From Halapricum desulfuricans (GTDB lineage Archaea; Halobacteriota; Halobacteria; Halobacteriales; Haloarculaceae), in the NCBI RefSeq assembly GCF_017094505.1, contig NZ_CP064787.1:434001-498000 (forward strand): a stretch of DNA of 64,000 bases. Direction: 5' to 3'. Positions 1-64,000 of the stretch are shown one piece after another. Made by a program: the position numbers and the translations under genes. The notes below the pieces were generated by a model. It searched no databases. It was not told the origin of the DNA and worked only from the letters and a program-made list of their open reading frames with translations. The first letter of the stretch is position 1. Every line of letters begins with the position of its first letter.

Positions 1-505
1 TCTCTGTACACGGTGTTCGCTCGGACTCAGAGAGAAGTGTCGTCGCTTCTTCGGGAGAGTGTGCCGCCAGGATAGCTTTTCCGGGAGCCGTGCAGTGTAG
101 GGGCAGTACGTCACCGGCGGTGATTGCTGGTTCGTCGACATCCATCGCGGGTGCTGTGTATAGACACGTGAGTTGGTCGCGTTCAAACGTGAGTAGACTT
201 GCGCTCAGACCAGTCGCGTCGGAGAGGTCCTCGGCGCGGGAGCGACCGACGTTGTACAGATCAAAGTGCGTGCGCGCCGCTGCCCCGATCTCTAGAAACC
301 GGAGACTGGTTCTGTACGTTTGACCGTCCTTGATTACGTATCCTAGCTGAGTGAGCGCAGAGAGGTGGTTGTGGATTGAACTCCGGGAGTGATCCAGCTG
401 ATCGACTACATCTGCGAGTGTCACGCCACCGGAATCGACGATCGCTTTCAAGACTCGGTGGCTAGTCTGGACCGCTTTGACGGGGGGGCTGTCGTCGGCT
501 GTCAT
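1..505 (-). CDS. IclR-family transcriptional regulator (C-terminus beyond window)
   Basis: The reading frame starts at the ATG at 505 and runs off the left edge after 168 codons; the family is usually about 250 residues. Residues 10-65 form a winged helix-turn-helix (VLKAIVDSGG, then DQLDHSRSSIHNHLSAL), and the part after residue 80 (LSDATGLSASLL, HCTAPGKAILA) matches the start of the IclR effector domain. It lies 62 nt downstream of the dehydratase gene on the same strand, so the two are probably cotranscribed. By context it may control the divergent sugar-acid/kinase cluster, sensing a substrate or intermediate. The target is inference. Confidence 0.85.
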   Translation of the reverse strand, partial: MTADDSPPVKAVQTSHRVLKAIVDSGGVTLADVVDQLDHSRSSIHNHLSALTQLGYVIKDGQTYRTSLRFLEIGAAARTHFDLYNVGRSRAEDLSDATGLSASLLTFERDQLTCLYTAPAMDVDEPAITAGDVLPLHCTAPGKAILAAHSPEEATTLLSESERTPCTE

Positions 506-567
506 ACGATAGTGAATGATAGTTGTGCGTAAATATGTTGTCCACTATTAGTGGACTCGTGTGGGTT

Positions 568-1719
568 TCACCATTCCCCAACGCTTCCGTCCTCGTGATA
601 CCAGATCGGGTTCTGCCAGTCGACGTCCAGTTTTGCCTGTCGGCGAATATATTCCTCGCTGACACCGATACCGAGTCCTGGAGCGTTCGGGGCCCGAACG
701 CGGCCGTCCTTGAAACCGAACACAGTCGGATCGTCCAAGTACGCCAGGAGATCGTTGTCTTTCGGTTCGTGAATCTCGAGGTCTTGTCCTTGCGCGAGGG
801 CGTTCGGGCAGACCATGTCGAGTTGAAGGCAAGCTGCGAAAGCAACTGGGCCGAACGGCGAGTGCAGGGAGAGGCTAATATCGGCTGCTTCGGCGGCGTT
901 CGCGATCTTTTTGACTTCCGAGATTCCGCCAGCACTCGATGGATCCGGCTGCACGACATCGACCAGCCGGTCCCCGATGAGATCCTGGAACGCCCACCGT
1001 GAGTAGAGCCGTTCGCCAGTTCCGAGCGGAGTCTTCGTGTGGGGTTCAACTTTCGGAAGTGCCTCCAGATGAGCTGGCCTGACCGGCTCTTCGTAGAACA
1101 GCGGTTCATATTCGTCGAGTTCCGCCGCGAGCCGCTTTGCTGTCCCCGTCCCAACCCGCCCACTGAAGTCGACGACGAGATCGATCTGCTCGCTGATTTC
1201 TTCACGCACGGCGGCGACGCGATCGCGTGCTTGACTGATCGTGTCGGGAGAGTTGAGTCGTTCGGTCTGCGCGACTGCTTCCATTTTGAGGATACTGTAC
1301 CCGTTCGCGACGGCAGTGGCTGCGGCGTCCCTGACGGCGGAAGCGGACTCGCCGCCGACCCACTGGTACACGTCGATATAATCACGTGCCCGACCGCCGA
1401 GCAGCTCATAGATGGGTGCGTCGAAGTACTTGCCCTTGAGATCCCACAGTGCCATATCGATTCCTCCGATCGCGCTCATGAGGATCGGACCGTCCCGGAA
1501 GTACTGCCCGCGATACATGGCCTGCCAGTGACGCTCGATCTCCAGCGGATCTTTGCCCAGCAGGTAGTGTTCCATGACCGTTTCAACGGCTGCAATCGTC
1601 GCTTTCGAATGGCCAGCCAGCGTCGCTTCGCCCCATCCAATCAGTCCAGTGTCCGTTTCGAGTCGGAGAAAGACCCATCGAGGCGGGACGGAGAACACCT
1701 CGTAGTCTGTAATTTCCAT
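568..1719 (-). CDS. Mandelate racemase/muconate lactonizing family sugar-acid dehydratase (DgoD-like, altered active site)
   Basis: A 383-residue enolase-superfamily enzyme, closest in motif layout to galactonate dehydratase. The three Mg ligands fall at the DgoD spacing: Asp184, Glu210 (FYEEP) and Glu236 (GTGERL). The general-base pair is present as Asp259 and His286 (LSLHSPFGP). The second DgoD catalytic histidine, in the DFHGR motif, is Ser186 here (DFSGR), so the exact substrate is uncertain. I chose the ATG at 1719 over an in-frame one 29 codons upstream, because the family N-terminus (MEITDYEVF) begins here. It likely dehydrates an aldonic acid to a 2-keto-3-deoxy acid. It is divergent from the kinase gene and followed by the IclR regulator. 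Confidence 0.85.
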   Translation of the reverse strand: MEITDYEVFSVPPRWVFLRLETDTGLIGWGEATLAGHSKATIAAVETVMEHYLLGKDPLEIERHWQAMYRGQYFRDGPILMSAIGGIDMALWDLKGKYFDAPIYELLGGRARDYIDVYQWVGGESASAVRDAAATAVANGYSILKMEAVAQTERLNSPDTISQARDRVAAVREEISEQIDLVVDFSGRVGTGTAKRLAAELDEYEPLFYEEPVRPAHLEALPKVEPHTKTPLGTGERLYSRWAFQDLIGDRLVDVVQPDPSSAGGISEVKKIANAAEAADISLSLHSPFGPVAFAACLQLDMVCPNALAQGQDLEIHEPKDNDLLAYLDDPTVFGFKDGRVRAPNAPGLGIGVSEEYIRRQAKLDVDWQNPIWYHEDGSVGEW

Positions 1720-1804
1720 ATTGGAGTAACAATGGGGCTCACCTTGTAGATTGTGCGCACTGATTCGAGGTGTGCGGAAGAATGTATTCACAGGAAACAC
1801 AAAC

Positions 1805-1812
1805 ATTTATAT
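1805..1812 (+). promoter_or_regulatory. TATA box of the kinase-aldolase-dehydrogenase operon
   Basis: TTTATATA lies in the 126-bp divergent intergenic region. A start site about 26 nt further on (near 1835) gives a leader of about 10 nt before the ATG at 1846. That leader holds AGGGTGAG (1831-1838), a plausible ribosome binding site. This argues against the upstream in-frame GTG at 1834. Confidence 0.55.
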
Positions 1813-1845
1813 ACTTGATTATCGATCATTAGGGTGAGTGTTCCA

Positions 1846-3393
1846 ATGACAGACGTACTCATCGGTGTCGACGCTGGCACGTCGATGATTAAGGCGGTAG
1901 CATACTCGACAGAAGGGCGTCCCCTGTACAAGAGCAGTCGCAAGAACGAGGTTTTGCGTCCGGAGTCCGGGTGGCGCGAGCAGGACATGGATGACACGTG
2001 GGACGCAACGGCTGCGACACTCCGGGAAGTCGTCGAGCAGCTAAATCCGCAAGACGAGGTCCTCGGGCTGGGCGTTACAGGACAAGGCGACGGCTGTTGG
2101 CTTATCGACGACGAGGGGAAGCCGGCGCGGGACGCGATTCTCTGGCACGACGAACGGGCGAGCGATATCATCGGCGAATGGCAGGATTCCGACGTCAACG
2201 ACCAGTTGTACGACGTTTGCGGGAGTGTCCAGTTCCCGGGATCGAGTCTGGCAATACTGCTGTGGTTGCAGGAACACGAGACGGAGACGATCATGCGGGC
2301 TGACACGGTCTTTTTCAGTAAAGACTGGCTCAAGTACAGGCTCACCGGTGAGATTACGTCGGATCCCAGTGATATGTCGCTGCCGTACGTCGACGTAGAG
2401 ACTGGCGAATACTCCTCGGAAGTGTTCGAGATCGTCGGGGCTCCGCAACTCGAATCGCTGCTACCGCCACTGCACGACCCGCTCGACGTCATCGGCGAGG
2501 TGACTGCCGAGGCGGCCAAACAGACTGATATTCCGGCAGGGACCCCCGTCGTCTCTGGACTATTCGACGTTCCCTGTTCGATGTTCGGTAGTGGTGTCTC
2601 TCACGCCGGGGAAGGCGCCTCAGTCGTCGGAACGACCTCGCTCAATCAGGTGCTGATGGACGAACCCGATCCCAGTCCCGACGGCGTCGGGATGACGCTT
2701 TCGCTGGGACTGGACGGCGAGAACGGGTTCGGCGAGAAACGATGGACCAGGGTCATGGCTTCGATGATCGGAACGCCGAACCTGGACTGGTGGCTGGACA
2801 TGCTCCGGTACAGGGAGGACCCGGACTACGCGGCCATCGAGAAGCGTGCCTCCGAGATCCCGATCGGCAGCGAAGGTGTACTCTACCATCCGTACCTCAG
2901 TGGCTCCGGCGAGCGCGCGCCGTTCCTCAACACGAAGGCGCGTGCACAGATGATCGGTCTGGAACCCGATCATACCGAAGAGCACATCGTCCGGGCGGTC
3001 TACGAGGGTGTCGGGATGGCGATGAAAGACTGCTACGAGCATATCCCGGACACGCCCGAGGAAGTCTATGTAGCCGGCGGTGGGGCCAACTCTGACTTCT
3101 GGTGTCAGATGTTCGCCGACGCCATCGACGCCGAGTTCGCCGTCCCCGAAGGTGAGGAGTTCGGTGCCAAGGGCGCTGCGTTGCTCGCTGGGGCGGCAGT
3201 CGGTGTCTTCGACGACTTCCAGACCGCCGTTCGAGAATCGAGGACTATCGAACAGACATACCAGACTGATCGGACTGCGTCAGAGAAATACGATAAACTT
3301 TATGAATATTACAAGCACACGTACGAGACGACGTTCGACATCTGGGACAAGCGCGTCGAGACGATGGAGGCAATCGAGAGGGTAGACGAGTAA
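1846..3393 (+). CDS. FGGY-family carbohydrate kinase
   Basis: A 515-residue FGGY kinase that phosphorylates a sugar or polyol with ATP in the cytoplasm. The N-terminal domain opens with GVDAGTS (phosphate loop). The middle carries GQGDGCWL, a motif reminiscent of erythritol/polyol kinases. The Asp in SGLFDVPCS is the likely catalytic base. The C-terminal ATPase domain has VAGGGANSDFW and GAKGAALLAG. The ATG at 1846 is preferred because AGGGTGAG lies 7 nt upstream; an in-frame GTG at 1834 would add four residues. It is followed by a class II aldolase and a GlpA-like dehydrogenase, which suggests phosphorylation precedes oxidation or aldol cleavage. The substrate cannot be read from the sequence; xylulo-, fuculo- and erythritol kinases are all family members. 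Confidence 0.85.
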   Translation: MTDVLIGVDAGTSMIKAVAYSTEGRPLYKSSRKNEVLRPESGWREQDMDDTWDATAATLREVVEQLNPQDEVLGLGVTGQGDGCWLIDDEGKPARDAILWHDERASDIIGEWQDSDVNDQLYDVCGSVQFPGSSLAILLWLQEHETETIMRADTVFFSKDWLKYRLTGEITSDPSDMSLPYVDVETGEYSSEVFEIVGAPQLESLLPPLHDPLDVIGEVTAEAAKQTDIPAGTPVVSGLFDVPCSMFGSGVSHAGEGASVVGTTSLNQVLMDEPDPSPDGVGMTLSLGLDGENGFGEKRWTRVMASMIGTPNLDWWLDMLRYREDPDYAAIEKRASEIPIGSEGVLYHPYLSGSGERAPFLNTKARAQMIGLEPDHTEEHIVRAVYEGVGMAMKDCYEHIPDTPEEVYVAGGGANSDFWCQMFADAIDAEFAVPEGEEFGAKGAALLAGAAVGVFDDFQTAVRESRTIEQTYQTDRTASEKYDKLYEYYKHTYETTFDIWDKRVETMEAIERVDE

Positions 3394-3512
3394 ACGGACC
3401 CGTTCGCCGTGGCTCGCGGCAGCGCAAACGAGGCTACCATGGCACCAGTTTCGGATGGCATCACCGATCGAATAGAAAACGACAAACTGCGGTAAGCAAC
3501 ACGAAACCAATC

Positions 3513-4166
3513 ATGACAAACGACCTCATGCTACAGGCGGAGAGAGAGAAAGTAAGCGAACTCGGACGCGAGATGCTCGATCAGGGACTCACGAAAGGCA
3601 CCGGCGGGAACATTAGTGTCAGGAGCGGCGATCGGATAGCGATTAGCCCGTCTGGCGTCCCGTACAGAGAAATCGAACCCGAAGACGTTCCTGTCGTCGA
3701 TCTCGACGGCAACCGGATTGAAGGCGAGCGTGACCCGTCGAGCGAGATTGCGATGCACACCGGGATACTCCGCGAGCGCGACGACGTCGGTGGCGTCGTC
3801 CACAACCACTCGCCGTATGCGACCACCTTCGCGAGTCTGGGCGAGCCGGTCCCGGCCAGCCACTACCTCATCGCCTACGTCGGCGACCAGATCCCCGTTG
3901 CGCCGTACGCGACCTTCGGGACGCCCGAGCTGGCTGAGGCGGCACTCGACACCCTCGGCGACGAGTACAACGCCTGCCTGCTGGAGAACCACGGCGTCGT
4001 GACTGTCGGCGAGACTATCGACGCCGCATTCGAGGTCGCGATGATGGTCGAGTACTGTGCGCGCATCCACTATCAGGCAGTCAGCATCGGCGAGCCGAAC
4101 GTCCTGCCTGACGAGGAGATCGACACGCTCCTCGAGGCCTTCGAGGGCTACGGTGAGGCGCACTGA
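3513..4166 (+). CDS. Class II aldolase/adducin-family protein (fuculose-phosphate aldolase-like)
   Basis: A 217-residue zinc aldolase of the FucA/AraD type. It shows GTGGNIS (phosphate binding), [11 protein letters not shown] with the likely catalytic Glu, the zinc-binding pair HNH in [10 protein letters not shown], and a third zinc His in ENHGVV. Members cleave ketose-1-phosphates to dihydroxyacetone phosphate plus an aldehyde, or epimerise pentulose 5-phosphates. It lies 119 nt downstream of the kinase and 26 nt before the dehydrogenase, all on plus, so a single transcript is likely. The combination with the kinase suggests cleavage of a phosphorylated ketose. The specific sugar is unknown. 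Confidence 0.85.
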
Positions 4167-4192
4167 TCAATGGACTCCCCAACACGCAGGAA

Positions 4193-5878
4193 GTGACCAG
4201 TTTGCCACCCAGAGTAGTCGTGATCGGCGGCGGTGCGACCGGTACGGGCACTGCTCGTGACCTCGCGATGCGCGGGTTCGACGTCACACTGCTCGAGAGA
4301 GGGAATCTCACCCACGGTACGACCGGTCGGACGCACGGACACCTCCACAGCGGCGGTCGATACGCCGTCTCCGATCAGGAGAGCGCCGTCGACTGCATCG
4401 AGGAGAACAGGATTCTCAGAGATATCGCGTCACACTGCATCGAGGACACCGGTGGTCTGTTCGTCCAGCTCGAGGGCGACTCGGACGAATACTTCCAGCA
4501 GAAACTCGACGGCTGCGAGGAGTGTGGTATCCCGACGGAAGTCATCTCCGGTGAGGAAGCACGCAGACGGGAACCGCATCTCACTGAGAAGACCGAACGA
4601 GCGATCCGAGTTCCGGACGGTGCAATCGATCCATTCCGGTTAGCCGTCGCTAACGCCGCTGACGCCGTCGAGCACGGTGCGACGATCGAGACACACGCCG
4701 AGGTCGTCGACCTGCTCGTCGAGGACGACGCTGTCGCTGGTGTCCGATTCGAGCGCCGGAAGTCGAACCACCTCGGCGAAGGAACCGAGGGCGACATCGA
4801 GACGATCGACGCGGATCACGTCGTCAGCGCGGCCGGCGCGTGGGCCGGTCAGATCGCTGCGATGGCCGATATCGACGTGGCGATGTCCATCTCGAAGGGG
4901 GCGATGGTCGTCACGAACGTCCGCCAGGTCGATACCGTGATCAATCGCTGCCTCCCCAAAGGCGAGGGCGATACGATCATCCCCCACGAGACGACGGTCC
5001 TGCTGGGTGCAAACGACGAACCCGTCGACGATCCGGACGACTATCCCGAAGAGCAGTGGGAAGTAGAGATGATGATCGACGTCGCGTCGGAGATGGTCCC
5101 GATCGTCGAGAGCGCGCGGATGCTCCGCGCGTACTGGGGGGTCAGGCCGCTTTACGATCCGAATTCGGGCGAGACTGAAGATACTGGAGATGTGACGCGT
5201 AACTACTTTGTTCTCGATCACGCACAGCGAGACGGCGTCGCTGGATTTACCACCGTTGTCGGGGGCAAACTCACGACCTACCGCGAGATGGCCGAAAAGA
5301 TCTCGGACCACGTCTGCGAGCGGTTCGGTATCGAGCGCGAATGTCGGACCGCCGATGAACCGCTGCCGGGCAGCGAGGACTTCTCGGTCCTGCGCGATTA
5401 CATGGAGGAGTTCGGGCTTCGCTCGCCGGTCGGCCGGCGCAGCGTCGAGCGACTCGGCTCGCGCGCGGACGAGGTGCTCACGACCGACGACCCGAACCCC
5501 GTCATCTGTGGGTGTGAAGGCGTCACGCGCGCTGAAGTGCAGGACGCTATCGAGCAGTCCGGCTCGGATCTCAACGCCGTGCGCATCAGGACCCGCGCCT
5601 CGATGGGCAACTGTCAGGGCGGGATGTGCGCCCACCGGCTGGCGAGCGAGGTTCACGACGCGAACGTCGACGGGCAAACCTTCGACGAAGCCGTCGCCCG
5701 GGAAGCCTGGGACGAACTGCTCCAAGAGCGCTGGAAGGGCCAGCGCCACGCCCTCTGGGGCCAGCAGCTCTCGCAGGCCATGTTGAACTACGCACTCCAC
5801 GCGACCACCCAGAACCGGGACAACGATCCCGCCGACGGCAACCCGATCGACTTCGCCGCGTTCGATTCGGGCCCGTAA
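4193..5878 (+). CDS. GlpA-type FAD-dependent glycerol-3-phosphate dehydrogenase homologue
   Basis: A 561-residue flavoprotein starting at a GTG (GGAAG just upstream). The N-terminus is a Rossmann FAD-binding motif ([16 protein letters not shown]). The central region matches the DAO/GlpD fold ([27 protein letters not shown]). The C-terminus carries a BFD-like [2Fe-2S] domain with CGCEG and GNCQGGMC, typical of anaerobic GlpA rather than aerobic GlpD. GlpA normally works with GlpB and GlpC to pass electrons to quinone; neither is adjacent. With an FGGY kinase and an aldolase in the same operon, it may oxidise another polyol phosphate rather than glycerol-3-phosphate. That reassignment is inference. 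Confidence 0.8.
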
Positions 5879-6066
5879 CCCGACACAGCGGCAGACGACG
5901 GGTCGAACTGTGATGATTAGCATACGCGCCTTTCGGACGAAGGCAACGGTCGTCGTCGACCGTCAGTCGCATCTATGCTGATGTCACCAAAATAGTTTGA
6001 AGACATATAGAACGACTATTTTAACAGATAACGTATATTTTTCTCCGCTGGGATCGTCGTGTTGTC

Positions 6067-6146
6067 ATACTGGTGGCTATACGTTCGTCAAGCTATTCAG
6101 TACGCCAGCGTGCCGAATCAGCTCAAATTGCTCTAGCCGCCAGTAT
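6067..6146. repeat. Short palindromic element, copy 1
   Basis: An 80-bp element with terminal inverted repeats: ATACTGGTGGCTATA at the left and TAGCCGCCAGTAT at the right. The same ends bound a second copy at 16855-16928. The interior differs between copies apart from a shared GTGCCG/CGGCAC motif. It has no coding capacity. It looks like a miniature inverted-repeat element or an extragenic palindrome. Confidence 0.7.
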
Positions 6147-6320
6147 CAGGGTTTATAATGCGGATCGTGTCGTGAGCAGGTGTTTTTCGACGAGAGCCAT
6201 CCATCGGTGAGAATCTTGGCGTTGTCGACGTGTATTCCTTCTTCAGTCCGAAAAATCAGCAAGAATTGACATTTTCCATCACTAATTTGCATTTATATAG
6301 TATATTTTCCAATTTTGTGA

Positions 6321-6437
6321 TTATCTGTGGGAACAGCCAGTATTGCCGATTTTCGAGTCGATCTCCGTCCCATCGACCGTAACGTGGTCTGGGCTGGATC
6401 TGCCTCCGAGATACGGTGGGACTCTGCGGATCCAATT
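6321..6437 (-). pseudogene. Transposase remnant (IS6/ISH-like DDE family)
   Basis: The minus strand encodes NWIRRVPPYLGG, then SSPDHVTVDGTEID, before a stop. This resembles the haloarchaeal IS6-type transposase core, where NWV..., PDHVAVDETVI and QYWLYAAVD occur in this order. A QYWLF string follows in another frame, so the fragment is truncated and frameshifted. Assignment rests on remembered family motifs and a short stretch. Confidence 0.4.
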
Positions 6438-6555
6438 ATTGTCGGTGGACCACGATTATTCGATGATTAATATAAAGAATATTTCATGCATGTGAATATG
6501 GTGTTTTCCACGATACAACGGCATACCCGGTACTCTCCGGTCGACTTGACATCCT

Positions 6556-6584
6556 CCACACGACTGAACTCGTGTGGGCTTTTT
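6556..6584 (+). terminator. Hairpin followed by T run
   Basis: CCACACGA pairs with TCGTGTGG across a six-base loop and is followed by GCTTTTT. This resembles an intrinsic terminator read on plus. It could equally be the leftover end of an IS200/IS605-type element, since similar hairpins close TnpB elements in haloarchaea. Confidence 0.45.
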
Positions 6585-6732
6585 CCTGTATTTCTGTAAC
6601 CCGCAGTATTGACCACGAGATAGTGTCTGTGTGTGAATGTGTCCGATTTCCAGGTCCAGGACAAAAGGCGTAGTAGAAGACGTCATTCTCCTACTTCCCT
6701 TGCCGGGCAGCGAGAGGGGGCTGACCGGTACG

Positions 6733-7713
6733 TTACAATCGATCAGCGATGTCTTCGGCGAAGTACGTCAGGATGAGATCCGCTCCGGCACGCTTGATCG
6801 AGAGCAGCGCCTCGTAGGCCGTCTCCTCCAGATCGAGCCAGCCCTGCTGGGAGGCGGCGTGGAGCATGGCGTACTCCCCGGAGACGTTGTAGGCCGCGAC
6901 GGGGCGATCGAAGTGCTCGCGCACGTCGCTCACGACGTCGAGGTACGGCAACGCGGGCTTGACCATCAGCACGTCCGCGCCCTGCCGGACGTCCAGTTCG
7001 ACCTCGCGGATCGCTTCCCGGCGGTTCGCCGGGTCCATCTGGTAGTGGCGTCGGTCGCCGAACGCGGGCGCACCGTCGGCCGCGTCGCGGAACGGCCCGT
7101 AGAAGGCCGACTCGTATTTCGCGGCGTAGCTCATGATCGGCACGTCCGCGTGCTCCGCTTCGTCCAGCGCCTCCCGGATCGCGCCGACCATCCCGTCGGT
7201 CATCGAGGAGGGGGCGACCATGTCAGCGCCGGCCTCGGCGTGGGAGACGGCCGTCTTCGCGAGCAACTCGAGGGTCGGATCGTTCTCGACGGTGAGCGTT
7301 GGATCGGTCCGGGCGTCCGGTTCGATCACGCCACAGTGGCCGTGCTCGGTGTACTCACACAGACAGACGTCGGTGATGACGTAGGCGTCGGTCGCCGTGC
7401 TGATCCGCCGGACGGCCTCCTGGACGACGCCCTCGGGGGCCCAGGCGCGCGATCCCGTCCCGTCTTTCGACTCGGGGATCCCGAAGACGATGACGGCCTC
7501 GACGCCGGTCTCACGGATCTCCTCGACGCGATCGACCGCCTCGTCGATCGGGACGCGCTCGTGGCCGGGCATCGACTCGATCGGGCGGCGTTCGTCGGTT
7601 GTCGCGTCGACGAACACCGGCGCGATCAGGTCGGTGGCCGAGAGGTCGGTTTCGCTGACCAGTCCCCGGATCCCGTCGCGTCGGAGGCGACGCGGGCGCT
7701 CTGTGAGGTCCAT
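6733..7713 (-). CDS. hemB: Delta-aminolevulinic acid dehydratase (porphobilinogen synthase)
   Basis: A 326-residue cytoplasmic enzyme that condenses two aminolevulinate molecules to porphobilinogen in tetrapyrrole (haem, cobalamin) synthesis. It has the metal-binding cysteine cluster [14 protein letters not shown], the first active-site lysine in [13 protein letters not shown], and the Schiff-base lysine in [10 protein letters not shown]. Length is normal for the family. It stands alone on minus, with no other haem gene adjacent; a radical SAM/SPASM gene related to haem-pathway enzymes is at 45.2 kb. Confidence 0.96.
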
Positions 7714-7806
7714 ACCGTCCCTTCGGCCCGCACGTAGAAAACGTTGGCATCGCCGGGCGACCGCGAGTCCGCGGGCAGCAATCGATCGGCGTTACAGAGC
7801 GGCGTC

Positions 7807-9255
7807 CTACGACGTCGCTTCCTTGTACTCGTTGACCAGCGCCTGCATCGACTCCTTGGCGTCGCCGAAGAGCATCGACGTGTTGTCGCGGGCGAACAGC
7901 GGGTTGGCGATCCCGGAGAAGCCGGGACTGAGACTGCGCTTGTTGACGACGACGTGACGGGCCTGATCAACGTTGAGGATCGGCATGCCCGAGATCGGGC
8001 TCCCGTCGTCCTCGTTGGCCCGCGGGTTGACGACGTCGTTGGCACCGGTGACGATCACCAGATCCGTCTGTGAGAAGGTCGGATTGACTTCCTCGAGTTC
8101 GCGCATCTTGTCGTAGGGCACGTCCGCCTCGGCCAGCAGGGCGTTCATGTGCCCGGGCATCCGACCCGCGACGGGGTGGATCCCGAACTCGACGTCGACG
8201 CCGTTGTCCTCGAGCAGTTCGACGAGTTCCGCGACGGCGTGCTGGGCCTGGGCGACGGCCATCCCGTAGCCGGGAACGATGACGACCCGGTCGGCCGTCT
8301 CCATGAGCATGACGACCTCTTCGGGCGAGGTCTCGGTGATGTTGCCCTCGTAGATGTCCTCCATCTCCTCGCTGTCGTCGTCGCCGCCGAGACCGCCGAA
8401 GAAGACGTTCGTCAGCGAGCGGTTCATCGATTCGCACATGATGATCGTCAGGATCATCCCCGCCGCGCCGACGAGCGTCCCGGCGACGATCAGTACGGTA
8501 TTGTTCAGGACGAACCCCGTCGTTGCGGCCGCCAGCCCCGAGTAGGAGTTCAGAAGCGAGATGACGACCGGCATGTCCGCGCCGCCGATCGGCACGACGA
8601 GGAACACGCCCAGAAGGAGTGCCGCCGCGACGACGACCCAGTAGACTGGGATCCACTCCGCGGTCGGCACGCCGCCGAACAGCGACGGCTGGACGACGAG
8701 GACGGCCCCGGCGACGAGCGCGGCCGAGAGGAACGCGACCTTGAGCGCGTGGCCGGTGTTGGTGCCGACCGGCGAGTCGCCGACGACCCCGTGGAGCTTC
8801 CCTGCAGCGACGAAGCTCCCGGAGAACGTCACCGAGCCGATGATCGCGGCGACGGCCGCCGACGCCGTCAGTCCGACCCCGAGGTCGCCACCGCCGGCGA
8901 GCACGTCGACCAGTTCGGCACCGGCGACGACTGCCGACGCGCCGCCGCCGAACCCGTTGAACAGCCCGACCAGCTGTGGCATCTCCGTGGTCTCGACGGC
9001 GACCGCGAGATACGCCCCGATCGCGCCGCCGACCAGCAGCCCCGCCGCGAGGACCGCCGGCGAGAGAATCTCGAACCACAGGATGGTGATCGTAACTGCC
9101 AGGAACATCCCGCCGGACGAGATCAGGTTCCCGCGCGTCGCCGTCCGCGGATGGGTCATGTCGCGCAGGCCCTGAATGAACATGATCGCGGCGACGAGAT
9201 ACACGAGTTGCAGGACCTGTTCGTCAAATTGCTGGGCGAGGATTCCGTCAGCCAT
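7807..9255 (-). CDS. pntB: NAD(P) transhydrogenase subunit beta
   Basis: A 482-residue subunit of the proton-translocating transhydrogenase. The first ~280 residues are mostly membrane segments (dII). The C-terminus is the NADP(H)-binding dIII domain, with VPGYGMAVAQAQH, GIHPVAGRMPGHMN and TGANDVVNP. It works with the two alpha polypeptides just upstream to couple hydride transfer from NADH to NADP+ with proton entry. It lies 1 nt from the small alpha subunit, so translational coupling is likely. It is the last gene of the operon. Confidence 0.96.
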   Translation of the reverse strand: MADGILAQQFDEQVLQLVYLVAAIMFIQGLRDMTHPRTATRGNLISSGGMFLAVTITILWFEILSPAVLAAGLLVGGAIGAYLAVAVETTEMPQLVGLFNGFGGGASAVVAGAELVDVLAGGGDLGVGLTASAAVAAIIGSVTFSGSFVAAGKLHGVVGDSPVGTNTGHALKVAFLSAALVAGAVLVVQPSLFGGVPTAEWIPVYWVVVAAALLLGVFLVVPIGGADMPVVISLLNSYSGLAAATTGFVLNNTVLIVAGTLVGAAGMILTIIMCESMNRSLTNVFFGGLGGDDDSEEMEDIYEGNITETSPEEVVMLMETADRVVIVPGYGMAVAQAQHAVAELVELLEDNGVDVEFGIHPVAGRMPGHMNALLAEADVPYDKMRELEEVNPTFSQTDLVIVTGANDVVNPRANEDDGSPISGMPILNVDQARHVVVNKRSLSPGFSGIANPLFARDNTSMLFGDAKESMQALVNEYKEATS

Positions 9256-9256
9256 C

Positions 9257-9538
9257 CTACCGACCCCCCTGACTGAACTCGCTCAGCATGAAGTGACTCA
9301 CCATGTAGCCGCCGACGACGTTGATCGTCGCCATGACGACCGCGACGAATCCCAGCGCGGTCGCCAGCGTCGTCGACCCGGACCCGGCGACGACGACCGA
9401 CCCCAGCAGGGTGATCCCGGAGATGGCGTTCGCGCCGGACATCAGCGGCGTGTGCAGGTTCGTCGGGATCTTCGTGATGATCTCGTAGCCGACGAACGCC
9501 GAGAGGACGAACAGCGTCAGGTTCTCGACGAACGTCAC
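9257..9538 (-). CDS. pntA2: NAD(P) transhydrogenase subunit alpha, small membrane part
   Basis: A 93-residue protein with three or so hydrophobic segments (NLTLFVLSAFVGYEIITKIP, ISGITLLGSVVVAGS, FVAVVMATINVVGGYMVSHF). It corresponds to the C-terminal membrane domain of bacterial PntA, encoded separately here as in other three-gene systems. Its start overlaps the stop of the large alpha gene by 4 nt (ATGA), and pntB follows after 1 nt. Confidence 0.93.
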   Translation of the reverse strand: MTFVENLTLFVLSAFVGYEIITKIPTNLHTPLMSGANAISGITLLGSVVVAGSGSTTLATALGFVAVVMATINVVGGYMVSHFMLSEFSQGGR

Positions 9539-10827
9539 GCCCCGCTCACCCCCTCCGCGTCGGCCGCGTCGTCGCCTGTCTTCTCAGTGCCGTCTCCGTT
9601 GACTGTCTCACCGCTGGCTTCGTCACCAGTGGTGGCGTTCTCGTCGTCTTCGCTACCATCGGCGTCGCCGCTCTCGTCAGTATCATCATCATCCCCGTCG
9701 GCGCCGTTCCTGTGAGGGTTGCGCACGGCCCCGTCGTGGACCAGCAGCGTCGACTCGATGATCTCGTCCTCGAAGTCGAACGCGGGTTCGCCGTCCTCGA
9801 GCAGGTTCTCGAGGAAGTTGGCGACGTTGTTGGCGTACTGCTCGCTGGCAGTGTGGCTGATCTGAGAGGGCATATTCGTCGGCCCATAGATCGTGACGCC
9901 GTCGTGTTCGATCGTCTCGCCCGGGACGGTCGGCTCGCAGTTGCCGCCCGTCGGGGCCGAGAGGTCGACGACGACCGACCCGTCGTCCATCGCCTCGATC
10001 ATCTCCGTCGAGACGATCTCGGGGGCCGGCGCACCGGGAATCGCGGCCGTCGTGATGAGGACGTCCGACTCCGGGACAACCTCCCGCATCTGTTCGCGCT
10101 GGGCCGCGTAGAACTCCTCGTCCATCTCGCGGGCGTATCCCTCCTCGTCGCCCGACCCTTCCGTCTCGAGGTCGAGTTCGACGAAGTCCGCGCCGAGGCT
10201 CTCGACGTCCTGTTTGGCCTCAAGGCGGATGTCGTAGGCCTCGACGGACGCGCCGAGGCGCTCGGCCGTCGCGATCGCTTTCAGCCCGGCGACGCCGGCC
10301 CCGATGACGAACACGTCCGCGGGGCGGATCGTCCCCGCCGCAGTCATCTCCATCGGGAACATCTTCGGCAGTTCCTCGGCGGCCACCAGACAGGCCTTGT
10401 ATCCCGAGAGGCTGGCCTGCGAGGACAGCGCGTCCATGCTCTGGGCGCGGCTGATCCGCGGGATCAACTCTAAGGCGAACGCGCTGACCCCGCGGTCCGC
10501 GAGCGCCTCGAGCGTGTCGTCCTCGACCTCGTAGGGGCCGAGCATCCCGACGACGATCTGCCCCTCGCGGTACTGCTCGACGTCCGGGTCTTCGGCGGCA
10601 CCCAGTGCCTGCACCTGCAACACGACCTCGGCCGTTTCGAAGACCGTCTCGCGGTCGACGACCGTGCAACCGGCCGATTCGTACTCGCCGTCGGCCCGAC
10701 CGGCACCCTCGCCGGCACCGCGCTCGACGTACACATCGTGTCCGTCCTCGATCAACTCGGCCGCGACGGACGGCACGAGCGCCACGCGGTCCTCGTCGCC
10801 GGCCTCGTTCGGCACGCCGACGATCAC
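9535..10827 (-). CDS. pntA1: NAD(P) transhydrogenase subunit alpha, NAD-binding part
   Basis: A 430-residue homologue of alanine dehydrogenase and the PntA dI domain. N-terminus VGVPNEAGDEDRVALVPS and motif VFVIGAGVAGLKAIATA (NAD-binding Rossmann) are diagnostic. RAQSMDALSSQASLSGYKA lies between them. The GTG at 10827 is chosen because GGAGGTG precedes it by about 6 nt and the family begins here; the frame stays open upstream. After about residue 370 the protein carries a low-complexity Asp/Glu/Gly/Thr tail of some 60 residues, which bacterial homologues lack and which looks like a salt-adapted disordered extension. First gene of the pnt operon; a TrmB-type regulator lies 217 nt upstream on the same strand. 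Confidence 0.94.
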   Translation of the reverse strand: MIVGVPNEAGDEDRVALVPSVAAELIEDGHDVYVERGAGEGAGRADGEYESAGCTVVDRETVFETAEVVLQVQALGAAEDPDVEQYREGQIVVGMLGPYEVEDDTLEALADRGVSAFALELIPRISRAQSMDALSSQASLSGYKACLVAAEELPKMFPMEMTAAGTIRPADVFVIGAGVAGLKAIATAERLGASVEAYDIRLEAKQDVESLGADFVELDLETEGSGDEEGYAREMDEEFYAAQREQMREVVPESDVLITTAAIPGAPAPEIVSTEMIEAMDDGSVVVDLSAPTGGNCEPTVPGETIEHDGVTIYGPTNMPSQISHTASEQYANNVANFLENLLEDGEPAFDFEDEIIESTLLVHDGAVRNPHRNGADGDDDDTDESGDADGSEDDENATTGDEASGETVNGDGTEKTGDDAADAEGVSGA

Positions 10828-11044
10828 GACGACACCTCCTCGAGCTGACCCGCCGGAATCGCGATCGGCTGTTCGTGACTGACGCCCAATGCACCGTGTA
10901 CCATTGTCTGCTTTTACTCCGGGGGTGGGGGTTACTTTTCTTACGGTCTCGGAAAGCCGGCGCCGAAATTTGAGATGTGTAATTTCCACCCGATACGTGC
11001 AGATACAAGCGTAGATGCCGGTACTGCCGTCACGAGGGCCGAGA

Positions 11045-11887
11045 TCAAGCGTACGCCTGACCGCTATCGTACTCCCAGATCAGATCGAACAGTCGCTCGA
11101 TGCCGGCGACGAAACTCCCGTTGTCGGTGACTGCTGCCTGGCGCATCGACAGCGGGATGTCCTTCTCTTCGACCAGCAAGATCGCCCTCCCGGATTCGTA
11201 GTCCATGCTCGGATCGGCGACCGTCCCGCGCAGGGGCAGTTTCTCGTTGCTGAACCGGACCGCGATCTCGGGATAGTTATCGGTCAGGACCTCGTGGATC
11301 TCGGCCTGCGCTTCGCGGTTGTCCGCCGAGAGATGCGAGGGCTCGAGCATCAGCACCCGGATCTCGACGCCCCGATCCAGTGCGTCTTCCAGTGCCGGCC
11401 GGACCGATTCCAGATACGCGAAGCTCTTCGTGATGACGTCCACCTGCTCGCGAGCGTCGTGATAGAGCTTTCGCGTCTCGGTCTCGCTGGGTTCGCCGAC
11501 GTCGACGACGTGAAACAGGTCCTCGGTCGGGGTGACGTCCTCGCTCGCGCGCTCGAAGAGCGGACCGAACGTCGAGACGAACTCCTCGCGGACGTCGTCG
11601 ATCTCCGAGCGGAACGACTCGAAGTCCTGACGCTCGTTCTCGACGGCGCGGTCGAGGATCTCCTCGGGGTGTTTGGCCTGGTACTCCTTGGGTCGGCCGG
11701 GGATCACCTCGATGAACCCGCGATCGGCGAGTTCATCGAGCACCTCGTAGATCCGCGCTCGCGGGATCCCCGTCGCCTCCGCCAGGTTCGGTGCCGTCGA
11801 GCGCCCGAGCGTCAGCAGTTCTCGCAGAGCCGTCGTCTCGTACTCCCGCAACTCCAGATGCGCGAGCAGATCTTCGGCGTCGCTCAT
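11045..11887 (-). CDS. TrmB-family transcriptional regulator
   Basis: A 280-residue regulator. Residues 1-80 are a winged helix of the TrmB type (LREYETTALRELL, GIPRARIYEVLDEL, GFIEVIPGRPKEY). A short helical linker (about 85-115) leads to a C-terminal ligand-sensing domain (ITKSFAYLESVRPALEDAL, EIRVLMLEPS). The ATG at 11887 starts the recognisable domain; an upstream in-frame ATG would add a basic 22-residue stretch unlike the rest. It is on the same strand as the pnt operon. Control of the transhydrogenase by sugar or redox status is possible, but only the position supports it. Confidence 0.85.
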   Translation of the reverse strand: MSDAEDLLAHLELREYETTALRELLTLGRSTAPNLAEATGIPRARIYEVLDELADRGFIEVIPGRPKEYQAKHPEEILDRAVENERQDFESFRSEIDDVREEFVSTFGPLFERASEDVTPTEDLFHVVDVGEPSETETRKLYHDAREQVDVITKSFAYLESVRPALEDALDRGVEIRVLMLEPSHLSADNREAQAEIHEVLTDNYPEIAVRFSNEKLPLRGTVADPSMDYESGRAILLVEEKDIPLSMRQAAVTDNGSFVAGIERLFDLIWEYDSGQAYA

Positions 11888-12000
11888 CGTGCAAACGTGA
11901 TCCTGCGAGCGAGTTAAGCGTGTGCTTCGGCTCCGGCCGGAGCGACCCCACAACGCTTATACCAGTGGACGCAAATGGTGTTACTAAGATCGTGAGTAAC

Positions 12001-12114
12001 ATGGACGAACCAGAGCCACACCCCGACGACCACCTGGACGGACTGGAAGACGGTGCCGGCTGTACGGAGATCTGGGAGAAGTTGAGCGAGCAGCGCGAGT
12101 CGGCGGCCGACTAG
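12001..12114 (+). CDS. Small acidic protein of unknown function
   Basis: A 37-residue very acidic ORF (begins MDEPEPHPDDHLDGL, one Cys, ends ESAAD). A GTG in frame at 11992 would add three residues. CGCTTATACC near 11954-11962 is a TATA-like element placed for a start site close to the GTG, which suggests a leaderless small mRNA. It sits between the divergent TrmB gene and serA. The composition is typically haloarchaeal; I recognise no domain. Confidence 0.55.
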   Translation: MDEPEPHPDDHLDGLEDGAGCTEIWEKLSEQRESAAD

Positions 12115-12238
12115 TCGCTGGCTTTTCCGAGTCTAGAGGCGCAATCGTCGGTGACTGTCGCCATCCATCACGGTTGGACACGGTCGTCGTCTCGCGCGTT
12201 TCGGTACAGATAAACCGTAGGGTGGGTACCTACAGAGT

Positions 12239-13807
12239 ATGAAGGTACTGGTCACGGATCCGATCTCCGACGCCGGCCTCGCCCGATTGCGCGACGCCGG
12301 GTACGAGGTCGTGACCGACTACGAGGTCGATACCGAGGGCGTCATCGAGCAGATAGCGGACGTCGACGGCCTGCTGATTCGCGGGACGGAAATCACTCGC
12401 GAGGTGTTCGAGGCCGCGCCGGACCTGCAGATCGTCTCGCGGGCCGGCATCGGCGTCGACAACATCGACATTCCGGCGGCGACTGATCACGGGGTCATCG
12501 TCGCCAACGCGCCGCGCGGCAACGTGCGCGCGGCCGCGGAACTGACGATCGGGCTGGCGTTCAACGTCGCCAGTCAGGTCCCGCAGGCCCACCAGCGGCT
12601 CATCGAGGGCGAGTGGGCCAAAGACGACATCACTCGAAGCGAACTCGGCGGGATGACCGTCGGGATCGTCGGCCTCGGTCGGCTCGGTCAGGAGGTCGCC
12701 TGGCGGTTCGACAATCTCGGGCTCGACGTCGCCGTCTACGACCCTTACCTGGGGGCGGACCGGGCCGACCAGATGGACGCCGAGCTGCTCGAACTGGACG
12801 AGCTGCTCGAGACCGTCGATATCCTCTCAGTGCAGGCCCGCCTGACCGAGGAAACGCGGGGTCTCATCGGTCCGGAAGAGATCGACCGGTTCGAGGGTGA
12901 CTTCGTCATCCTCACCTCGCGCGGCGGGATCATCGACGAGCCCGCGCTCGCGGAGGCCGTCGAGTCCGGCCGGATCAAGGGGGCGGGCGTCGACGTCTAC
13001 AGCGAAGAGCCGCCGGGCGAAGACCATCCGTTCATGGACGTCGAGAACATCATCACAACACCGCATCTCGGCGCGAAGACCCGAAACGCCCAGGTCAACG
13101 TCGCCGTGACCGCCGCCGACCAGATCGTCGACGCGCTGAACGGGGAACTGGTCAAAAACGCGATCAACGTCCCCTCCGTCGAGGCGACGGCCTACCCGCG
13201 CATCCGCAACTACGTCGAGGTCGCGGAGACGGCGAGTCTGGTCGCGATGCGGCTGTTCGACGGTCGCGTCGAGGAGATCGAGATCACCTACGCCGGCGAC
13301 ATCGCCGACGAGGACCTGGATCTGGTGACCGCAGCCGTGTTCAAACCATACGGCTGGCAGGACCAGGTGGTCAACGCTCCTGCACGCATCGCGGAACGGC
13401 GCGGGATCGACGTCACCGAGAGCCGCCGCCGCGAGACCAAGGACTTCCGGAACCTGCTTTCGGTCACTGTCAGCGACGGCGACGACTCGCTGACCGTCTC
13501 CGGAACGCTCTACGCCGGCGAGGACCCCCGCATTGTCGAGATCGACGGCTATCGGGTCGACGCCGAACTGTACGGCTACATCCTGCTGTCGCGCAACCGC
13601 GACGAGCCGGGCGTCATCGGGACGATCGGCCGGATCCTCGGCGAGCACGACGTCAACATCGCGAGCATGTCAAACGCCCGCGAGAGCATCGACGGCGAAG
13701 CGCTGACCGTCTACAACCTCGACGACCCTATCGACGACGACGTCGTCGCCGAACTGCTTGAAGACGACCGGATCGTCGACGTGACGCTGATCGACCTCGA
13801 ACAGTAG
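12239..13807 (+). CDS. serA: D-3-phosphoglycerate dehydrogenase
   Basis: A 522-residue NAD-dependent enzyme for the first committed step of serine synthesis. It has the substrate/NAD domain (VDNIDIPAAT, GNVRAAAELTIGL), the Rossmann motif VGIVGLGRLGQEVA, catalytic RGGIIDEPAL and GVDVYSEEPP, and the catalytic His in TTPHLGAKT. An intervening domain and a C-terminal ACT domain (NRDEPGVIGTIGRILGEHDV) follow, as in the long form of the enzyme. Start at the ATG at 12239. A phosphoserine phosphatase gene lies elsewhere in this window at 60.7 kb. Confidence 0.96.
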   Translation: MKVLVTDPISDAGLARLRDAGYEVVTDYEVDTEGVIEQIADVDGLLIRGTEITREVFEAAPDLQIVSRAGIGVDNIDIPAATDHGVIVANAPRGNVRAAAELTIGLAFNVASQVPQAHQRLIEGEWAKDDITRSELGGMTVGIVGLGRLGQEVAWRFDNLGLDVAVYDPYLGADRADQMDAELLELDELLETVDILSVQARLTEETRGLIGPEEIDRFEGDFVILTSRGGIIDEPALAEAVESGRIKGAGVDVYSEEPPGEDHPFMDVENIITTPHLGAKTRNAQVNVAVTAADQIVDALNGELVKNAINVPSVEATAYPRIRNYVEVAETASLVAMRLFDGRVEEIEITYAGDIADEDLDLVTAAVFKPYGWQDQVVNAPARIAERRGIDVTESRRRETKDFRNLLSVTVSDGDDSLTVSGTLYAGEDPRIVEIDGYRVDAELYGYILLSRNRDEPGVIGTIGRILGEHDVNIASMSNARESIDGEALTVYNLDDPIDDDVVAELLEDDRIVDVTLIDLEQ

Positions 13808-13836
13808 ACGCCGGTTCGAGCGTTCCCGCCGACTTT

Positions 13837-14898
13837 TCACCGGACGCCCTGTATCCGATCGAGGGCCGTGACGACGCCCGCGTGTGGCAGCGTCAGCACG
13901 GCGAGTAACACCAGATAGACGCCGCCGAGACTCGCGAGCGATCCCGGTTCGTTCGGCACGGCCACGGCGATCGCGCCGAACAGCACGAGCGCGCCGGCGG
14001 TCATCGGGAACGCGTCTCGACCGACCCGCCCCAGAAGCCGGCCGGTCTCGCCGCGAGCGAGCGCCGTCGTCGCGCCGTCGTCGATGGCGACCAGCCGTGC
14101 CAGATGGCGAAGCGAGTGCCAGACGACGAAGTAGATCCCGATCGCCAGGATCGGCGGGACCGTCAGGAAGAACGTCCACAGCAGCGCTGTCTCGATAGCG
14201 TCGACCCGCCAGCCGCGCCGATCGTCGGCGACGCGATAGCCCAGCGCAAGCGTCACGAGCGTCACGGACCCGAATCCGAGACCCACCGCCAGTCGCGTCG
14301 TCGGCTCGAAAACCGGCGCGAGCCACGCCGCGCTCCCGGCGGGGTCGAACAGCCCGACGACCGTCGTCGCGACCGACTCGTAGGCCCCGGGAAAGCCGAG
14401 CAACGGGACCACCATCGGGAGTCCGCCGCGGACGAGTAGCGTCAGCCGATTGGTCAGCGGGTCCTTGAGATGCGAGGCGTCGGCGATCACTGCGAGGTGT
14501 GCACGATCGCCCTGCCCCCAGTGAAACCACGTCAGCAGGACGAACCCGACGAACGACGCCGTCGGCGCGAGAAGCCACGCCAGCCCGTACACGCCGGCGA
14601 CCGCGAGGTACGCCACCGAGAAGCCGGCGACCCCCCGGAGCGTTACCGGCCGGCCCCGCGCACGGGGTAGCGTGAGGTGATCGAGCGCGCCGTGTGGCAA
14701 CCCCAGGACGAGCACTGTCGACAGGAGTACGGCGTACTGGATCGTCTCTGGGACGCGAACACCCAACGCGTGAACACCGGCGACGACCGCGAGCGCGATC
14801 CAGACAGGTCGAAACGTCGCCGCGGTCAGTCGTCGCCGGGCGTCGCCGGACAGCACTGCTTTCCGACTCTCCTGCCGTGTGTCGTCAGTCAGCGCCAC
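13837..14898 (-). CDS. blh: Brp/Blh-family beta-carotene 15,15'-dioxygenase (retinal synthesis)
   Basis: A 353-residue multi-pass membrane protein that cleaves beta-carotene to two retinals. Family histidine motifs are present: GLPHGALDHL, WFHWGQGDRAH, VWHSLRHLARL and PHAGVVTALD, supplying the iron-binding histidines. The GTG at 14898 is chosen because it gives the family length and overlaps the upstream lycopene cyclase gene by 10 nt. The frame stays open far upstream but there mirrors crtY. With crtY and the rhodopsin gene on the same strand it forms a retinal-supply unit. Confidence 0.9.
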   Translation of the reverse strand: MALTDDTRQESRKAVLSGDARRRLTAATFRPVWIALAVVAGVHALGVRVPETIQYAVLLSTVLVLGLPHGALDHLTLPRARGRPVTLRGVAGFSVAYLAVAGVYGLAWLLAPTASFVGFVLLTWFHWGQGDRAHLAVIADASHLKDPLTNRLTLLVRGGLPMVVPLLGFPGAYESVATTVVGLFDPAGSAAWLAPVFEPTTRLAVGLGFGSVTLVTLALGYRVADDRRGWRVDAIETALLWTFFLTVPPILAIGIYFVVWHSLRHLARLVAIDDGATTALARGETGRLLGRVGRDAFPMTAGALVLFGAIAVAVPNEPGSLASLGGVYLVLLAVLTLPHAGVVTALDRIQGVR

Positions 14899-15620
14899 CG
14901 CTCGATCACCCACGGGTAGAGCACGAGCCCCTGGACGACGAACAGCGTCGTCACGAGGAAGAACGTCCCCTCCTCGATCGGGAGCCCGCCGATCGTCAGC
15001 CCGGTCGTGTACCGGTCGGCGAGCGTCCAGATCCCGTACTCGATGGCGATCCGATCGGCGGCGGAGAAATACACCGCCGGCCCGAGCGTCCCGATCGCCG
15101 TGAGCCGCCAGCGGGCCAGCAGATACCGCCAGCCGACCGCCCACTGCAGCGCCAGCACCGGCGAGGCCCACGAGAGGATCGCACCCATGTAAAACGTCGC
15201 CGGTCGGGTTAACATTGCGAGCCCGACAGCGCCGACGACCGCGGCGGCTGCGACGCCCAGCAGTCGGTCTCGCAGCCCCATCTCGACGCGCTTGCTCGGC
15301 CACTCGAAGGCCGTCGCGATCGTTCCCAGCCACAGCGTCGCGACGATCGGCTGCAGCAGGACGAACAGGTACTCCTCTATCGGGGCGAGCCAGAGTCGTC
15401 CGGCGACGACGCCCTCGCCGTACCACCACACACCGCGGTGGATCAGGTAGTTGTCCCAGGGCGTGGTATATGCGAGTGCCATCACGAGGATGGCGACGAC
15501 CGGAATCGTTCGGACGACCGGTCGCGCCGGTCGGGTCCGGTTGGCGGCTACCGACGCTAACACGAACAGTGGCGGAGCGACAAACACGGCGTGAAAGCCG
15601 ACGTACGTGAGTTCTACCAT
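14889..15620 (-). CDS. crtY: Lycopene beta-cyclase, membrane (CrtYcd-type) fused form
   Basis: A 243-residue protein with seven or so hydrophobic segments, made of two homologous halves. Each half has the PIEE signature: LAPIEEYLFV near residue 80 and GLPIEEGTFF near residue 220. This archaeal type converts lycopene to beta-carotene, the substrate of the adjacent dioxygenase. Start is the ATG at 15620, 67 nt from the rhodopsin gene. The gene order rhodopsin, cyclase, dioxygenase matches the pathway in reverse. Confidence 0.92.
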   Translation of the reverse strand: MVELTYVGFHAVFVAPPLFVLASVAANRTRPARPVVRTIPVVAILVMALAYTTPWDNYLIHRGVWWYGEGVVAGRLWLAPIEEYLFVLLQPIVATLWLGTIATAFEWPSKRVEMGLRDRLLGVAAAAVVGAVGLAMLTRPATFYMGAILSWASPVLALQWAVGWRYLLARWRLTAIGTLGPAVYFSAADRIAIEYGIWTLADRYTTGLTIGGLPIEEGTFFLVTTLFVVQGLVLYPWVIERWR

Positions 15621-15687
15621 TTCGTAGTGACCGCGTTAGTACGGACGGAACGATAAAACGCCCGTCGGAGCGATACGGCGATTCGGC

Positions 15688-16503
15688 CTACGCAGTCGAC
15701 GCCGTCGACGTACCGGCGTCGTCGAGGACGCTGTGGCTGCGCAGGAGCACGATCCCGAACCCGACCTTCGCGGTCAGGTCGAGCACCATGAATCCGGCCG
15801 TCTCGATGGGCAGTCCGACGACGCCGAGCCCTTCGGTCCCGATCAGCCACCAGACCGGATAGACGAACCACAGGCCGACGATCATGTACCGGAGCGTGTT
15901 GAACGTGCTCTTGGTATCTCCCGTTAGCTGGGCCGCCTTCTCGGAGAGGCCCTGGAACAGGTAGAAGATCAACACCAGGAAGAAGCCGGTGCTGACGCCC
16001 CACCAGACCAGCCGGTGAGCATCGGTGTCGAGACCGAGCGAGTCGATCGGGGCGATCGTCAGCGTCGCGACCAGCCCGGTCAGGATCATCATGACGTCCA
16101 GCCCGACCAGCGTCGCAATGGTGTTGCGGTCTGCCCCCGCGAGCAGCGCCAGGTCATACAGCAACAGCGGCGTCGTCAGCACCCAGTCGGTATACCGGGG
16201 CCAGTAAATCTTCAGTTCCTCTGTCCCTTCGATGAACGGCGCGAGGTCGATCACGCCGAACCCGGTCGCCATCGCGAGATAGTTCGTGAACGCTATCGCG
16301 GCGATGAACGTCGTCACGATGTAGAACTTCTGGCGACGCGAGTCGGTGACGCCCCAGCCACGGGCGAGGAAATACAGCATTCCGAGGAACATGCCTGCTG
16401 TGCCGAGCCACAGCCAGATCACCTCGTCTCCCGGGGTCGCGCCTAATCCGTCTATTTGCAGTACGGCCGTGCCGATCGATGCGAGTTGGCTACCTAGTGC
16501 CAT
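15688..16503 (-). CDS. bop: Bacteriorhodopsin-type light-driven proton pump
   Basis: A 271-residue seven-helix retinal protein. The helix C motif [19 protein letters not shown] supplies the proton-acceptor Asp106 (equivalent to BR Asp85), Thr110 (Thr89) and proton-donor Asp117 (Asp96). Together these form the DTD signature of an outward proton pump, not a chloride pump or sensor. The retinal Schiff-base lysine is Lys246 in DLTAKVGFG. Glu224 and Glu234 match the BR proton-release glutamates Glu194/Glu204. I chose the ATG at 16503 because the TATA-like element at 16533-16540 predicts a start site near 16510; an ATG at 16515 would add four residues. Retinal genes follow, and the ATP synthase operon lies just upstream on the same strand. 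Confidence 0.95.
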
Positions 16504-16529
16504 GGTACACCACATGCTATAACCCGATT

Positions 16530-16560
16530 CGGATTATGAATGCAACACAATAGTTTTGGT
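16530..16560 (-). promoter_or_regulatory. bop promoter: TATA element and possible upstream activator site
   Basis: On the minus strand TTCATAAT (16533-16540) lies about 30 nt before the chosen ATG. Directly upstream is ACCAAAACTATTGTG (16546-16560). The Halobacterium Bat-binding site is remembered as ACC, seven bases, TT, then a G-rich end; this site has ACC, seven bases, TTGTG. The match is partial and no bat gene is in the window. Confidence 0.4.
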
Positions 16561-16854
16561 TCGGGATGCTTCCGGGTGCGCGTCGATACCCTGCTAGTGT
16601 TCACTGTCAGCAGCTATATTCTGAGAGTCACTGACAGGAAGATCGGTCCGCACGGCCGGAACCACAATACGTTGGGCACAATCGTGTCACCCAGTATATT
16701 ACAAGAAATCTAATGTGTGGAATAATAAAACAGTCGTCGAGACGCTCCGTGGACGCTGCACGAGGGGCTACCTCACGGAGTCGTGCAGTCGAACAGGCAA
16801 GCCGTTATAATTCCGACCAGTCCGGCTGAAAAACGTCCCGGACGTACAGCAGTC
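16561..16854. other. Intergenic stretch between rhodopsin and atpB; no gene seen
   Basis: No coding signal on either strand. The stretch 16670-16735 is AT-rich. A gene for ATP synthase subunit D, which I would expect downstream of atpB in a haloarchaeon, is absent, and I see no fragment of it. Confidence 0.6.
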
Positions 16855-16928
16855 ATACTGGTGGCTATACCATTTCGAAATGATCCGGCACGACGGTGTG
16901 CCGGATATCAACTTATAGCCACCAGTAT
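16855..16928. repeat. Short palindromic element, copy 2, overlapping the atpB stop codon
   Basis: A 74-bp element with perfect outer arms (ATACTGGTGGCTATA and TATAGCCACCAGTAT). Inside is a second hairpin, ATCCGGCAC/GTGCCGGAT. The right arm ends on the first base of the atpB stop codon. It matches copy 1 at 6067-6146 in both ends. Read from the ATP synthase side it could also act as a terminator-like hairpin. Confidence 0.75.
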
Positions 16929-18337
16929 CAGTCCGCAGTGACCTGTTCTTCGGTCTCTTCGCGGTAGTGCTCCTCGATGAGATCCTCGTCGACGCGGTTG
17001 AGTTCCTCTTTGGGGAGCATGCTGAGCAGGTCCCAGCCGATCTCAAGCGTCTCCTCGATGTCCCGATCCGTCGTGAAACCCTGCTGGACGAACTCCGCCT
17101 CGAAGCGGTCGGCGAAGTCCAGATACTTGTTGTCGCGTTCGGACAGCGCCTCGCGACCGACGATGTTCACCAGATCGCGCAGGTCCTCACCCTCCGCGTA
17201 GGCGGCGTACAGCTGGTCGGAGACGTCGGCGTGATCGGCACGGGTCAGTCCCTCGCCGATCCCGTCGTCCATCAGCCGCGAGAGGCTCGGTAGCACGTTG
17301 ATCGGCGGCTGGATGCCCTGGCTGTTGAGGTCCGGATCGATGATGATCTGGCCCTCGGTAATGTAGCCGGTCAGGTCCGGGATCGGATGGGTGATGTCGT
17401 CGGAAGGCATCGTCAGGATCGGGATCTGGGTGATCGATCCGTCCACACCCTTGATCCGCCCGGCCCGCTCGTACAGCTGGGCGAGGTCGGTGTACATGTA
17501 CCCGGGATAGCCACGCCGACCGGGGACCTCCTCGCGGGCGGCTCCGATCTCACGCAACGCCTCACAGTAGTTGGTCATGTCCGTCAGGATCGTCAGGACG
17601 TGATACCCCTTCTCGAAGGCCAGATACTCCGCGGTCGTCAGCGCCAGCCGCGGGGTGAGCGTCCGCTCGGTCGCGGGGTCGTCTGCGAGGTTCATGAAGA
17701 CGACGCTACGTTCGAGCGCCCCCGTGCGCTCGAAGTCGTCCATGAACTCGTTTGCCTCTTCGGCGGTGATCCCCATCGCGCCGAAGATCACTGCGAACTC
17801 CGACTCTCCGCCCTCTTGCTCTTCCTCGGGGACGGTCGCCTGACGGGCGATCTGTAGCGCCAGATCGTTGTGCGGCTGACCCGAACTGGAGAAGATCGGC
17901 AGCTTCTGGCCGCGCACGAGCGTGTTCATCCCGTCGATGGCCGAAACCCCCGTCTGGATGAACTCCGCGGGGTACTCCCGGGAGTAGGGGTTGATCGCCT
18001 CGCCGACGATGTCCTCGCGCTTGTCCGGTTCGATCTCCGGCCCGCCGTCGATCGGCTGGCCCGACCCGTCCAGGACGCGACCGAGCAGGTCCTCGGTCAG
18101 TTTCATCTTCATCGTTTCGCCGAGGAATCGCACGGACGACTCCCGGTCGATGCCGCCAGTCCCTTCGAAGACCTGAATCGCGACGTGATCGCTGGTCGTC
18201 TCGAGTACCTGTCCCCGCCGGATCTGGCCGTCCGGCGTCTCAATCTCGACGATTTCGTTGTACCCGACCGGCTCGTCGACCTCGGCGAACACCAGCGGTC
18301 CGCTGATCTCCGTGATCGTCTTGTATTCTTTCTGCAT
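16928..18337 (-). CDS. atpB: A-type ATP synthase subunit B
   Basis: The 469-residue non-catalytic regulatory subunit of the A1 head. It has the family fold ([34 protein letters not shown]) but a degenerate P-loop ([13 protein letters not shown]), as expected for B rather than [14 protein letters not shown] is the typical C-terminal signature. It begins 2 nt after atpA ends and is the last ATP synthase gene present; atpD does not follow. Confidence 0.97.
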
Positions 18338-18339
18338 GG

Positions 18340-20097
18340 TTAGTACATCCCCCGGAGTTCGCTCGCGATGTCGTCCTCGAGTTCGTCCACGAACTCGTTG
18401 TAGTCTTCCTGAACGCCGATGCGGTTCAACCGTGGGAGCGACTCGATGTCGGTGATCTCCTCGACCGGCACGCCGGCGTCCAGCGCGTCGAAGGCCTCGT
18501 CGTTGAACGTCTTGATCGCCTCGAGGATCCGGTAGGTCTTTTCGGGCTCACAGTAGGTGTCGACGTCGTGGAAGGCGTTCTGCTGGAGCCACGCCTCGCG
18601 CAGGTACCGGGCGACCTCCAGCGTCAGCTGCTGGTCTTCCGGCAGCGCGTCCTTGCCGACTAGCTGGACGATCTCCTGCAGCTCGGACTCCTCGTCGAGG
18701 GTGTCGATCGCCCACTGGCGCTGTTCGGACCAGTCCGATTCGACGTTCTCCTCGAACCACGGGTCGAGCTGGTCGCGGTACAGCGAGTAGGACTCGTTCC
18801 AGTTGATCGCCGGGAAGTGCCGCCGCTCCGCGAGGTCGGCGTCCAGCGCCCAGAACGTCTTGACGATCCGCAGCGTGTTCTGGGTGACCGGCTCCGAGAA
18901 GTCCCCGCCGGGCGGGGAGACCGCACCGATGACCGATACCGATCCCTCGGTGCCGTTGACGTTCTCGAAGTAACCCGCCCGCTCGTAGAACTCCGCCAGT
19001 CGCGCGGCGAGGTACGCGGGATACCCCTCCTCGCCGGGCATCTCCTCGAGTCGCGAGGAGATCTCGCGCATGGCCTCGGCCCACCGAGAGGTGGAGTCGG
19101 CCATCAGCGCGACGTTGTAGCCCATGTCACGGAAGTACTCCGCGATTGTAATGCCGGTGTACACCGACGACTCGCGGGCCGCGACCGGCATGTTCGAGGT
19201 GTTGGCGATCAGCGTCGTCCGGTCCATCAGCGGATTGCCCGTCGTCGGGTCCTCCAGTTCGGGGAAGTCCTCGATGACTTCGGTCATCTCGTTGCCCCGT
19301 TCGCCACAGCCGACGTAGACGACGATGTCCGCGTCGGCCCACTTGGCGAGCTGGTGCTGGGTCACCGTTTTCCCGGAACCGAACGGCCCGGGGATCGCGG
19401 CCGTCCCGCCTTTCGCAATGGGGAACAGCCCGTCGAGGATACGCTGACCGGAGACCAGCGGTTCGGTCGGCGTCTGTTTTTCGTTGGCCGGACGCTGCTG
19501 GCGGACCGGCCACTCCTGGTGCATCGTCACCGCTTCGCCGTTGTCCAGTTCGACGACCGTCTCCTCGACGGTGAAGTTCCCGGACTTCGCCTCGACGACC
19601 TCCCCGCCCTCGTAGTCGGGCGGAACCATCACCTTGTGATCGATTGTCCGCGTCTCCGGGACGGTCCCGACGATGTCGCCGGGTTCGACCTCGTCGCCTT
19701 CCTCGACCTCGGGAGTGAACTCCCAGACGGTCTCCATGTCGATCCCAGGGGCGTCGACTCCGCGGTCGAGGAACGCACTGTTCATCTTCTCTTCGAGGAC
19801 CTGCAGCGGACGCTGAACGCCGTCGTAGATCGAATCCAGCATCCCCGGTCCGAGATCGACTGTCAGCGGCTGCCCGGTCGTTTCGACAGGTTCGCCCGAC
19901 GACACGCCGGAGGTCTCCTCGTACACCTGGATCGTCGTCACGTCGCCTTCGATCTCGATCACTTCGCCCATCAGCCCTTCGTGACCGACGTACACCACGT
20001 CGTTCATCCGGGCGTCGAGGTCCGCCGTGACGACGGGGCCCGATACGCTCTCGATGACGCCGTCTTCACGGACGTCGGATTGTTGTGCTTGACTCAT
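18340..20097 (-). CDS. atpA: A-type ATP synthase catalytic subunit A
   Basis: A 585-residue catalytic subunit. Walker A is [13 protein letters not shown], Walker B lies in the [14 protein letters not shown] region, and the non-homologous region (residues about 110-200) typical of A/V-type enzymes is present. [22 protein letters not shown] and [11 protein letters not shown] are diagnostic. No intein is seen. The start overlaps the atpF stop by 4 nt. Confidence 0.97.
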
Positions 20098-20429
20098 AGT
20101 TGCTGTTCGTCTCCTTCCATCAGGTCGATACCGATCGCTCGCTTGATCTGTTCGCGCAGATTCCCGCTCTCGGTGCCGCCACCGAGCGTCACCAGCACCG
20201 GATCGACACTCTGCTGGACTGCCTCGCGGACGCCCCGCGAGAGATACGCCAGATCGTCGTCGTGCATCACGAGAATGCCCACATCGTCGCTGGTGAGCAG
20301 TTCCTCGACGGTTTCGTCGAGTTCCGACTCCATCTCGTCTTCCCGGACGTTGACCGCTTGCCGAACGCCCGCGAGCCGGAACCCGGTCGTGAAGTCGGGC
20401 GTGCCGACGACGGCTATTTCCTTGCTCAT
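20094..20429 (-). CDS. atpF: A-type ATP synthase subunit F
   Basis: A 111-residue central-stalk subunit. N-terminus [18 protein letters not shown] and [17 protein letters not shown] match the family's Rossmann-like domain. The C-terminal helix contacts the A3B3 head. It overlaps atpC and atpA by 4 nt on either side, so translational coupling is expected. Confidence 0.95.
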
Positions 20430-21502
20430 AGCGATATCAGCTCCGTTTCGATTTCCTCCGGTGGGAGGTCCGCCTCGCGTCCGCGCGCGACCGCCTGAAT
20501 GTTATCGACCTCCCGCTCCTTCGCGAGAATGTACGACAGCACTGAGCACACAGACGGCGGATAGCGGTTCGCGAGGCGGTCAGCGTACGCGAGCAGCGCG
20601 GCGTCGAGCGCGTTCTCGAAGCGAACGATGTCGTCGCTGTCTTCGAGTTCGGTCAGCGCGTCCGCGAGGGTGTCGCCGTAAATACTCTCGCGGATGTGCT
20701 CGACGAGCTGATCGCGATTGCCGATCAACTGCCGCAACTCCTCTGCGCTGAACAGCCGGCCACCGTCGATAAAGTACGCGGCGGGATCCATGTCCGCACC
20801 GCTGCGAGCCAGCCGCAGGGTGTTACGGACGTTGCTGAAATCGATTTCTGCGGTGATGAACTCGATATACAGCTCCGTCGCCCTGTCCGCCTGGACGCGG
20901 GACGGCAACCCCTCGTCGATGTCCTCGTAAAAGACTCGATCGACTGCGTTTTCCAGCGGCACGAGCAGGTTCGTCTCCTCGTAATCGTCGTACGCCTCGC
21001 GTAGGGCGTCGGCGAAGATCGTCTGATCGAGCACTTCGATCGCGTTCTCGATCGAATCGGCCATCGACAGCCGTTCGAGCAACGCCTCGTCGAACTCACC
21101 CGCTCGGATGAAGTCCGACTGGATCGCGTCGGCACCGGCTTCGGAGTAGATGCCACGAAGTGCCGTCTTGACGTTCCAGGCGTCGAACTTCCGGAGATAG
21201 CGGGCGATGAAGTCGTAGGCCTCGCCGTCGGCCCACCGCAACAGGTCGTTGAAGTGCTTCGCGAGGTTGCGATTGAGCGCGTACTCGATGAGATCGACTC
21301 CCGAGTATCGAGCACCGAGGGCGTTCATCTCCCGTCCGTACTCGGTCTCCTCCATAAACCGGGCGATTTCGCCGGTCCCCATCCGGACGAGTTTGCGGTA
21401 ATCGTCCTCGTCGAACAGCGACGCTCGCCGGGCGCTGACCCGCGCAGTCACGTATTCGTAATTGCTCGCGTCCTCGGTCGAGCCGCCGTACTGTGCGCTC
21501 AT
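20426..21502 (-). CDS. atpC: A-type ATP synthase subunit C
   Basis: A 358-residue, almost wholly helical protein that links the rotor ring to the central stalk. Motifs [31 protein letters not shown] and [20 protein letters not shown] match archaeal C (V-type d) subunits. It overlaps atpE and atpF by 4 nt. Confidence 0.95.
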
Positions 21503-22083
21503 TGCTCTTCGAACAGTTCGTCACTGATTTCGCGGAGCGATTCCTGCCAGACGTCCTCGAGGATCGAGTCGAACGTGTTGTCGATCCGAACCCTGGAGGC
21601 GTCGCTCTCGACAACGACGCCACCGAGGCAGTCGATCTCTCCGCCGTACTCGATCCCGTCGTACCCGTCGACGATCGATCTCAGCAACGACTCGTCGTCG
21701 CCGCGGCCGTACACCTCGACTGCCTCGACGCCCTCGAACTCCGTCACTGCCGCCTCGATCAGCTCCTGAGTCAACTGTTCGCGAGTCTCGTCGTCGAGGT
21801 CGACGAGTTCGCTCTCGACCTGCTCGCGAACGTCTTCGAGCACCTGTCGCCGGGAGGCTAGCTGTTTCTGCTTTGCCTCCAGATTGCCGCTCGAGAGACG
21901 CTGCTCGCGCTCCTGTTCGATCTGTCGTTCGACCTCGCGCTCTCTCCGCCGGCGGATCTCCTCAGCCTCCTGCTCGGCCTCCTCGACGATCTCTTCGGCC
22001 CGCTGTTCGGCGCCCGCGCGTATTTCCTCCGCGCGTTCGCGAGCCTGCTCTTTGATGTCTTCTGTGACGCTCTCGAGACTCAT
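21499..22083 (-). CDS. atpE: A-type ATP synthase subunit E (peripheral stalk)
   Basis: A 194-residue subunit. Residues 1-90 are a charged coiled coil rich in Glu, Arg and Gln (EQARERAEEIRAGAEQRAEE). The C-terminal half is globular (DGYDGIEYGGEIDCLGGVVV, ending in DELFEEQ). It forms peripheral stalks with subunit H. The start is 22 nt after atpK. Confidence 0.94.
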   Translation of the reverse strand: MSLESVTEDIKEQARERAEEIRAGAEQRAEEIVEEAEQEAEEIRRRREREVERQIEQEREQRLSSGNLEAKQKQLASRRQVLEDVREQVESELVDLDDETREQLTQELIEAAVTEFEGVEAVEVYGRGDDESLLRSIVDGYDGIEYGGEIDCLGGVVVESDASRVRIDNTFDSILEDVWQESLREISDELFEEQ

Positions 22084-22105
22084 AAATGGTCAAAGGATAT
22101 CGGTG

Positions 22106-22378
22106 TTACAGCGTGAGGAACACGACGACCAGTGCGAGAATGACGAGCGTTTCGGGAATGACTGTGAGGATCAGCCCACGACCGAACATGTCGTCGTCCT
22201 CGGCGACTGCCCCGACGGCTGCGGCACCGATACCACGCTCTGCATATCCCGCGCCGAACGCGGCCAGTCCGACCGCCAGCGCTGCCATCCCGAGATCGAA
22301 GTTCGGGATCGCCTGTAGCGGGATCAGTGCGTTCTCTGCCAGTGCGACGACCAGTGGTGCAAGTGATTCTGCCATCAT
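22106..22378 (-). CDS. atpK: A-type ATP synthase membrane rotor subunit K
   Basis: A 90-residue proteolipid with two transmembrane helices (MAALAVGLAAFGAGYAERG and LILTVIPETLVILALVVVF). The Glu in IPETLVI is the proton-binding carboxylate of the rotor ring. The loop holds AEDDDMFGRG. The ATG at 22378 (a second ATG follows at once) is preferred; the open frame further upstream encodes a basic, non-family stretch. A 290-nt gap with a TATA-like element separates it from atpI. Confidence 0.93.
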   Translation of the reverse strand: MMAESLAPLVVALAENALIPLQAIPNFDLGMAALAVGLAAFGAGYAERGIGAAAVGAVAEDDDMFGRGLILTVIPETLVILALVVVFLTL

Positions 22379-22434
22379 GTTTGAGTATATCGCTGTGCGC
22401 GTTTCTCCGAACGGTTGTATCTCCCCACACCGAA

Positions 22435-22442
22435 CCCATAAA
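22435..22442 (-). promoter_or_regulatory. Candidate internal promoter before atpK
   Basis: TTTATGGG on minus, in the 290-nt gap between atpI and atpK (22379-22668). It would place a start site near 22412, some 34 nt before the ATG. A separate promoter here could help make the rotor and head subunits in excess over atpI. Apart from this element I see no gene in the gap. Confidence 0.4.
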
Positions 22443-22668
22443 GCTTCCCAAACCGTCCGAATGTTCCTCCTGTTGAGAGGCACATATATCCGGAGTGGCG
22501 TCGCTCGAACCGGGTCGCTACCTCTTCAGCGGGACGTTCGTACTGATTTCGCCTGCTGAGGGAACGATTTCGTTCAGGAGACGCATCGAAACGTCATCCG
22601 GACCCTGTCGGTCGAACGGAATCGAAGATATCGGACCGAACTGTGCCGGCAGAGGGACTACTGGGAGG

Positions 22669-24891
22669 TCACTCTTCGACTGTGTAGCTCCGCTCGTAGC
22701 CGAACGGGTTGTAGACCGCGCCGCCCCCCTCGTAGAACTTGCCGAAGAACTCGACGTACTCGAGGCGGACTGCCTGCAGGCCGGCGCTGGTAACTCCCAG
22801 CAACAGCACCAGCAGGTGGCCGAGCAGGAGAATCACGATACCGGCGAGCACGCCGAGAATCAGCGCAGCCGCACCGTCAGCGTTGACTAACCCCGAGAAG
22901 ATTATCCAGTCGGACTCTTCGGGCATGCCCTGGAAGAAGATGAAGTGGAACTCCCCGTCGTGTTTGTAAGCACCGAACACCAGCAGGTTCACTGCCAGGG
23001 CCATGCCGGCTTTCGCCAGCAGGACCGCCGCCAGTCGAGTGTAGGAGATGACGTGTCCGAACACCTGCGTGATGCTCTCGATGACCACGATCCCGCCCTC
23101 GGCGACGATTCCGAGCACGAACCCGACCGCGAGCATCCCGAGCCCGATGAACCCGACGGTCTCGGAGAAGCCGGCGAAGCCGAGCGCGAACGCGGCCTCG
23201 CTGCCCGTGTTGAACACCTCGAACATGAAGTCGGGTTTCGGCCCGCTGATGTGCGTGCTGAATACCCACAGCCAGATCCCGACGGTCATCAGAACCCAGG
23301 ACCCGCTCTCGACGAACGCCTCTCGGACCCCGTGATGCAGGTTGTTGAAGAAGTCGAACACGCGTCCGACCACGAGATGGGCGACGCCGACCACGATACT
23401 CAGCAGGAGCCAGGCCTGTGCGTATGCGATGTAGTGCGGCTGCAGGCCCTTGTGGATCGGCGGATCGCCGTTCCAGACGATCTCGCCGAGCTGGTGCAAG
23501 CCGAAGAACTCCCCGTAGAGGATCCCGAACAGCGCGGTGAACCCACCGGCCCACAGCGCGATCCCGCCGAGGCTCGCCAGCACGTCGCTATCGACGTTAC
23601 GCATGAGCCAGTAGCCCATGCCCATGTACAGGAGTCCGTACCCGAGATCACCGATCATGAACCCGAAGAACGTCGGGAACGTCAGAAACAGGATCACCGT
23701 CGGATCGAGCTCGGTGTACTTCGGCCGGTTGATGACCTCGACCAGCGCCTCGAACGGTCTGACGCCCTGCGGGTTGTCCTGGACGGTCGGGGGACTGTCT
23801 TTTCCCAGCGGGACGTACCCGCCGTCGGCGGCCGTCCGCTCGTCGTCGGCCTGCTCTCTGGCGACCGGGCCGTCGGTCCGATCCGGTTCGCGACTGCTTG
23901 CTCCGGTCTGTGAACCGCCGCCTGATCCGTCTTCGACGTCTTCGGTGTGTTCGGGGTGGCCGTTCTCGTCGTAGTCGGCCTGCTCGAGCTCCTCGATCTC
24001 GACTGTCCCGTCGGCGGCCGTCTCGACGCTCTCTCTGAGGGTGTCGATCTCGTCGGTCGGGATCCACCCTTCGGCGACGAAGGCGTTGTCGGTCGTCGCA
24101 AACGACAGCGGCGCTTCGCGTTTCTGGACGGCGATCGTCAGCTTCTCTTCGGCAGCCAGCAGGAACCCGCTGACTTCCAGTCTGAGGTCCTCGAGTTCGT
24201 CCTCGACGGTGCTGAGCTTCGATTCGAGCTGCTGCTTGCGGTGGCGTCGGTCCTTCAGGTACTCCGCTGGATCGCCGCTCCCTTCGGGGACCGACACTTC
24301 GCTGAACGTCGCGCCCACGAGCGCATCCTCGAGCACGCCGGTATCGTCGACGTGTGCGAACACCGCGACAGCGTCTCCCTCTGCGGTGACCTCGAATGTC
24401 TCGATCCCGCTTTCCTCCAGTTCTGCCCGTACTTCCCCGGCGTTGCCCTCGCCGACGGCGACCTCGAGCGTGTCGTACCCGCGGAGCAGATCGAGGTCGA
24501 TCCCGAGCCGGACGAAAAACTCGAGTTGCTCGATGTCGTCCTCGACCGACCGGAGCTCGCTCCGGAGCTCCTCGCGGCGGTCGTCCAGCGCGTTGACCTC
24601 CTGGCGGACGTCCTCGAGTTCGTCTTCGAGGTCCTCGTCGGTGACGACGTGGGTCGGTCCCTCGTAGTCCTCCTCGATCCCGAGGGTGCTTTTCAGCGCC
24701 CGGACGGTCACGAGCTTCTCGGAGTACTCGTCAGCGCCCTCGAGGGGGTCGCCCGGCTCGAACCCCTCGATTTCGTTGGTGTAGTCGCTGAGGTGCAACA
24801 GATCGAGGTCGTGGACGGCCTCGATTACGTCGTCCATCACCCGCTTGGAGCCGGTCACCGAGACCCGGCTCATCCGCTCAGGCCTGAGCAT
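22669..24891 (-). CDS. atpI: A-type ATP synthase membrane subunit I (a subunit)
   Basis: A 740-residue stator subunit that carries the proton half-channels. The first ~400 residues are cytoplasmic with coiled coil (ELRSELRSVEDDIEQLE, RKQQLESKLSTVEDELEDL). A Glu/Asp/Gly/Ser linker near residues 320-370 is low complexity. Seven or eight membrane helices follow, with VISYTRLAAVLLAKAGMAL holding the essential Arg. The ATG at 24891 (MLRPERMSRV) overlaps atpH by 14 nt and has GGAGG just upstream; a second ATG at 24873 is possible. Confidence 0.95.
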   Translation of the reverse strand: MLRPERMSRVSVTGSKRVMDDVIEAVHDLDLLHLSDYTNEIEGFEPGDPLEGADEYSEKLVTVRALKSTLGIEEDYEGPTHVVTDEDLEDELEDVRQEVNALDDRREELRSELRSVEDDIEQLEFFVRLGIDLDLLRGYDTLEVAVGEGNAGEVRAELEESGIETFEVTAEGDAVAVFAHVDDTGVLEDALVGATFSEVSVPEGSGDPAEYLKDRRHRKQQLESKLSTVEDELEDLRLEVSGFLLAAEEKLTIAVQKREAPLSFATTDNAFVAEGWIPTDEIDTLRESVETAADGTVEIEELEQADYDENGHPEHTEDVEDGSGGGSQTGASSREPDRTDGPVAREQADDERTAADGGYVPLGKDSPPTVQDNPQGVRPFEALVEVINRPKYTELDPTVILFLTFPTFFGFMIGDLGYGLLYMGMGYWLMRNVDSDVLASLGGIALWAGGFTALFGILYGEFFGLHQLGEIVWNGDPPIHKGLQPHYIAYAQAWLLLSIVVGVAHLVVGRVFDFFNNLHHGVREAFVESGSWVLMTVGIWLWVFSTHISGPKPDFMFEVFNTGSEAAFALGFAGFSETVGFIGLGMLAVGFVLGIVAEGGIVVIESITQVFGHVISYTRLAAVLLAKAGMALAVNLLVFGAYKHDGEFHFIFFQGMPEESDWIIFSGLVNADGAAALILGVLAGIVILLLGHLLVLLLGVTSAGLQAVRLEYVEFFGKFYEGGGAVYNPFGYERSYTVEE

Positions 24892-25210
24892 GTACCTCCT
24901 CCTCGAACAGCGACACGACGTGTTCGACGACCTCGTCGAGCCGCTGTTCGGCGCGCTCTTCGAGGCGCTCGCTCTCTGTTTCGCCCTCCTCGATGATCTG
25001 ATCGCGCTCGGCCTCGATCTCCTCGCGAGCCTCGGCCAGGCGCTCCTCGGCCATCTGTTCGGCCTCGCGTTCGGCCTCTTCGCGGATCCGTTCGGCGCGC
25101 TCGCGCGCCTCCTCGATCCGCTCTTCGCGCTCGGCCTCGGCGTTCGAGACGATCTCTTCCGCCTCTTTCTCGGCAGCCTTGATGTCCCTGAGAACCTGTT
25201 CCCGTGGCAT
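24878..25210 (-). CDS. atpH: A-type ATP synthase subunit H (peripheral stalk)
   Basis: A 110-residue, nearly uninterrupted coiled coil of Glu, Arg and Ala (IKAAEKEAEEIVSNAEAERE onward). It pairs with subunit E in the stator stalk. It is the first gene of the operon atpH-I-K-E-C-F-A-B, whose promoter must lie in the 101-bp region divergent from the methyltransferase gene. Confidence 0.92.
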   Translation of the reverse strand: MPREQVLRDIKAAEKEAEEIVSNAEAEREERIEEARERAERIREEAEREAEQMAEERLAEAREEIEAERDQIIEEGETESERLEERAEQRLDEVVEHVVSLFEEEVHAQA

Positions 25211-25311
25211 TGTCCAGTCGTATCCCAGTTGTAAGACCGCCTATTTGGTAGTTGCGAAGTCCGCAATAGAAATCCGGGGGATTATGCCGACCTGGCTCCA
25301 AGCGGTACTCG

Positions 25312-25935
25312 ATGGGCGTCCTCGAACACAAGGGCCGAGCACGGCTCTTCTACAAGTACCTCTCGCAGGTCTACGACCAGATCAACCCCTTCATCTGGAA
25401 CGAAGAGATGCGCGACGAGGCCATCGGCTGGCTGGAGCTAGACGGCGACGAGCGCGTGCTGGATGTCGGCTGTGGGACCGGATTCGCCACCGAGGGGCTG
25501 CTCCGGCACGTCGAGACCGTCTACGGACTCGACCAGAGTCCTCACCAGCTGGAGAAAGCCTACGCGAAGTTCGGTCGCAGCGGTCCCGTCCGGTTCACCC
25601 GCGGCGACGCCGAGCGCCTGCCGTATCGCGACGATACTTTCGACGTCGTCTGGTCGTCGGGATCGATCGAGTACTGGCCCAACCCGGTCGACGCGCTCGA
25701 AGAGATTCGACGAGTCACCGCCCCCGGTGGGAGGGTCCTGATCGTCGGGCCCGATTACCCCTCGAACACCGTCTTCCAGAAGCTCGCCGACGCGATCATG
25801 CTGTTCTACGACGAGGCTGAGGCCGACCGGATGTTCCGGGAAGCCGGTTTCGAGTCCTTCGAACATCACATCCAGCAGGCGCGACCGGGAAGTCCACGGG
25901 CGATCACGACTGTCGCAACCGTGCCCGAGCAGTGA
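25312..25935 (+). CDS. SAM-dependent methyltransferase (quinone methyltransferase-like)
   Basis: A 207-residue class I methyltransferase. SAM motif I is VLDVGCGTGFAT, motif II GLDQSPHQLEKA, and later RGDAERLPYRDDTFDVVWSSGSIEYW and APGGRVLIVGPDYP. The N-terminus (ARLFYKYLSQVYDQINPFIW) resembles enzymes that methylate prenylated benzoquinols or menaquinol precursors, so a role in the respiratory quinone is plausible. Its last codons and stop run directly into the end of the neighbouring IS element: the TGA lies inside the AGTGAACT terminus. Confidence 0.8.
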   Translation: MGVLEHKGRARLFYKYLSQVYDQINPFIWNEEMRDEAIGWLELDGDERVLDVGCGTGFATEGLLRHVETVYGLDQSPHQLEKAYAKFGRSGPVRFTRGDAERLPYRDDTFDVVWSSGSIEYWPNPVDALEEIRRVTAPGGRVLIVGPDYPSNTVFQKLADAIMLFYDEAEADRMFREAGFESFEHHIQQARPGSPRAITTVATVPEQ

Positions 25936-25939
25936 ACTG

Positions 25940-26014
25940 CTCCGGGGTCAAGTGGTTCGAGAGACGTCGTCTCTCGTCATCACGGAAGACTGCGTCTTCC
26001 GTACGACCCCGGAG
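25940..26014. repeat. 75-bp double-hairpin structure, copy A (tnpB 3' end; probable omega-RNA end)
   Basis: An outer 10-bp stem (CTCCGGGGTC with GACCCCGGAG) encloses two hairpins. They are GAGAGAC-GTC-GTCTCTC and GGAAGAC-TGC-GTCTTCC, joined by GTCATCAC. It overlaps the last codons and stop of tnpB. In this family the tnpB 3' end encodes the guide (omega) RNA, so the minus-strand transcript here is the likely scaffold end. Copy B at 27912 has the same fold with different stem sequences. Confidence 0.7.
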
Positions 26015-27306
26015 CTTCTTCCCGTGGATTGGTCGGACACACCCGACACACCATCGGTCTGGTGGCCTTCAACGGTGTGGTGGGTCACGGTCGGGCCGTC
26101 CACAGGCCCCGATGCCTGCCGTCGCAACTCCCATTTCCGCACTTGCGGGAGTGTGTTGAGAGCAGGCACATTTCTGTCCTCTTGTGTTTGCAGCCACTTC
26201 TGTGCGACACTGATACCTGCGCCACGGTCGGCGTGGTCTTGATGCTCGCACTCACGACATTTGAACCGCTTCTTGTGGCGATTTGCCTGTTCTATGTGTC
26301 CGCAAATCGGGCATTGCTGGCTGGTGTACTCCGGGTCAACGTCATCTGACGGAATCCCTTGCCACGCCGCCTTGTACGTGATGAAGTCCCGAAGTTTGGC
26401 GAACGGAAGCGAGTGCAGACGGCGGTTCATTCGAGTCCCGTACTCGATATCGTCTCGCATGTCTTTGAGGTCTTCAAAGACAATTACAGGACTGTCGAAC
26501 CGTTGAATCCACTCGACTACGCGCCGTGACACCGTGTGTAGCTGGTCGTGAACGAACCGTTGCTCCTTATCGCGGAACACGTCGTTAAACGCGGTCTGTC
26601 CGGCTTCTTGCATCCGTTTCCGCATCGTGAAGTACCGGTGTCGTTCTTCCTTGATTTCTGGGTAGTCGATAACAATTGAATCTTCGATACCGCTCTCAGT
26701 CAGTGTCGCTAGCGCAACGCAGTCTTCGTTAATATCGACACCGATAACCGTTTCTGCCGCTGTTTTTGCATCAACTTCGGCGGTTTCGTTCGTGACGGTG
26801 ACGTGCAATTCTTCACGTCCGTTTCGGCAGAGTGCTTCGGCAGTGCCAACGTGCCAGTCATCGTCTTTCATCGCCTGCGTAAGCAGGTCGAACTGGTCTT
26901 GCGTACCACGAAGCTCGCCTTTGACGTGGTTGTACGGTTTCGCTGAGATACGGAACCGTACCGTTTCGTCTTCGAGAAAGAGGTTATAGCCCTCGCCGTA
27001 GTTCATCCGCAGTGGGAACGTCTCGTGTTTGTACCATGGGCGTCCCCAGTCGTCGTTGTCGTAGTAGTTGTCGAGTGCGTCGAAGGCTTTGTCGATGATG
27101 CGCTGTGCAGTGTTTTGCACGAGGTCGGCGTTCTGCTCAACAACATCCTCAATCTTGTCCCAGTCCCGCCCGTCGTAGTTGAGGCGTAGCACCTCATTGA
27201 ACACGCGGCGACACTCCAATCGAGCGTCATGAAGCAGGCTCTCGTTGCCACTCTGCACGTCCAGCGGGAACACGAGTGTCTTTGTGAGAGCCTGTGTCTG
27301 CGTCAT
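25948..27306 (-). CDS. tnpB: TnpB RNA-guided endonuclease of IS200/IS605 element
   Basis: A 452-residue TnpB. RuvC-like acidic residues are visible in GVDINEDCVALA (Asp), VIVFEDLKDM (Glu) and DHADRGAGISVA (Asp). The zinc ribbon is CPICGHIEQ...FKCREC. The last ~20 residues are encoded by the double-hairpin structure at the element end and are unlikely to matter for folding. It is longer and diverged from the second TnpB in this window. Its ATG overlaps the stop of an upstream RHH gene by 3 nt. The predicted guide continues into the flank, i.e. the antisense 3' end of the methyltransferase gene. Confidence 0.9.
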   Translation of the reverse strand: MTQTQALTKTLVFPLDVQSGNESLLHDARLECRRVFNEVLRLNYDGRDWDKIEDVVEQNADLVQNTAQRIIDKAFDALDNYYDNDDWGRPWYKHETFPLRMNYGEGYNLFLEDETVRFRISAKPYNHVKGELRGTQDQFDLLTQAMKDDDWHVGTAEALCRNGREELHVTVTNETAEVDAKTAAETVIGVDINEDCVALATLTESGIEDSIVIDYPEIKEERHRYFTMRKRMQEAGQTAFNDVFRDKEQRFVHDQLHTVSRRVVEWIQRFDSPVIVFEDLKDMRDDIEYGTRMNRRLHSLPFAKLRDFITYKAAWQGIPSDDVDPEYTSQQCPICGHIEQANRHKKRFKCRECEHQDHADRGAGISVAQKWLQTQEDRNVPALNTLPQVRKWELRRQASGPVDGPTVTHHTVEGHQTDGVSGVSDQSTGRSSGVVRKTQSSVMTRDDVSRTT

Positions 27307-27437
27307 TCTTGGTCGTTCACCCAGTCTCGGACGAGTCCACGCACGACTTCGGACTTGGTTTTCTCAGCGTCGATGCATTGCTTCGAGAACTCCTTGTACA
27401 ACTCGTCCTCCAAGTCCACGGTGAGTCGTTTAGTCAT
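27303..27437 (-). CDS. Tiny ribbon-helix-helix (CopG-like) protein upstream of tnpB
   Basis: A 44-residue ORF: MTKRLTVDLEDELYKEF begins with a beta-strand followed by helix 1; TKSEVVRGLVRDWVND forms helix 2. This is the full RHH fold, a DNA-binding dimer. Its stop codon overlaps the tnpB start (ATGA), so the two are translated together. The 56-bp gap to divergent tnpA would hold both promoters, an obvious operator site. A role as repressor of tnpB/tnpA is inferred from fold and position. Confidence 0.75.
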   Translation of the reverse strand: MTKRLTVDLEDELYKEFSKQCIDAEKTKSEVVRGLVRDWVNDQE

Positions 27438-27493
27438 CTCACACATACTACTTATTCACTGAAATACTTAAATCTTGTCCACGTACTGTCTGT

Positions 27494-27892
27494 ATGGGCG
27501 AGAAACGGTCAAACCACACGGTATACAACGTCAACTACCACTTTGTGTGGTGTCCAAAGTATCGACACCCGATACTGGGTGTGATAGAGGATTCACTAGA
27601 ATCGAGTTTTCGAGAGGTGTGTGACGAGTACAATTACGAAATATTGTCATTGTACATCTCACCCGACCACGTACACCTGTTCCTGTCGGCACATCCCAAA
27701 CACGCTCCGAGCAAGATTGTACGGACAGTCAAGAGCATTACAGCACGAGAGATGTGGCAACAGCACGAACCCCTGTTACAAGAATACCGGTGGGGTGGTG
27801 GGTTCTGGGAAGAATCGTACTACGTCGGGACGGCTGGTGATGTTTCGACCGAGACGATTGAACAGTACATCGAGCGAACGGAACACGTTTAG
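27494..27892 (+). CDS. tnpA: TnpA, IS200-type Y1 (HUH) transposase
   Basis: A 132-residue single-strand transposase. It has VNYHFVWCPKYRHPIL at the N-terminus, the HUH metal motif in SPDHVHLFLS, and the catalytic Tyr in the FWEESYYVGTAGDV helix. Length is typical and the frame is intact, so the element may be mobile. It acts as a dimer on hairpins at the element ends. It is divergent from the RHH-tnpB pair. Confidence 0.95.
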   Translation: MGEKRSNHTVYNVNYHFVWCPKYRHPILGVIEDSLESSFREVCDEYNYEILSLYISPDHVHLFLSAHPKHAPSKIVRTVKSITAREMWQQHEPLLQEYRWGGGFWEESYYVGTAGDVSTETIEQYIERTEHV

Positions 27893-27911
27893 CCGAGCTT
27901 ACGGCCTTCAC

Positions 27912-27986
27912 CCTCGGGGTCAAGTCGTTCGAGAATCTCCGATTCTCGTGATCACGAAAACCGAAGGTTTTCGGACGACCCCGAGG
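27912..27986. repeat. 75-bp double-hairpin structure, copy B (tnpA-side end)
   Basis: The outer stem is CCTCGGGGTC with GACCCCGAGG. The inner hairpins are GAGAATC-TCC-GATTCTC and CGAAAACC-GAA-GGTTTTCG, joined by GTGATCA. Same length, linkers and orientation as copy A, while most stem bases differ in a compensating way. It lies 20 nt after the tnpA stop and marks the other end of the element. Confidence 0.7.
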
Positions 27987-28047
27987 CACTCGGCCTGCTC
28001 CGCCTGTAGACTGGACAGGCATACGCCGAGCGCAGCGAGGCGTTTCA

Positions 28048-28079
28048 CCGCGACGACTGGAGGGAGTCGCGGTCTTTTT
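28048..28079 (+). terminator. Hairpin plus T run
   Basis: CCGCGAC (28048-28054) pairs with GTCGCGG (28066-28072), followed by TCTTTTT. A further TTTTTT run begins near 28088. This is a good intrinsic-terminator shape for plus-strand transcription out of the IS element toward the convergent pilin gene. Confidence 0.55.
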
Positions 28080-28190
28080 AGTCCAGCTTTTTTGAGGACC
28101 GGTTCGCTCACGAACCCGACGATCAAAAAGGCGGTGGACACCCGGGCGACGTACACGCGACGCGGTGATTCCAGGCGACCGGGCGACTGT

Positions 28191-28649
28191 CTACGCTACC
28201 GCTTCCAGTCGGGCGACCGTCCCGCGATCGGTCGCGACCGTCACGGCGACGGTCCCACCGGGATCGATCGCCGGCGCGTTGGTCGAAGCGAGTTCGAGCG
28301 CCGCGGTCTCGCCGGCCGTCCACGTCGTGTCCCCGCCGGAGTTGAACGGACCGGTCGGGCCGCTGACGAACCCCCGGGCGGCGAAAAACGGCACCGGCGG
28401 CTGGTGGGCGAGCGCCCGTCCGTCGATCTCGATCCGAACGGTCAGCGCTTCCGCCGAGAGGGCATCGCCGCCCTCGTGCGTGACGGCGACGCGGTCGGCC
28501 CCGGCGTCGACATCGAGGGTGAGTCGCGCGTGTGGCGGCGACGCCGCAGGACCCGAGCCGAGGACGATCGCTCCGGTCAGTCCGGCCAGAGCGACGGTCG
28601 CGGCAACGAGTAGCACGGCACCGACGGCCGGCGTGAGCGCACGTGTCAC
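28191..28649 (-). CDS. Type IV pilin-like protein (archaeal pilin N-terminal domain)
   Basis: A 152-residue protein with the archaeal class III signal shape: a short N-terminus, then ALTPAVGAVLLVAATVALAG as the hydrophobic pilin helix. The mature part is Ala/Gly/Thr-rich with beta-type repeats and no Cys. Such proteins are processed by the prepilin peptidase PibD and form adhesion pili or pilus-like surface structures. No pilus assembly ATPase is adjacent. The next gene on the same strand, 45 nt upstream, is a secreted protein. Confidence 0.75.
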   Translation of the reverse strand: MTRALTPAVGAVLLVAATVALAGLTGAIVLGSGPAASPPHARLTLDVDAGADRVAVTHEGGDALSAEALTVRIEIDGRALAHQPPVPFFAARGFVSGPTGPFNSGGDTTWTAGETAALELASTNAPAIDPGGTVAVTVATDRGTVARLEAVA

Positions 28650-28694
28650 GCGCCGGGGTGGGTCGGAATCGTACTTGAACGTGCGGGCGTCCGG

Positions 28695-29942
28695 TCACCC
28701 GGACAGGTCCTCGGGGTCCACTTCGACCGTGAACGTGGCACCGTCAGCGGCCGTGACCCGGACAGTGGTCGGACCCCGGGTGTCGAGCGTCCACAGGCGT
28801 CCGTCGGACCCGGTCGAACCGACGGTCGTCCCGTCGATCTCGACCGAAGCGTTCGCGCCATCGCCTGTCGTCCGGCGGACGAGCGAGACCTCGATCGGGC
28901 CGGTATCGTGGGTCGCGTTGACCGTCAGCGCGTAGGCTGTACTGTAATTTGTGTACGAGTGAGTGACTGGTATCTCCGGGAGATATGTTACTTGATGTTC
29001 TTTGAATATCTCACCGGTTGTAGCGTCAACGTATGTATTCAGCTCTCCGTGAGCATGTGGGACCTGGGCGGAGAATACGTTTCCTCCACTAAGGGTGTTG
29101 AATTTGGCTGCTTGCTCTCTGTTTGATGTGTCCAGCGTCCACGGATAGTGTTTTGCGATCAGATTGATCGCATCGGTCATCTGGAGCTGGGGTCGGGAAT
29201 CGACGTCAATACCAGTACTGTCAAATGCACTTCGAACATACCTGCCGTCGTCGATCATGGCGAAGACAGCGATTTTGTCACTTGTCTCAAGGTATATCGG
29301 AGACGGCGGGTCGAAACCGACGATGGCCGCGCGAAACTGATCTCGTCTCATTGGCCCACTTATCGGAGACGCCTTCGAGTCCAGACGTTCGAGCCGCTCC
29401 GCTAGGCCCGGTTGGATTTCGTACTCGAGGGTTGAATCGTCCGCTTCTTCGATGCTCGCTGCGGCCGAATCAATTTCCCGCATAGCTGCGTCACTCTGGG
29501 CCAGGACGGCGACGTACTGTCGGGGCGTTATCTCCCCTCGGTTGTACTGACTGAGCGCGTCTGCCTGATACTCGTTCACCTGTTCCATCCGCCTTTCGAG
29601 CATCTGTATCGCAGTGCGTACGGCAGCGGTCCGCTCTGAGACCGTGTGTGAATCCCCATATTCACTGCTGAACGATGCGGTAATCAGTCGCGTACCGATG
29701 CGATCAGTGTCAATCTGTGTGGCTGCAGTCACATCGACACCACTCTGTAGTAAGACGACACGCTCCAGATTCTCCTCAGACACGTGCCCGTAGTTACTCG
29801 TTCCGTTGACTTCCACAATAGAAGACTCAAGCGACTGCTCGGTGCCCCCGGTCGATTGAGTGAACCCAGCTGCTGCACCGCTTGCGACGAGTGTGAAAAT
29901 AACAAGCGACAAGCCTATGCTGCTGGTGCCGGGAACGTTCAT
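28695..29942 (-). CDS. Secreted haloarchaeal protein of unknown function
   Basis: A 415-residue protein with an N-terminal signal peptide (SIGLSLVIFTLVASGAAAG). The middle (about 100-170) is a predicted helical coil (TAIQMLERRMEQVNEYQADA). The C-terminus is beta-rich and contains VEIDGTTVGSTGSDGRLWTLD, an Ig-like or carboxypeptidase-regulatory-type fold. The ATG at 29942 is chosen since the signal peptide starts there. Its base composition is less GC-rich than its neighbours (29000-29900). It is divergent from a membrane-anchored winged-helix gene, a pairing that suggests a shared regulatory or sensory role. Confidence 0.65.
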   Translation of the reverse strand: MNVPGTSSIGLSLVIFTLVASGAAAGFTQSTGGTEQSLESSIVEVNGTSNYGHVSEENLERVVLLQSGVDVTAATQIDTDRIGTRLITASFSSEYGDSHTVSERTAAVRTAIQMLERRMEQVNEYQADALSQYNRGEITPRQYVAVLAQSDAAMREIDSAAASIEEADDSTLEYEIQPGLAERLERLDSKASPISGPMRRDQFRAAIVGFDPPSPIYLETSDKIAVFAMIDDGRYVRSAFDSTGIDVDSRPQLQMTDAINLIAKHYPWTLDTSNREQAAKFNTLSGGNVFSAQVPHAHGELNTYVDATTGEIFKEHQVTYLPEIPVTHSYTNYSTAYALTVNATHDTGPIEVSLVRRTTGDGANASVEIDGTTVGSTGSDGRLWTLDTRGPTTVRVTAADGATFTVEVDPEDLSG

Positions 29943-30131
29943 GCTGTTCTCATCTATAGAATGAGAACGCAAAAACCTATCCACAGAGAAAACAGACCGG
30001 GTGTCTCGGCATCGCTTGGCGACTGATCTGAGTTGAAGCGGTTCTTGTCCATACACGAATATTTGTTAAACCTGACGGAGTACGGTGATAGAAAGGGTTT
30101 TCCGCCAGCGGGAAACATCCCCCAGTACACA

Positions 30132-31406
30132 ATGCCCGCGTGGTCCCGCGTTACCGTCGCCGTCGCGCTGGCAAGCGTCCTCCTCGTTGCCGGCATCGCG
30201 CCCCTGCATGCCCTCTCTCCCGGGGCGGCGCCTACTAGCGAGTCTCACTCACACGCCGTCGGCGCGCAGGTACAGGCGCTCCCGGAGTCGTCGTTCGAGG
30301 TCGCGACCACGTATCGAATCGATGTCCAGTCAGACGGCGACGCCCGGTGGACGATCAACCGGACCTTCCGCTTTGAGAACGCCTCACATCGCGAGGGCTT
30401 CGAGACGGTCGCAGACCGGTTCGTCGGCGGGGAGTATTCCGGGCAGACTGTCGACGCGTTCGAGGGTGCGAGCGACCTCGCCGCCGAAACGACCGGTCGG
30501 GAAATGGGAATTGCGGACGTGAGCCGCGACGCGCGAACCGGGAACGATAGCGGTTCGCTCCTGCTGTCGTTTACCTGGGCGAACTTCAGCCACGAGAACG
30601 GGAACCGTCTCCACGTCGACGACGTCTTTCAGACCGATCCGCGCTGGTTTCCCGACCTCTCTGGACGCGAGACGTTGATCATCGCTCGGCCGGCCGGGTA
30701 CCAGTACTACAGCGCCAGCACGAACGTCCAGAATCAGTTGCTCCGCTGGGAGGGGCCCCACACCTTCGGAGCGAGCCGCCCATACGCCGTCTTCAGCCCG
30801 ATTTCTCCTCCCTCCGACACGACGACCGGACCCCCGAACGGGACGACGTCTCAAACGGACGGTCCGGCCGCGTTCGTCCTCGGTGCCGTCGCGTTGCTCG
30901 GCGTACTCGTCGTGCTCGGGTACGCGGCTCGCGTCGGGAAACTCCCCGGACGGCGACCGACGGTCGACTCCGGATCGAACTCGTCGGCGGCCGCCGGTGT
31001 GTCACAGACTGGCAACGAGCCGAATGGCAATACCGACGGGCAGAGAGCGGTTGCCGACGAACGCGGCGAGAGCGCCGACAGCGAAGGCGCGGGTGACGGT
31101 GCACACGCGGCCGGAAGCACTGCAGCGGCGATAACGGAGGAAGTGACCGAAGAGGCCGACAAGCGCGACGAACGGAGCGAAGACGAGATTGCCGAGGAAC
31201 TGTTGAGCGACGAGGAGCGCGTCGAGCGCTTGCTCGACGAGCACGGCGGACGGATGAAACAGGCCCGCATCGTCGAGGAGACCGGCTGGTCGAACGCCAA
31301 GGTCTCACAGCTGCTCTCGGCGATGGACGAAGACGGCCGCATCGAGAAGCTCCGGATCGGTCGCGAGAACCTCATTTCGCTCCCCGACGAGGAGTCTGAT
31401 CAGTAG
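30132..31406 (+). CDS. Membrane-anchored winged-helix regulator with extracellular sensor domain
   Basis: A 424-residue protein. A signal/anchor segment (VTVAVALASVLLVAGIAPLH) is followed by an exported beta-rich domain of about 190 residues with several N-glycosylation sequons. A transmembrane helix (FVLGAVALLGVLVVLGYAA, about 255-275) leads to a disordered Ser/Asp/Glu linker. The C-terminal winged helix has RVERLLDEHGGRMKQARIVE and SNAKVSQLLSAMDEDGRI. The layout is a one-component regulator that senses outside and binds DNA inside. Start at the ATG at 30132, where the signal begins. Confidence 0.75.
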   Translation: MPAWSRVTVAVALASVLLVAGIAPLHALSPGAAPTSESHSHAVGAQVQALPESSFEVATTYRIDVQSDGDARWTINRTFRFENASHREGFETVADRFVGGEYSGQTVDAFEGASDLAAETTGREMGIADVSRDARTGNDSGSLLLSFTWANFSHENGNRLHVDDVFQTDPRWFPDLSGRETLIIARPAGYQYYSASTNVQNQLLRWEGPHTFGASRPYAVFSPISPPSDTTTGPPNGTTSQTDGPAAFVLGAVALLGVLVVLGYAARVGKLPGRRPTVDSGSNSSAAAGVSQTGNEPNGNTDGQRAVADERGESADSEGAGDGAHAAGSTAAAITEEVTEEADKRDERSEDEIAEELLSDEERVERLLDEHGGRMKQARIVEETGWSNAKVSQLLSAMDEDGRIEKLRIGRENLISLPDEESDQ

Positions 31407-31484
31407 GTCGGGCAGCGATTGCTGTGACGCGACGTCCGGCACTGCCGGAAACGTTTACACGCTCGCGGCCGTCAGGCACGTCCG

Positions 31485-32267
31485 ATGAAGATTCTCGTCA
31501 CGATAACGGAGGCCAGATCCGTCGACACGATCTTCGAGATCGACGGGCTCGATATCGACGACCGATACCTCTCGAGCGACCTCAACGAGTGGGACGCCTA
31601 CGCGCTCGAAGAGGCCGTCCGGCGCACCGAAGACGAGGGCGGCGAGGTCGTCGCCGTCACGATCGGTCCCGAGGGCGTCGAGGGGACGATCAGACAGACA
31701 CTGGCGAAAGGCGCCGACCGGGCGATCCGGGTCTGGGACGAGCAGCTTGCGGCGCTCGATCTTCTCGACCCGCTGACGAAAGCCGCGGTGCTCGGAGCGG
31801 TCGTCGACGCCGAGCGGCCCGATCTCGTGTTCACCGGCGTCCAGTCCGGCGACGACGCCTTCGGCGCGACGCCAATCGCGCTCGCGTCGACGCTCGGATG
31901 GGCGTGGGGCACCGTCGTCAACGACCTCCGACTCGAGGCGTCGGTCGCACACGTCCATCGCGAACTGGAGGGGAACCTCGAAGAACTGACTGACGTCGAG
32001 CGACCGGCCGTGCTGTCGATCCAGACCGGGATCAACGAGCCGAGACACGCCAGTCTGCGCGACGTCACGGAGGCCCAGCAGGCCGACATCGCCGTCCGCG
32101 ACCTCGCCGATCTGGGCCTCGGTGGGGACGCGCTCACGTCCTCGATCGACCAGACCGCCCTCTACGAGCCCGAACGCGAAGGTGAGGCGACGATCTACGA
32201 GGGGAGTCCCGAAGAGACGGCGGCCGAACTCGCGACCGTCATCGAGGAGACGGGGGTGATGCAATGA
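31485..32267 (+). CDS. etfB: Electron transfer flavoprotein subunit beta
   Basis: A 260-residue ETF beta (FixA-type) that, with EtfA, carries electrons from acyl-CoA and related dehydrogenases toward the quinone pool. Motifs VAVTIGPEGVEGTIRQTLAKGADRA and VFTGVQSGDDAFGATP are typical, and ADIAVRDLADLGL lies at the C-terminus. It overlaps etfA by 4 nt. No ETF-quinone oxidoreductase gene is adjacent. Confidence 0.94.
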   Translation: MKILVTITEARSVDTIFEIDGLDIDDRYLSSDLNEWDAYALEEAVRRTEDEGGEVVAVTIGPEGVEGTIRQTLAKGADRAIRVWDEQLAALDLLDPLTKAAVLGAVVDAERPDLVFTGVQSGDDAFGATPIALASTLGWAWGTVVNDLRLEASVAHVHRELEGNLEELTDVERPAVLSIQTGINEPRHASLRDVTEAQQADIAVRDLADLGLGGDALTSSIDQTALYEPEREGEATIYEGSPEETAAELATVIEETGVMQ

Positions 32268-33214
32268 CGGTACTGGTCGTGGCCGAACACCGCCGCGGCG
32301 AGTTGCGCGACCCGAGTTTCGAAGCGCTCACAGCGGGTCGAGAACTGGCCGACGCCACCGGCGGCGACCTGCACGTCGGCGTCGTCGGCGGCGACGTCGA
32401 ACGCCACGCCGAGCGGCTGAACCGCGAGGGCGTTGACCTCGTCCACACGGTCGCCCACGGCGAGGAATTCAACCACGACGTCTCTACACAGGCCATCGCC
32501 CAGCTCGTCGAAGCGGTCGAGCCGACGGTGCTGCTCGCGCCGGACACGGTCAACGGCCTGGACTACCTCCCGGCGGTCGCCGAGCGGCTTGACCTCCCGC
32601 TCGTGACCGACGTGATCGATCTCGAGTACGACGAGGGGCTGACGGTTACCCGAGAACTGTACGAGGGGAAAGTCGAGACGACGCTGTCGATCGACGCGCC
32701 CCGGGCCGCGATAACGGTGCGTCCCGGATCGTGGCCGCAGGCAGAGGGAACCGGCGACGCCGAGGTCGACGCGTTCGACGCGACGATCGACGAGTCGGCC
32801 GTCAGATCGACCGTCACCGGGTTCCAGGAGATCGGCGGCGAGGTCGACGTCGCCGAGGCCGACGTGCTGGTCGCCGTCGGTCGCGGTATCGAGTCCGAGG
32901 ACAACCTCGAGATCGTCCGTGAGCTGGCCGACGTGCTGGGTGCGACGCTGGCGGCCTCACGGCCGGTCATCGACAACGGCTGGCTGCCCGCGGACCGACA
33001 GGTCGGTCAGAGCGGCAAGACCGTCTCGCCGGAACTGTATATCGCGGTGGGAATCTCCGGGACGGCCCAGCACGTCTCGGGCGTCCGGGCGGAGACGTTC
33101 GTCGCGATCAACGACGACCCGAACGCACCGATCTTCGACGTCGCCGACTACGGCGTCGTCGACGACCTCTTCGAGGTCGTCCCGGCGCTGACAGAACGGC
33201 TCAAGCGATCGTAG
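32264..33214 (+). CDS. etfA: Electron transfer flavoprotein subunit alpha
   Basis: A 316-residue ETF alpha (FixB-type). The FAD-binding C-terminus is clear: GRGIESEDNLEIVRELADVL, AASRPVIDNGWLP, RQVGQSGKTVSPELYIAVGI and SGTAQHVSG. It forms a heterodimer with the upstream beta subunit and is translationally coupled to it. The gene ends 5 nt from the convergent MFS pseudogene. Confidence 0.95.
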   Translation: MTVLVVAEHRRGELRDPSFEALTAGRELADATGGDLHVGVVGGDVERHAERLNREGVDLVHTVAHGEEFNHDVSTQAIAQLVEAVEPTVLLAPDTVNGLDYLPAVAERLDLPLVTDVIDLEYDEGLTVTRELYEGKVETTLSIDAPRAAITVRPGSWPQAEGTGDAEVDAFDATIDESAVRSTVTGFQEIGGEVDVAEADVLVAVGRGIESEDNLEIVRELADVLGATLAASRPVIDNGWLPADRQVGQSGKTVSPELYIAVGISGTAQHVSGVRAETFVAINDDPNAPIFDVADYGVVDDLFEVVPALTERLKRS

Positions 33215-33219
33215 CCGGG

Positions 33220-34529
33220 CTATCGGGACCGGCTCTCGTCGACGGACGGCCCGCCAGACACGCGCTCCAGCGACAGCACGAGCGCCGCGCCGGACAGCAC
33301 GAGTCCGCCGGCGACCGCGAACGCGACGACATAGCCGACGGTCGCGACCCAACCGCCGAGGAGACCGCCGACGCCGCCCGCGACCGCCCCGAGAGCCGCG
33401 TGGACGCCGAGGATCTCGCCCCGGACCTCCGGGGGGGCGAGGTGCGTCACGATCGCCGTCCCGACGACGGCCATGACGCCCCAGGTACCGCCGATGATCG
33501 CAAGCCAGAGACCGACGAAGCCGAACTGGAGCGAGACGACGCCGATCCCGGCCGCCAGCGCGACGACGGGAAGCGAGACCGCCCGGACGGCGAGCGCGCC
33601 CGCCTGAAGCCGACGCGGGTCGTATCGCGACGCGAGCCGGCCGGCAGGCTCGTACAGCACCGCCGAGCCGAGACTGGCCAGCAAGTAGAGCGCGAAGACC
33701 GGGCCCGAACCGAGCCCGGCGTCCGTGAGCGCGAGCGGTAGCGGTGCCCAGAAGGCCGCCGAGCCCGACAGGAACAGCGCGGCCGCCACCAGATACGTGA
33801 CCAGCGCGGGGCTGAACCGTGCGCGCAGTCGCCCCGGACGGAGCGCGCGCGTCGACCAGTAGAGCCGGTTCGGCGAGAAGACGACGGTCGTGCCCCGGAT
33901 ACTGCCGCGGGACGTCGCGAGGAGCCGCCCGATCCGTCGGAGTCGACGCGGGCTCGTGACGTGACCGTCAGGCCGCGGAAGCGTCACGCCGTCCCTGCAG
34001 CACTGACGATCCCGCATGCGGCGAACGCCCAGAACAGCGTTCGCGTCGCCGTCTCGACGCCGACGGACCGGCCGACGGCCAGCGGCCAGACGGTCCCGAC
34101 GAGTAGCCCGACGGCCCACCCGTACCCCTGGAACTTGTTGAGCCGGCCGATCCGTCCGGCCCAGGCCGACTCCGGAGCCGCGTCGACGACGACCATCGTC
34201 ACCACGGGCGCGACGGCCGCGATGACCAGCCAGAGCGCGGCGTTGGCGACGACGACAGTCGTGACGGTCGAGACGAACGGGAACACGGCGAGACACGCGG
34301 CCACGACCGCTAGCGTTCCGACGACGAGCGGCCGGCGAACGGAAACGCGGTCGGCGAGCCTGCCGAAGACGACCGCACCGGGTGCACCGGCGAGCGCGGC
34401 GGCCGACGCCAGCAACCCGAGCTGGAACGCCGACGCCCCGAGCTGGACAGCATACAGCGGCACCAGAAGCGACGCGCCGCCGAACGCGACGGATCCGAGC
34501 CCCCACGGATACAGCCAGCGGTCGGTCAT
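33220..34529 (-). pseudogene. MFS transporter interrupted by a frameshift
   Basis: Two frames together make one 12-helix major facilitator of about 435 residues. The N-terminal half starts at 34529 (WLYPWGLGSVAFGGASLLVP) and stops at 33984 after six helices (CGIVSAAGTA). The C-terminal half resumes in a different frame with VTLPRPDGHVTSPRRL and six more helices to 33220. Adding a single G in the run ACGGCGTGACG near 33985 would join them. It is either a real inactivating deletion or a sequencing error. The substrate is unknown. Confidence 0.8.
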
Positions 34530-34693
34530 CGATCGGTGGCGGTTCGTCGGCCGTCGGGATAGTTCTCCCGGCGATGCCCGCCGGTCGGTACCGTGTGCGA
34601 CCGGTGATCGACGGTACCGTCCGCGACCGGCGAGCGGCGGGGTCTACTACACTCGGACGCGAGGCTTTTGCCGACGGTACTCCAAGCGACGCC

Positions 34694-35377
34694 ATGGACT
34701 TCGACTCGTTCGTGCTGGCGGCCTCGACGGCGGACCTCGGCGACGAACCCGGCGCTCGCGAACACGCCGACTGCATCGAGTTCCGTATGGACCTGGCCGA
34801 ATCGCCACTGGAAGCGCTCGAGAGCTACGACGGGAAGCTCCCGGTCCTCGCGACCAACCGGGCCGACTGGGAAGGCGGCGAGGCGACCGACGACGGGCGG
34901 CGGCTCGACGAACTCGAGCGGGCGGCCGAACGCGACGCCGTCGAGGCGATCGACCTCGAACTCGAGACGATGCGCTCGGGCGACGGCGAGCGCGTGGCCG
35001 ATCACGCCCGCGAGCACGGTGGAGACGTCGTGGTCTCGAGCCACGACTTCGAGGGCACGCCCGGCATGACTGACCTTCAGGAGACGCTCCGGGCGGCCTG
35101 CACCCACGGCGACGTCGGCAAACTCGCCGTGACCGCGCGGGCCCGCGCCGACGTGCTCGACCTGCTGGTCGCGACGCGGGCCGCGACCGCCGAGGGTGAT
35201 CGCGTCGCGACGATGGCGATGGGCGAACCGGGCCGTCACTCTCGTGCGGTCGCGCCGCTGTACGGCTCGCGGATCGGCTACGCGCCGGTCGATCCGGCGA
35301 AAGCGACCGCGCCGGGGCAGTACGATCTGGCGACGCTGGCTGACCTGATCGCCGCGCTGGAAGGGGAGAGCGAGTGA
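34694..35377 (+). CDS. aroD: 3-dehydroquinate dehydratase, type I
   Basis: A 227-residue enzyme for the third step of the shikimate pathway. It has CIEFRMDLAE, ATNRADWEGG, the catalytic His in VVVSSHDFEGTP, and the Schiff-base Lys in VGKLAVTARA. GEPGRHSRAVAPLYGSRIGYAP is the C-terminal signature. The ATG at 34694 is preferred; upstream codons are unlike the family. It stands apart from other shikimate genes here. Confidence 0.95.
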   Translation: MDFDSFVLAASTADLGDEPGAREHADCIEFRMDLAESPLEALESYDGKLPVLATNRADWEGGEATDDGRRLDELERAAERDAVEAIDLELETMRSGDGERVADHAREHGGDVVVSSHDFEGTPGMTDLQETLRAACTHGDVGKLAVTARARADVLDLLVATRAATAEGDRVATMAMGEPGRHSRAVAPLYGSRIGYAPVDPAKATAPGQYDLATLADLIAALEGESE

Positions 35378-35380
35378 AAA

Positions 35381-35424
35381 TGCCCGGGAGGGGCTCGCGA
35401 ACCCCGACCAGACAACGTCTGGCC
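35381..35424 (-). repeat. Partial copy of a tRNA 3' end
   Basis: On minus, a hairpin CCAGA/TCTGG is followed by a T-arm-like stem-loop (GGGGTTCGCGAGCCCC) and CCCGGGCA. The last part matches the T arm, acceptor and flank of the adjacent tRNA-Met with few differences. The loop is one base too long for a working T arm and no D arm is present. It lies about 45 nt past the tRNA 3' end. Confidence 0.5.
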
Positions 35425-35466
35425 TGTTCTGCGTTGTTACTCGACGGACGAGCGACGAAATGAAAG

Positions 35467-35610
35467 TGCCCGGGGAGGGCTCCGAACCCTCGATCTCCGC
35501 ATGACCCAGGTCCGAGGCTCGACAGCGCCTCGACGGGCATGCCGGGATGGTGCCGCGTTCAGAGTGAAACCCTATGAGTGCGGCGCTATGTCCAGCTAAG
35601 CCACCCGGGC
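35467..35610 (-). tRNA. tRNA-Met (CAT), elongator, with 70-nt intron
   Basis: Acceptor GCCCGGG pairs with CCCGGGC followed by discriminator A. The D arm is GCTTAGCTGGACATAGC, the anticodon stem CCGCA/TGCGG, and the T arm GAGGGTTCGGAGCCCTC. The anticodon CAT is at 35574-35576. An intron at 35503-35572 interrupts between positions 37 and 38, the canonical archaeal site, and should form the bulge-helix-bulge cut by the splicing endonuclease. Introns in elongator tRNA-Met are common in haloarchaea. CCA is not encoded. Confidence 0.92.
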
Positions 35611-35726
35611 GCACCCGGTGATAGCGGGGTAGTGCTCTTTAACCTTCTCATCTCCGTCGCCCGACGGCTGCGCGATCCGTTGGCACAGCCCGCGGATTTA
35701 TCCCCTCGGCAAGTCACACACGCGGT

Positions 35727-36848
35727 ATGGAACTGCCGGAACTGGTTCGGGACCGCCTCGGCGAGGAGGACGCACAGGCCGGACTCGCGCTGGCTGACGA
35801 CGATCTGCTCTGTCTGACGCCGACCCGGACGCTGCTCTACCGGGCGGACGGCCTGCTCAGCGACGAGCGCGTCACTGCCTACCCCCACGACGTCGAACGG
35901 CTCGAGCTGTCCGAGGGACGTCGGAAGACGAAGTTCCACTTCGAGTACGTCGACGACGAGCAGTCGCTGACAGTGCCGACCGGCGCGACCCGCGACACAC
36001 TCGCGTTGCTCCTCGAAGGGATCCTTCGTACCGAGCGGGTTCTCGACGCCGAGGAGAGTGTCGTCGAGGCGTTTCGATTCAGCGAACTCACGCTCGTCGT
36101 CGCCGACGACCGGATCGTCAAACACGTCGGCAGCGCCGTCTGGGACGGCGAGTGCGAGGCCTTCGACTACGAGGCGCTTACCGGGATCGACTTCGAGCAG
36201 GCCCGCGTCGCCACGGAAGTCGTGCTGTACGTCGACGGGCGTCCGGAGCGGATCAAAACGCCCAACGACGACGCCCGACTCGTCGAGCGCGCGCTCGAGC
36301 GCGCGCTGACCGAGTACTTCGAGGTAACGTCTCTGTCGCAACTCCAGTCGCAGTTCCAGTCGGCGGCCGACGAGACTGATTCGGCAAGCGGGCGATCGGA
36401 CGAGTACCCCTTCGACAGCGCGATCCGGCCGCTCGGTGAGGGCCCCGAAGCCCGCGCCGCCCCGGACGACACCGTCGGGGTCGAACCCGTCGAGGACACC
36501 GACGAACTCGACGCCAGCAATGGGACGGAGCCCGTCGGAGACGGCGACGAAGCGCGAAACTCCACCGCGACGATTCCCGACGCCGAATCCGCCGCGACGG
36601 CCACTGCCGGCGACGAGGGCGACACACGACCTGCCGTCGGCGACGAGGACGGCACGCAATCTGCTGTCAGTGACGAAGGCGAGAGCCGGTCCGACGAGAG
36701 TGGCACGGAGACGACTGCCGCCGAACTGGAACGGATCGAAACGCGACTCGACGAGCTGACGACCGCCGTCGACAAGCAAAACCAGTTACTTCGCAAACAT
36801 CACGCCGCGATCAAACAGCTGGTCGAGGAGTTGCAGTCCGAGCGATAA
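35727..36848 (+). CDS. Haloarchaeal protein of unknown function with C-terminal coiled coil
   Basis: A 373-residue soluble protein. Residues 1-215 form two similar beta-rich repeats (LALADDDLLCLTPTRTLLYR and LTLVVADDRIVKHVG), reminiscent of PH-like folds. Residues 230-335 are a disordered Asp/Glu/Ala/Thr linker. The last 45 residues are a coiled coil (ELERIETRLDELTTAVDKQ). The layout fits a haloarchaea-specific family without known role. It is next to tRNA-Met and convergent with a zinc-ribbon membrane protein. Confidence 0.75.
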   Translation: MELPELVRDRLGEEDAQAGLALADDDLLCLTPTRTLLYRADGLLSDERVTAYPHDVERLELSEGRRKTKFHFEYVDDEQSLTVPTGATRDTLALLLEGILRTERVLDAEESVVEAFRFSELTLVVADDRIVKHVGSAVWDGECEAFDYEALTGIDFEQARVATEVVLYVDGRPERIKTPNDDARLVERALERALTEYFEVTSLSQLQSQFQSAADETDSASGRSDEYPFDSAIRPLGEGPEARAAPDDTVGVEPVEDTDELDASNGTEPVGDGDEARNSTATIPDAESAATATAGDEGDTRPAVGDEDGTQSAVSDEGESRSDESGTETTAAELERIETRLDELTTAVDKQNQLLRKHHAAIKQLVEELQSER

Positions 36849-36888
36849 GGTCGTCCGGGAACCGTACCGACAGTCGTCCGGATCGCGT

Positions 36889-37512
36889 TCACGGCGGTCC
36901 GTCTTCGGCCCACGCGTCACGCCTGGCGTTCACATACCGGTACAGGACTGCGCCGAGTACGAGAACGATGACTCCGATCGCCAGGAATGCGGCCTGAGCG
37001 GTCCAGACGTCGGGGCCGAACGCGCCGATCGTCGAGGCGTTCGAGCCGACGAGCGTGCGCCCGGCGACAATCACGGCCGGGGCCGAAACGAGCGTCGAAC
37101 CGAGGACGACAAGTCCGGCGGCGACGACCGCGCTCGGCAGCGCCAGCCGCGAGAGAACCACCGCCGGTAGCGCCCAGCCGAACACGAAGACGAGACTCCC
37201 GACCCACAGCGGGAGCGACACGATCGAGCCGGCGACGAACGCCACGAGCGGTGCCATCGGCGCGCTGATCGCCAGCCCGACGAGCAGCCGAACCCATCGC
37301 GGGGTGTAGAACTCGTTGCCGGACAGCTCCAGCGTTTCGAGGTCGAGGTCGCTGTCCTCGAACAGCGCCGTCGCGGTCTCGTCGGTCAGTCTGCCGTCGT
37401 CGTCGAGAAAGACGAGCCCACAGGACGGACACGACCCGTCGTGGTCGCTGATCGATGCCCCACACCGTGGGCAGGTGGCGGCCACGTCGTCCGGGGGTCG
37501 GTCGTCGCTCAC
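36889..37512 (-). CDS. Zinc-ribbon membrane protein of unknown function
   Basis: A 207-residue protein. The N-terminus has a zinc ribbon, CPRCGASISDHDGSCPSCG (CxxC-x10-CxxC). Four or five hydrophobic helices follow from about residue 85, with a short basic tail (YRYVNARRDAW). The GTG at 37512 (MSDDRPPDD) is preferred because the extra ten residues from an ATG at 37542 are basic, against the acidic trend. Function unknown; it lies between convergent and codirectional genes with no clear partner. Confidence 0.65.
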   Translation of the reverse strand: MSDDRPPDDVAATCPRCGASISDHDGSCPSCGLVFLDDDGRLTDETATALFEDSDLDLETLELSGNEFYTPRWVRLLVGLAISAPMAPLVAFVAGSIVSLPLWVGSLVFVFGWALPAVVLSRLALPSAVVAAGLVVLGSTLVSAPAVIVAGRTLVGSNASTIGAFGPDVWTAQAAFLAIGVIVLVLGAVLYRYVNARRDAWAEDGPP

Positions 37513-37613
37513 ACGTGGCCGTTTTCGCCCGACGCATTTCATACTGCCGGCGATACGTTCCGAACGGCATCCGGGCAGACTGGCGTACAGCAGCCACTAT
37601 CAGCAGGCTGCAG

Positions 37614-38663
37614 CTAGTACCGCTCGGGATCGATCGTCCTCACGTATCGGCGGGTCCCAGCGTAGGAGACGACGGCGAGCACCGAGAGCGCCAGAACCGT
37701 CGTGGTCGAGACGGTCGTCTCGCTGCCGACTGCGAGCTTCGCGGCCACGGTCGCGGGGTGTTCCGGCAGAAGCGCGGCCACGCCGAACAGCCCCAGCGCG
37801 ACGATCGAGTACAGCAACTGTGCCTGCCGGCGCTGGCCCAGCAGGAGTCCGAGGACCGCCCCGAGGACGACGACCAGCAGCGTGACCGCCGAGACCAGCG
37901 CCAACAGCGGGACGACGTTCGCGACCGTGATCCCGTTGACGACCAGCAGCGCGATCCACAGCAGCGCCTGGGCGGGAGCCAGGATTGCCATCCCGAGCGC
38001 TTTGCCGTCGAAGACGTCCGCCATCGTGACGGGCGCGACCTGTAGCAACTCCAGGGTCCCGCGCTCGATCTCCTCGGTCAGGACGTCGACGGTGACCGAG
38101 CCGCTGATGAACGGCGGCAGGAACAACAGTAGCGGGACGAGCACCGTGTAGGTGAACCCGAAGTAGGAACTGCCGTCGCCCTCCGGCGGGAGCGACACGG
38201 GTCGGGTCTGGAGGTGCGCGGCCCGGCGCGTGCGCTCGTCGCGCTCGAGCGATTCCAGTACGTCGCGGGCTTTCACCACAGCGAGCGTCGACTGCACGCT
38301 CCCGTCGGGAACGGTCGCCGTCACGGATATCCGCCGGTCGACCGATTCGGCGTGGAAGACGCCGACCACCTCCCCGCGCCGGAAGGCGTCCATCGCGGCC
38401 TCGCGCGTCGGGTAGTGCTCCGTCTCGACGCCGGCCGACCCGGCCGCCCGTTCGAGTTCGTCGCGGGTCTCGCCGGAGACTCCGAAAGTCAGCTCGCCGG
38501 ACTCGACGCTTCCGGGATCGTACATCGAGGTGAGGCCGACGACCAGAAACGACGAGAATGCGGCGATGAACACCTGTATCGCCAGCGCAAGGACGATCGT
38601 CCGCTCCCGCGAGAGGCTCGCGATGTCGCGTCGCGCGATGGCGACTCGAACGTCGTCAAACAA
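37614..38663 (-). CDS. ABC-2 type transporter permease
   Basis: A 349-residue permease. TM1 (ALAIQVFIAAFSSFLVVGLT) is followed by a ~110-residue external domain. Five more helices include VLVPLLLFLPPFISGSVTVD and the conserved EEIERGTLELLQVAPV motif of NatB-like subunits. Last gene of a three-gene operon; its start overlaps the permease-protease fusion gene by 8 nt. With the ATPase it likely exports sodium, a drug or a peptide; the substrate is unknown. Confidence 0.85.
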   Translation of the reverse strand: MFDDVRVAIARRDIASLSRERTIVLALAIQVFIAAFSSFLVVGLTSMYDPGSVESGELTFGVSGETRDELERAAGSAGVETEHYPTREAAMDAFRRGEVVGVFHAESVDRRISVTATVPDGSVQSTLAVVKARDVLESLERDERTRRAAHLQTRPVSLPPEGDGSSYFGFTYTVLVPLLLFLPPFISGSVTVDVLTEEIERGTLELLQVAPVTMADVFDGKALGMAILAPAQALLWIALLVVNGITVANVVPLLALVSAVTLLVVVLGAVLGLLLGQRRQAQLLYSIVALGLFGVAALLPEHPATVAAKLAVGSETTVSTTTVLALSVLAVVSYAGTRRYVRTIDPERY

Positions 38664-40545
38664 CGAGCATCACCACCGCGTAGTTGTAGGCGAAGTGAAT
38701 CGCGATCGCCGCGGTGAGCCCGATAGCGTACCCCTGTCGTCCAGATCGCATCCCGACCGCCGAGGTCGCCGCGGTGACGACGTGCAGCGCAAGCGGCGCG
38801 AGCAACAGCCCCAGCCCGACGAGCGGGTCGATCCCGGCTGTCGGGCCGGCCGAGACGACCGCCGCCTGCTGGACCTCCGGCAGTCCGCCCAGCAGCTGGA
38901 CGACGAGCAGCCCCTTCTCGGCGACGAAGAATCCGAGGCCGGCGAGCGCGCCGACGACCAGTGCCGATCGGACCGTCCGGTCGTAGCGGCTGTGGACGAA
39001 CCCCGCGTAGGCCGGCAGGCTCTTTGCCAGTTCCTCGATCGTGACGATCGCGAGCAGGATCAGTCCGAGCCACAGCGGCCGGGGCAACCCCAGCGAGATC
39101 GGATAGATCGCCGCCACGGCCACCAGTTCGGCGAGGACGACCAGCGGCATGAGCAACACGACCATCAGCGCGACGCTGCGCCGCCGTCTGATCCGGCCGG
39201 CCAGCGAGTCAAGTACCTTCAGCGGGATCGACCGCTGGGTGAACATGTCCTCCTCGCGGTAGAGGCCCGCCCCGAGGACGAAAAACAGCGTCGCGGTGAA
39301 CAGCGGCGGGAGCGTCGAGATCGCCGCCTCGAGCGGTGCGATCGCGACGCCCTGGATATCGCGGACGACGACCGTCAGCGGCGAGACCAGCGCGATCGGC
39401 GTCACGTCGGTGAAGATCGCCGGCACGAACGCGTAGGCCGTCAGCCCAACGGTGATCGTGACGGTGACGAAAGTGAGTTCCTTGAACGACCGGGCGAACA
39501 TCGCCCCGAGGAACGTCGCCGACAGGAACAGCAACACCAGCGGGACGACCGCGAGCATCGCGTACGCGCCGCTGCCGGACCCTGGTTCGAGTGCGATGAC
39601 CGCGCCCGCGATCGCGCCCTCGAAGGCCATCGCGCCGAGGAAATACGGCAGGGTCTTGCCGGCGATGATGTCCCAGCGACTGACCGGCGTGACGAGCATG
39701 AGTTCCCCGCGGCGGTTGAGTCGCTCGCTCAGCATCGTCGACCCGTACGCCTGAATGACGAAGTTCAGCGGAATGATGAACAGAAACGCCAGAATGAGCG
39801 ACTGGAAGGGAAACGGCGGGGAAATCTCCGAGGGCGTTCCCGACATCTCGTCGCTGCCCGTCAGACCGCGAGCGATCGAGCCGACGTCGCCGCCTGCACC
39901 ACTGTCGCCTGTCGTGCCGTCTGTGTCTCTGTCACCTGTCCCGTCCCCACCGTCGCCTGTCCCATCACCCGTTGTTCCGTCTGTGCCTCCGTCGCCCGTT
40001 CCGTTGTCGCCCGTCGTGCCGTCTGTGCCTCCGTCGCCCGTTCCATCGCCCGTCGTGCCGTCTGTGCCTCCGTCGCCGGTCCCGTCCGCTGGACCGATCG
40101 TGAGGTTTCGCTCGGCGTAGGTGACCGTCACCGTGACCGGGAACGCGGCCGTCTGGTTGGGTTCGTCAGCCATCACGCGGTCGTTGTACGAGTCGACGCT
40201 GCTGCGTAACTCCGACAGCGCCGACGCCCCCTTCTGGGAGTCGCTGGCGACCACCTGCGAACCGACGATCCGCAGGTCGATCTCGGAGCCCAGTTCCGCG
40301 TCGGAATCCCGAACCGCGAACGTCGGATCGCTCTCGACGACCGGATAGAGCGGGCTCTCCTCCTCGACGCCCACTCGGTAAAAGCCCTCGTCGAGGGTCA
40401 CGCCGCCCTGAGCGAGCACGAGCGGGACGGCCGCCCCGAGCACGAGCAGCGCCGCGGCCACGACCGCGGCGGTCTTGCGGTCGATCCCGCCGGCGTTTTT
40501 CGTCACTTCCCAGCGACCGATCCGCAGGACCTTGCGCGGTCGCAC
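38656..40545 (-). CDS. Fusion of ABC-2 permease and PrsW-like intramembrane protease
   Basis: A 629-residue protein. The N-terminal ~420 residues are a permease: TM1, an external domain with a Gly/Asp/Thr repeat stretch (GDGGTDGTTGDGTG-type units, about 155-220), then five helices with RRGELMLVTPVSRWDIIAGK. The C-terminal ~190 residues resemble PrsW/CPBP glutamic intramembrane proteases: EELAK, then FFVAEKG, LHVVTAATSAVG and HFAYNY supply the Glu and His residues. The fusion suggests coupled cleavage and export of a membrane substrate. It lies 2 nt from the ATPase gene. Confidence 0.75.
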   Translation of the reverse strand: MRPRKVLRIGRWEVTKNAGGIDRKTAAVVAAALLVLGAAVPLVLAQGGVTLDEGFYRVGVEEESPLYPVVESDPTFAVRDSDAELGSEIDLRIVGSQVVASDSQKGASALSELRSSVDSYNDRVMADEPNQTAAFPVTVTVTYAERNLTIGPADGTGDGGTDGTTGDGTGDGGTDGTTGDNGTGDGGTDGTTGDGTGDGGDGTGDRDTDGTTGDSGAGGDVGSIARGLTGSDEMSGTPSEISPPFPFQSLILAFLFIIPLNFVIQAYGSTMLSERLNRRGELMLVTPVSRWDIIAGKTLPYFLGAMAFEGAIAGAVIALEPGSGSGAYAMLAVVPLVLLFLSATFLGAMFARSFKELTFVTVTITVGLTAYAFVPAIFTDVTPIALVSPLTVVVRDIQGVAIAPLEAAISTLPPLFTATLFFVLGAGLYREEDMFTQRSIPLKVLDSLAGRIRRRRSVALMVVLLMPLVVLAELVAVAAIYPISLGLPRPLWLGLILLAIVTIEELAKSLPAYAGFVHSRYDRTVRSALVVGALAGLGFFVAEKGLLVVQLLGGLPEVQQAAVVSAGPTAGIDPLVGLGLLLAPLALHVVTAATSAVGMRSGRQGYAIGLTAAIAIHFAYNYAVVMLVV

Positions 40546-40547
40546 GG

Positions 40548-41456
40548 TCAGCCCTCCGGGTTCGACTCGGCTGTCGTCTGTCTGTCGTCCGATCGACCGT
40601 CGGCCACGTTGAGAAAGACCTCCTCCAGACTGGACTGGTCGGTCCGGATGTCGACGACCTCGCCGCCGGCCTCGCTCGCCGCCTCGCGAGTCGCCTCGAC
40701 TTCGTCCATCGATTCGACGGTCCGGACGTACCGGCCGTTTTTCGCGACGCTGTCGGGAACCTCGACCGTCGTGTAGACCCGATAGACCGTCTCGCCGTGC
40801 TCGGCCTGCAGCTGGTCGAGGTCGCCGCGGGCGACGATCTCCCCCTCGTTCATGATCGCCACGCGATCGCAGATCGACTCGACGTGATAGAGGTTGTGCG
40901 CGCTGAAGACGATCGTCTTGCCCTCCTGGGCCAGCTGGCTGGTGAACTCGATGATGTAGTTCGTCGTCAGCGGATCGAGCCCGCTGGCCGGCTCGTCGTA
41001 GATCAGCACGTCCGGATCGTTGATCAGCGAGCGTGCGATCGCCACTTTCCGCTTCATGCCCTTCGAGACGTCACCGAGCTGTCTGTCCCGGTGTTCGAGG
41101 TCGAGTTCCGAGAGCGTCTCGTCGATCCGCCGGGCAGCGACGTCTTCGGGGACGTCATAGAGGTCCGCGAAGAAGTGCAGGTAGGTGTTCGCGGTCATCT
41201 CCTCGTACAGCGGCGACTCCTCGGGGAGAAAGCCGAGTCGGCGTCGCATCTCGGAGTCACCCGCGTCGTAACCGGCGACAGAGACGCTGCCGCTGGTTGG
41301 TTCGATCAGTCCCGCGAGCATCTTCAGCGTCGTGGTCTTGCCGGCCCCGTTCGGACCGACGATCCCGAACACCTCGCCGGATTCGACCGAGAACGTGCTT
41401 CCCTCGACCGCCGGGAACCCGCCGTACTCCTTGCGAAGGTCGCGGACCTCGATCAT
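40548..41456 (-). CDS. ABC transporter ATP-binding protein
   Basis: A 302-residue NatA/CcmA-like ATPase. Walker A is GPNGAGKTTT, the signature is VSKGMKRKVAIAR (LSxGM-K type), Walker B VLIYDEPASGLDP, and the switch His is in VFSAHNLYHVE. A C-terminal domain of ~80 residues (VYRVYTTVEVPDS, ending acidic) is typical of this exporter group. First gene of the operon with the two permeases. Confidence 0.92.
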   Translation of the reverse strand: MIEVRDLRKEYGGFPAVEGSTFSVESGEVFGIVGPNGAGKTTTLKMLAGLIEPTSGSVSVAGYDAGDSEMRRRLGFLPEESPLYEEMTANTYLHFFADLYDVPEDVAARRIDETLSELDLEHRDRQLGDVSKGMKRKVAIARSLINDPDVLIYDEPASGLDPLTTNYIIEFTSQLAQEGKTIVFSAHNLYHVESICDRVAIMNEGEIVARGDLDQLQAEHGETVYRVYTTVEVPDSVAKNGRYVRTVESMDEVEATREAASEAGGEVVDIRTDQSSLEEVFLNVADGRSDDRQTTAESNPEG

Positions 41457-41538
41457 TCGTCTCCCCCTATTGGCCGGCTACACGTATAGGTTGCCTCGCA
41501 GTATCGACAGTGATATCTCGGCGTGACCGGCCGTGTGA

Positions 41539-42909
41539 CTACTCGACGTCCGTGACGACGATCCGCGTCCCGCCCGAGGAGGACGCTTCGGCGGTGACCG
41601 ACCAGCCGTGGGCGTCCCCGATCCACTCGACGATCGCCAGCCCGAACCCGGTCCGGTCGGTGTCGGTGGTGTACCCGGCCTCGAAGACGCGCCCGCGTTC
41701 CCTCTCGGGGATACCGGGCCCGTCGTCGACGACCGCGAAGCCGCCGTCGACCGGCTCGACGCGGACCGATTCGCCGCCGGTGTGGACCGCGACGTTCTCG
41801 AAGCACTCGGTGAAGACGTCTTCGAGGCGATCGCCGTCGGCCTCGACCGTCGGCAGGCCGTCCGCGAGCGTCAGGTCGAGTTCGGCGTCGACCGGCTCTC
41901 GGCCCGCGCGGGCCGCGTCGGCGACGTCGACGACGGCGGGGTCGCGGACCGGCAGTCCGGCGCGGGCGAGTTCGCGCATGTCTTCAAGCAGCACCGCCAT
42001 CGTGTCGATCGACCGTTCGAGCGCGTCGAAGTGGACGTCGTCGCCGGTCTCGCGGGCGAGGTCCAGCCGACCGGCCAGCACGTTCAGCGGGTTGCGAAGG
42101 TCGTGAGCGACGACGCTGGCGAACTCCTCGAGCCGTTCGTCGCTCCGGTAGCGATCGGTGACGTCCCGAACCGATCCCATCTCGGCAGGTTCGCCGTCGC
42201 AGGTGATCGAGTGGACGTTGAGCGACAGCTCCCGCGTCTCGCCGTCGGCGGTGACGACCCGGGCCTCGTATCGGCTCGGGGACCCCCCATCAGACTGGCG
42301 CTTTCGACTGATACGCCGAACACGGTCGCGGTCCTCGGGATGAATGAGTTCGAAGACGTCCATCCCGAGCAGTTCGGACTCCTCGTAGCCGGTGATGTCA
42401 CAGAGGCGCTCGTTGACGAACTCGAACGTACCGTGCTGATAGATGAAAATCCCGTCGTGGCTCTGCTCGACGAGCGTTCGGTAGCGCTGCTCGCTCTCCG
42501 TGAGCGCGGCCTCCGTGCGGGCGTGCTCGACTGCGTTGGCGATCGTGTTCGCGAGCACGGCGTACTGGTCGGTCCCGGTCTCCTTTTGCATGTATTCGGT
42601 GACCCCTGCCGAGACGGCCTCGCTGGCGATCTCCTCGCTGCCGTGGCTGGTATAGAGCACGAACGGCATCTCCGGGTCGCGCTCGCGGACGTGCTCCAGC
42701 AGGTCCAGCCCGTCGATCCCGGTCGGCCGGTAGTCGCTGACGACACAGTCGATCGAGCCGTCGTCGAGCCGTTCCAGCGCCGCCTCGGGGTCAGTCACGC
42801 CCTCGACGTTCAGGGCCGGTGCCTCGGACTCGAGGTGTGCCGCCACCACCTCGAGCAGGTCGTCGTCGCTGTCGACGTGCAACACGCGTATCGGCTCGGT
42901 GTCTGTCAT
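41539..42909 (-). CDS. Receiver-PAS-histidine kinase hybrid sensor
   Basis: A 456-residue soluble signalling protein. Residues 1-120 are a receiver with the phospho-acceptor Asp in CVVSDYRPTG and Lys in MQKETGT. Residues 135-260 are a PAS domain (GIFIYQHGTFEFVN, HPEDRDRVRR). A HisKA helix with VVAHDLRNPLN and an HATPase domain (ENVAVHTGG, DDGPGIP, GFGLAIVEW) complete it. No membrane segment is present, so the stimulus is internal or arrives by phosphotransfer. The ATG at 42909 is chosen; an ATG 9 nt upstream is possible. This layout is abundant in haloarchaea. No partner regulator is adjacent. Confidence 0.9.
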   Translation of the reverse strand: MTDTEPIRVLHVDSDDDLLEVVAAHLESEAPALNVEGVTDPEAALERLDDGSIDCVVSDYRPTGIDGLDLLEHVRERDPEMPFVLYTSHGSEEIASEAVSAGVTEYMQKETGTDQYAVLANTIANAVEHARTEAALTESEQRYRTLVEQSHDGIFIYQHGTFEFVNERLCDITGYEESELLGMDVFELIHPEDRDRVRRISRKRQSDGGSPSRYEARVVTADGETRELSLNVHSITCDGEPAEMGSVRDVTDRYRSDERLEEFASVVAHDLRNPLNVLAGRLDLARETGDDVHFDALERSIDTMAVLLEDMRELARAGLPVRDPAVVDVADAARAGREPVDAELDLTLADGLPTVEADGDRLEDVFTECFENVAVHTGGESVRVEPVDGGFAVVDDGPGIPERERGRVFEAGYTTDTDRTGFGLAIVEWIGDAHGWSVTAEASSSGGTRIVVTDVE

Positions 42910-43009
42910 TGATTGCATGTTGTGTGCTCGCTAGTATCAACGTTCGTATCGGGAGGCGTCATCGCGCTGACCTGGCCCGATCGGAGGGGCAGTATCCGCG
43001 TTCGAGACC

Positions 43010-43882
43010 TTACAGCAGGTCTTCGACGTGATCTGCCACCGCTTCCGGCGTGTCCCCGACCGGGACCCCGTTGTCCTCCAGTGCGGTGATCTTCGAGTCG
43101 GCCGTACCCGTCCCGCTCCCGGAGACGATCGCGCCGGCGTGCCCCATACGCTTGCCCGGCGGGGCCGTGCGACCCGCGATGAACCCGGCGACGGGCGTGT
43201 CCATGTACTCGCCGATATACCGGGCGGCCTCCTCCTCGTCTTCGCCGCCGATTTCGCCGCACATGACGACGGCGTCGGTCTCGGGATCGCCCTCGAACAA
43301 CTCTAGCGCGTCGACGAAGTCCGTCCCGATGATCGGATCGCCGCCGATACCGATCGCGGTCGTCTGGCCGATGCCGCGCTGGGTGAGGTTGTCTACGACC
43401 TGATAGGTGAGGGTCCCGGACCGGGAGACGACACCGACTCGGCCTGCCGAGAAGATGTTCCCGGGCAGGATCCCCAGCTTTGCGACCCCCGGCGTGATGA
43501 CGCCCGGACAGTTCGGGCCGACGAGGTGGGTGTCGGTCTCTTCGAGCCTGCGGTAGACCCTGCTCATGTCCTGGGTGGGGATACCTTCGGTGATCGCCAC
43601 GACGAGGTCGAGTCCCCTCGCATCGAGCGCCTCGAAGACGGCGTCCGCGGCGAACGCCGGCGGGACGAACACGACCGAGGCGTCGGCGTCTTCCTCGCGG
43701 ACAGCCCCCTGAACCGTGTCGTAGACCGGGACGCCGGCGATCTCCTGGCCGCCCTTGCCCGGGACCGCGCCGGCGACGACGTTCGTGCCGTACTCGAGCA
43801 TCTGTTCGGCGTGGAACCGGCCCTCGCCGCCGGTGATCCCCTGCACGACGACGCGCGTGTCCTCGTCGACCAGTACGGACAT
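43010..43882 (-). CDS. sucD: Succinyl-CoA ligase (ADP-forming) subunit alpha
   Basis: A 290-residue TCA-cycle subunit. It has the CoA-binding Rossmann motif [37 protein letters not shown], and the phospho-histidine loop in [17 protein letters not shown]. It shares a single base with the sucC stop (TAATG), giving tight coupling. With SucC it makes ATP from succinyl-CoA. Confidence 0.97.
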
Positions 43883-45057
43883 TACGCGCTCACCTCCTGT
43901 GCGTATTCGACCGCACGCTGGACGGCTTCCTCCAGCGTGTCCTCGACCGTGACCAGCTCCTCGTTGAGGATCGCCATCCCCTCCTCGGCGTTGGTTCCGG
44001 CCAGCCGGACGACCACCGGCTTGGGGATCTCATCGAACTCCTCGAGAGCCTGATTGATGCCACCGGCGACTTCGTCGCCGCGGGTGATCCCGCCGAAGAT
44101 GTTGAACACCACCGAATCGACGTTATCGTCGGAGAAGACCATATCGAGCGCGTTGGCGATCCGCTGGGCCTTGGCACCGCCGCCCACGTCGAGGAAGTTG
44201 GCCGGCGAGCCGCCGTAGTAGTCGACCAGATCGAGCGTCGTCATCACCAGGCCCGCCCCGTTGCCGATGATGCCGACGTTGCCGTCGAGCCGGACGTAGT
44301 CAAAGCCGTACTCGTCGGCCTTGGCCTCGAGTTCGTCGCCGCTCCCGGCTTCGTCTTCCATCTCGGCGAGTTCAGGCTGGCGAAAGAGGGCGTCCTCGTC
44401 GACGTTGAACACGGCGTCGGCGGCGATCACCTCGCGCTCGTCGCTCGCGCTGTCCGCGGACTCCGCGCTCGTTATCATCAGCGGGTTAATCTCGGCGTCC
44501 GACCCGTCGCGTTCGTCCCACAGCTGGTAGAGCGTCCGCAGTATCGAGGCCACGTCGCCGGCCACGTCGCGATCGACGCCGGCCTCGTAGACGACCTTCC
44601 GGGCCTGAAACGGGTGCATCCCGAAGGCCGGATCGACGTGCTCGCGGGCGATGGCGTCGGGCTCTTCCGCGGCGACTTCCTCGATGTCGACCCCGCCGCG
44701 CGTCGAGACCATCGCGACCGGTCGGCCCCGCCCGCGGTCCATCGTCACGCCGACGTACAACTCGTCGACGAAGTCGACCGCCGCCTCGACGAGCACGCGC
44801 TCGACGCGATAGCCCTTCAGATCCATCCCGAGGATCGCGTCTGCGGCGTCTCTGAGTTCCGACTCGGAGTCGGCGAGTTCGATCCCGCCGGCCTTGCCCC
44901 GGCCCCCGACGTGTACCTGTGCCTTGACCGCGACCGGATAGCCGATCGACGCGGCCGCATCGACGGCCTCCTCGACGGTTCCGGCCAGTTGCGAGTCCGG
45001 CGTCGGGATCCCGGCGTCCGCGAAGACCTCCTTGGCCTGGTATTCGTGCAATCGCAT
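43882..45057 (-). CDS. sucC: Succinyl-CoA ligase (ADP-forming) subunit beta
   Basis: A 391-residue subunit with an ATP-grasp domain ([35 protein letters not shown]) and the C-terminal flavodoxin-like domain ([38 protein letters not shown]). The ATG at 45057 begins the canonical N-terminus. First gene of the sucCD pair. Confidence 0.97.
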
Positions 45058-45168
45058 GTCACTCACACAGGAGAGCGGCGCGCGCTTAAATCCCGTTCCT
45101 TCGACCACCCGGGCTCACCTGCCGGTGTTCCTGTGGCGGGAACTCACGCAGTGGACGAGACGAGGGCG

Positions 45169-46326
45169 TTACCGACCCGCGAGCGGACAGAGCGGATCGC
45201 TTGCGAACGGGTCGCCAGTGACGGCGTACGCGCGCGACCGGGAGCCGCCACACAGCTCCCGGTAGGGACAGCGCCCGCACCGACCGGAGAACTCCCCGGT
45301 GTCGCGCAACTGGCGGAACAGGTCGGAATCGCGATACAGCGACACCAGGTCGGTGTCGCGGACGTTGCCGGCCGACTCGGGCAGAAAGCCCGACGGGTAG
45401 ACCTCGCCGCGGTGGCTGACGAAGACGAACCCCGATCCGGCGCGGGTCGAACCGACCGAGACAGGTTCGCCCTCGACCTCGCGAGCGATCCGGCGGTACT
45501 GCGGCGCTTCGACGGTTATCAACCGGAAGGGAGCATCGCGCTGGCGACGGTATAGCCAGGCCATCCACTCGTCGGCCTCGGCCGGTGTGAGCTGATCCAG
45601 TTCGGCTCCGCGACCGATCGGCACGAGGAAGAAGACCTCCCACATGGCCGCGCCCAGATCCTCGACCTGGTCGGCGATTTCCGGCAGCGACTCGGCCGTG
45701 TTCGCGGTGACGGTCGTGTTGATCTGGATGGAGAGGCCGGCGTCCGCCGCCCACTGTGCCGCCTGCCGGACGCGCTCGTAGCTGCCCTCCTCGCCGCGGA
45801 ACTCGTCGTGGCTCTCGGCGTCCGGCCCGTCCAGCGACAGGGCCATCCGGTGGATGCCGGCGTCGGCGAACCGCTGGACGACCTCCCGGGTGAGGTTCTG
45901 CGTCGGCGCGGGCGTCACCGCCGTGGGCAGTCCCAGCTCGGAGGCGTAGTCGACCAGTTCGTCGAGATCCGGACGTTCGAGCGGGTCTCCACCGGAGAAC
46001 ACCAGAATCGGCGGGGGGTGGCCGAAGTCCGCGACGCTCTCGAGCAGTCGTTTGCCCTCCTCAGTCGTCAACTCCTCGGGATCGCGGTCGGGCTGGGCCT
46101 CGGCCCGGCAGTGGTCACACTCGAGCCCGCAGGCCTGTGTGACCTCCCAGGTGACGATCAGCGGCGTCCGCGAGAAGTCCCGGTTCATCGGCGACCCGCC
46201 CGGGTGGCTGTGCTCCCCGGGAGATTCCGATCCCGGATGGCCCGACTCCGATCCGGGGTGGCCGCTCGACCCGGACGGCGTCGGTCCCGGACGGTCCGAC
46301 GACGAATCGCGTGGCGGATGGTCCAT
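45169..46326 (-). CDS. Radical SAM/SPASM protein (haem-pathway-like)
   Basis: About 385 residues. The radical SAM cluster motif is CGLECDHC (C-x3-C-x2-C) after TWEVTQA; GGDP (in FSGGDPLERPDL) is the SAM-binding motif. The C-terminal SPASM cysteines are in CGRCPYRELCGGSRSR and DPLCPL. The pattern resembles haem-d1/alternative-haem enzymes and an uncharacterised SPASM family, so a haem or peptide modification is possible. The start is uncertain: an ATG at 46326 gives a His/Gly/Ser/Pro-rich N-terminal extension of 46 residues with repeated HPGSES units, whereas the ATG at 46188 starts at the fold. Confidence 0.8.
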   Translation of the reverse strand: MDHPPRDSSSDRPGPTPSGSSGHPGSESGHPGSESPGEHSHPGGSPMNRDFSRTPLIVTWEVTQACGLECDHCRAEAQPDRDPEELTTEEGKRLLESVADFGHPPPILVFSGGDPLERPDLDELVDYASELGLPTAVTPAPTQNLTREVVQRFADAGIHRMALSLDGPDAESHDEFRGEEGSYERVRQAAQWAADAGLSIQINTTVTANTAESLPEIADQVEDLGAAMWEVFFLVPIGRGAELDQLTPAEADEWMAWLYRRQRDAPFRLITVEAPQYRRIAREVEGEPVSVGSTRAGSGFVFVSHRGEVYPSGFLPESAGNVRDTDLVSLYRDSDLFRQLRDTGEFSGRCGRCPYRELCGGSRSRAYAVTGDPFASDPLCPLAGR

Positions 46327-46572
46327 GGCAGTCTCTCGTGACTGCGTGCTTGTTACCGTTGCGCCGGTTCCCGACGGCTGCGAAGACGCACCGCGGCCAC
46401 GCAGGGAACGTGATCGGCGGGCTTTCCATCGCGGACCCGCCACCTGCGGGCGTGCGCAGACGACTGCTCCATCCGATCGTCCTCGTGCTGGCCTGGCTGT
46501 GGGCTACCCATTGCCCCGTCCTCTCGGTGCTTGCGCTGGCGCTGATCGGAACGGGGATCGGATTCGCGGCAG

Positions 46573-47541
46573 TCACTCGTGACCGGATATCGGCACCGGT
46601 TCGTAGGGTGCTTCGAGGTACTCGATTTCGCTGTCAGACAGGTCGATCTCCAGCGCCTCGACGGCGTCCTCGAGGTGTTCGATGCTGGAGGTGCCGACGA
46701 TCGGCGCGGTCACCCAGTCCTTGTGGAACTGCCAGGCCATCGCGATCTGGGCCATCTTCACGCCCTTCTCCTCGGCGAGTTCCTGCACGCGCTCGTTGAT
46801 CTCCCGACCGCCGCCCTCCGGATAGGGCCGACCGATCGAACTCTCGTGTTCGCCCCGCGTGGTCTCCTCGAACGCCTCGTGTGGCCGGGTGAGAAAGCCG
46901 GCCCCGAGCGGGCTCCAGGGCATGACGCCGATTCCCTCCCGGTCACAGAGCGGCAGCATCTCGCGTTCCTCCTCTCGATACACGAGGTTGTAGAGGTTCT
47001 GCATCGTGGCGAACCGCTCCAGCCCGAGCCGGTCGCTGGTGTGCAGCGCCTCGGCGAACTGGTAGGCCCACATCGACGAGGCCCCGACATGTCGGACCTG
47101 CCCGCGGCGAACGGCGTCGTCGAGCGCCCGGAGCGTCTGCTCGATGGGCGTGTCCTCGTCCCAGCGGTGAATCTGGTAGAGATCGACCGTCTCCATGCCG
47201 AGTCGATCCAGCGAGTTCGATAGCTCCTGTTCGATCGTCTTCCGGGAGAGGCCCTGCGAGTTGGGGTCGTCCTCGTCCATCTGGAAGTAGACCTTCGTTG
47301 CGACGACCTGCTCGTCGCGGTCGTACTCCGCGAGCACGTCCCCGAGGATCTCCTCGCTCTCACCGCCCGAGTAGACGTTGGCAGTGTCGAAGAAGTTGAT
47401 TCCCAGATCGATCGCACGCTCGATGAGCTCGCGGCTTTCGTCCTCGTCGAGCATCCACTCGTCGCTCGACCCGAAACTCATGCATCCGAGGGCGATCTGA
47501 CTCACTGTCACTCCAGTCGATCCGAGCGTCGTATACTTCAC
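46573..47541 (-). CDS. Aldo/keto reductase
   Basis: A 322-residue NADPH-dependent oxidoreductase with a TIM barrel. It shows LGSTGVTVSQIALGCMSFG, the catalytic set Asp/Tyr (NFFDTANVYSGGESE), Lys (VVATKVYFQM) and His (YQIHRWDEDTP). GVMPWSPLGAGFLT and the C-terminal TSSIEHLEDAVEALEIDLSD are typical of the AKR11/YajO-type group. Substrate unknown. A 246-bp gap toward the radical SAM gene (46327-46572) holds no convincing gene. Confidence 0.92.
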   Translation of the reverse strand: MKYTTLGSTGVTVSQIALGCMSFGSSDEWMLDEDESRELIERAIDLGINFFDTANVYSGGESEEILGDVLAEYDRDEQVVATKVYFQMDEDDPNSQGLSRKTIEQELSNSLDRLGMETVDLYQIHRWDEDTPIEQTLRALDDAVRRGQVRHVGASSMWAYQFAEALHTSDRLGLERFATMQNLYNLVYREEEREMLPLCDREGIGVMPWSPLGAGFLTRPHEAFEETTRGEHESSIGRPYPEGGGREINERVQELAEEKGVKMAQIAMAWQFHKDWVTAPIVGTSSIEHLEDAVEALEIDLSDSEIEYLEAPYEPVPISGHE

Positions 47542-47607
47542 AACCCGTCATTGTTCTCGACGCGGCCACTAAGCGTTACTGGCACCGACCACAGGGGACC
47601 GCCTGCG

Positions 47608-47928
47608 TCACTCCCGGCGCTGCCAGTCCTCGGCGGCCTCGAGAGTCGGTTCGACGGATTCGATGTCGGCCTGGATCGCGCCGTAGAAGCGCCGGAACCC
47701 GACCGGCGTGCGGACGCACAGCACGACGGTGTAGTCGGTCACCTCGAAGACGGACAGCGACCAGGACCCGTCGACGTACTCGAACTCGCCGCGACGCGTG
47801 GCTTCGTCGTCGGTGACGACCCGTTCGCCCAGTTGACAGCTCAGTCGGGTCAGTGGCGACAGATCGAACGGCACGACTGACGGCAGTTTCGGGGCCGACG
47901 CGCCGTCCGGTGTGCTGCGAGTGGCCAT
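47608..47928 (-). CDS. Hypothetical haloarchaeal protein
   Basis: About 106 residues from an ATG at 47928 (MATRSTPDG); the open frame continues 21 codons upstream without haloarchaeal-type acidity. It is a small alpha/beta protein with two Cys and no membrane segment (SCQLGERVVTDDEATRRGEF, DYTVVLCVRTPVGFRRFYGA). I do not recognise a family. It is divergent from dapD. Confidence 0.55.
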   Translation of the reverse strand: MATRSTPDGASAPKLPSVVPFDLSPLTRLSCQLGERVVTDDEATRRGEFEYVDGSWSLSVFEVTDYTVVLCVRTPVGFRRFYGAIQADIESVEPTLEAAEDWQRRE

Positions 47929-48036
47929 ACACTGACTACGGCAGTCGTTCCCAAAAACTGTGCTGTTCGCCGGCCCGAGCGCAACTACCAAAGAGAGAGC
48001 CGGCAGTATAAAGGGCCGCCGACCGAACCCGTCCGC

Positions 48037-48870
48037 ATGAGCCTACAAAGCGACGTCGAAGCCCTCTGGCAGCGATACGACGACGGCCTGACCGCCGCCG
48101 AGGCCGACAGCGACGACCGCGCGACCCTCGAACGGTTCCTGCAGGCCCTGGAAGCCGGCGACGTACGGGCCGCCGAACCCGACGGGGACGACTGGACGGT
48201 CAACGAGTGGGTCAAGCGGGGGATCCTCCTCAATTTCGGTCTGCGCGAGACCGAGCCACGCGAGTACGGCGACGTCACCTATCACGACGTCCTCCCGCTC
48301 AGGGAGACCGACGACCTGGGCGAGCGCGGCACGCGCAACACGCCCGACGGGACGGTGATCCGGCGCGGTGCCTACGTCGGCAGCGACGCGATCATGATGA
48401 GCCCCTCGTTCGTCAACGTCGGCGCGCACGTCGGCGACGGGACGCTGATCGACTCCAGCGATACCGTCGGGTCGTGTGCCCAGATCGGATCGAACGTCAA
48501 ACTCGGCGCGAACACGCTGATCGGCGGCGTCCTCGAACCGGTCGAGGACAGCCCCGTCATCGTCGAAGACGGCGTCTCGCTGGGTGCCGGCTGTCGGGTC
48601 ACCAGTGGCTTCCGGGTCGGCGAGAACTCGATCGTCGGCGAGAACACCCTGCTGACCCCGCGGATTCCGGTCTACGACCTCGTCGAAGAGGACGTGCTGT
48701 ACGGCGAACTGCCGGCGAACAGGCGGGCGTTCACGCGCTTCGTCGAGTCGTCGGTGAGCGAGCACGACCTCTTCGACGGCGGCGCGTACAAGCCGGCCGT
48801 CGTCGCGACCCACGTCGAGGAAGAGACCCTCGAGGCCGCCGAGAAAGAGGATATCCTGCGGGACAACTGA
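48037..48870 (+). CDS. dapD: Tetrahydrodipicolinate N-succinyltransferase
   Basis: A 277-residue enzyme of lysine/diaminopimelate synthesis. The N-terminal helical domain (LERFLQALEAGDVRAAEPDG, VNEWVKRGILLNF) is followed by a left-handed beta-helix of hexapeptide repeats (GAYVGSDAIMMSPSFVNVGA, IGSNVKLGANTLIGG). A C-terminal extension follows. These features match DapD of bacteria; the other dap genes are not adjacent. The prenyl synthase gene follows 46 nt downstream on the same strand. Confidence 0.92.
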   Translation: MSLQSDVEALWQRYDDGLTAAEADSDDRATLERFLQALEAGDVRAAEPDGDDWTVNEWVKRGILLNFGLRETEPREYGDVTYHDVLPLRETDDLGERGTRNTPDGTVIRRGAYVGSDAIMMSPSFVNVGAHVGDGTLIDSSDTVGSCAQIGSNVKLGANTLIGGVLEPVEDSPVIVEDGVSLGAGCRVTSGFRVGENSIVGENTLLTPRIPVYDLVEEDVLYGELPANRRAFTRFVESSVSEHDLFDGGAYKPAVVATHVEEETLEAAEKEDILRDN

Positions 48871-48916
48871 TCACGACCGTCACGTACTTTACACCCCAGT
48901 CCGAAGGGCGGGTCCG

Positions 48917-49759
48917 ATGGAGTATCTGGAGCGTCGTCGGTCGCTCGTCGCCGAGCAACTGGAGGCGGTCGTCGAGCGAGTCGAGCCGGACGCGCTGGGA
49001 GCGCAACTCGAGCACGTCGTGCTCGCCGGCGGCAAGCGCGTGCGGCCGATCGTGACAGTGCTGGTCTGTGAGGCGCTGGGCGGCGACACCAAGGACGCCC
49101 TGGAGTTTGCGGTCGGGATCGAACTCGTTCACAACGCCTCGCTGGTGATCGACGACATCATCGACGAGTCGGACCTGCGTCGGGGTTCGGAGAGCGCCTG
49201 GGCGGCGTTCGGTCACGGGTCGGCGATCATCGCCAGCGACGGGTTGCTCGGGGAGGCGTTCGATCTCTTCTCCAGTGACGAGCGAGCGATGCGGGTCGTC
49301 TCCGAGGCGATGGTCGAACTCGGCGAGGGCGAGGCCTCGGAGCTGGTCGCCCAGCCGACCTCCGAGGAGGAGTACATGCGACTGGCGCGTCGCAAGACTG
49401 GCGCGCTGTTCCGGGCGGCCGCCGAACTGGGTGCGATCGCGGCCGACGCCGATCCGTACGCCGTCGAGGCCGCCGGCGACTACGCCGAGCGCGTGGGCGT
49501 GGCCTTCCAGATGCGCGACGACGTGCTGGACGCGACCGCAGACGCAGAGAGACTGGGCAAACCCGCCGGGCAGGACGCCGCCATGGAGCGGCCCTCACTG
49601 GTCGAGGTGACCCAGCTCACCCCCGAAGAGGCAAACGAGCGCGCCCGCGCCCAGTCCGACGCCGCGCTGGAGGCGCTCTCGGCGATCGAGGTCGAAGACG
49701 AGCAGGCGCTGGCGTATCTGGAGGATCTGGCGAAGTTCGTCGTCGTCCGTGAACGGTAG
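48917..49759 (+). CDS. Polyprenyl (geranylgeranyl) diphosphate synthase family protein
   Basis: A 280-residue trans-prenyltransferase, probably making geranylgeranyl or related diphosphate for archaeal lipids, quinones or carotenoids. The first aspartate-rich motif is VIDDIIDES and the second MRDDVLDAT, both DDxxD. VLAGGKRVRPIV binds isopentenyl diphosphate. The protein is shorter than IdsA (about 350) because it lacks some N-terminal helices, so another chain length is possible. A repeat module begins at its stop codon and expands into a tandem array. Confidence 0.88.
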   Translation: MEYLERRRSLVAEQLEAVVERVEPDALGAQLEHVVLAGGKRVRPIVTVLVCEALGGDTKDALEFAVGIELVHNASLVIDDIIDESDLRRGSESAWAAFGHGSAIIASDGLLGEAFDLFSSDERAMRVVSEAMVELGEGEASELVAQPTSEEEYMRLARRKTGALFRAAAELGAIAADADPYAVEAAGDYAERVGVAFQMRDDVLDATADAERLGKPAGQDAAMERPSLVEVTQLTPEEANERARAQSDAALEALSAIEVEDEQALAYLEDLAKFVVVRER

Positions 49760-50336
49760 CGATAGCGACCGCAGGGAGCTATCGAATAGCGAGCGGCGAA
49801 GCCGTGAGCAGCGAGGACGAGCGTAGCGAGTCCTCGAAACAGCGAGCGGGGAAGAATGACCCGTGAGCAGCGAGGACGAGCGTAGCGAGTCCTCGAAACA
49901 GCGAGCGGGGAAGAATGACCCGTGAGCAGCGAGGACGAGCGTAGCGAGTCCTCGAAACAGCGAGCGGGGAAGAATGACCCGTGAGCAGCGAGGACGAGCG
50001 TAGCGAGTCCTCGAAACAGCGAGCGGGGAAGAATGACCCGTGAGCAGCGAGGACGAGCGTAGCGAGTCCTCGAAACAGCGAGCGGGGAAGAATGACCCGT
50101 GAGCAGCGAGGACGAGCGTAGCGAGTCCTCGAAACAGCGAGCGGGGAAGAATGACCCGTGAGCAGCGAGGACGAGCGTAGCGAGTCCTCGAAACAGCGAG
50201 CGGGGAAGAATGACCCGTGAGCAGCGAGGACGAGCGTAGCGAGTCCTCGAAACAGCGAGCGGGGAAGAATGACCCGTGAGCAGCGAGGGCGAGCGTAGCG
50301 AGTCCTCGAAACAGCGAGCGGTGACGAAGGAACCGC
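49760..50336. repeat. 59-bp tandem repeat array (eight near-identical units and one diverged)
   Basis: After a first module with a CGATAGC/GCTATCG hairpin at 49760-49784, a 59-bp unit starts at 49802. It repeats at 49861, 49920, 49979, 50038, 50097, 50156 and 50215, then in a diverged form at 50274. Each unit holds a CGAGGAC/GTCCTCG hairpin with GAGCGTAGCGA in the loop, then ACAGCGAGCGGGGAAG and ATGACC. There are no spacers, so it is not a CRISPR. The period is not a multiple of three and the array is not coding. Related modules occur at 53.4 kb. Confidence 0.92.
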
Positions 50337-50435
50337 GAGTAGCGAGTCCCCGAAATGGGGGGGATGAACGGGAAAAAAAAAAGATTTGACAAAAATTTAA
50401 AGTATATACCTGTCGTTGCTTTTACAGGGACAAAA

Positions 50436-51005
50436 ATGGAGCAATCCAGACGGGCAGTCATGGCGATGGGGGTGACAGCCGTCGCTGGGCTTGCAGGCTG
50501 TGCTACAATCAGCGGTATGCTGGAAAGACGGAAGGCACGGGTACAAACGAGCAATGGAGGAGGATCTCAGTCGCGGTATATCAAGGGACAGCCCACGTTC
50601 GAAGCCGCCCCTGCTGCTGACGGCTGGCTCGTGGTGGATCCAGGGTGGATGGACGACAATGTCCGATGGGAGCATGTGGGGGGCGAAAAAATGAGCTTAC
50701 GACGGATCCAGGGCAATCTGAACGCTGAAACGTTCCTGACTGTATTTGTCGGTGCGCTCCCGTTCGGCTACGGGCTGGGCGACTACCGCGATGCACATCT
50801 CGAGAACCGAACGATACACGTCTACGCAGAAGCGACAGAAACGTCAGTCGGTGGGGTCGATGACCCTAACGATCCCGAATATACCTACGATTACTCCTTC
50901 ATCCTCTGGCGGCTCCTTGACGATGCCAAGCCGCCGACTGAGATGGATTTCAACTTCAGATTGGGGGCGTTGAGTGCAGACACCGCGACAGAGACGGCCG
51001 AGTGA
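50436..51005 (+). CDS. Tat-exported lipoprotein of unknown function
   Basis: A 189-residue protein starting MEQSRRAVMAMGVTAVAGLAGC: twin Arg, a weak hydrophobic core and a lipobox Cys at residue 22, the usual haloarchaeal Tat lipoprotein signal. The mature part is beta-rich with GWLVVDPGWMDDNVRWE and an acidic YDYSFILWRLLDD. The upstream 50372-50435 is strikingly AT-rich (a ten-base A run, then TTTAAAGTATATA near 50396) and should hold its promoter. Base composition is lower in GC than its neighbours. No family recognised. Confidence 0.7.
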   Translation: MEQSRRAVMAMGVTAVAGLAGCATISGMLERRKARVQTSNGGGSQSRYIKGQPTFEAAPAADGWLVVDPGWMDDNVRWEHVGGEKMSLRRIQGNLNAETFLTVFVGALPFGYGLGDYRDAHLENRTIHVYAEATETSVGGVDDPNDPEYTYDYSFILWRLLDDAKPPTEMDFNFRLGALSADTATETAE

Positions 51006-51083
51006 ACTCGCCCGCCCGACAGGTGATCACGCCATCTCGTCGAGACGCAATCCTTACCACTCACAGCGGCCAAAATCCCTCCA

Positions 51084-51653
51084 ATGAGAGTCATCGGAAC
51101 CGTCGGACTGCCGGGCAGCGGCAAGAGCGAGGCGGCCGAGGTCGCCCGCGGTCTCGACATCCCAGTGGTCACGATGGGGGACGTCATCCGGGCGGCGTGT
51201 CGCGATCGGGGGCTGGACCCTGCGACCCATCACGGCGAGGTCGCCACGGCCCTGCGCGAGGAGAACGGCCCCGCTGCGATCGCCGAACGGTCGCTGCCGC
51301 TCGTCCGCGAGGCGCTCGAAGACAGCGACACCGTCCTCATCGACGGCATCCGGTCTGACGTCGAGGTCGAAGCCTTCCGCGAGGCCTTCGGGGAGGACTT
51401 CGAGTTGCTCAGCATCGAGGCGCCCAGAGAGTTGCGGGCCGACCGCCTCGACCTGCGCGGCAGGGACGCCGGCGTCGAGGAGGGCGGCGAGAGCCTCGAG
51501 GCACGCGACGAGCGCGAGCTCGGGTTCGGCATGGGCGAGGCGATGGCGATGGCAGACGCGACCGTCGAGAACGCCGACTCGCTGGCGGCGTTTCACGACC
51601 GGATCGAGACGCTGTTGACCGACGGACTCGAAGCGACGGAGGGCGAGCGATGA
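51084..51653 (+). CDS. UPF0200-family nucleotide kinase-like protein
   Basis: A 189-residue P-loop protein: Walker A GLPGSGKSEAAE at the N-terminus, VVTMGDVIRAACRDRG and DTVLIDGIRSDVEVEAF matching the archaeal UPF0200 family. The fold resembles dephospho-CoA and adenylate kinases; the real substrate is not known. It overlaps the UPF0201 gene by 4 nt, an arrangement I recall as conserved in archaea, so the two probably act together. Confidence 0.85.
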   Translation: MRVIGTVGLPGSGKSEAAEVARGLDIPVVTMGDVIRAACRDRGLDPATHHGEVATALREENGPAAIAERSLPLVREALEDSDTVLIDGIRSDVEVEAFREAFGEDFELLSIEAPRELRADRLDLRGRDAGVEEGGESLEARDERELGFGMGEAMAMADATVENADSLAAFHDRIETLLTDGLEATEGER

Positions 51654-52072
51654 GCGACGTCTACAGCGTGGACGTCCAGATCACCGCGCCGGTCTACGAG
51701 ACGGAGGTCCCGGATCGGGTGGCCGACGCGATCACGAACCTCTTCCCGGGGGCGCAACTCGACCACCGGCACGGCGAGATCGTCGGCGAGACTCACGACC
51801 TGAGCCACTTCTCGGAGCTGCTGCACCGCCGGGAGATACTTGACACCGCCCGGGGTGCGTTCTTCGAGAACCGCCGGGGAGACGCGTTCAGTTTCGACCT
51901 GAAGAAGCAGGCGGCCTTCCAGGGCGTGGTCAACTTCGCCGTCGGCGACCCCGACGAACTCGGCGAGATCCACGTCCGGGTGCGCGTGACCGAACCGGAC
52001 GTCGAGACGTTTATCGACCACATCGCGCCGCCGACCGAGGAGGGGCGTCCGGTCGAGACCGACGACCGATGA
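51650..52072 (+). CDS. UPF0201-family protein
   Basis: A 140-residue protein. VDVQITAPVYETEVPDRVADA and IVGETHDLSHFSELLHRREI, then AFQGVVNFAVGDPDELGEI, match the archaeal UPF0201 (RNA-binding-like) family of unknown function. It lies between the UPF0200 kinase and a HAD hydrolase with 4-nt overlaps on both sides, so all three form one operon. Confidence 0.85.
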   Translation: MSDVYSVDVQITAPVYETEVPDRVADAITNLFPGAQLDHRHGEIVGETHDLSHFSELLHRREILDTARGAFFENRRGDAFSFDLKKQAAFQGVVNFAVGDPDELGEIHVRVRVTEPDVETFIDHIAPPTEEGRPVETDDR

Positions 52073-52686
52073 CGACCGCGATTTTCTTCGACTGTGACGG
52101 CACGCTCGTGCGCTTCGAGCGCTCGTATGCCGACCTGCTGCGGGACGTCTTCGAGGCCGAACTCGGCGGTGCGCCCGACCGGTATCTCGGCGCCTACGAC
52201 GAGGGGTTTTCGGCGGCGTTCGAGTCGCTTGAGCCCGATCCCGTCCGGCGAGGGATGGAAGCCGTCCTCGAGGAAGCGGCCCGGGACGGCGATCCGGACG
52301 CGATGGTCGCGTCGCTGCAGGCGGCCGAACACGAGCACACGACGGTCCCGGAGGGGACCCGCGAGAGTCTCGACGCCCTGCGCGAGTCGAATCGACTGGG
52401 CGTGCTCACCAACGGCGTCGGCGACTGGCAGCGCGAGAAACTCGCGGCCCACGACCTGCTCCCGTACTTCGAGACTGTCGTCTCCTCGTACGACGTCGGG
52501 GCGCACAAGCCCGCCCCCGAACCGTTCGAGGAGGCCCGACGGCGGATCGACGCCGAGCGGTACGTGATGGTCGGCGACAGCGATTCGGACATCGAGGGCG
52601 CGCGTAACGCCGGGTTCGTACCCGTCCGCGTCGAAGAGAGGGCGGATGCACCGGAGTTCTGGACGACGGTGCGGGCGCTGGTCTAG
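52069..52686 (+). CDS. HAD-superfamily hydrolase
   Basis: A 205-residue phosphatase-like protein. HAD motif I is FFDCDGTLVRFE (nucleophile Asp), motif II VLTNG, motif III the Lys in GAHKPAPEPFEEA, and motif IV MVGDSDSDIEGARNAGF. It has a four-helix cap. Substrate unknown; its coupling to UPF0200/0201 may hint at a cofactor or nucleotide phosphate. Confidence 0.88.
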   Translation: MTTAIFFDCDGTLVRFERSYADLLRDVFEAELGGAPDRYLGAYDEGFSAAFESLEPDPVRRGMEAVLEEAARDGDPDAMVASLQAAEHEHTTVPEGTRESLDALRESNRLGVLTNGVGDWQREKLAAHDLLPYFETVVSSYDVGAHKPAPEPFEEARRRIDAERYVMVGDSDSDIEGARNAGFVPVRVEERADAPEFWTTVRALV

Positions 52687-52762
52687 GCAAGGTCGCGGCC
52701 GGGGATGTTGTCTTGCCTCTGTCTGACGGGAGATTTTGTATTTCGCGGACGTGGACACGCGT

Positions 52763-53443
52763 ATGACCAGTCTCGGGGAGGCCTACGAACGGCGCGAGTG
52801 GGGCGACCGGGACCGCCAGCGGGTCGTCGCCGGCGTCGGTACGTTCCTGGCGGGCGCGGCGGCGATCGCCGCCGCGATCGCGCTGGTCGCGACCCCGCTG
52901 GGCGAGGCGCTCGGCCTGACGGGGCAGTACGAGGCCCGGGAGGCCGCCGGCGTGCTTGCGGGGCTGGGCGTGCCGGCGATATTGCTCAGCGTGGTTGCCG
53001 TCCTCCCCTCGAGTCGCCGGCAGGGGATCGGCGTCGTCGCCGGGGCGGCGGTCTCGCTCGTCGGGGTCGGGCTGTTCGTCTACGCCTATCCCTGGATGTG
53101 GCCGCCGGCCGAGCCGTCGTATGCCTTCGAGACGACGATGGTCTACTTTCTCGGGTCGCTGCTGGCGCTGTGGTCGGTGTTCTCGACGGTCGCCAGCTAT
53201 CGCGTCCGCAACGATCCCCAGGGGACGGTCCGGATGGAGGTAACCCGCGAGGGCGAGACTAGGACTGTCCGCGTCTCGCGCGATCAGTACCAGCAGTATC
53301 GGCGGGCTATCCGTGGGGACGGCGGCGAGCAGTCGGACGTGATTCGCGAGATCGAATCCGAGTTCGGGGGACAGGGAGACTCCGAGCGAAGCGAGGAATT
53401 CCCGGACAGCGAGCGGGGAAGCATGACCCGTGAGAAGCGATAG
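52763..53443 (+). CDS. Membrane protein of unknown function
   Basis: A 226-residue protein with four hydrophobic segments in the first 150 residues (GTFLAGAAAIAAAIALVATP, VLAGLGVPAILLSVVAVLP, GVVAGAAVSLVGVGLFVYAY, TMVYFLGSLLALWSVFSTVA). A basic and acidic cytoplasmic tail follows. The final ~20 residues (SERSEEFPDSERGSMTREKR) are encoded by a repeat module, and the stop codon TAG lies in the module's CGATAGC arm. ATG at 52763 chosen over an in-frame start nine codons earlier. Confidence 0.7.
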   Translation: MTSLGEAYERREWGDRDRQRVVAGVGTFLAGAAAIAAAIALVATPLGEALGLTGQYEAREAAGVLAGLGVPAILLSVVAVLPSSRRQGIGVVAGAAVSLVGVGLFVYAYPWMWPPAEPSYAFETTMVYFLGSLLALWSVFSTVASYRVRNDPQGTVRMEVTREGETRTVRVSRDQYQQYRRAIRGDGGEQSDVIREIESEFGGQGDSERSEEFPDSERGSMTREKR

Positions 53444-53534
53444 CGACCGGGGGAGCTATCGTCAACAGCGAGCGGGGAAGCATGACCCGTGAGAAGCGAT
53501 AGCGACCGGGGGAGTCCTCGAAACGGCGAGCGGT
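53381..53534. repeat. Stop-codon-associated repeat modules related to the 59-bp array
   Basis: Two modules share GCGAGCGGGGAAG, then CATGACCCGTGAGAAG, with the array at 49.8 kb. The first has a CGATAGC/GCTATCG hairpin (53438-53444 with 53455-53461) and contains the stop codon of the upstream gene. The second starts with CGATAGC but ends GTCCTCG, the right arm of the other hairpin type, so its arms do not pair: a chimaera. Both precede priL. Confidence 0.75.
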
Positions 53535-53582
53535 CGCCGGGACCGTCGAGTTTATTCGCGCGGGCACGCAACCCGGAGTCGA

Positions 53583-54662
53583 ATGAAACCGCTGCACGCG
53601 CGATATCCGTTCATGCGGGCGGCCAGGGAGGCGGTCGAGGCCGCCGAGATCGACCTGGCGACGGTAGTCCAGCGGGGCGGTCCGGCCGTCGAGCGCGGCC
53701 TCGACCGCGTCGAGTCGGCCCTCGAGGACGGCACCGTCGGCGAGCCCCACAGGGAGTCGCGCGTGGAGCTGCTGTCGTACCCGATCGCTCGCGTGCTGGT
53801 CTCGATCGTCGACGAGGCGGTGCTGACCCGGTCATACGCTCGCGCGGAGGCCTCGAGCGCCCACGATCGGTTCACCGCGGAGCTGGCCTCGACGACGCAA
53901 CTGCGAAGCACCAGCGCCGACTCGCTGACGCTGCGCGAGTTGCTCGCGGAGTTCGAACTGCTCGAACACGTCCGACCCGAGAGCGGCCAGCTTTCGGAGG
54001 CCGACCGCTACTGGATCGACGTCGGGCCGTATCTGGATCTCGCGGCCGGACAGTGGGGCGAGGAGTGGCGGCTGGTCAACCGGCCGCTGGCCGACGGCGA
54101 GGTCCCGCTGGAGGAGTCGGACCTGCTGGTGCTCTGTCGGCGGGCCGTCGAGCAGCGCGTCGAGTCGGGCCTGCCGCTGTCGGTGCCCGACGCCATCGCC
54201 GGGCCGCTCGAGGAGGAGGTCGCCCGGATCCGGGAGACGCTGGCGGAGCTGGATCTGACCCGCGACATCGATACGGTCGTCCCCGACCTGTTCCCGCCGT
54301 GCATGCGCGCGCTGCTGGATCAGATCCAGCAGGGCGAACACCTCGAACACCACTCGCGGTTCGCGATCACCTCGTTTCTGACCTCGATCGGGATGAGCAC
54401 CGACGAGATCGTCGAACTCTACCAGGTCAATCCCGGGTTCGGCGAGGAGATGACGCGCTACCAGACCGAGCACATCCGGGGCGAGACCAGCCCGACGGAG
54501 TACTCGACGCCGTCGTGTGCGACGATGCAGTCCTACGGCGACTGTGTCAACATGGACGATCGGTGCGAGCGGATCTCACACCCGATGGCCTACTACGAGG
54601 ACGCGCTGGAGGACGCCGACGAGGACGAAGTGACCGACTGGCGCGAGCGTCAGGAGTCCTGA
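53583..54662 (+). CDS. priL: DNA primase large subunit
   Basis: A 359-residue subunit of archaeal/eukaryotic-type primase that supports PriS in making RNA primers. The four cysteines for its [4Fe-4S] cluster are Cys240 (LFPPCMRAL), Cys312 (TPSCATM), Cys321 (YGDCVNM) and Cys328 (DDRCERI). The N-terminus KPLHARYPFMRAAREAVE is typical. PriS is not adjacent. Its 3' end overlaps the convergent gene by 13 nt. Confidence 0.95.
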   Translation: MKPLHARYPFMRAAREAVEAAEIDLATVVQRGGPAVERGLDRVESALEDGTVGEPHRESRVELLSYPIARVLVSIVDEAVLTRSYARAEASSAHDRFTAELASTTQLRSTSADSLTLRELLAEFELLEHVRPESGQLSEADRYWIDVGPYLDLAAGQWGEEWRLVNRPLADGEVPLEESDLLVLCRRAVEQRVESGLPLSVPDAIAGPLEEEVARIRETLAELDLTRDIDTVVPDLFPPCMRALLDQIQQGEHLEHHSRFAITSFLTSIGMSTDEIVELYQVNPGFGEEMTRYQTEHIRGETSPTEYSTPSCATMQSYGDCVNMDDRCERISHPMAYYEDALEDADEDEVTDWRERQES

Positions 54663-55171
54663 CGTGCGAGGAAGAGCCCGACAGCCGTCATCACGAGGAT
54701 GAACAGCGCGAGTGCCCCGACGAGCGGTAGCGCACCGTCCGCGGAGATGTGGTCAGTCGCTCGGATCGATCCGTCGGCCGTTCCTTCGATCGTGCCAGTG
54801 ACAGTCGCGTTAGTCGTCCCGTTGAGCGTGCCGGTAATCGTCCCCTCGAAGGTGGCGTTGTCAGATCCGTCGACCGTCCCGTTGATCGATCCGTCGAGCG
54901 TCCCGTTGACCGATCCGTCGCCGTCAGTACCGTCGAACGATCCCTCGAACGTGCCGTTGAACTGACCGCCCGACGGATCGGCGACGGTGCCCTGTAGATC
55001 GCCCTCAACAGTGCCCTGAAGACCGTCGTCGAGGGTCGCGTCGCCGGTGAGCGTCCCGTCGAACGTGCCCTGGCTGGTTCCGTAGAGCGTTCCCACGGCG
55101 GCGAGTGCGACGACGAATATCGCGACGGATCCGATAGCAACACCGATCTCGACAGCGTCTGAACGCTCCAT
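54650..55171 (-). CDS. Gly/Thr-repeat membrane or surface protein
   Basis: A 173-residue protein: an N-terminal membrane segment (EIGVAIGSVAIFVVALAAVG), a ~100-residue external stretch built of short GT/NGT units (NGTFEGSFDGT, NGTLDGSINGTVDG), and a C-terminal membrane helix (LPLVGALALFILVMTAVGLF). At least six N-glycosylation sequons (NGT or NAT) lie in the repeat. The periodicity of four to eight residues suggests a beta-solenoid or an extended glycosylated stalk. The ATG at 55171 starts just before the first helix. Function unknown. Confidence 0.65.
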   Translation of the reverse strand: MERSDAVEIGVAIGSVAIFVVALAAVGTLYGTSQGTFDGTLTGDATLDDGLQGTVEGDLQGTVADPSGGQFNGTFEGSFDGTDGDGSVNGTLDGSINGTVDGSDNATFEGTITGTLNGTTNATVTGTIEGTADGSIRATDHISADGALPLVGALALFILVMTAVGLFLARQDS

Positions 55172-55554
55172 TACCGGAAAAATCCGATTCCGGCCCGGAA
55201 AAGCGTGTCGAAGCGCTCGGTCGCGGCACATTCTCTCGGATTGAGTCGTTCTACCGGGTGATTTAGCTGAGAACAGGCGCTAATCCCCCTCCCTCAAGGA
55301 GTCGTTCGAGAATCTTCGATTCTCGTGATCCCGAAAATCTTCGATTTTCGGACGACACCGCAGTCCGCGCAAGCGGACCAGGAGCGCAGTAGGGGGATAC
55401 AGCGTCCCCAGAAATCGAAGATTTCTGGTGTGCGAACGAATCGCGGAGCGACTCGTCAACGCCGTCATCGTCTTCCATACATTGTTCTATTCCCGGCCCA
55501 CTGGCCCACGTAATCCAAACATGTATTAAATACTAAACGTGTAGTGTGCATACG
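55172..55554. other. Intergenic region with hairpins upstream of the second TnpB unit
   Basis: This 383-bp gap has no gene I can support. It holds double-hairpin copy C (55292-55363) and a further hairpin with a GAA loop (55408-55428, CCAGAAATC/GATTTCTGG). An AT-rich stretch at 55510-55550 probably carries the promoter of the RHH-tnpB pair. Confidence 0.6.
55292..55363. repeat. Double-hairpin structure, copy C
   Basis: The inner part matches copies A and B: AGTCGTTC, hairpin GAGAATC-TTC-GATTCTC, linker GTGATCCC, hairpin CGAAAATC-TTC-GATTTTCG, then GACGAC. The outer GGGGTC/GACCCC stem is missing. It lies about 190 bp before the RHH gene, where the left end of the TnpB unit would be expected. 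Confidence 0.65.
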
Positions 55555-55677
55555 GTGAAACGGAAGACAATCACCATCCGAGAAGACCAAGAAGAATGGA
55601 TTCAGGACAACCACCTGAACCTCTCCTCGTTCATCCAAGAACAACTGGACGAGCTAATCGAAGAACGCGAACCCTAG
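55555..55677 (+). CDS. Tiny ribbon-helix-helix protein upstream of second tnpB
   Basis: A 40-residue ORF from a GTG: KRKTITIREDQEEWIQ (strand then helix 1) and LNLSSFIQEQLDELIEER (helix 2) give a minimal RHH DNA-binding fold. It ends 3 nt before the tnpB ATG. The sequence differs from the 44-residue RHH protein before the first tnpB, yet the position is the same. A regulator of tnpB is inferred. Confidence 0.7.
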   Translation: MKRKTITIREDQEEWIQDNHLNLSSFIQEQLDELIEEREP

Positions 55678-55680
55678 TCC

Positions 55681-56943
55681 ATGAACTACAACTACAGGTA
55701 TCGCCTCAAGCCGACCGAACGCCAGCGTGAGACGCTGGACTACCACCGCGATACCTGTAGACAACTCTACAACCACGCCCTGTATCGGTTCAACCAGATT
55801 CCCGAAGACGAGGGTACCGTCAAACAGCGTGTCCGGAAGATCCGTGACGAACTTCCCGACCTCAAAGACTGGTGGGACGCACTCACCGACATTTACTCGA
55901 AGGTGCTCCAGCCCACCGTCATGCGGATTGCGAAAAACATCAAACGTCTCGGACAACTCAAAGAGCAGGGGTACAAGGTTGGTGAGCTTCGGTGGAAGTC
56001 ACCTCGGGAGTTTCGCAGTTTCACCTACAACCAGTCTGGCTTCGAACTCGACAAGAAGAGTGGTCAGACTGTGCTGTCGCTGTCGAAGCTCGCAGACATC
56101 CCCATCGAACTCCACCGACCGCTGCCTGACGATGCCACGGTCAAGGAAGTCACGCTCAAAAAGGAGAAAACCGGCGAGTGGTTCGCTATCTTCGGCATCG
56201 AGACGGACACAGAACCACCAGCCAAGCCATCGCTGGAGGAGATTGACACTGACGAGATGGTCGGGATTGACGTGGGGATTCTGAAGTATGCCCACGACAC
56301 AGACGGCACAGCAGTCGAATCACTCGACCTCTCGGAGGAACGCGACAGGCTCGAACGAGAGCACCGGAACCTCTCGCGCAAAGCATACGAGTCGAACAAC
56401 TGGGAGAAGCAACGTCGGCGTGTTGCTGAGTGCTATCTCGACATCAAGCGCAAGCGGCGTGATTTCCTGCACAAACTCTCAGCATACTACGCTCGGGAGT
56501 ACGAACTGGTAGCGGTCGAAGACCTCGACGTGAAAGAGATGCTGGAATCGCCGCGCAACAGCCGTAACACGGCCTCAGCAGCATGGAACACCTTCACCGA
56601 TATGCTCGAATATAAGTGCGAGCGGGAAGGCACGCACTTCGTGGAGGTTGAACCCGAAGGCACCACGAAAGAGTGTGCTCAGTGTGGCGTTGAAACTGAG
56701 AAACCGCTGTGGGTGCGTGAGCACTCCTGTCCGGCTTGTGGGTTCGAAGCAGACAGAGACGCAAACGCAGCGTGGAACATTCTTTGTCGCGGTCTGTCAG
56801 AACTAGGAGTGGGTCACTCCGAAGGAACGCCTGTGGAGACTGCGCTCCCTGTGGACACTGCGGTTGTGTCTGCAAAGCGCGTCGTGGAAACAGGAAGCCC
56901 CTGCCTCAAGGAGCTGCCGAAGGCGGCGAGTAGGCAGGGGTAG
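55681..56943 (+). CDS. tnpB: TnpB RNA-guided endonuclease, second type
   Basis: A 420-residue TnpB. N-terminus YRYRLKPTERQRETLDYHRD is typical. RuvC acids are in GIDVGILKYAHD (Asp), LVAVEDLDVKEM (Glu) and EADRDANAAWNI (Asp). The zinc ribbon is CAQCGVE...CPACG. All key residues are intact, so it may be active. Its C-terminal tail is encoded by the terminal hairpin. Clearly a different subfamily from the TnpB at 26 kb. The predicted guide begins right after 56948, in the flank before the SWIM-domain gene. Confidence 0.92.
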   Translation: MNYNYRYRLKPTERQRETLDYHRDTCRQLYNHALYRFNQIPEDEGTVKQRVRKIRDELPDLKDWWDALTDIYSKVLQPTVMRIAKNIKRLGQLKEQGYKVGELRWKSPREFRSFTYNQSGFELDKKSGQTVLSLSKLADIPIELHRPLPDDATVKEVTLKKEKTGEWFAIFGIETDTEPPAKPSLEEIDTDEMVGIDVGILKYAHDTDGTAVESLDLSEERDRLEREHRNLSRKAYESNNWEKQRRRVAECYLDIKRKRRDFLHKLSAYYAREYELVAVEDLDVKEMLESPRNSRNTASAAWNTFTDMLEYKCEREGTHFVEVEPEGTTKECAQCGVETEKPLWVREHSCPACGFEADRDANAAWNILCRGLSELGVGHSEGTPVETALPVDTAVVSAKRVVETGSPCLKELPKAASRQG

Positions 56944-56948
56944 TTCAC
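56898..56948 (+). ncRNA. Probable 3' end of TnpB guide (omega) RNA
   Basis: CCCCTGCC (56898-56905) pairs with GGCAGGGG (56933-56940), with GCCGAAGGC inside the loop, then AGTTCAC at the element boundary. In IS200/IS605-type elements the tnpB 3' end is transcribed as the guide RNA scaffold, and the guide continues into flanking DNA. The 5' limit of the RNA cannot be seen. Confidence 0.5.
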
Positions 56949-57010
56949 GCCGCTGGAGCCCCTACAGTTCTAGTGGACGCAGACGCGAACCCGGCCGCGT
57001 CCGATCGACG

Positions 57011-57646
57011 ATGACCGAACACCTCCCGGACCGTTCCACCCGAAAGACCGCGCTCGCACCCGACACCCGGACGATGGACGACCGGGCGGCCCGCGCCTGG
57101 ACCGAGCGCATGGCCGTTCGGCCGCTCGGCGGAGGTCGCTACGCCGTCGACAGCCACAGCGGCGCGACCTACGTCGTCGACCTTCCCGCGAGTCGGTGTA
57201 GCTGTCCCGACCACCAGATCCGCGGCGAGCGCTGCAAGCACATCCGCCGGGTCGCCATCGAAGTGACCAGCCACCGCGTCCCGCCGCCCGGCAAGCGACG
57301 CGCCCGCTGTGCCCAGTGTGGCGTCGAGACGTTCGTCGGGGAAGACGCCGCAGAGCCGTGGCTCTGTTCGAACTGCCACTTCGGGCTCGGCGACGTCGTG
57401 CTCGACCGCGAGACGGGCGACCGACTGGTCGTCGCCGGCGTCACGACCCGACAGGCCGAGGAGTACGTGATCGACGCCGCCGACAGCACTGTCGCCGACT
57501 ACGAGACGAACGCGGGCTACCCCGGGGACGATCTGGTGGTCGAGGTGCGGTATCTCGCCGACGTGGTGCGCCGCGAGCGGCCCCGGACCTACGCGTTCCC
57601 CCACTCCCGGCTGGCGGCGACCGACCACCAGTTACCGGGCGAGTGA
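57011..57646 (+). CDS. SWIM zinc-finger protein with second zinc ribbon
   Basis: A 211-residue protein. The SWIM motif CxCx(n)CxH is SRCSCPDHQIRGERCKH at about residues 62-77. A zinc ribbon follows (CAQCGVETF...CSNC). The C-terminus is beta-rich (DRLVVAGVTTRQAEEYVIDA). SWIM domains bind DNA or proteins; the role here is unknown. The ATG at 57011 opens a typical acidic N-terminus. It begins 62 nt past the end of the TnpB element. Confidence 0.8.
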   Translation: MTEHLPDRSTRKTALAPDTRTMDDRAARAWTERMAVRPLGGGRYAVDSHSGATYVVDLPASRCSCPDHQIRGERCKHIRRVAIEVTSHRVPPPGKRRARCAQCGVETFVGEDAAEPWLCSNCHFGLGDVVLDRETGDRLVVAGVTTRQAEEYVIDAADSTVADYETNAGYPGDDLVVEVRYLADVVRRERPRTYAFPHSRLAATDHQLPGE

Positions 57647-57701
57647 CCGCCGCGCCGATGTCCCGCTCCGGGCTTCAGCGAGACAGAACAGACACGCAGC
57701 G

Positions 57702-58913
57702 TCACACCAGTACTTCGATCTCGTATCCGTTTGCCTCCAGCGCCTCGAGTAGCGACTGGACGTGTTCGTGGCCTTTCGTCTCTAGATCGAGCTCGACCTC
57801 GGCGTCGTTCAGCGCGATGTCCCGGGAGGCGCGGTCGTGCTTGATCGCGTAGATGTTCGCGTCCTGTTCGGAGATCACCTCGACGAGCTGGTCGAGCGCG
57901 CCGGGCCGGTCTTTCAGGACCGTCCGCAATCGCAGATAGCGCCCGGTCTCGATCAGCCCGCGCATGATCACCGTCGTCAGGACGTTCAGGTCGATGTTCC
58001 CGCCACAGAGCGCCGGGACGATGACCTCGTCGTCCGCGTAGTCGAATCGCTCGGCCAGCAGCGCGGCCAGCGGGACCGCGCCTGCTCCCTCGACGAGGGT
58101 TTTCGAGCGCTCCAGCAACGCTGTCAGTGCGACGGCGATCTCCGAGTCGGTGACTGTGACGACCTCGTCGACGCGCTCGCGGATCACTTCGAAGGTCCGC
58201 TCGCCGATCTTCCGGGTGGCGATTCCGTCCGCGATTGTCTCCACACTGTCGCGCTCGACTATCTCCCCCGCTTCGAGGGACGCAGGAGCGCTTGCGGCCC
58301 CCTCCGCCTGAACGCCAATCACCCGGACGTCCGCGTTTCTGCCCTTGAGCGCCGTCGCGATCCCCGAGATTAGCCCGCCCCCGCCGATCGGCACGACGAC
58401 CGTCTCGACTTCCGGGAGGTCCTCGTAGATCTCAAGCCCGATGGTGCCCTGCCCGGCCATCACCATCTCGTCGTCGAAGGCGTGGACGTACGTGCGGCCC
58501 TCCTCGCGTTCGATCTCGTGGGCACGCTCGGCCGCGGCGTCGTAGTCTTCGCCGTAGAGGACGACCTCGCCGCCGTAACTTCTGGTCGCTTCGACTTTCG
58601 AGACCGGAGCGTGTTCCGGCATGACGATCTTGGCGTCGACGCCCATCCGCGTGGCCGCGAGCGCGACGCCCTGCGCGTGGTTGCCGGCGCTCGCGGTGAC
58701 GACCCCGGCGGCCTGTTCGACGTCGCTGAGCGTCGCGATGCGGTTCGTCGCCCCGCGGATCTTGAACGCGCCCGTCCGCTGGAAGGTCTCCAGTTTCAGG
58801 TGGACGGTCGCGCCCGTCATCGACGAAAACGTGTGCGAGTAATCCAGCGGCGTGTGCCGCGCGGTCTCGGCGACTCGGTCACGCGCGGCGAGTACGTCCT
58901 CGAACGACAGCAT
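57702..58913 (-). CDS. ilvA: Threonine ammonia-lyase (threonine dehydratase)
   Basis: A 403-residue PLP enzyme that deaminates threonine to 2-oxobutyrate for isoleucine synthesis. The PLP lysine is in TGAFKIRGATN. The glycine loop for the phosphate is VVPIGGGGLISGIA, and the serine-type contact SAGNHAQGVALAA is present. A single C-terminal ACT domain (LKDRPGALDQLVEVISEQ) makes it the short, TdcB/IlvA-like form. ATG at 58913 (MLSFEDVLAARDR). Confidence 0.94.
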   Translation of the reverse strand: MLSFEDVLAARDRVAETARHTPLDYSHTFSSMTGATVHLKLETFQRTGAFKIRGATNRIATLSDVEQAAGVVTASAGNHAQGVALAATRMGVDAKIVMPEHAPVSKVEATRSYGGEVVLYGEDYDAAAERAHEIEREEGRTYVHAFDDEMVMAGQGTIGLEIYEDLPEVETVVVPIGGGGLISGIATALKGRNADVRVIGVQAEGAASAPASLEAGEIVERDSVETIADGIATRKIGERTFEVIRERVDEVVTVTDSEIAVALTALLERSKTLVEGAGAVPLAALLAERFDYADDEVIVPALCGGNIDLNVLTTVIMRGLIETGRYLRLRTVLKDRPGALDQLVEVISEQDANIYAIKHDRASRDIALNDAEVELDLETKGHEHVQSLLEALEANGYEIEVLV

Positions 58914-59158
58914 ACCCGACAGTTGCGCCGCTGGCCAGTTAGGTGTGAGGGAGGAGGATGGAACGTGTGACGGCATGCCCAACTGTGGCGGGATTGAACA
59001 TAAACGCCGGGGAAGCGGACCGAAAGTGAAACTACCGGACAGCGAGCGCACTCTCTCGACCGTCAGACGGCTGGCTGACGACAGTCCAGCAGATCGCTGT
59101 CTCGACGGCGGGACGGGTCTGACTCTCGGGGTCCGTGGTAACGGGACTCTCGGAAGCC

Positions 59159-59166
59159 TTACATAT
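59159..59166 (+). promoter_or_regulatory. TATA box of the cold-shock gene
   Basis: TTACATAT, centred about 28 nt before the ATG at 59191, so the mRNA should be leaderless or nearly so. A pyrimidine-rich stretch follows it. Confidence 0.5.
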
Positions 59167-59190
59167 CCCCCACCCCTCTGGATAGTTGCA

Positions 59191-59385
59191 ATGGCAAACG
59201 GTACGGTTGACTTCTTCAACGACACGGGCGGTTACGGCTTTATCGAGACTGAGGACGCGGACGAGGACGTTTTCTTCCACATGGAAGACGTTGGCGGTCC
59301 GGATCTCGAGGAAGGACAGGAGATCGAATTCGACATCGAACAGGCCCCCAAGGGTCCGCGAGCGACCAACGTCGTTCGGCAGTAG
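59191..59385 (+). CDS. cspA: Cold-shock domain protein
   Basis: A 64-residue single-stranded nucleic acid-binding protein. RNP-1 is GGYGFIE and RNP-2 DVFFHM, within a complete five-stranded OB fold (GTVDFFNDTGGYGFIETEDA). Acidic replacements of the usual lysines fit a high-salt cytoplasm. Likely an RNA chaperone. It is monocistronic, followed by 225 bp without a gene. Confidence 0.95.
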   Translation: MANGTVDFFNDTGGYGFIETEDADEDVFFHMEDVGGPDLEEGQEIEFDIEQAPKGPRATNVVRQ

Positions 59386-59610
59386 ATTTCGCACTATCGC
59401 TTTATTGCGATTCCGTTTTTATCGACGCTACAGGTCCTAGTGGCTACTGTACGTCTGTTTCGGGTCACGAGGTAGTGCGGTCACACCGGTAGACCGACAG
59501 TGATCGCCCCGACAGCGGTGGTGCTGGCGTCCCCGAGCCGCGTCTACGAACGGAGACCCGTCTGTCTGCAAACGAAGAGGCGCTTTCGAGAACCGGCGAG
59601 AACGGAACCG

Positions 59611-59787
59611 TCACCGAGCGGGCGACCAGCCACAGATTGTACACTCTACGGCGTCGCTGTCGTGGAGTCCACCACATTCGGGACACTGTTTCTTGTTATA
59701 GCTATCTTCCCAGCCGGCGGAATCCATGTCGTGGCCACGCTGCGACAGGAACTCGTCGAACATATCGTCGCTCGGTGCTGAGGCCAT
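59611..59787 (-). CDS. Zinc-ribbon microprotein (two CxxC motifs)
   Basis: A 58-residue protein from the ATG at 59787 (MASAPSDDMFDEFL). The C-terminal half has CPECGGLHDSDAVECTICG, two CxxC knuckles binding one zinc. It resembles small zinc-finger proteins common in Haloferax and relatives, some linked to growth, motility or biofilm phenotypes. TATATA at about 59810-59816 on minus lies in the right place for a leaderless transcript. Function here unknown. Confidence 0.75.
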   Translation of the reverse strand: MASAPSDDMFDEFLSQRGHDMDSAGWEDSYNKKQCPECGGLHDSDAVECTICGWSPAR

Positions 59788-60167
59788 GCATGTGATGGTA
59801 TAGCACGACGGTATATATGTTTATTGGTTTGTGAACTCATGGCAGACCAGGATCAACCGGGCGAACGCACGGGTCGCCGGTATGACCGACTGTGCGCCTG
59901 GAAACGTATCTCTGTCCGTCAAAAATCCGCTACAGGTGCTCCTGGGGAGTCAGTCTCCGAAAGTAGGTGGGGTGGGGGTGGGTGGGGGAAAGGATCATGG
60001 CACCGGTGGGGCGGTGCCACTGCCAGATTTTGGGAGTCGCTTGTACAAATATCTTGTGGTCAAATTATCGAGTATGAGAATAAGCGCGATTCAGCGGCGC
60101 CGTGCGGACGAAACTCGTCGCTTCGACACCAATCTCGAAACGACCGACGGGAGTTTCGGCCAGGCTG
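59788..60167. other. Intergenic region with a guanine-quadruplex motif
   Basis: No supportable gene in this 380-bp stretch, although open frames exist on plus (59824-60295) that lack haloarchaeal composition. The plus strand holds four G tracts separated by single T residues at 59966-59988, a canonical quadruplex pattern. Confidence 0.6.
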
Positions 60168-60653
60168 TCAGTGGCGGAACGGTTTCTCGAGCAGGACGAA
60201 CTCGAGTTCGACGCCGTCTATCTCGCGCGCCCGGTCTTCGAGTCGGTCGTAACCCTGCGATTCGTAGAACGCCGTCGCGTTGCGGGAAGAAATGACCGAC
60301 AGGCGCCGACAGCCCAGCAGCGCCGCGTTCGCTTCGAGATGGCCCAGCAGTCGCGCGCCGATCCCGGCGCGCGCCCGAGACGGGTGGACGAACAGCCCTT
60401 CGATCCGACAGTCGTCAGTGTGGAGGACGCCGTAGCCGACGACCGGTTCGTCACCATGCGCGACAAGCACCTGAAACGTGTCGGTCGTCGTCGCGGCCCG
60501 GTACTCTTCGAGCGCGCTGTCGGCCGGTGCCCAGGCATGGACCTGCTCGTCGGTGTACGCGCTCGCGGCGAGTTCAGAGATCGCGGCCCGTTTGACCTCG
60601 AGGATCGATCCGGCGTCGTCCGGCCCGGCCGTTCGAACCGACACGTCGGTCAT
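60168..60653 (-). CDS. GNAT-family N-acetyltransferase
   Basis: A 161-residue acetyltransferase. The acetyl-CoA loop is RARAGIGARLLGHLEANA (R/Q-x-x-G-x-G/A), preceded by beta4 RIEGLFVHPS and followed by NATAFYESQGYDRLED, the classic GNAT C-terminus. N-terminus VSVRTAGPDDAGSILEVKR. The acceptor is unknown. It is divergent from serB, 87 bp away. Confidence 0.88.
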   Translation of the reverse strand: MTDVSVRTAGPDDAGSILEVKRAAISELAASAYTDEQVHAWAPADSALEEYRAATTTDTFQVLVAHGDEPVVGYGVLHTDDCRIEGLFVHPSRARAGIGARLLGHLEANAALLGCRRLSVISSRNATAFYESQGYDRLEDRAREIDGVELEFVLLEKPFRH

Positions 60654-60740
60654 CTGTCCGTTCGTTGCTGGCCGTCCGCCTTGGATGTGTCCATCAGGTC
60701 GAACCGGGGAGTTTGTCACCCCCCGCCCCGAAGCACCGGC

Positions 60741-61373
60741 ATGCTCGTAGCCTTCGACTTCGACGGGACGCTCTCGGACTCGGAGATGGTCGTTCTGCTG
60801 GGCGAACAGTGCGGCGTCGCCGACGAGATCGACGAGATCACCGAACGGGCGATGAACGACGAGATCGACTACGCCGAAAGTCTCCGAAAGCGGTGTGCGC
60901 TGCTCGAGGGGCTCGACGAAGAGCGCGCGCAGGTGGCCTTCCAGCAGGTCCAGCTCCGGGACGGTGCGGCGGCGGTCATCGACGCGCTCGATGCGGCCGG
61001 CGTACACACCGCGATTCTCACCGGCGGCTTCGAGCGAGGTGTGGCGACAGCACTCGATTCGGCCGGCACCGAGGTCGACACGATCGTCGCAAACCGGCTT
61101 CCCCTCCGCGACGGCGCGCTCACTGGCGAGGTCGAGGGACCGCTGATCGAAGGGACGAAAGACACCGCACTCGATAAGGTCGCCTCGGATCTCGGCCTCG
61201 ATCGCTCGGAGACCGTCGCCGTCGGCGACGGCGCGAACGACCTGCCGATGCTCGAGGCCGCCGGCCTCGCGATCGGATACGACCCCAAACCCGCGGTCGA
61301 AGACGCCTGTGACGTCGTCGTCTCCTCGATGCCCGAACTCCAGGCCGTCCTCGAGGATCGCGGCGTCCTCTGA
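60741..61373 (+). CDS. serB: Phosphoserine phosphatase (HAD family)
   Basis: A 210-residue phosphatase for the last step of serine synthesis. HAD motif I is [12 protein letters not shown], motif [12 protein letters not shown], motif III Lys in [10 protein letters not shown], and motif [19 protein letters not shown], together diagnostic of SerB-type enzymes. The cap is the small helical SerB type. ATG at 60741. Pairs functionally with serA at 12.2 kb. Confidence 0.88.
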
Positions 61374-61465
61374 TCGCGCTCGCGCTTATACACCCGCTCG
61401 GCAATTGTTCACATATCTTCGGGATCGGCTCCGAAAATGCGGATCCTCGTCTTCCAAGGAAAGGC

Positions 61466-61473
61466 TTATATAG
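61466..61473 (+). promoter_or_regulatory. TATA box of the thermosome gene
   Basis: TTATATAG, a strong archaeal TATA box, preceded by AAGGC, centred 30 nt before the ATG at 61499. The predicted leader is only a few bases, as seen for other haloarchaeal chaperonin genes with heat-inducible promoters. Confidence 0.6.
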
Positions 61474-61498
61474 AATCACATTCAATCGACGCTTGACT

Positions 61499-63190
<1,692 letters not shown>

Positions 63191-63196
63191 ACCCAC

Positions 63197-63303
63197 TTTT
63201 TACGCCGTCGGGCCTCGCATGCGCGCCTGTCGGCGCGCAGCGGACCACTCCGGCGTAAAAACTTGGGGAAAAAGGCCGCTCGCGTCCGGTCGGACGCGAG
63301 CGG
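63197..63303. repeat. Nested inverted repeats downstream of the thermosome gene
   Basis: TTTTTACGCCG (63197-63207) is the perfect complement of CGGCGTAAAAA (63251-63261). Inside lies an 8-bp hairpin, TGCGCGCC-TGTC-GGCGCGCA (63220-63239). A separate 12-bp perfect hairpin follows at 63276-63303 with a GGTC loop. Probably transcript ends or mRNA-stabilising structures; there is no T run after the last hairpin. The rest of 63191-63489 shows no gene. Confidence 0.65.
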
Positions 63304-63489
63304 GTGCATTCCCTGCCGACCTGCCGCACCGCCACTGCACTGCGTTTCGAACGAGCGGTTTTCTTTTGGTGGACGCAACGATTTACAGGCTGTCGAGGCG
63401 AATACCCCGAGGCGGTTCACTATCTCAGCGGTATCAGCGCGGACGCTCACGGTAGCCGCTGCGGACCGTTCCCTGGCTGTCGAAAAGCA

Positions 63490-64000
63490 CTACGTCCGCA
63501 GGTAGTGACCGGCAAACTTCGCCAGCAGCGGGACGTCATCGAGATGTAATAGCTTCGAGATCGCGCGCCAGCTGCCCTCGTTGGCCCGGCGCATCGTCTG
63601 CAGGTCGAGTCGATCGAGGTCGCGCATGAACCGATCGTAGCGCTCGTTGGGCGCGAAATACATCAACTGGGTCATGAACAGCCGCGAGTCCATGTCCGGG
63701 GCGACGGTCTCGTGCCACAGGTCGTCATAGACGGAGATGTTGTCGGCCGAGGTGTCCCGTTCGTCGGGCGTGAGGCAGTGATCGACCGCGATCGCGGCGG
63801 CGCGGGCCGACTGCATCCCCTTGTTGATCCCCTCTCCCCACAGCGGGTCTATCGTCGGGACGGTGTCCCCGATCGCCACGAAGTTGTCCGTACTCAGCTC
63901 GCCGGGCGACTGGATGTGGGCCGACCCGCGGTGTTGGGTCCCCTCGATCGGCTCGGCGTCCTCGAACCGGGGGTCGGTTTCCAGCCAGTGCTGGAGGTAG
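63490..64000 (-). CDS. Geranylgeranyl reductase-like FAD oxidoreductase (N-terminus beyond window)
   Basis: The last 170 codons of a minus-strand gene that enters from the right edge. GDTVPTIDPLWGEGINKGM is the C-terminal FAD motif of the geranylgeranyl reductase/FixC group, followed by a helical cap (YDRFMRDLDRLDLQTM). Relatives saturate archaeal lipid chains or act on carotenoids and halogenated substrates. The FAD-binding N-terminus is not visible, so assignment to lipid reduction is tentative. Confidence 0.75.
   Translation of the reverse strand, partial: YLQHWLETDPRFEDAEPIEGTQHRGSAHIQSPGELSTDNFVAIGDTVPTIDPLWGEGINKGMQSARAAAIAVDHCLTPDERDTSADNISVYDDLWHETVAPDMDSRLFMTQLMYFAPNERYDRFMRDLDRLDLQTMRRANEGSWRAISKLLHLDDVPLLAKFAGHYLRT

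What the first reader, a model, noticed from the sequence alone, without database searches (positions are those of the whole stretch)
55555..55677. A second, unrelated RHH microgene in the same position before a different tnpB
This 40-residue RHH protein shares the fold pattern but not the sequence of the one at 27303-27437, and precedes a TnpB of another subfamily by 3 nt. Recurrence at two distinct elements argues for convergent or ancient association of RHH regulators with TnpB, not chance.
Basis: partly seen in the sequence, partly recalled or inferred. Interest (0 to 1): 0.6.

Follow-up and report, generated by a model that had tools for sequence, protein, structure and literature searches.

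The report
Swappable regulator cassettes preceding archaeal tnpB
A 40-residue DNA-binding protein, closely related to the DNA-binding end of a known antitoxin, sits directly in front of an RNA-guided nuclease gene in a salt-loving archaeal jumping gene; close relatives carry a different DNA-binding mini-gene, a transposase or nothing at that spot, which suggests a plug-in off-switch that is repeatedly exchanged.

Summary
A 40-codon ribbon-helix-helix (RHH) gene (55555-55677) ends 3 nt before an intact tnpB (55681-56943), inside a 1,682-bp IS200/IS605-type element (55267-56948). Its empty target site (TTTAG) is preserved in relatives.

The microgene is real: dN/dS is about 0.14-0.19, 150 of 391 haloarchaeal genomes carry it, and 61 of 69 assessable copies in one family are followed by tnpB. 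It is not obligatory. TnpBs up to 90% identical carry instead a Y1 TnpA, a DUF2080 protein or nothing, and the junction lies exactly at the tnpB start codon. The tree needs at least 23 slot changes.

The other tnpB clade in the window shows the same slot with an unrelated RHH, a VapB-like RHH or DUF2080; there the cassette accompanies a divergent tnpA (21 of 23 occupied, 0 of 8 empty). A third clade uses a MazE/AbrB-type domain. The 55555 protein is 58% identical to the DNA-binding domain of a CcdA-like antitoxin paired with a PemK toxin, minus its tail.

Best explanation: tail-less antitoxin domains recruited convergently as autorepressors of tnpB (and tnpA). Operator evidence is strong for DUF2080 cassettes, weak for this RHH.

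The parts
55267..56948 (+). whole mobile element, IS200/IS605 superfamily, IS1341-type (no tnpA); inserted 3' of TTTAG (55262-55266) without target duplication
   Evidence: empty sites in congeneric genomes L286, L288, L289 and, less cleanly, L287; shared ends with related elements
55267..55510 (+). left-end block with subterminal hairpin (ccccctccctcaaggag...gcagtaggggg), shared with elements of other slot types; carries extra small palindromic inserts
   Evidence: alignments
55511..55680 (+). exchangeable cassette: promoter, RHH gene and 3-nt spacer
   Evidence: alignments between elements of different slot type stop exactly at 55680/55681; cassette vs tnpB identities
55524..55531 (+). TATA-like box (tattaaat) about 27 nt before the start codon, fitting a leaderless transcript
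   Evidence: read from the sequence; promoter function is inference
55555..55677 (+). RHH microgene (RHH-A), 40 aa, GTG start (alternative in-frame GTG at 55546)
55681..56943 (+). tnpB, RNA-guided nuclease, RuvC and zinc-finger motifs present
   Evidence: NCBIfam guided_TnpB 276 bits; motifs
56897..56941 (+). right-end hairpin and 3' end of the presumed guide-RNA scaffold; element ends with GTTCAC at 56948
   Evidence: fold of 56780-56948, z -2.3; end from empty sites; guide-RNA role by analogy
27303..27446 (-). RHH-B microgene of the other element (CopG/ParG type), unrelated in sequence to RHH-A
25948..27306 (-). tnpB of clade 2, overlapping the RHH-B gene by 4 nt
27447..27493 (.). 47-bp region between the divergent RHH-B and tnpA genes; the sequence of this region differs with cassette type in relatives
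27494..27892 (+). Y1 tnpA (IS200 type), divergent from RHH-B/tnpB
   Evidence: Pfam Y1_Tnp; present next to 21 of 23 occupied slots and 0 of 8 empty slots of clade 2

Best explanation
The frame at 55555-55677 is a genuine small DNA-binding protein gene carried as a cassette (own promoter plus gene) between the left end and the tnpB start codon of a mobile IS200/IS605-type element. The protein corresponds to the RHH DNA-binding domain of a CcdA-like type II antitoxin without the toxin-binding tail. It is the first cistron of a two-gene operon, with tnpB 3 nt behind. As a dimer it most likely binds its own promoter and represses the operon, keeping the RNA-guided nuclease low once the element is established. 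In the other clade, where a divergent tnpA shares the promoter region, the cassette would repress tnpA as well. Other elements use unrelated DNA-binding cassettes (VapB-like RHH, MazE/AbrB-type, DUF2080) in the same slot; cassettes are exchanged between elements and were recruited convergently. Shown here: coding status, position, mobility of the element, exchange, homology to an antitoxin domain, palindromes before DUF2080 cassettes. Inferred: dimerisation, operator binding, repression of tnpB and tnpA.
For: Purifying selection. Near-exclusive linkage to tnpB in the reverse search. The slot is filled by several unrelated families that share only DNA-binding folds: RHH_1/ParG, VAPB_antitox, MazE, DUF2080. 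At least 23 slot changes on the TnpB tree, with junctions at the start codon. Relatedness to a CcdA-like antitoxin in front of a PemK toxin; such antitoxins autoregulate their operons (established for type II systems). In clade 2 the cassette accompanies a divergent tnpA and the intergenic sequence differs with cassette type. Palindromes ending 4-7 nt before DUF2080 genes, mean score 5.2 vs 1.5 in shuffles. Dyads in RHH-A subgroups, e.g. TGTGCATAgAGTATATAcTATGCATA. TnpB motifs intact, so there is an active nuclease to control.
Against: No operator is statistically secure for RHH-A as a whole (inverted repeats not enriched; direct repeats weakly, Wilcoxon p 1e-4 but combined p 0.10), nor for the window copy. 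Some close elements have an empty slot (8 of 80). No expression or binding data. PDB profile and fold searches returned no RHH entry, as can happen for so small a monomer of an intertwined dimer.
Confidence: 0.62

Rival explanations
1. Leader cistron: the microgene serves mainly to give tnpB a leaderless, well-translated first cistron and translational coupling; its protein is secondary.
For: Gaps of -4 to +6 nt and frequent stop-start overlaps; TATA-like box about 27 nt before the start.
Against: The amino-acid sequence is conserved (dN/dS about 0.14) and the slot is filled specifically by DNA-binding folds; a leader would not need either.
Confidence: 0.12
2. Direct antitoxin-like partner: the protein binds TnpB or its RNA-protein complex and inhibits cleavage.
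For: Derived from or closely related to an antitoxin; gene order antitoxin-nuclease.
Against: The toxin-binding tail is missing (40 vs 78 aa); very similar TnpBs go with unrelated occupants or none, so no co-adaptation is visible.
Confidence: 0.11
3. Transposition factor: the protein binds element ends or controls a trans-acting TnpA, rather than regulating tnpB.
For: In clade 2 the cassette goes with a divergent tnpA; in clade 1 it stands where tnpA stands in relatives sharing the ends.
Against: Ends are shared by elements of all slot types, so a protein specific to one cassette is unlikely to be needed for end recognition.
Confidence: 0.1
4. Passenger: a selfish or accidental cassette without effect on tnpB.
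For: Slot content is exchangeable and sometimes absent; some RHH copies are broken (the genome's second copy has an in-frame TAA).
Against: Several unrelated DNA-binding folds converge on one position; purifying selection; near-exclusive linkage to tnpB.
Confidence: 0.05

Closest known systems
IS200/IS605 superfamily, IS1341-type (tnpB-only) elements of haloarchaea (PMC3119063)
   Same: tnpB, subterminal hairpins, insertion 3' of a short target without duplication, no tnpA
   Different: an RHH cassette occupies the place that tnpA has in relatives with the same ends; no such cassette is described in the passages on these elements read there
DUF2080 family transposase-associated protein (NCBIfam NF033496, Pfam PF09853)
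   Same: small protein in the same slot before tnpB, exchanged with the RHH cassette
   Different: different fold and sequence; its function had not been assigned; here promoter palindromes suggest a DNA-binding autoregulator
CcdA-like antitoxin with PemK/MazF-type toxin (type II toxin-antitoxin)
   Same: RHH domain 58% identical over 33 residues; small DNA-binding gene directly before its partner gene
   Different: no toxin-binding tail; the partner is TnpB, not a PemK toxin
CopG of pLS1 and other minimal RHH repressors (own knowledge)
   Same: about 40-45 residues, RHH domain alone; works like a copy-control autorepressor if the explanation holds
   Different: in a transposable element operon with a nuclease, not a plasmid rep operon; no detectable sequence membership
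Aca (anti-CRISPR-associated) autorepressors (PMC9410906)
   Same: small DNA-binding regulator paired with a mobile-element effector gene
   Different: HTH proteins placed after the acr gene; unrelated
TldR, nuclease-dead TnpB-like repressors (own knowledge)
   Same: TnpB locus with a gene-regulatory twist
   Different: here TnpB keeps its catalytic motifs and the regulator is a separate protein

Membership tests
IS200/IS605 superfamily, IS1341-type | tnpB of the guided-TnpB family | tested here: met
   NF040570 276 bits, cut-off 100
IS200/IS605 superfamily, IS1341-type | insertion beside a short target without duplication; hairpins near the ends | tested here: met
   empty sites; right-end hairpin; left-end block shared with relatives
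IS200/IS605 superfamily, IS1341-type | no tnpA in the element | tested here: met
   no Y1 frame in 55267-56948
Ribbon-helix-helix superfamily (55555 protein) | match to a curated RHH model above its cut-off | tested here: not met
   no Pfam or NCBIfam hit for the protein itself; 22 of 42 relatives hit CcdA below its cut-off
Ribbon-helix-helix superfamily (55555 protein) | beta-alpha-alpha topology with alternating residues in the strand | tested here: inconclusive
   helices 13-22 and 28-40 predicted, N-terminal stretch unpaired in the monomer; PDB fold search empty
Ribbon-helix-helix superfamily (27303 protein) | match to RHH_1 above its cut-off | tested here: met
   PF01402 26.6 bits, cut-off 20.5
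CcdA-like type II antitoxin | homologous N-terminal DNA-binding domain | tested here: met
   58% identity over 33 residues
CcdA-like type II antitoxin | C-terminal toxin-binding tail and cognate toxin gene downstream | tested here: not met
   40 aa against 78 aa; tnpB instead of a PemK gene
Autoregulated repressor operon | operator overlapping the promoter | tested here: inconclusive
   strong palindromes for DUF2080 cassettes; dyads in RHH-A subgroups but weak overall
Autoregulated repressor operon | binding and repression shown | not testable with these tools
   needs footprinting and reporter assays
TldR (nuclease-dead TnpB-like repressor) | loss of the RuvC catalytic residues | tested here: not met
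   RuvC and zinc-finger motifs present in the window TnpB and in 20 of 21 full-length RHH-linked TnpBs by pattern

The most novel reading that the evidence does not exclude
The slot is a repressor-immunity locus: each cassette type represses only elements with its own operator, so cassette exchange creates new immunity groups of otherwise near-identical tnpB elements. This would hold each type to one or a few copies per genome while many types coexist, and would explain the puzzling mix of high diversity and low copy number of haloarchaeal IS1341-type elements.
Probability: 0.28. Interest if true: 0.8.

Novelty: new variant of a known kind. Interest (0 to 1): 0.62.

Why it matters
TnpB is the ancestor of Cas12 and one of the commonest nucleases in nature, yet how its expression is held in check is little known. 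A class-wide set of exchangeable DNA-binding cassettes in front of tnpB, at least one close to an antitoxin's DNA-binding domain, gives a concrete and testable control mechanism. It offers an answer to the observation (PMC3119063) that haloarchaeal tnpB elements are very diverse, mostly unlinked to tnpA, and seem under stringent copy-number control. It also shows a gene family largely missing from annotation: 18 of 28 plasmid matches have no listed gene (that gene table is incomplete).

Tried and rejected
Chance ORF: rejected. Obligate RHH-TnpB partnership: rejected. Common origin of the two RHH microgenes: no support (hhalign probability 0.3%). TldR-like dead nuclease: rejected, motifs intact. 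Classical toxin-antitoxin with TnpB as the toxin: the tail is missing. Known guide-RNA family: no Rfam match at E<=1. Recent transposition inferred from two identical copies in one genome (L112/L125): rejected, they lie in a duplicated segment. PDB profile and fold searches: nothing. Generic inverted-repeat operator for all RHH-A copies: not significant. Literature searches for TnpB with ribbon-helix-helix, CopG, MazE or DUF2080 gave no description of the cassette.

Full report
1. What is there. The window is haloarchaeal; its genome has congeners that match named Halapricum contigs. At 55555-55677 there is a 40-codon frame starting with GTG (an in-frame GTG at 55546 would add three codons), ending 3 nt before the ATG of tnpB 55681-56943. 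Position 55555 is the likely start: V or M stands there in nearly all relatives. A TATA-like box (tattaaat, 55524-55531) lies about 27 nt upstream, which fits a leaderless transcript (inference). TnpB scores 276 bits with the guided-TnpB model and keeps its RuvC and zinc-finger motifs.

2. The element. Congeneric genomes (L286, L288, L289, and L287 less cleanly) have the uninterrupted locus...gatttag|gctactggagccc... in L286. In the window 1,682 bp (55267-56948) lie between tttag and the flank, with no target duplication. This is the signature of an IS200/IS605-type insertion. There is no tnpA inside, so it is IS1341-type; elements with the same ends and a similar tnpB carry tnpA in the slot (L025, L028). 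The microgene therefore moves with the element. The 3' part folds into a terminal hairpin (56897-56941; z -2.3); no Rfam family matches.

3. The microgene is a gene. Across 72 distinct copies pooled pN/pS is 0.25 and median dN/dS 0.14; close pairs give 0.19; third codon positions vary most. In 146 genomes of the family, 56 have a match. I inspected the neighbourhood of these matches: of 69 copies that could be assessed, 61 are followed by a tnpB, about 55 of these at -4 to +6 nt, the rest at decayed copies. These loci partly overlap the species and are not independent events. The exceptions are three longer antitoxins (below), four copies of a distinct solo RHH, and one remote protein. Class-wide, 150 of 391 genomes in 51 of 86 genera match; of 30 loci inspected 29 have a tnpB start directly downstream, a few of them truncated.

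4. The slot is exchangeable. Among the 80 TnpBs closest to this one, the position before tnpB holds RHH in 22, DUF2080 in 13, Y1 TnpA in 37 and nothing recognisable in 8. On the TnpB tree this needs at least 23 changes (17 for RHH against the rest; at least 7 forced by well-supported branches). Alignments between elements of different slot type stop at 55680/55681 and resume in the left-end block ending near 55510. L024 and L034 have DUF2080 cassettes 90% identical before tnpBs 78% identical; L023 and L018 have tnpBs 88% identical behind cassettes that align at only 63%.

5. The second clade. tnpB 25948-27306 has the unrelated RHH-B overlapping by 4 nt. Of 31 clade-2 loci (30 plus L271), slots hold RHH-B, a VapB-like RHH or DUF2080; 21 of 23 occupied slots lie next to a tnpA, nearly all divergent and adjacent, against 0 of 8 empty slots. 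The short stretch between tnpA and cassette differs by cassette type although tnpA is homologous. RHH-A and RHH-B show no profile similarity. In the genus census further TnpBs have a MazE/AbrB-type microgene (L169, L179, L184, L224), an RHH-like frame of 43 aa (L161/L162/L173) and another RHH-like frame (L276, L281; by pattern only, no Pfam hit).

6. Origin. The closest relatives of RHH-A outside transposons (L156, L157, L159) are CcdA-like antitoxins (78-79 aa in the two scanned) overlapping a PemK-family toxin gene; the window protein is 58% identical to the N-terminal domain. The microgene corresponds to that domain without the tail; the direction of descent was not tested by a tree. Occupants in other clades match VAPB_antitox, MazE and ParG. 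The pattern is convergent use of antitoxin- or partition-type DNA-binding domains.

7. Mechanism. DNA-binding domains with their own promoter, placed first in the operon, suggest autorepression. Operators: DUF2080 cassettes have palindromes such as GTATATCC-aaa-GGATATAC or TGTTGAAAC-aat-GTCTCAACA ending 4-7 nt before the start in most of 20 copies (mean score 5.2 against 1.5 in shuffles). For RHH-A, dyads are clear only in subgroups or single copies (TGTGCATAgAGTATATAcTATGCATA; ACTATRCG-N8-CGYATAGT; TTTACACAA-c-TTGTGTAAA) and the overall test is weak. The step from cassette to repression is inference, better grounded for DUF2080 than for this RHH.

8. Known or new. The element kind, TnpB, RHH and DUF2080 are known. 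I found no paper describing RHH or other cassettes before tnpB or their exchange in the open-licence library; subscription literature was not searchable. PMC3119063 records that 35 of 38 tnpB genes in Natronomonas are unlinked to tnpA and suggests stringent copy-number control, to which such cassettes would be a natural answer. Hence: new variant of a known kind.

Noticed in passing
L210, L212, L216, L200, L027 upstream of DUF2080 genes: DUF2080 genes carry a near-perfect palindrome ending 4-7 nt before the start codon, with different half-sites in the two TnpB clades; suggests that DUF2080 is a site-specific DNA-binding autoregulator.
   Followed up: partly
L169:1361-1477, L179, L184, L224: A 39-aa MazE/AbrB-type microgene sits 5 nt before another TnpB clade in several genomes of the genus.
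   Followed up: partly
window 55298-55359 and 55404-55456: The left end holds extra small palindromic inserts (e.g. cgagaatcttcgattctcg, ccagaaatcgaagatttctgg) that relatives such as L018 and L054 lack and L017, L022 and L002 partly share; they look like very short mobile or repeat elements nested in the element.
   Followed up: no
G000:C1:2279222-2280673 (L002, L014): The genome has a second RHH-tnpB element (RHH 76% identical) whose RHH frame is broken by an in-frame TAA while tnpB is largely open.
   Followed up: partly
L145:1789-1917, L150, L152, L153: A related RHH of about 42 aa ('...INLSSLVRECIDERMESSSAD') occurs without tnpB behind it; possibly a solo cassette or a remnant.
   Followed up: no
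L156, L157, L159: CcdA-like RHH antitoxins overlap a PemK/MazF-family toxin gene in haloarchaea; no curated model matches these antitoxins above its cut-off.
   Followed up: partly
L070: A contig filed under a Syntrophomonadaceae (Bacillota) MAG carries a haloarchaeal RHH-tnpB element; probably a binning error.
   Followed up: no
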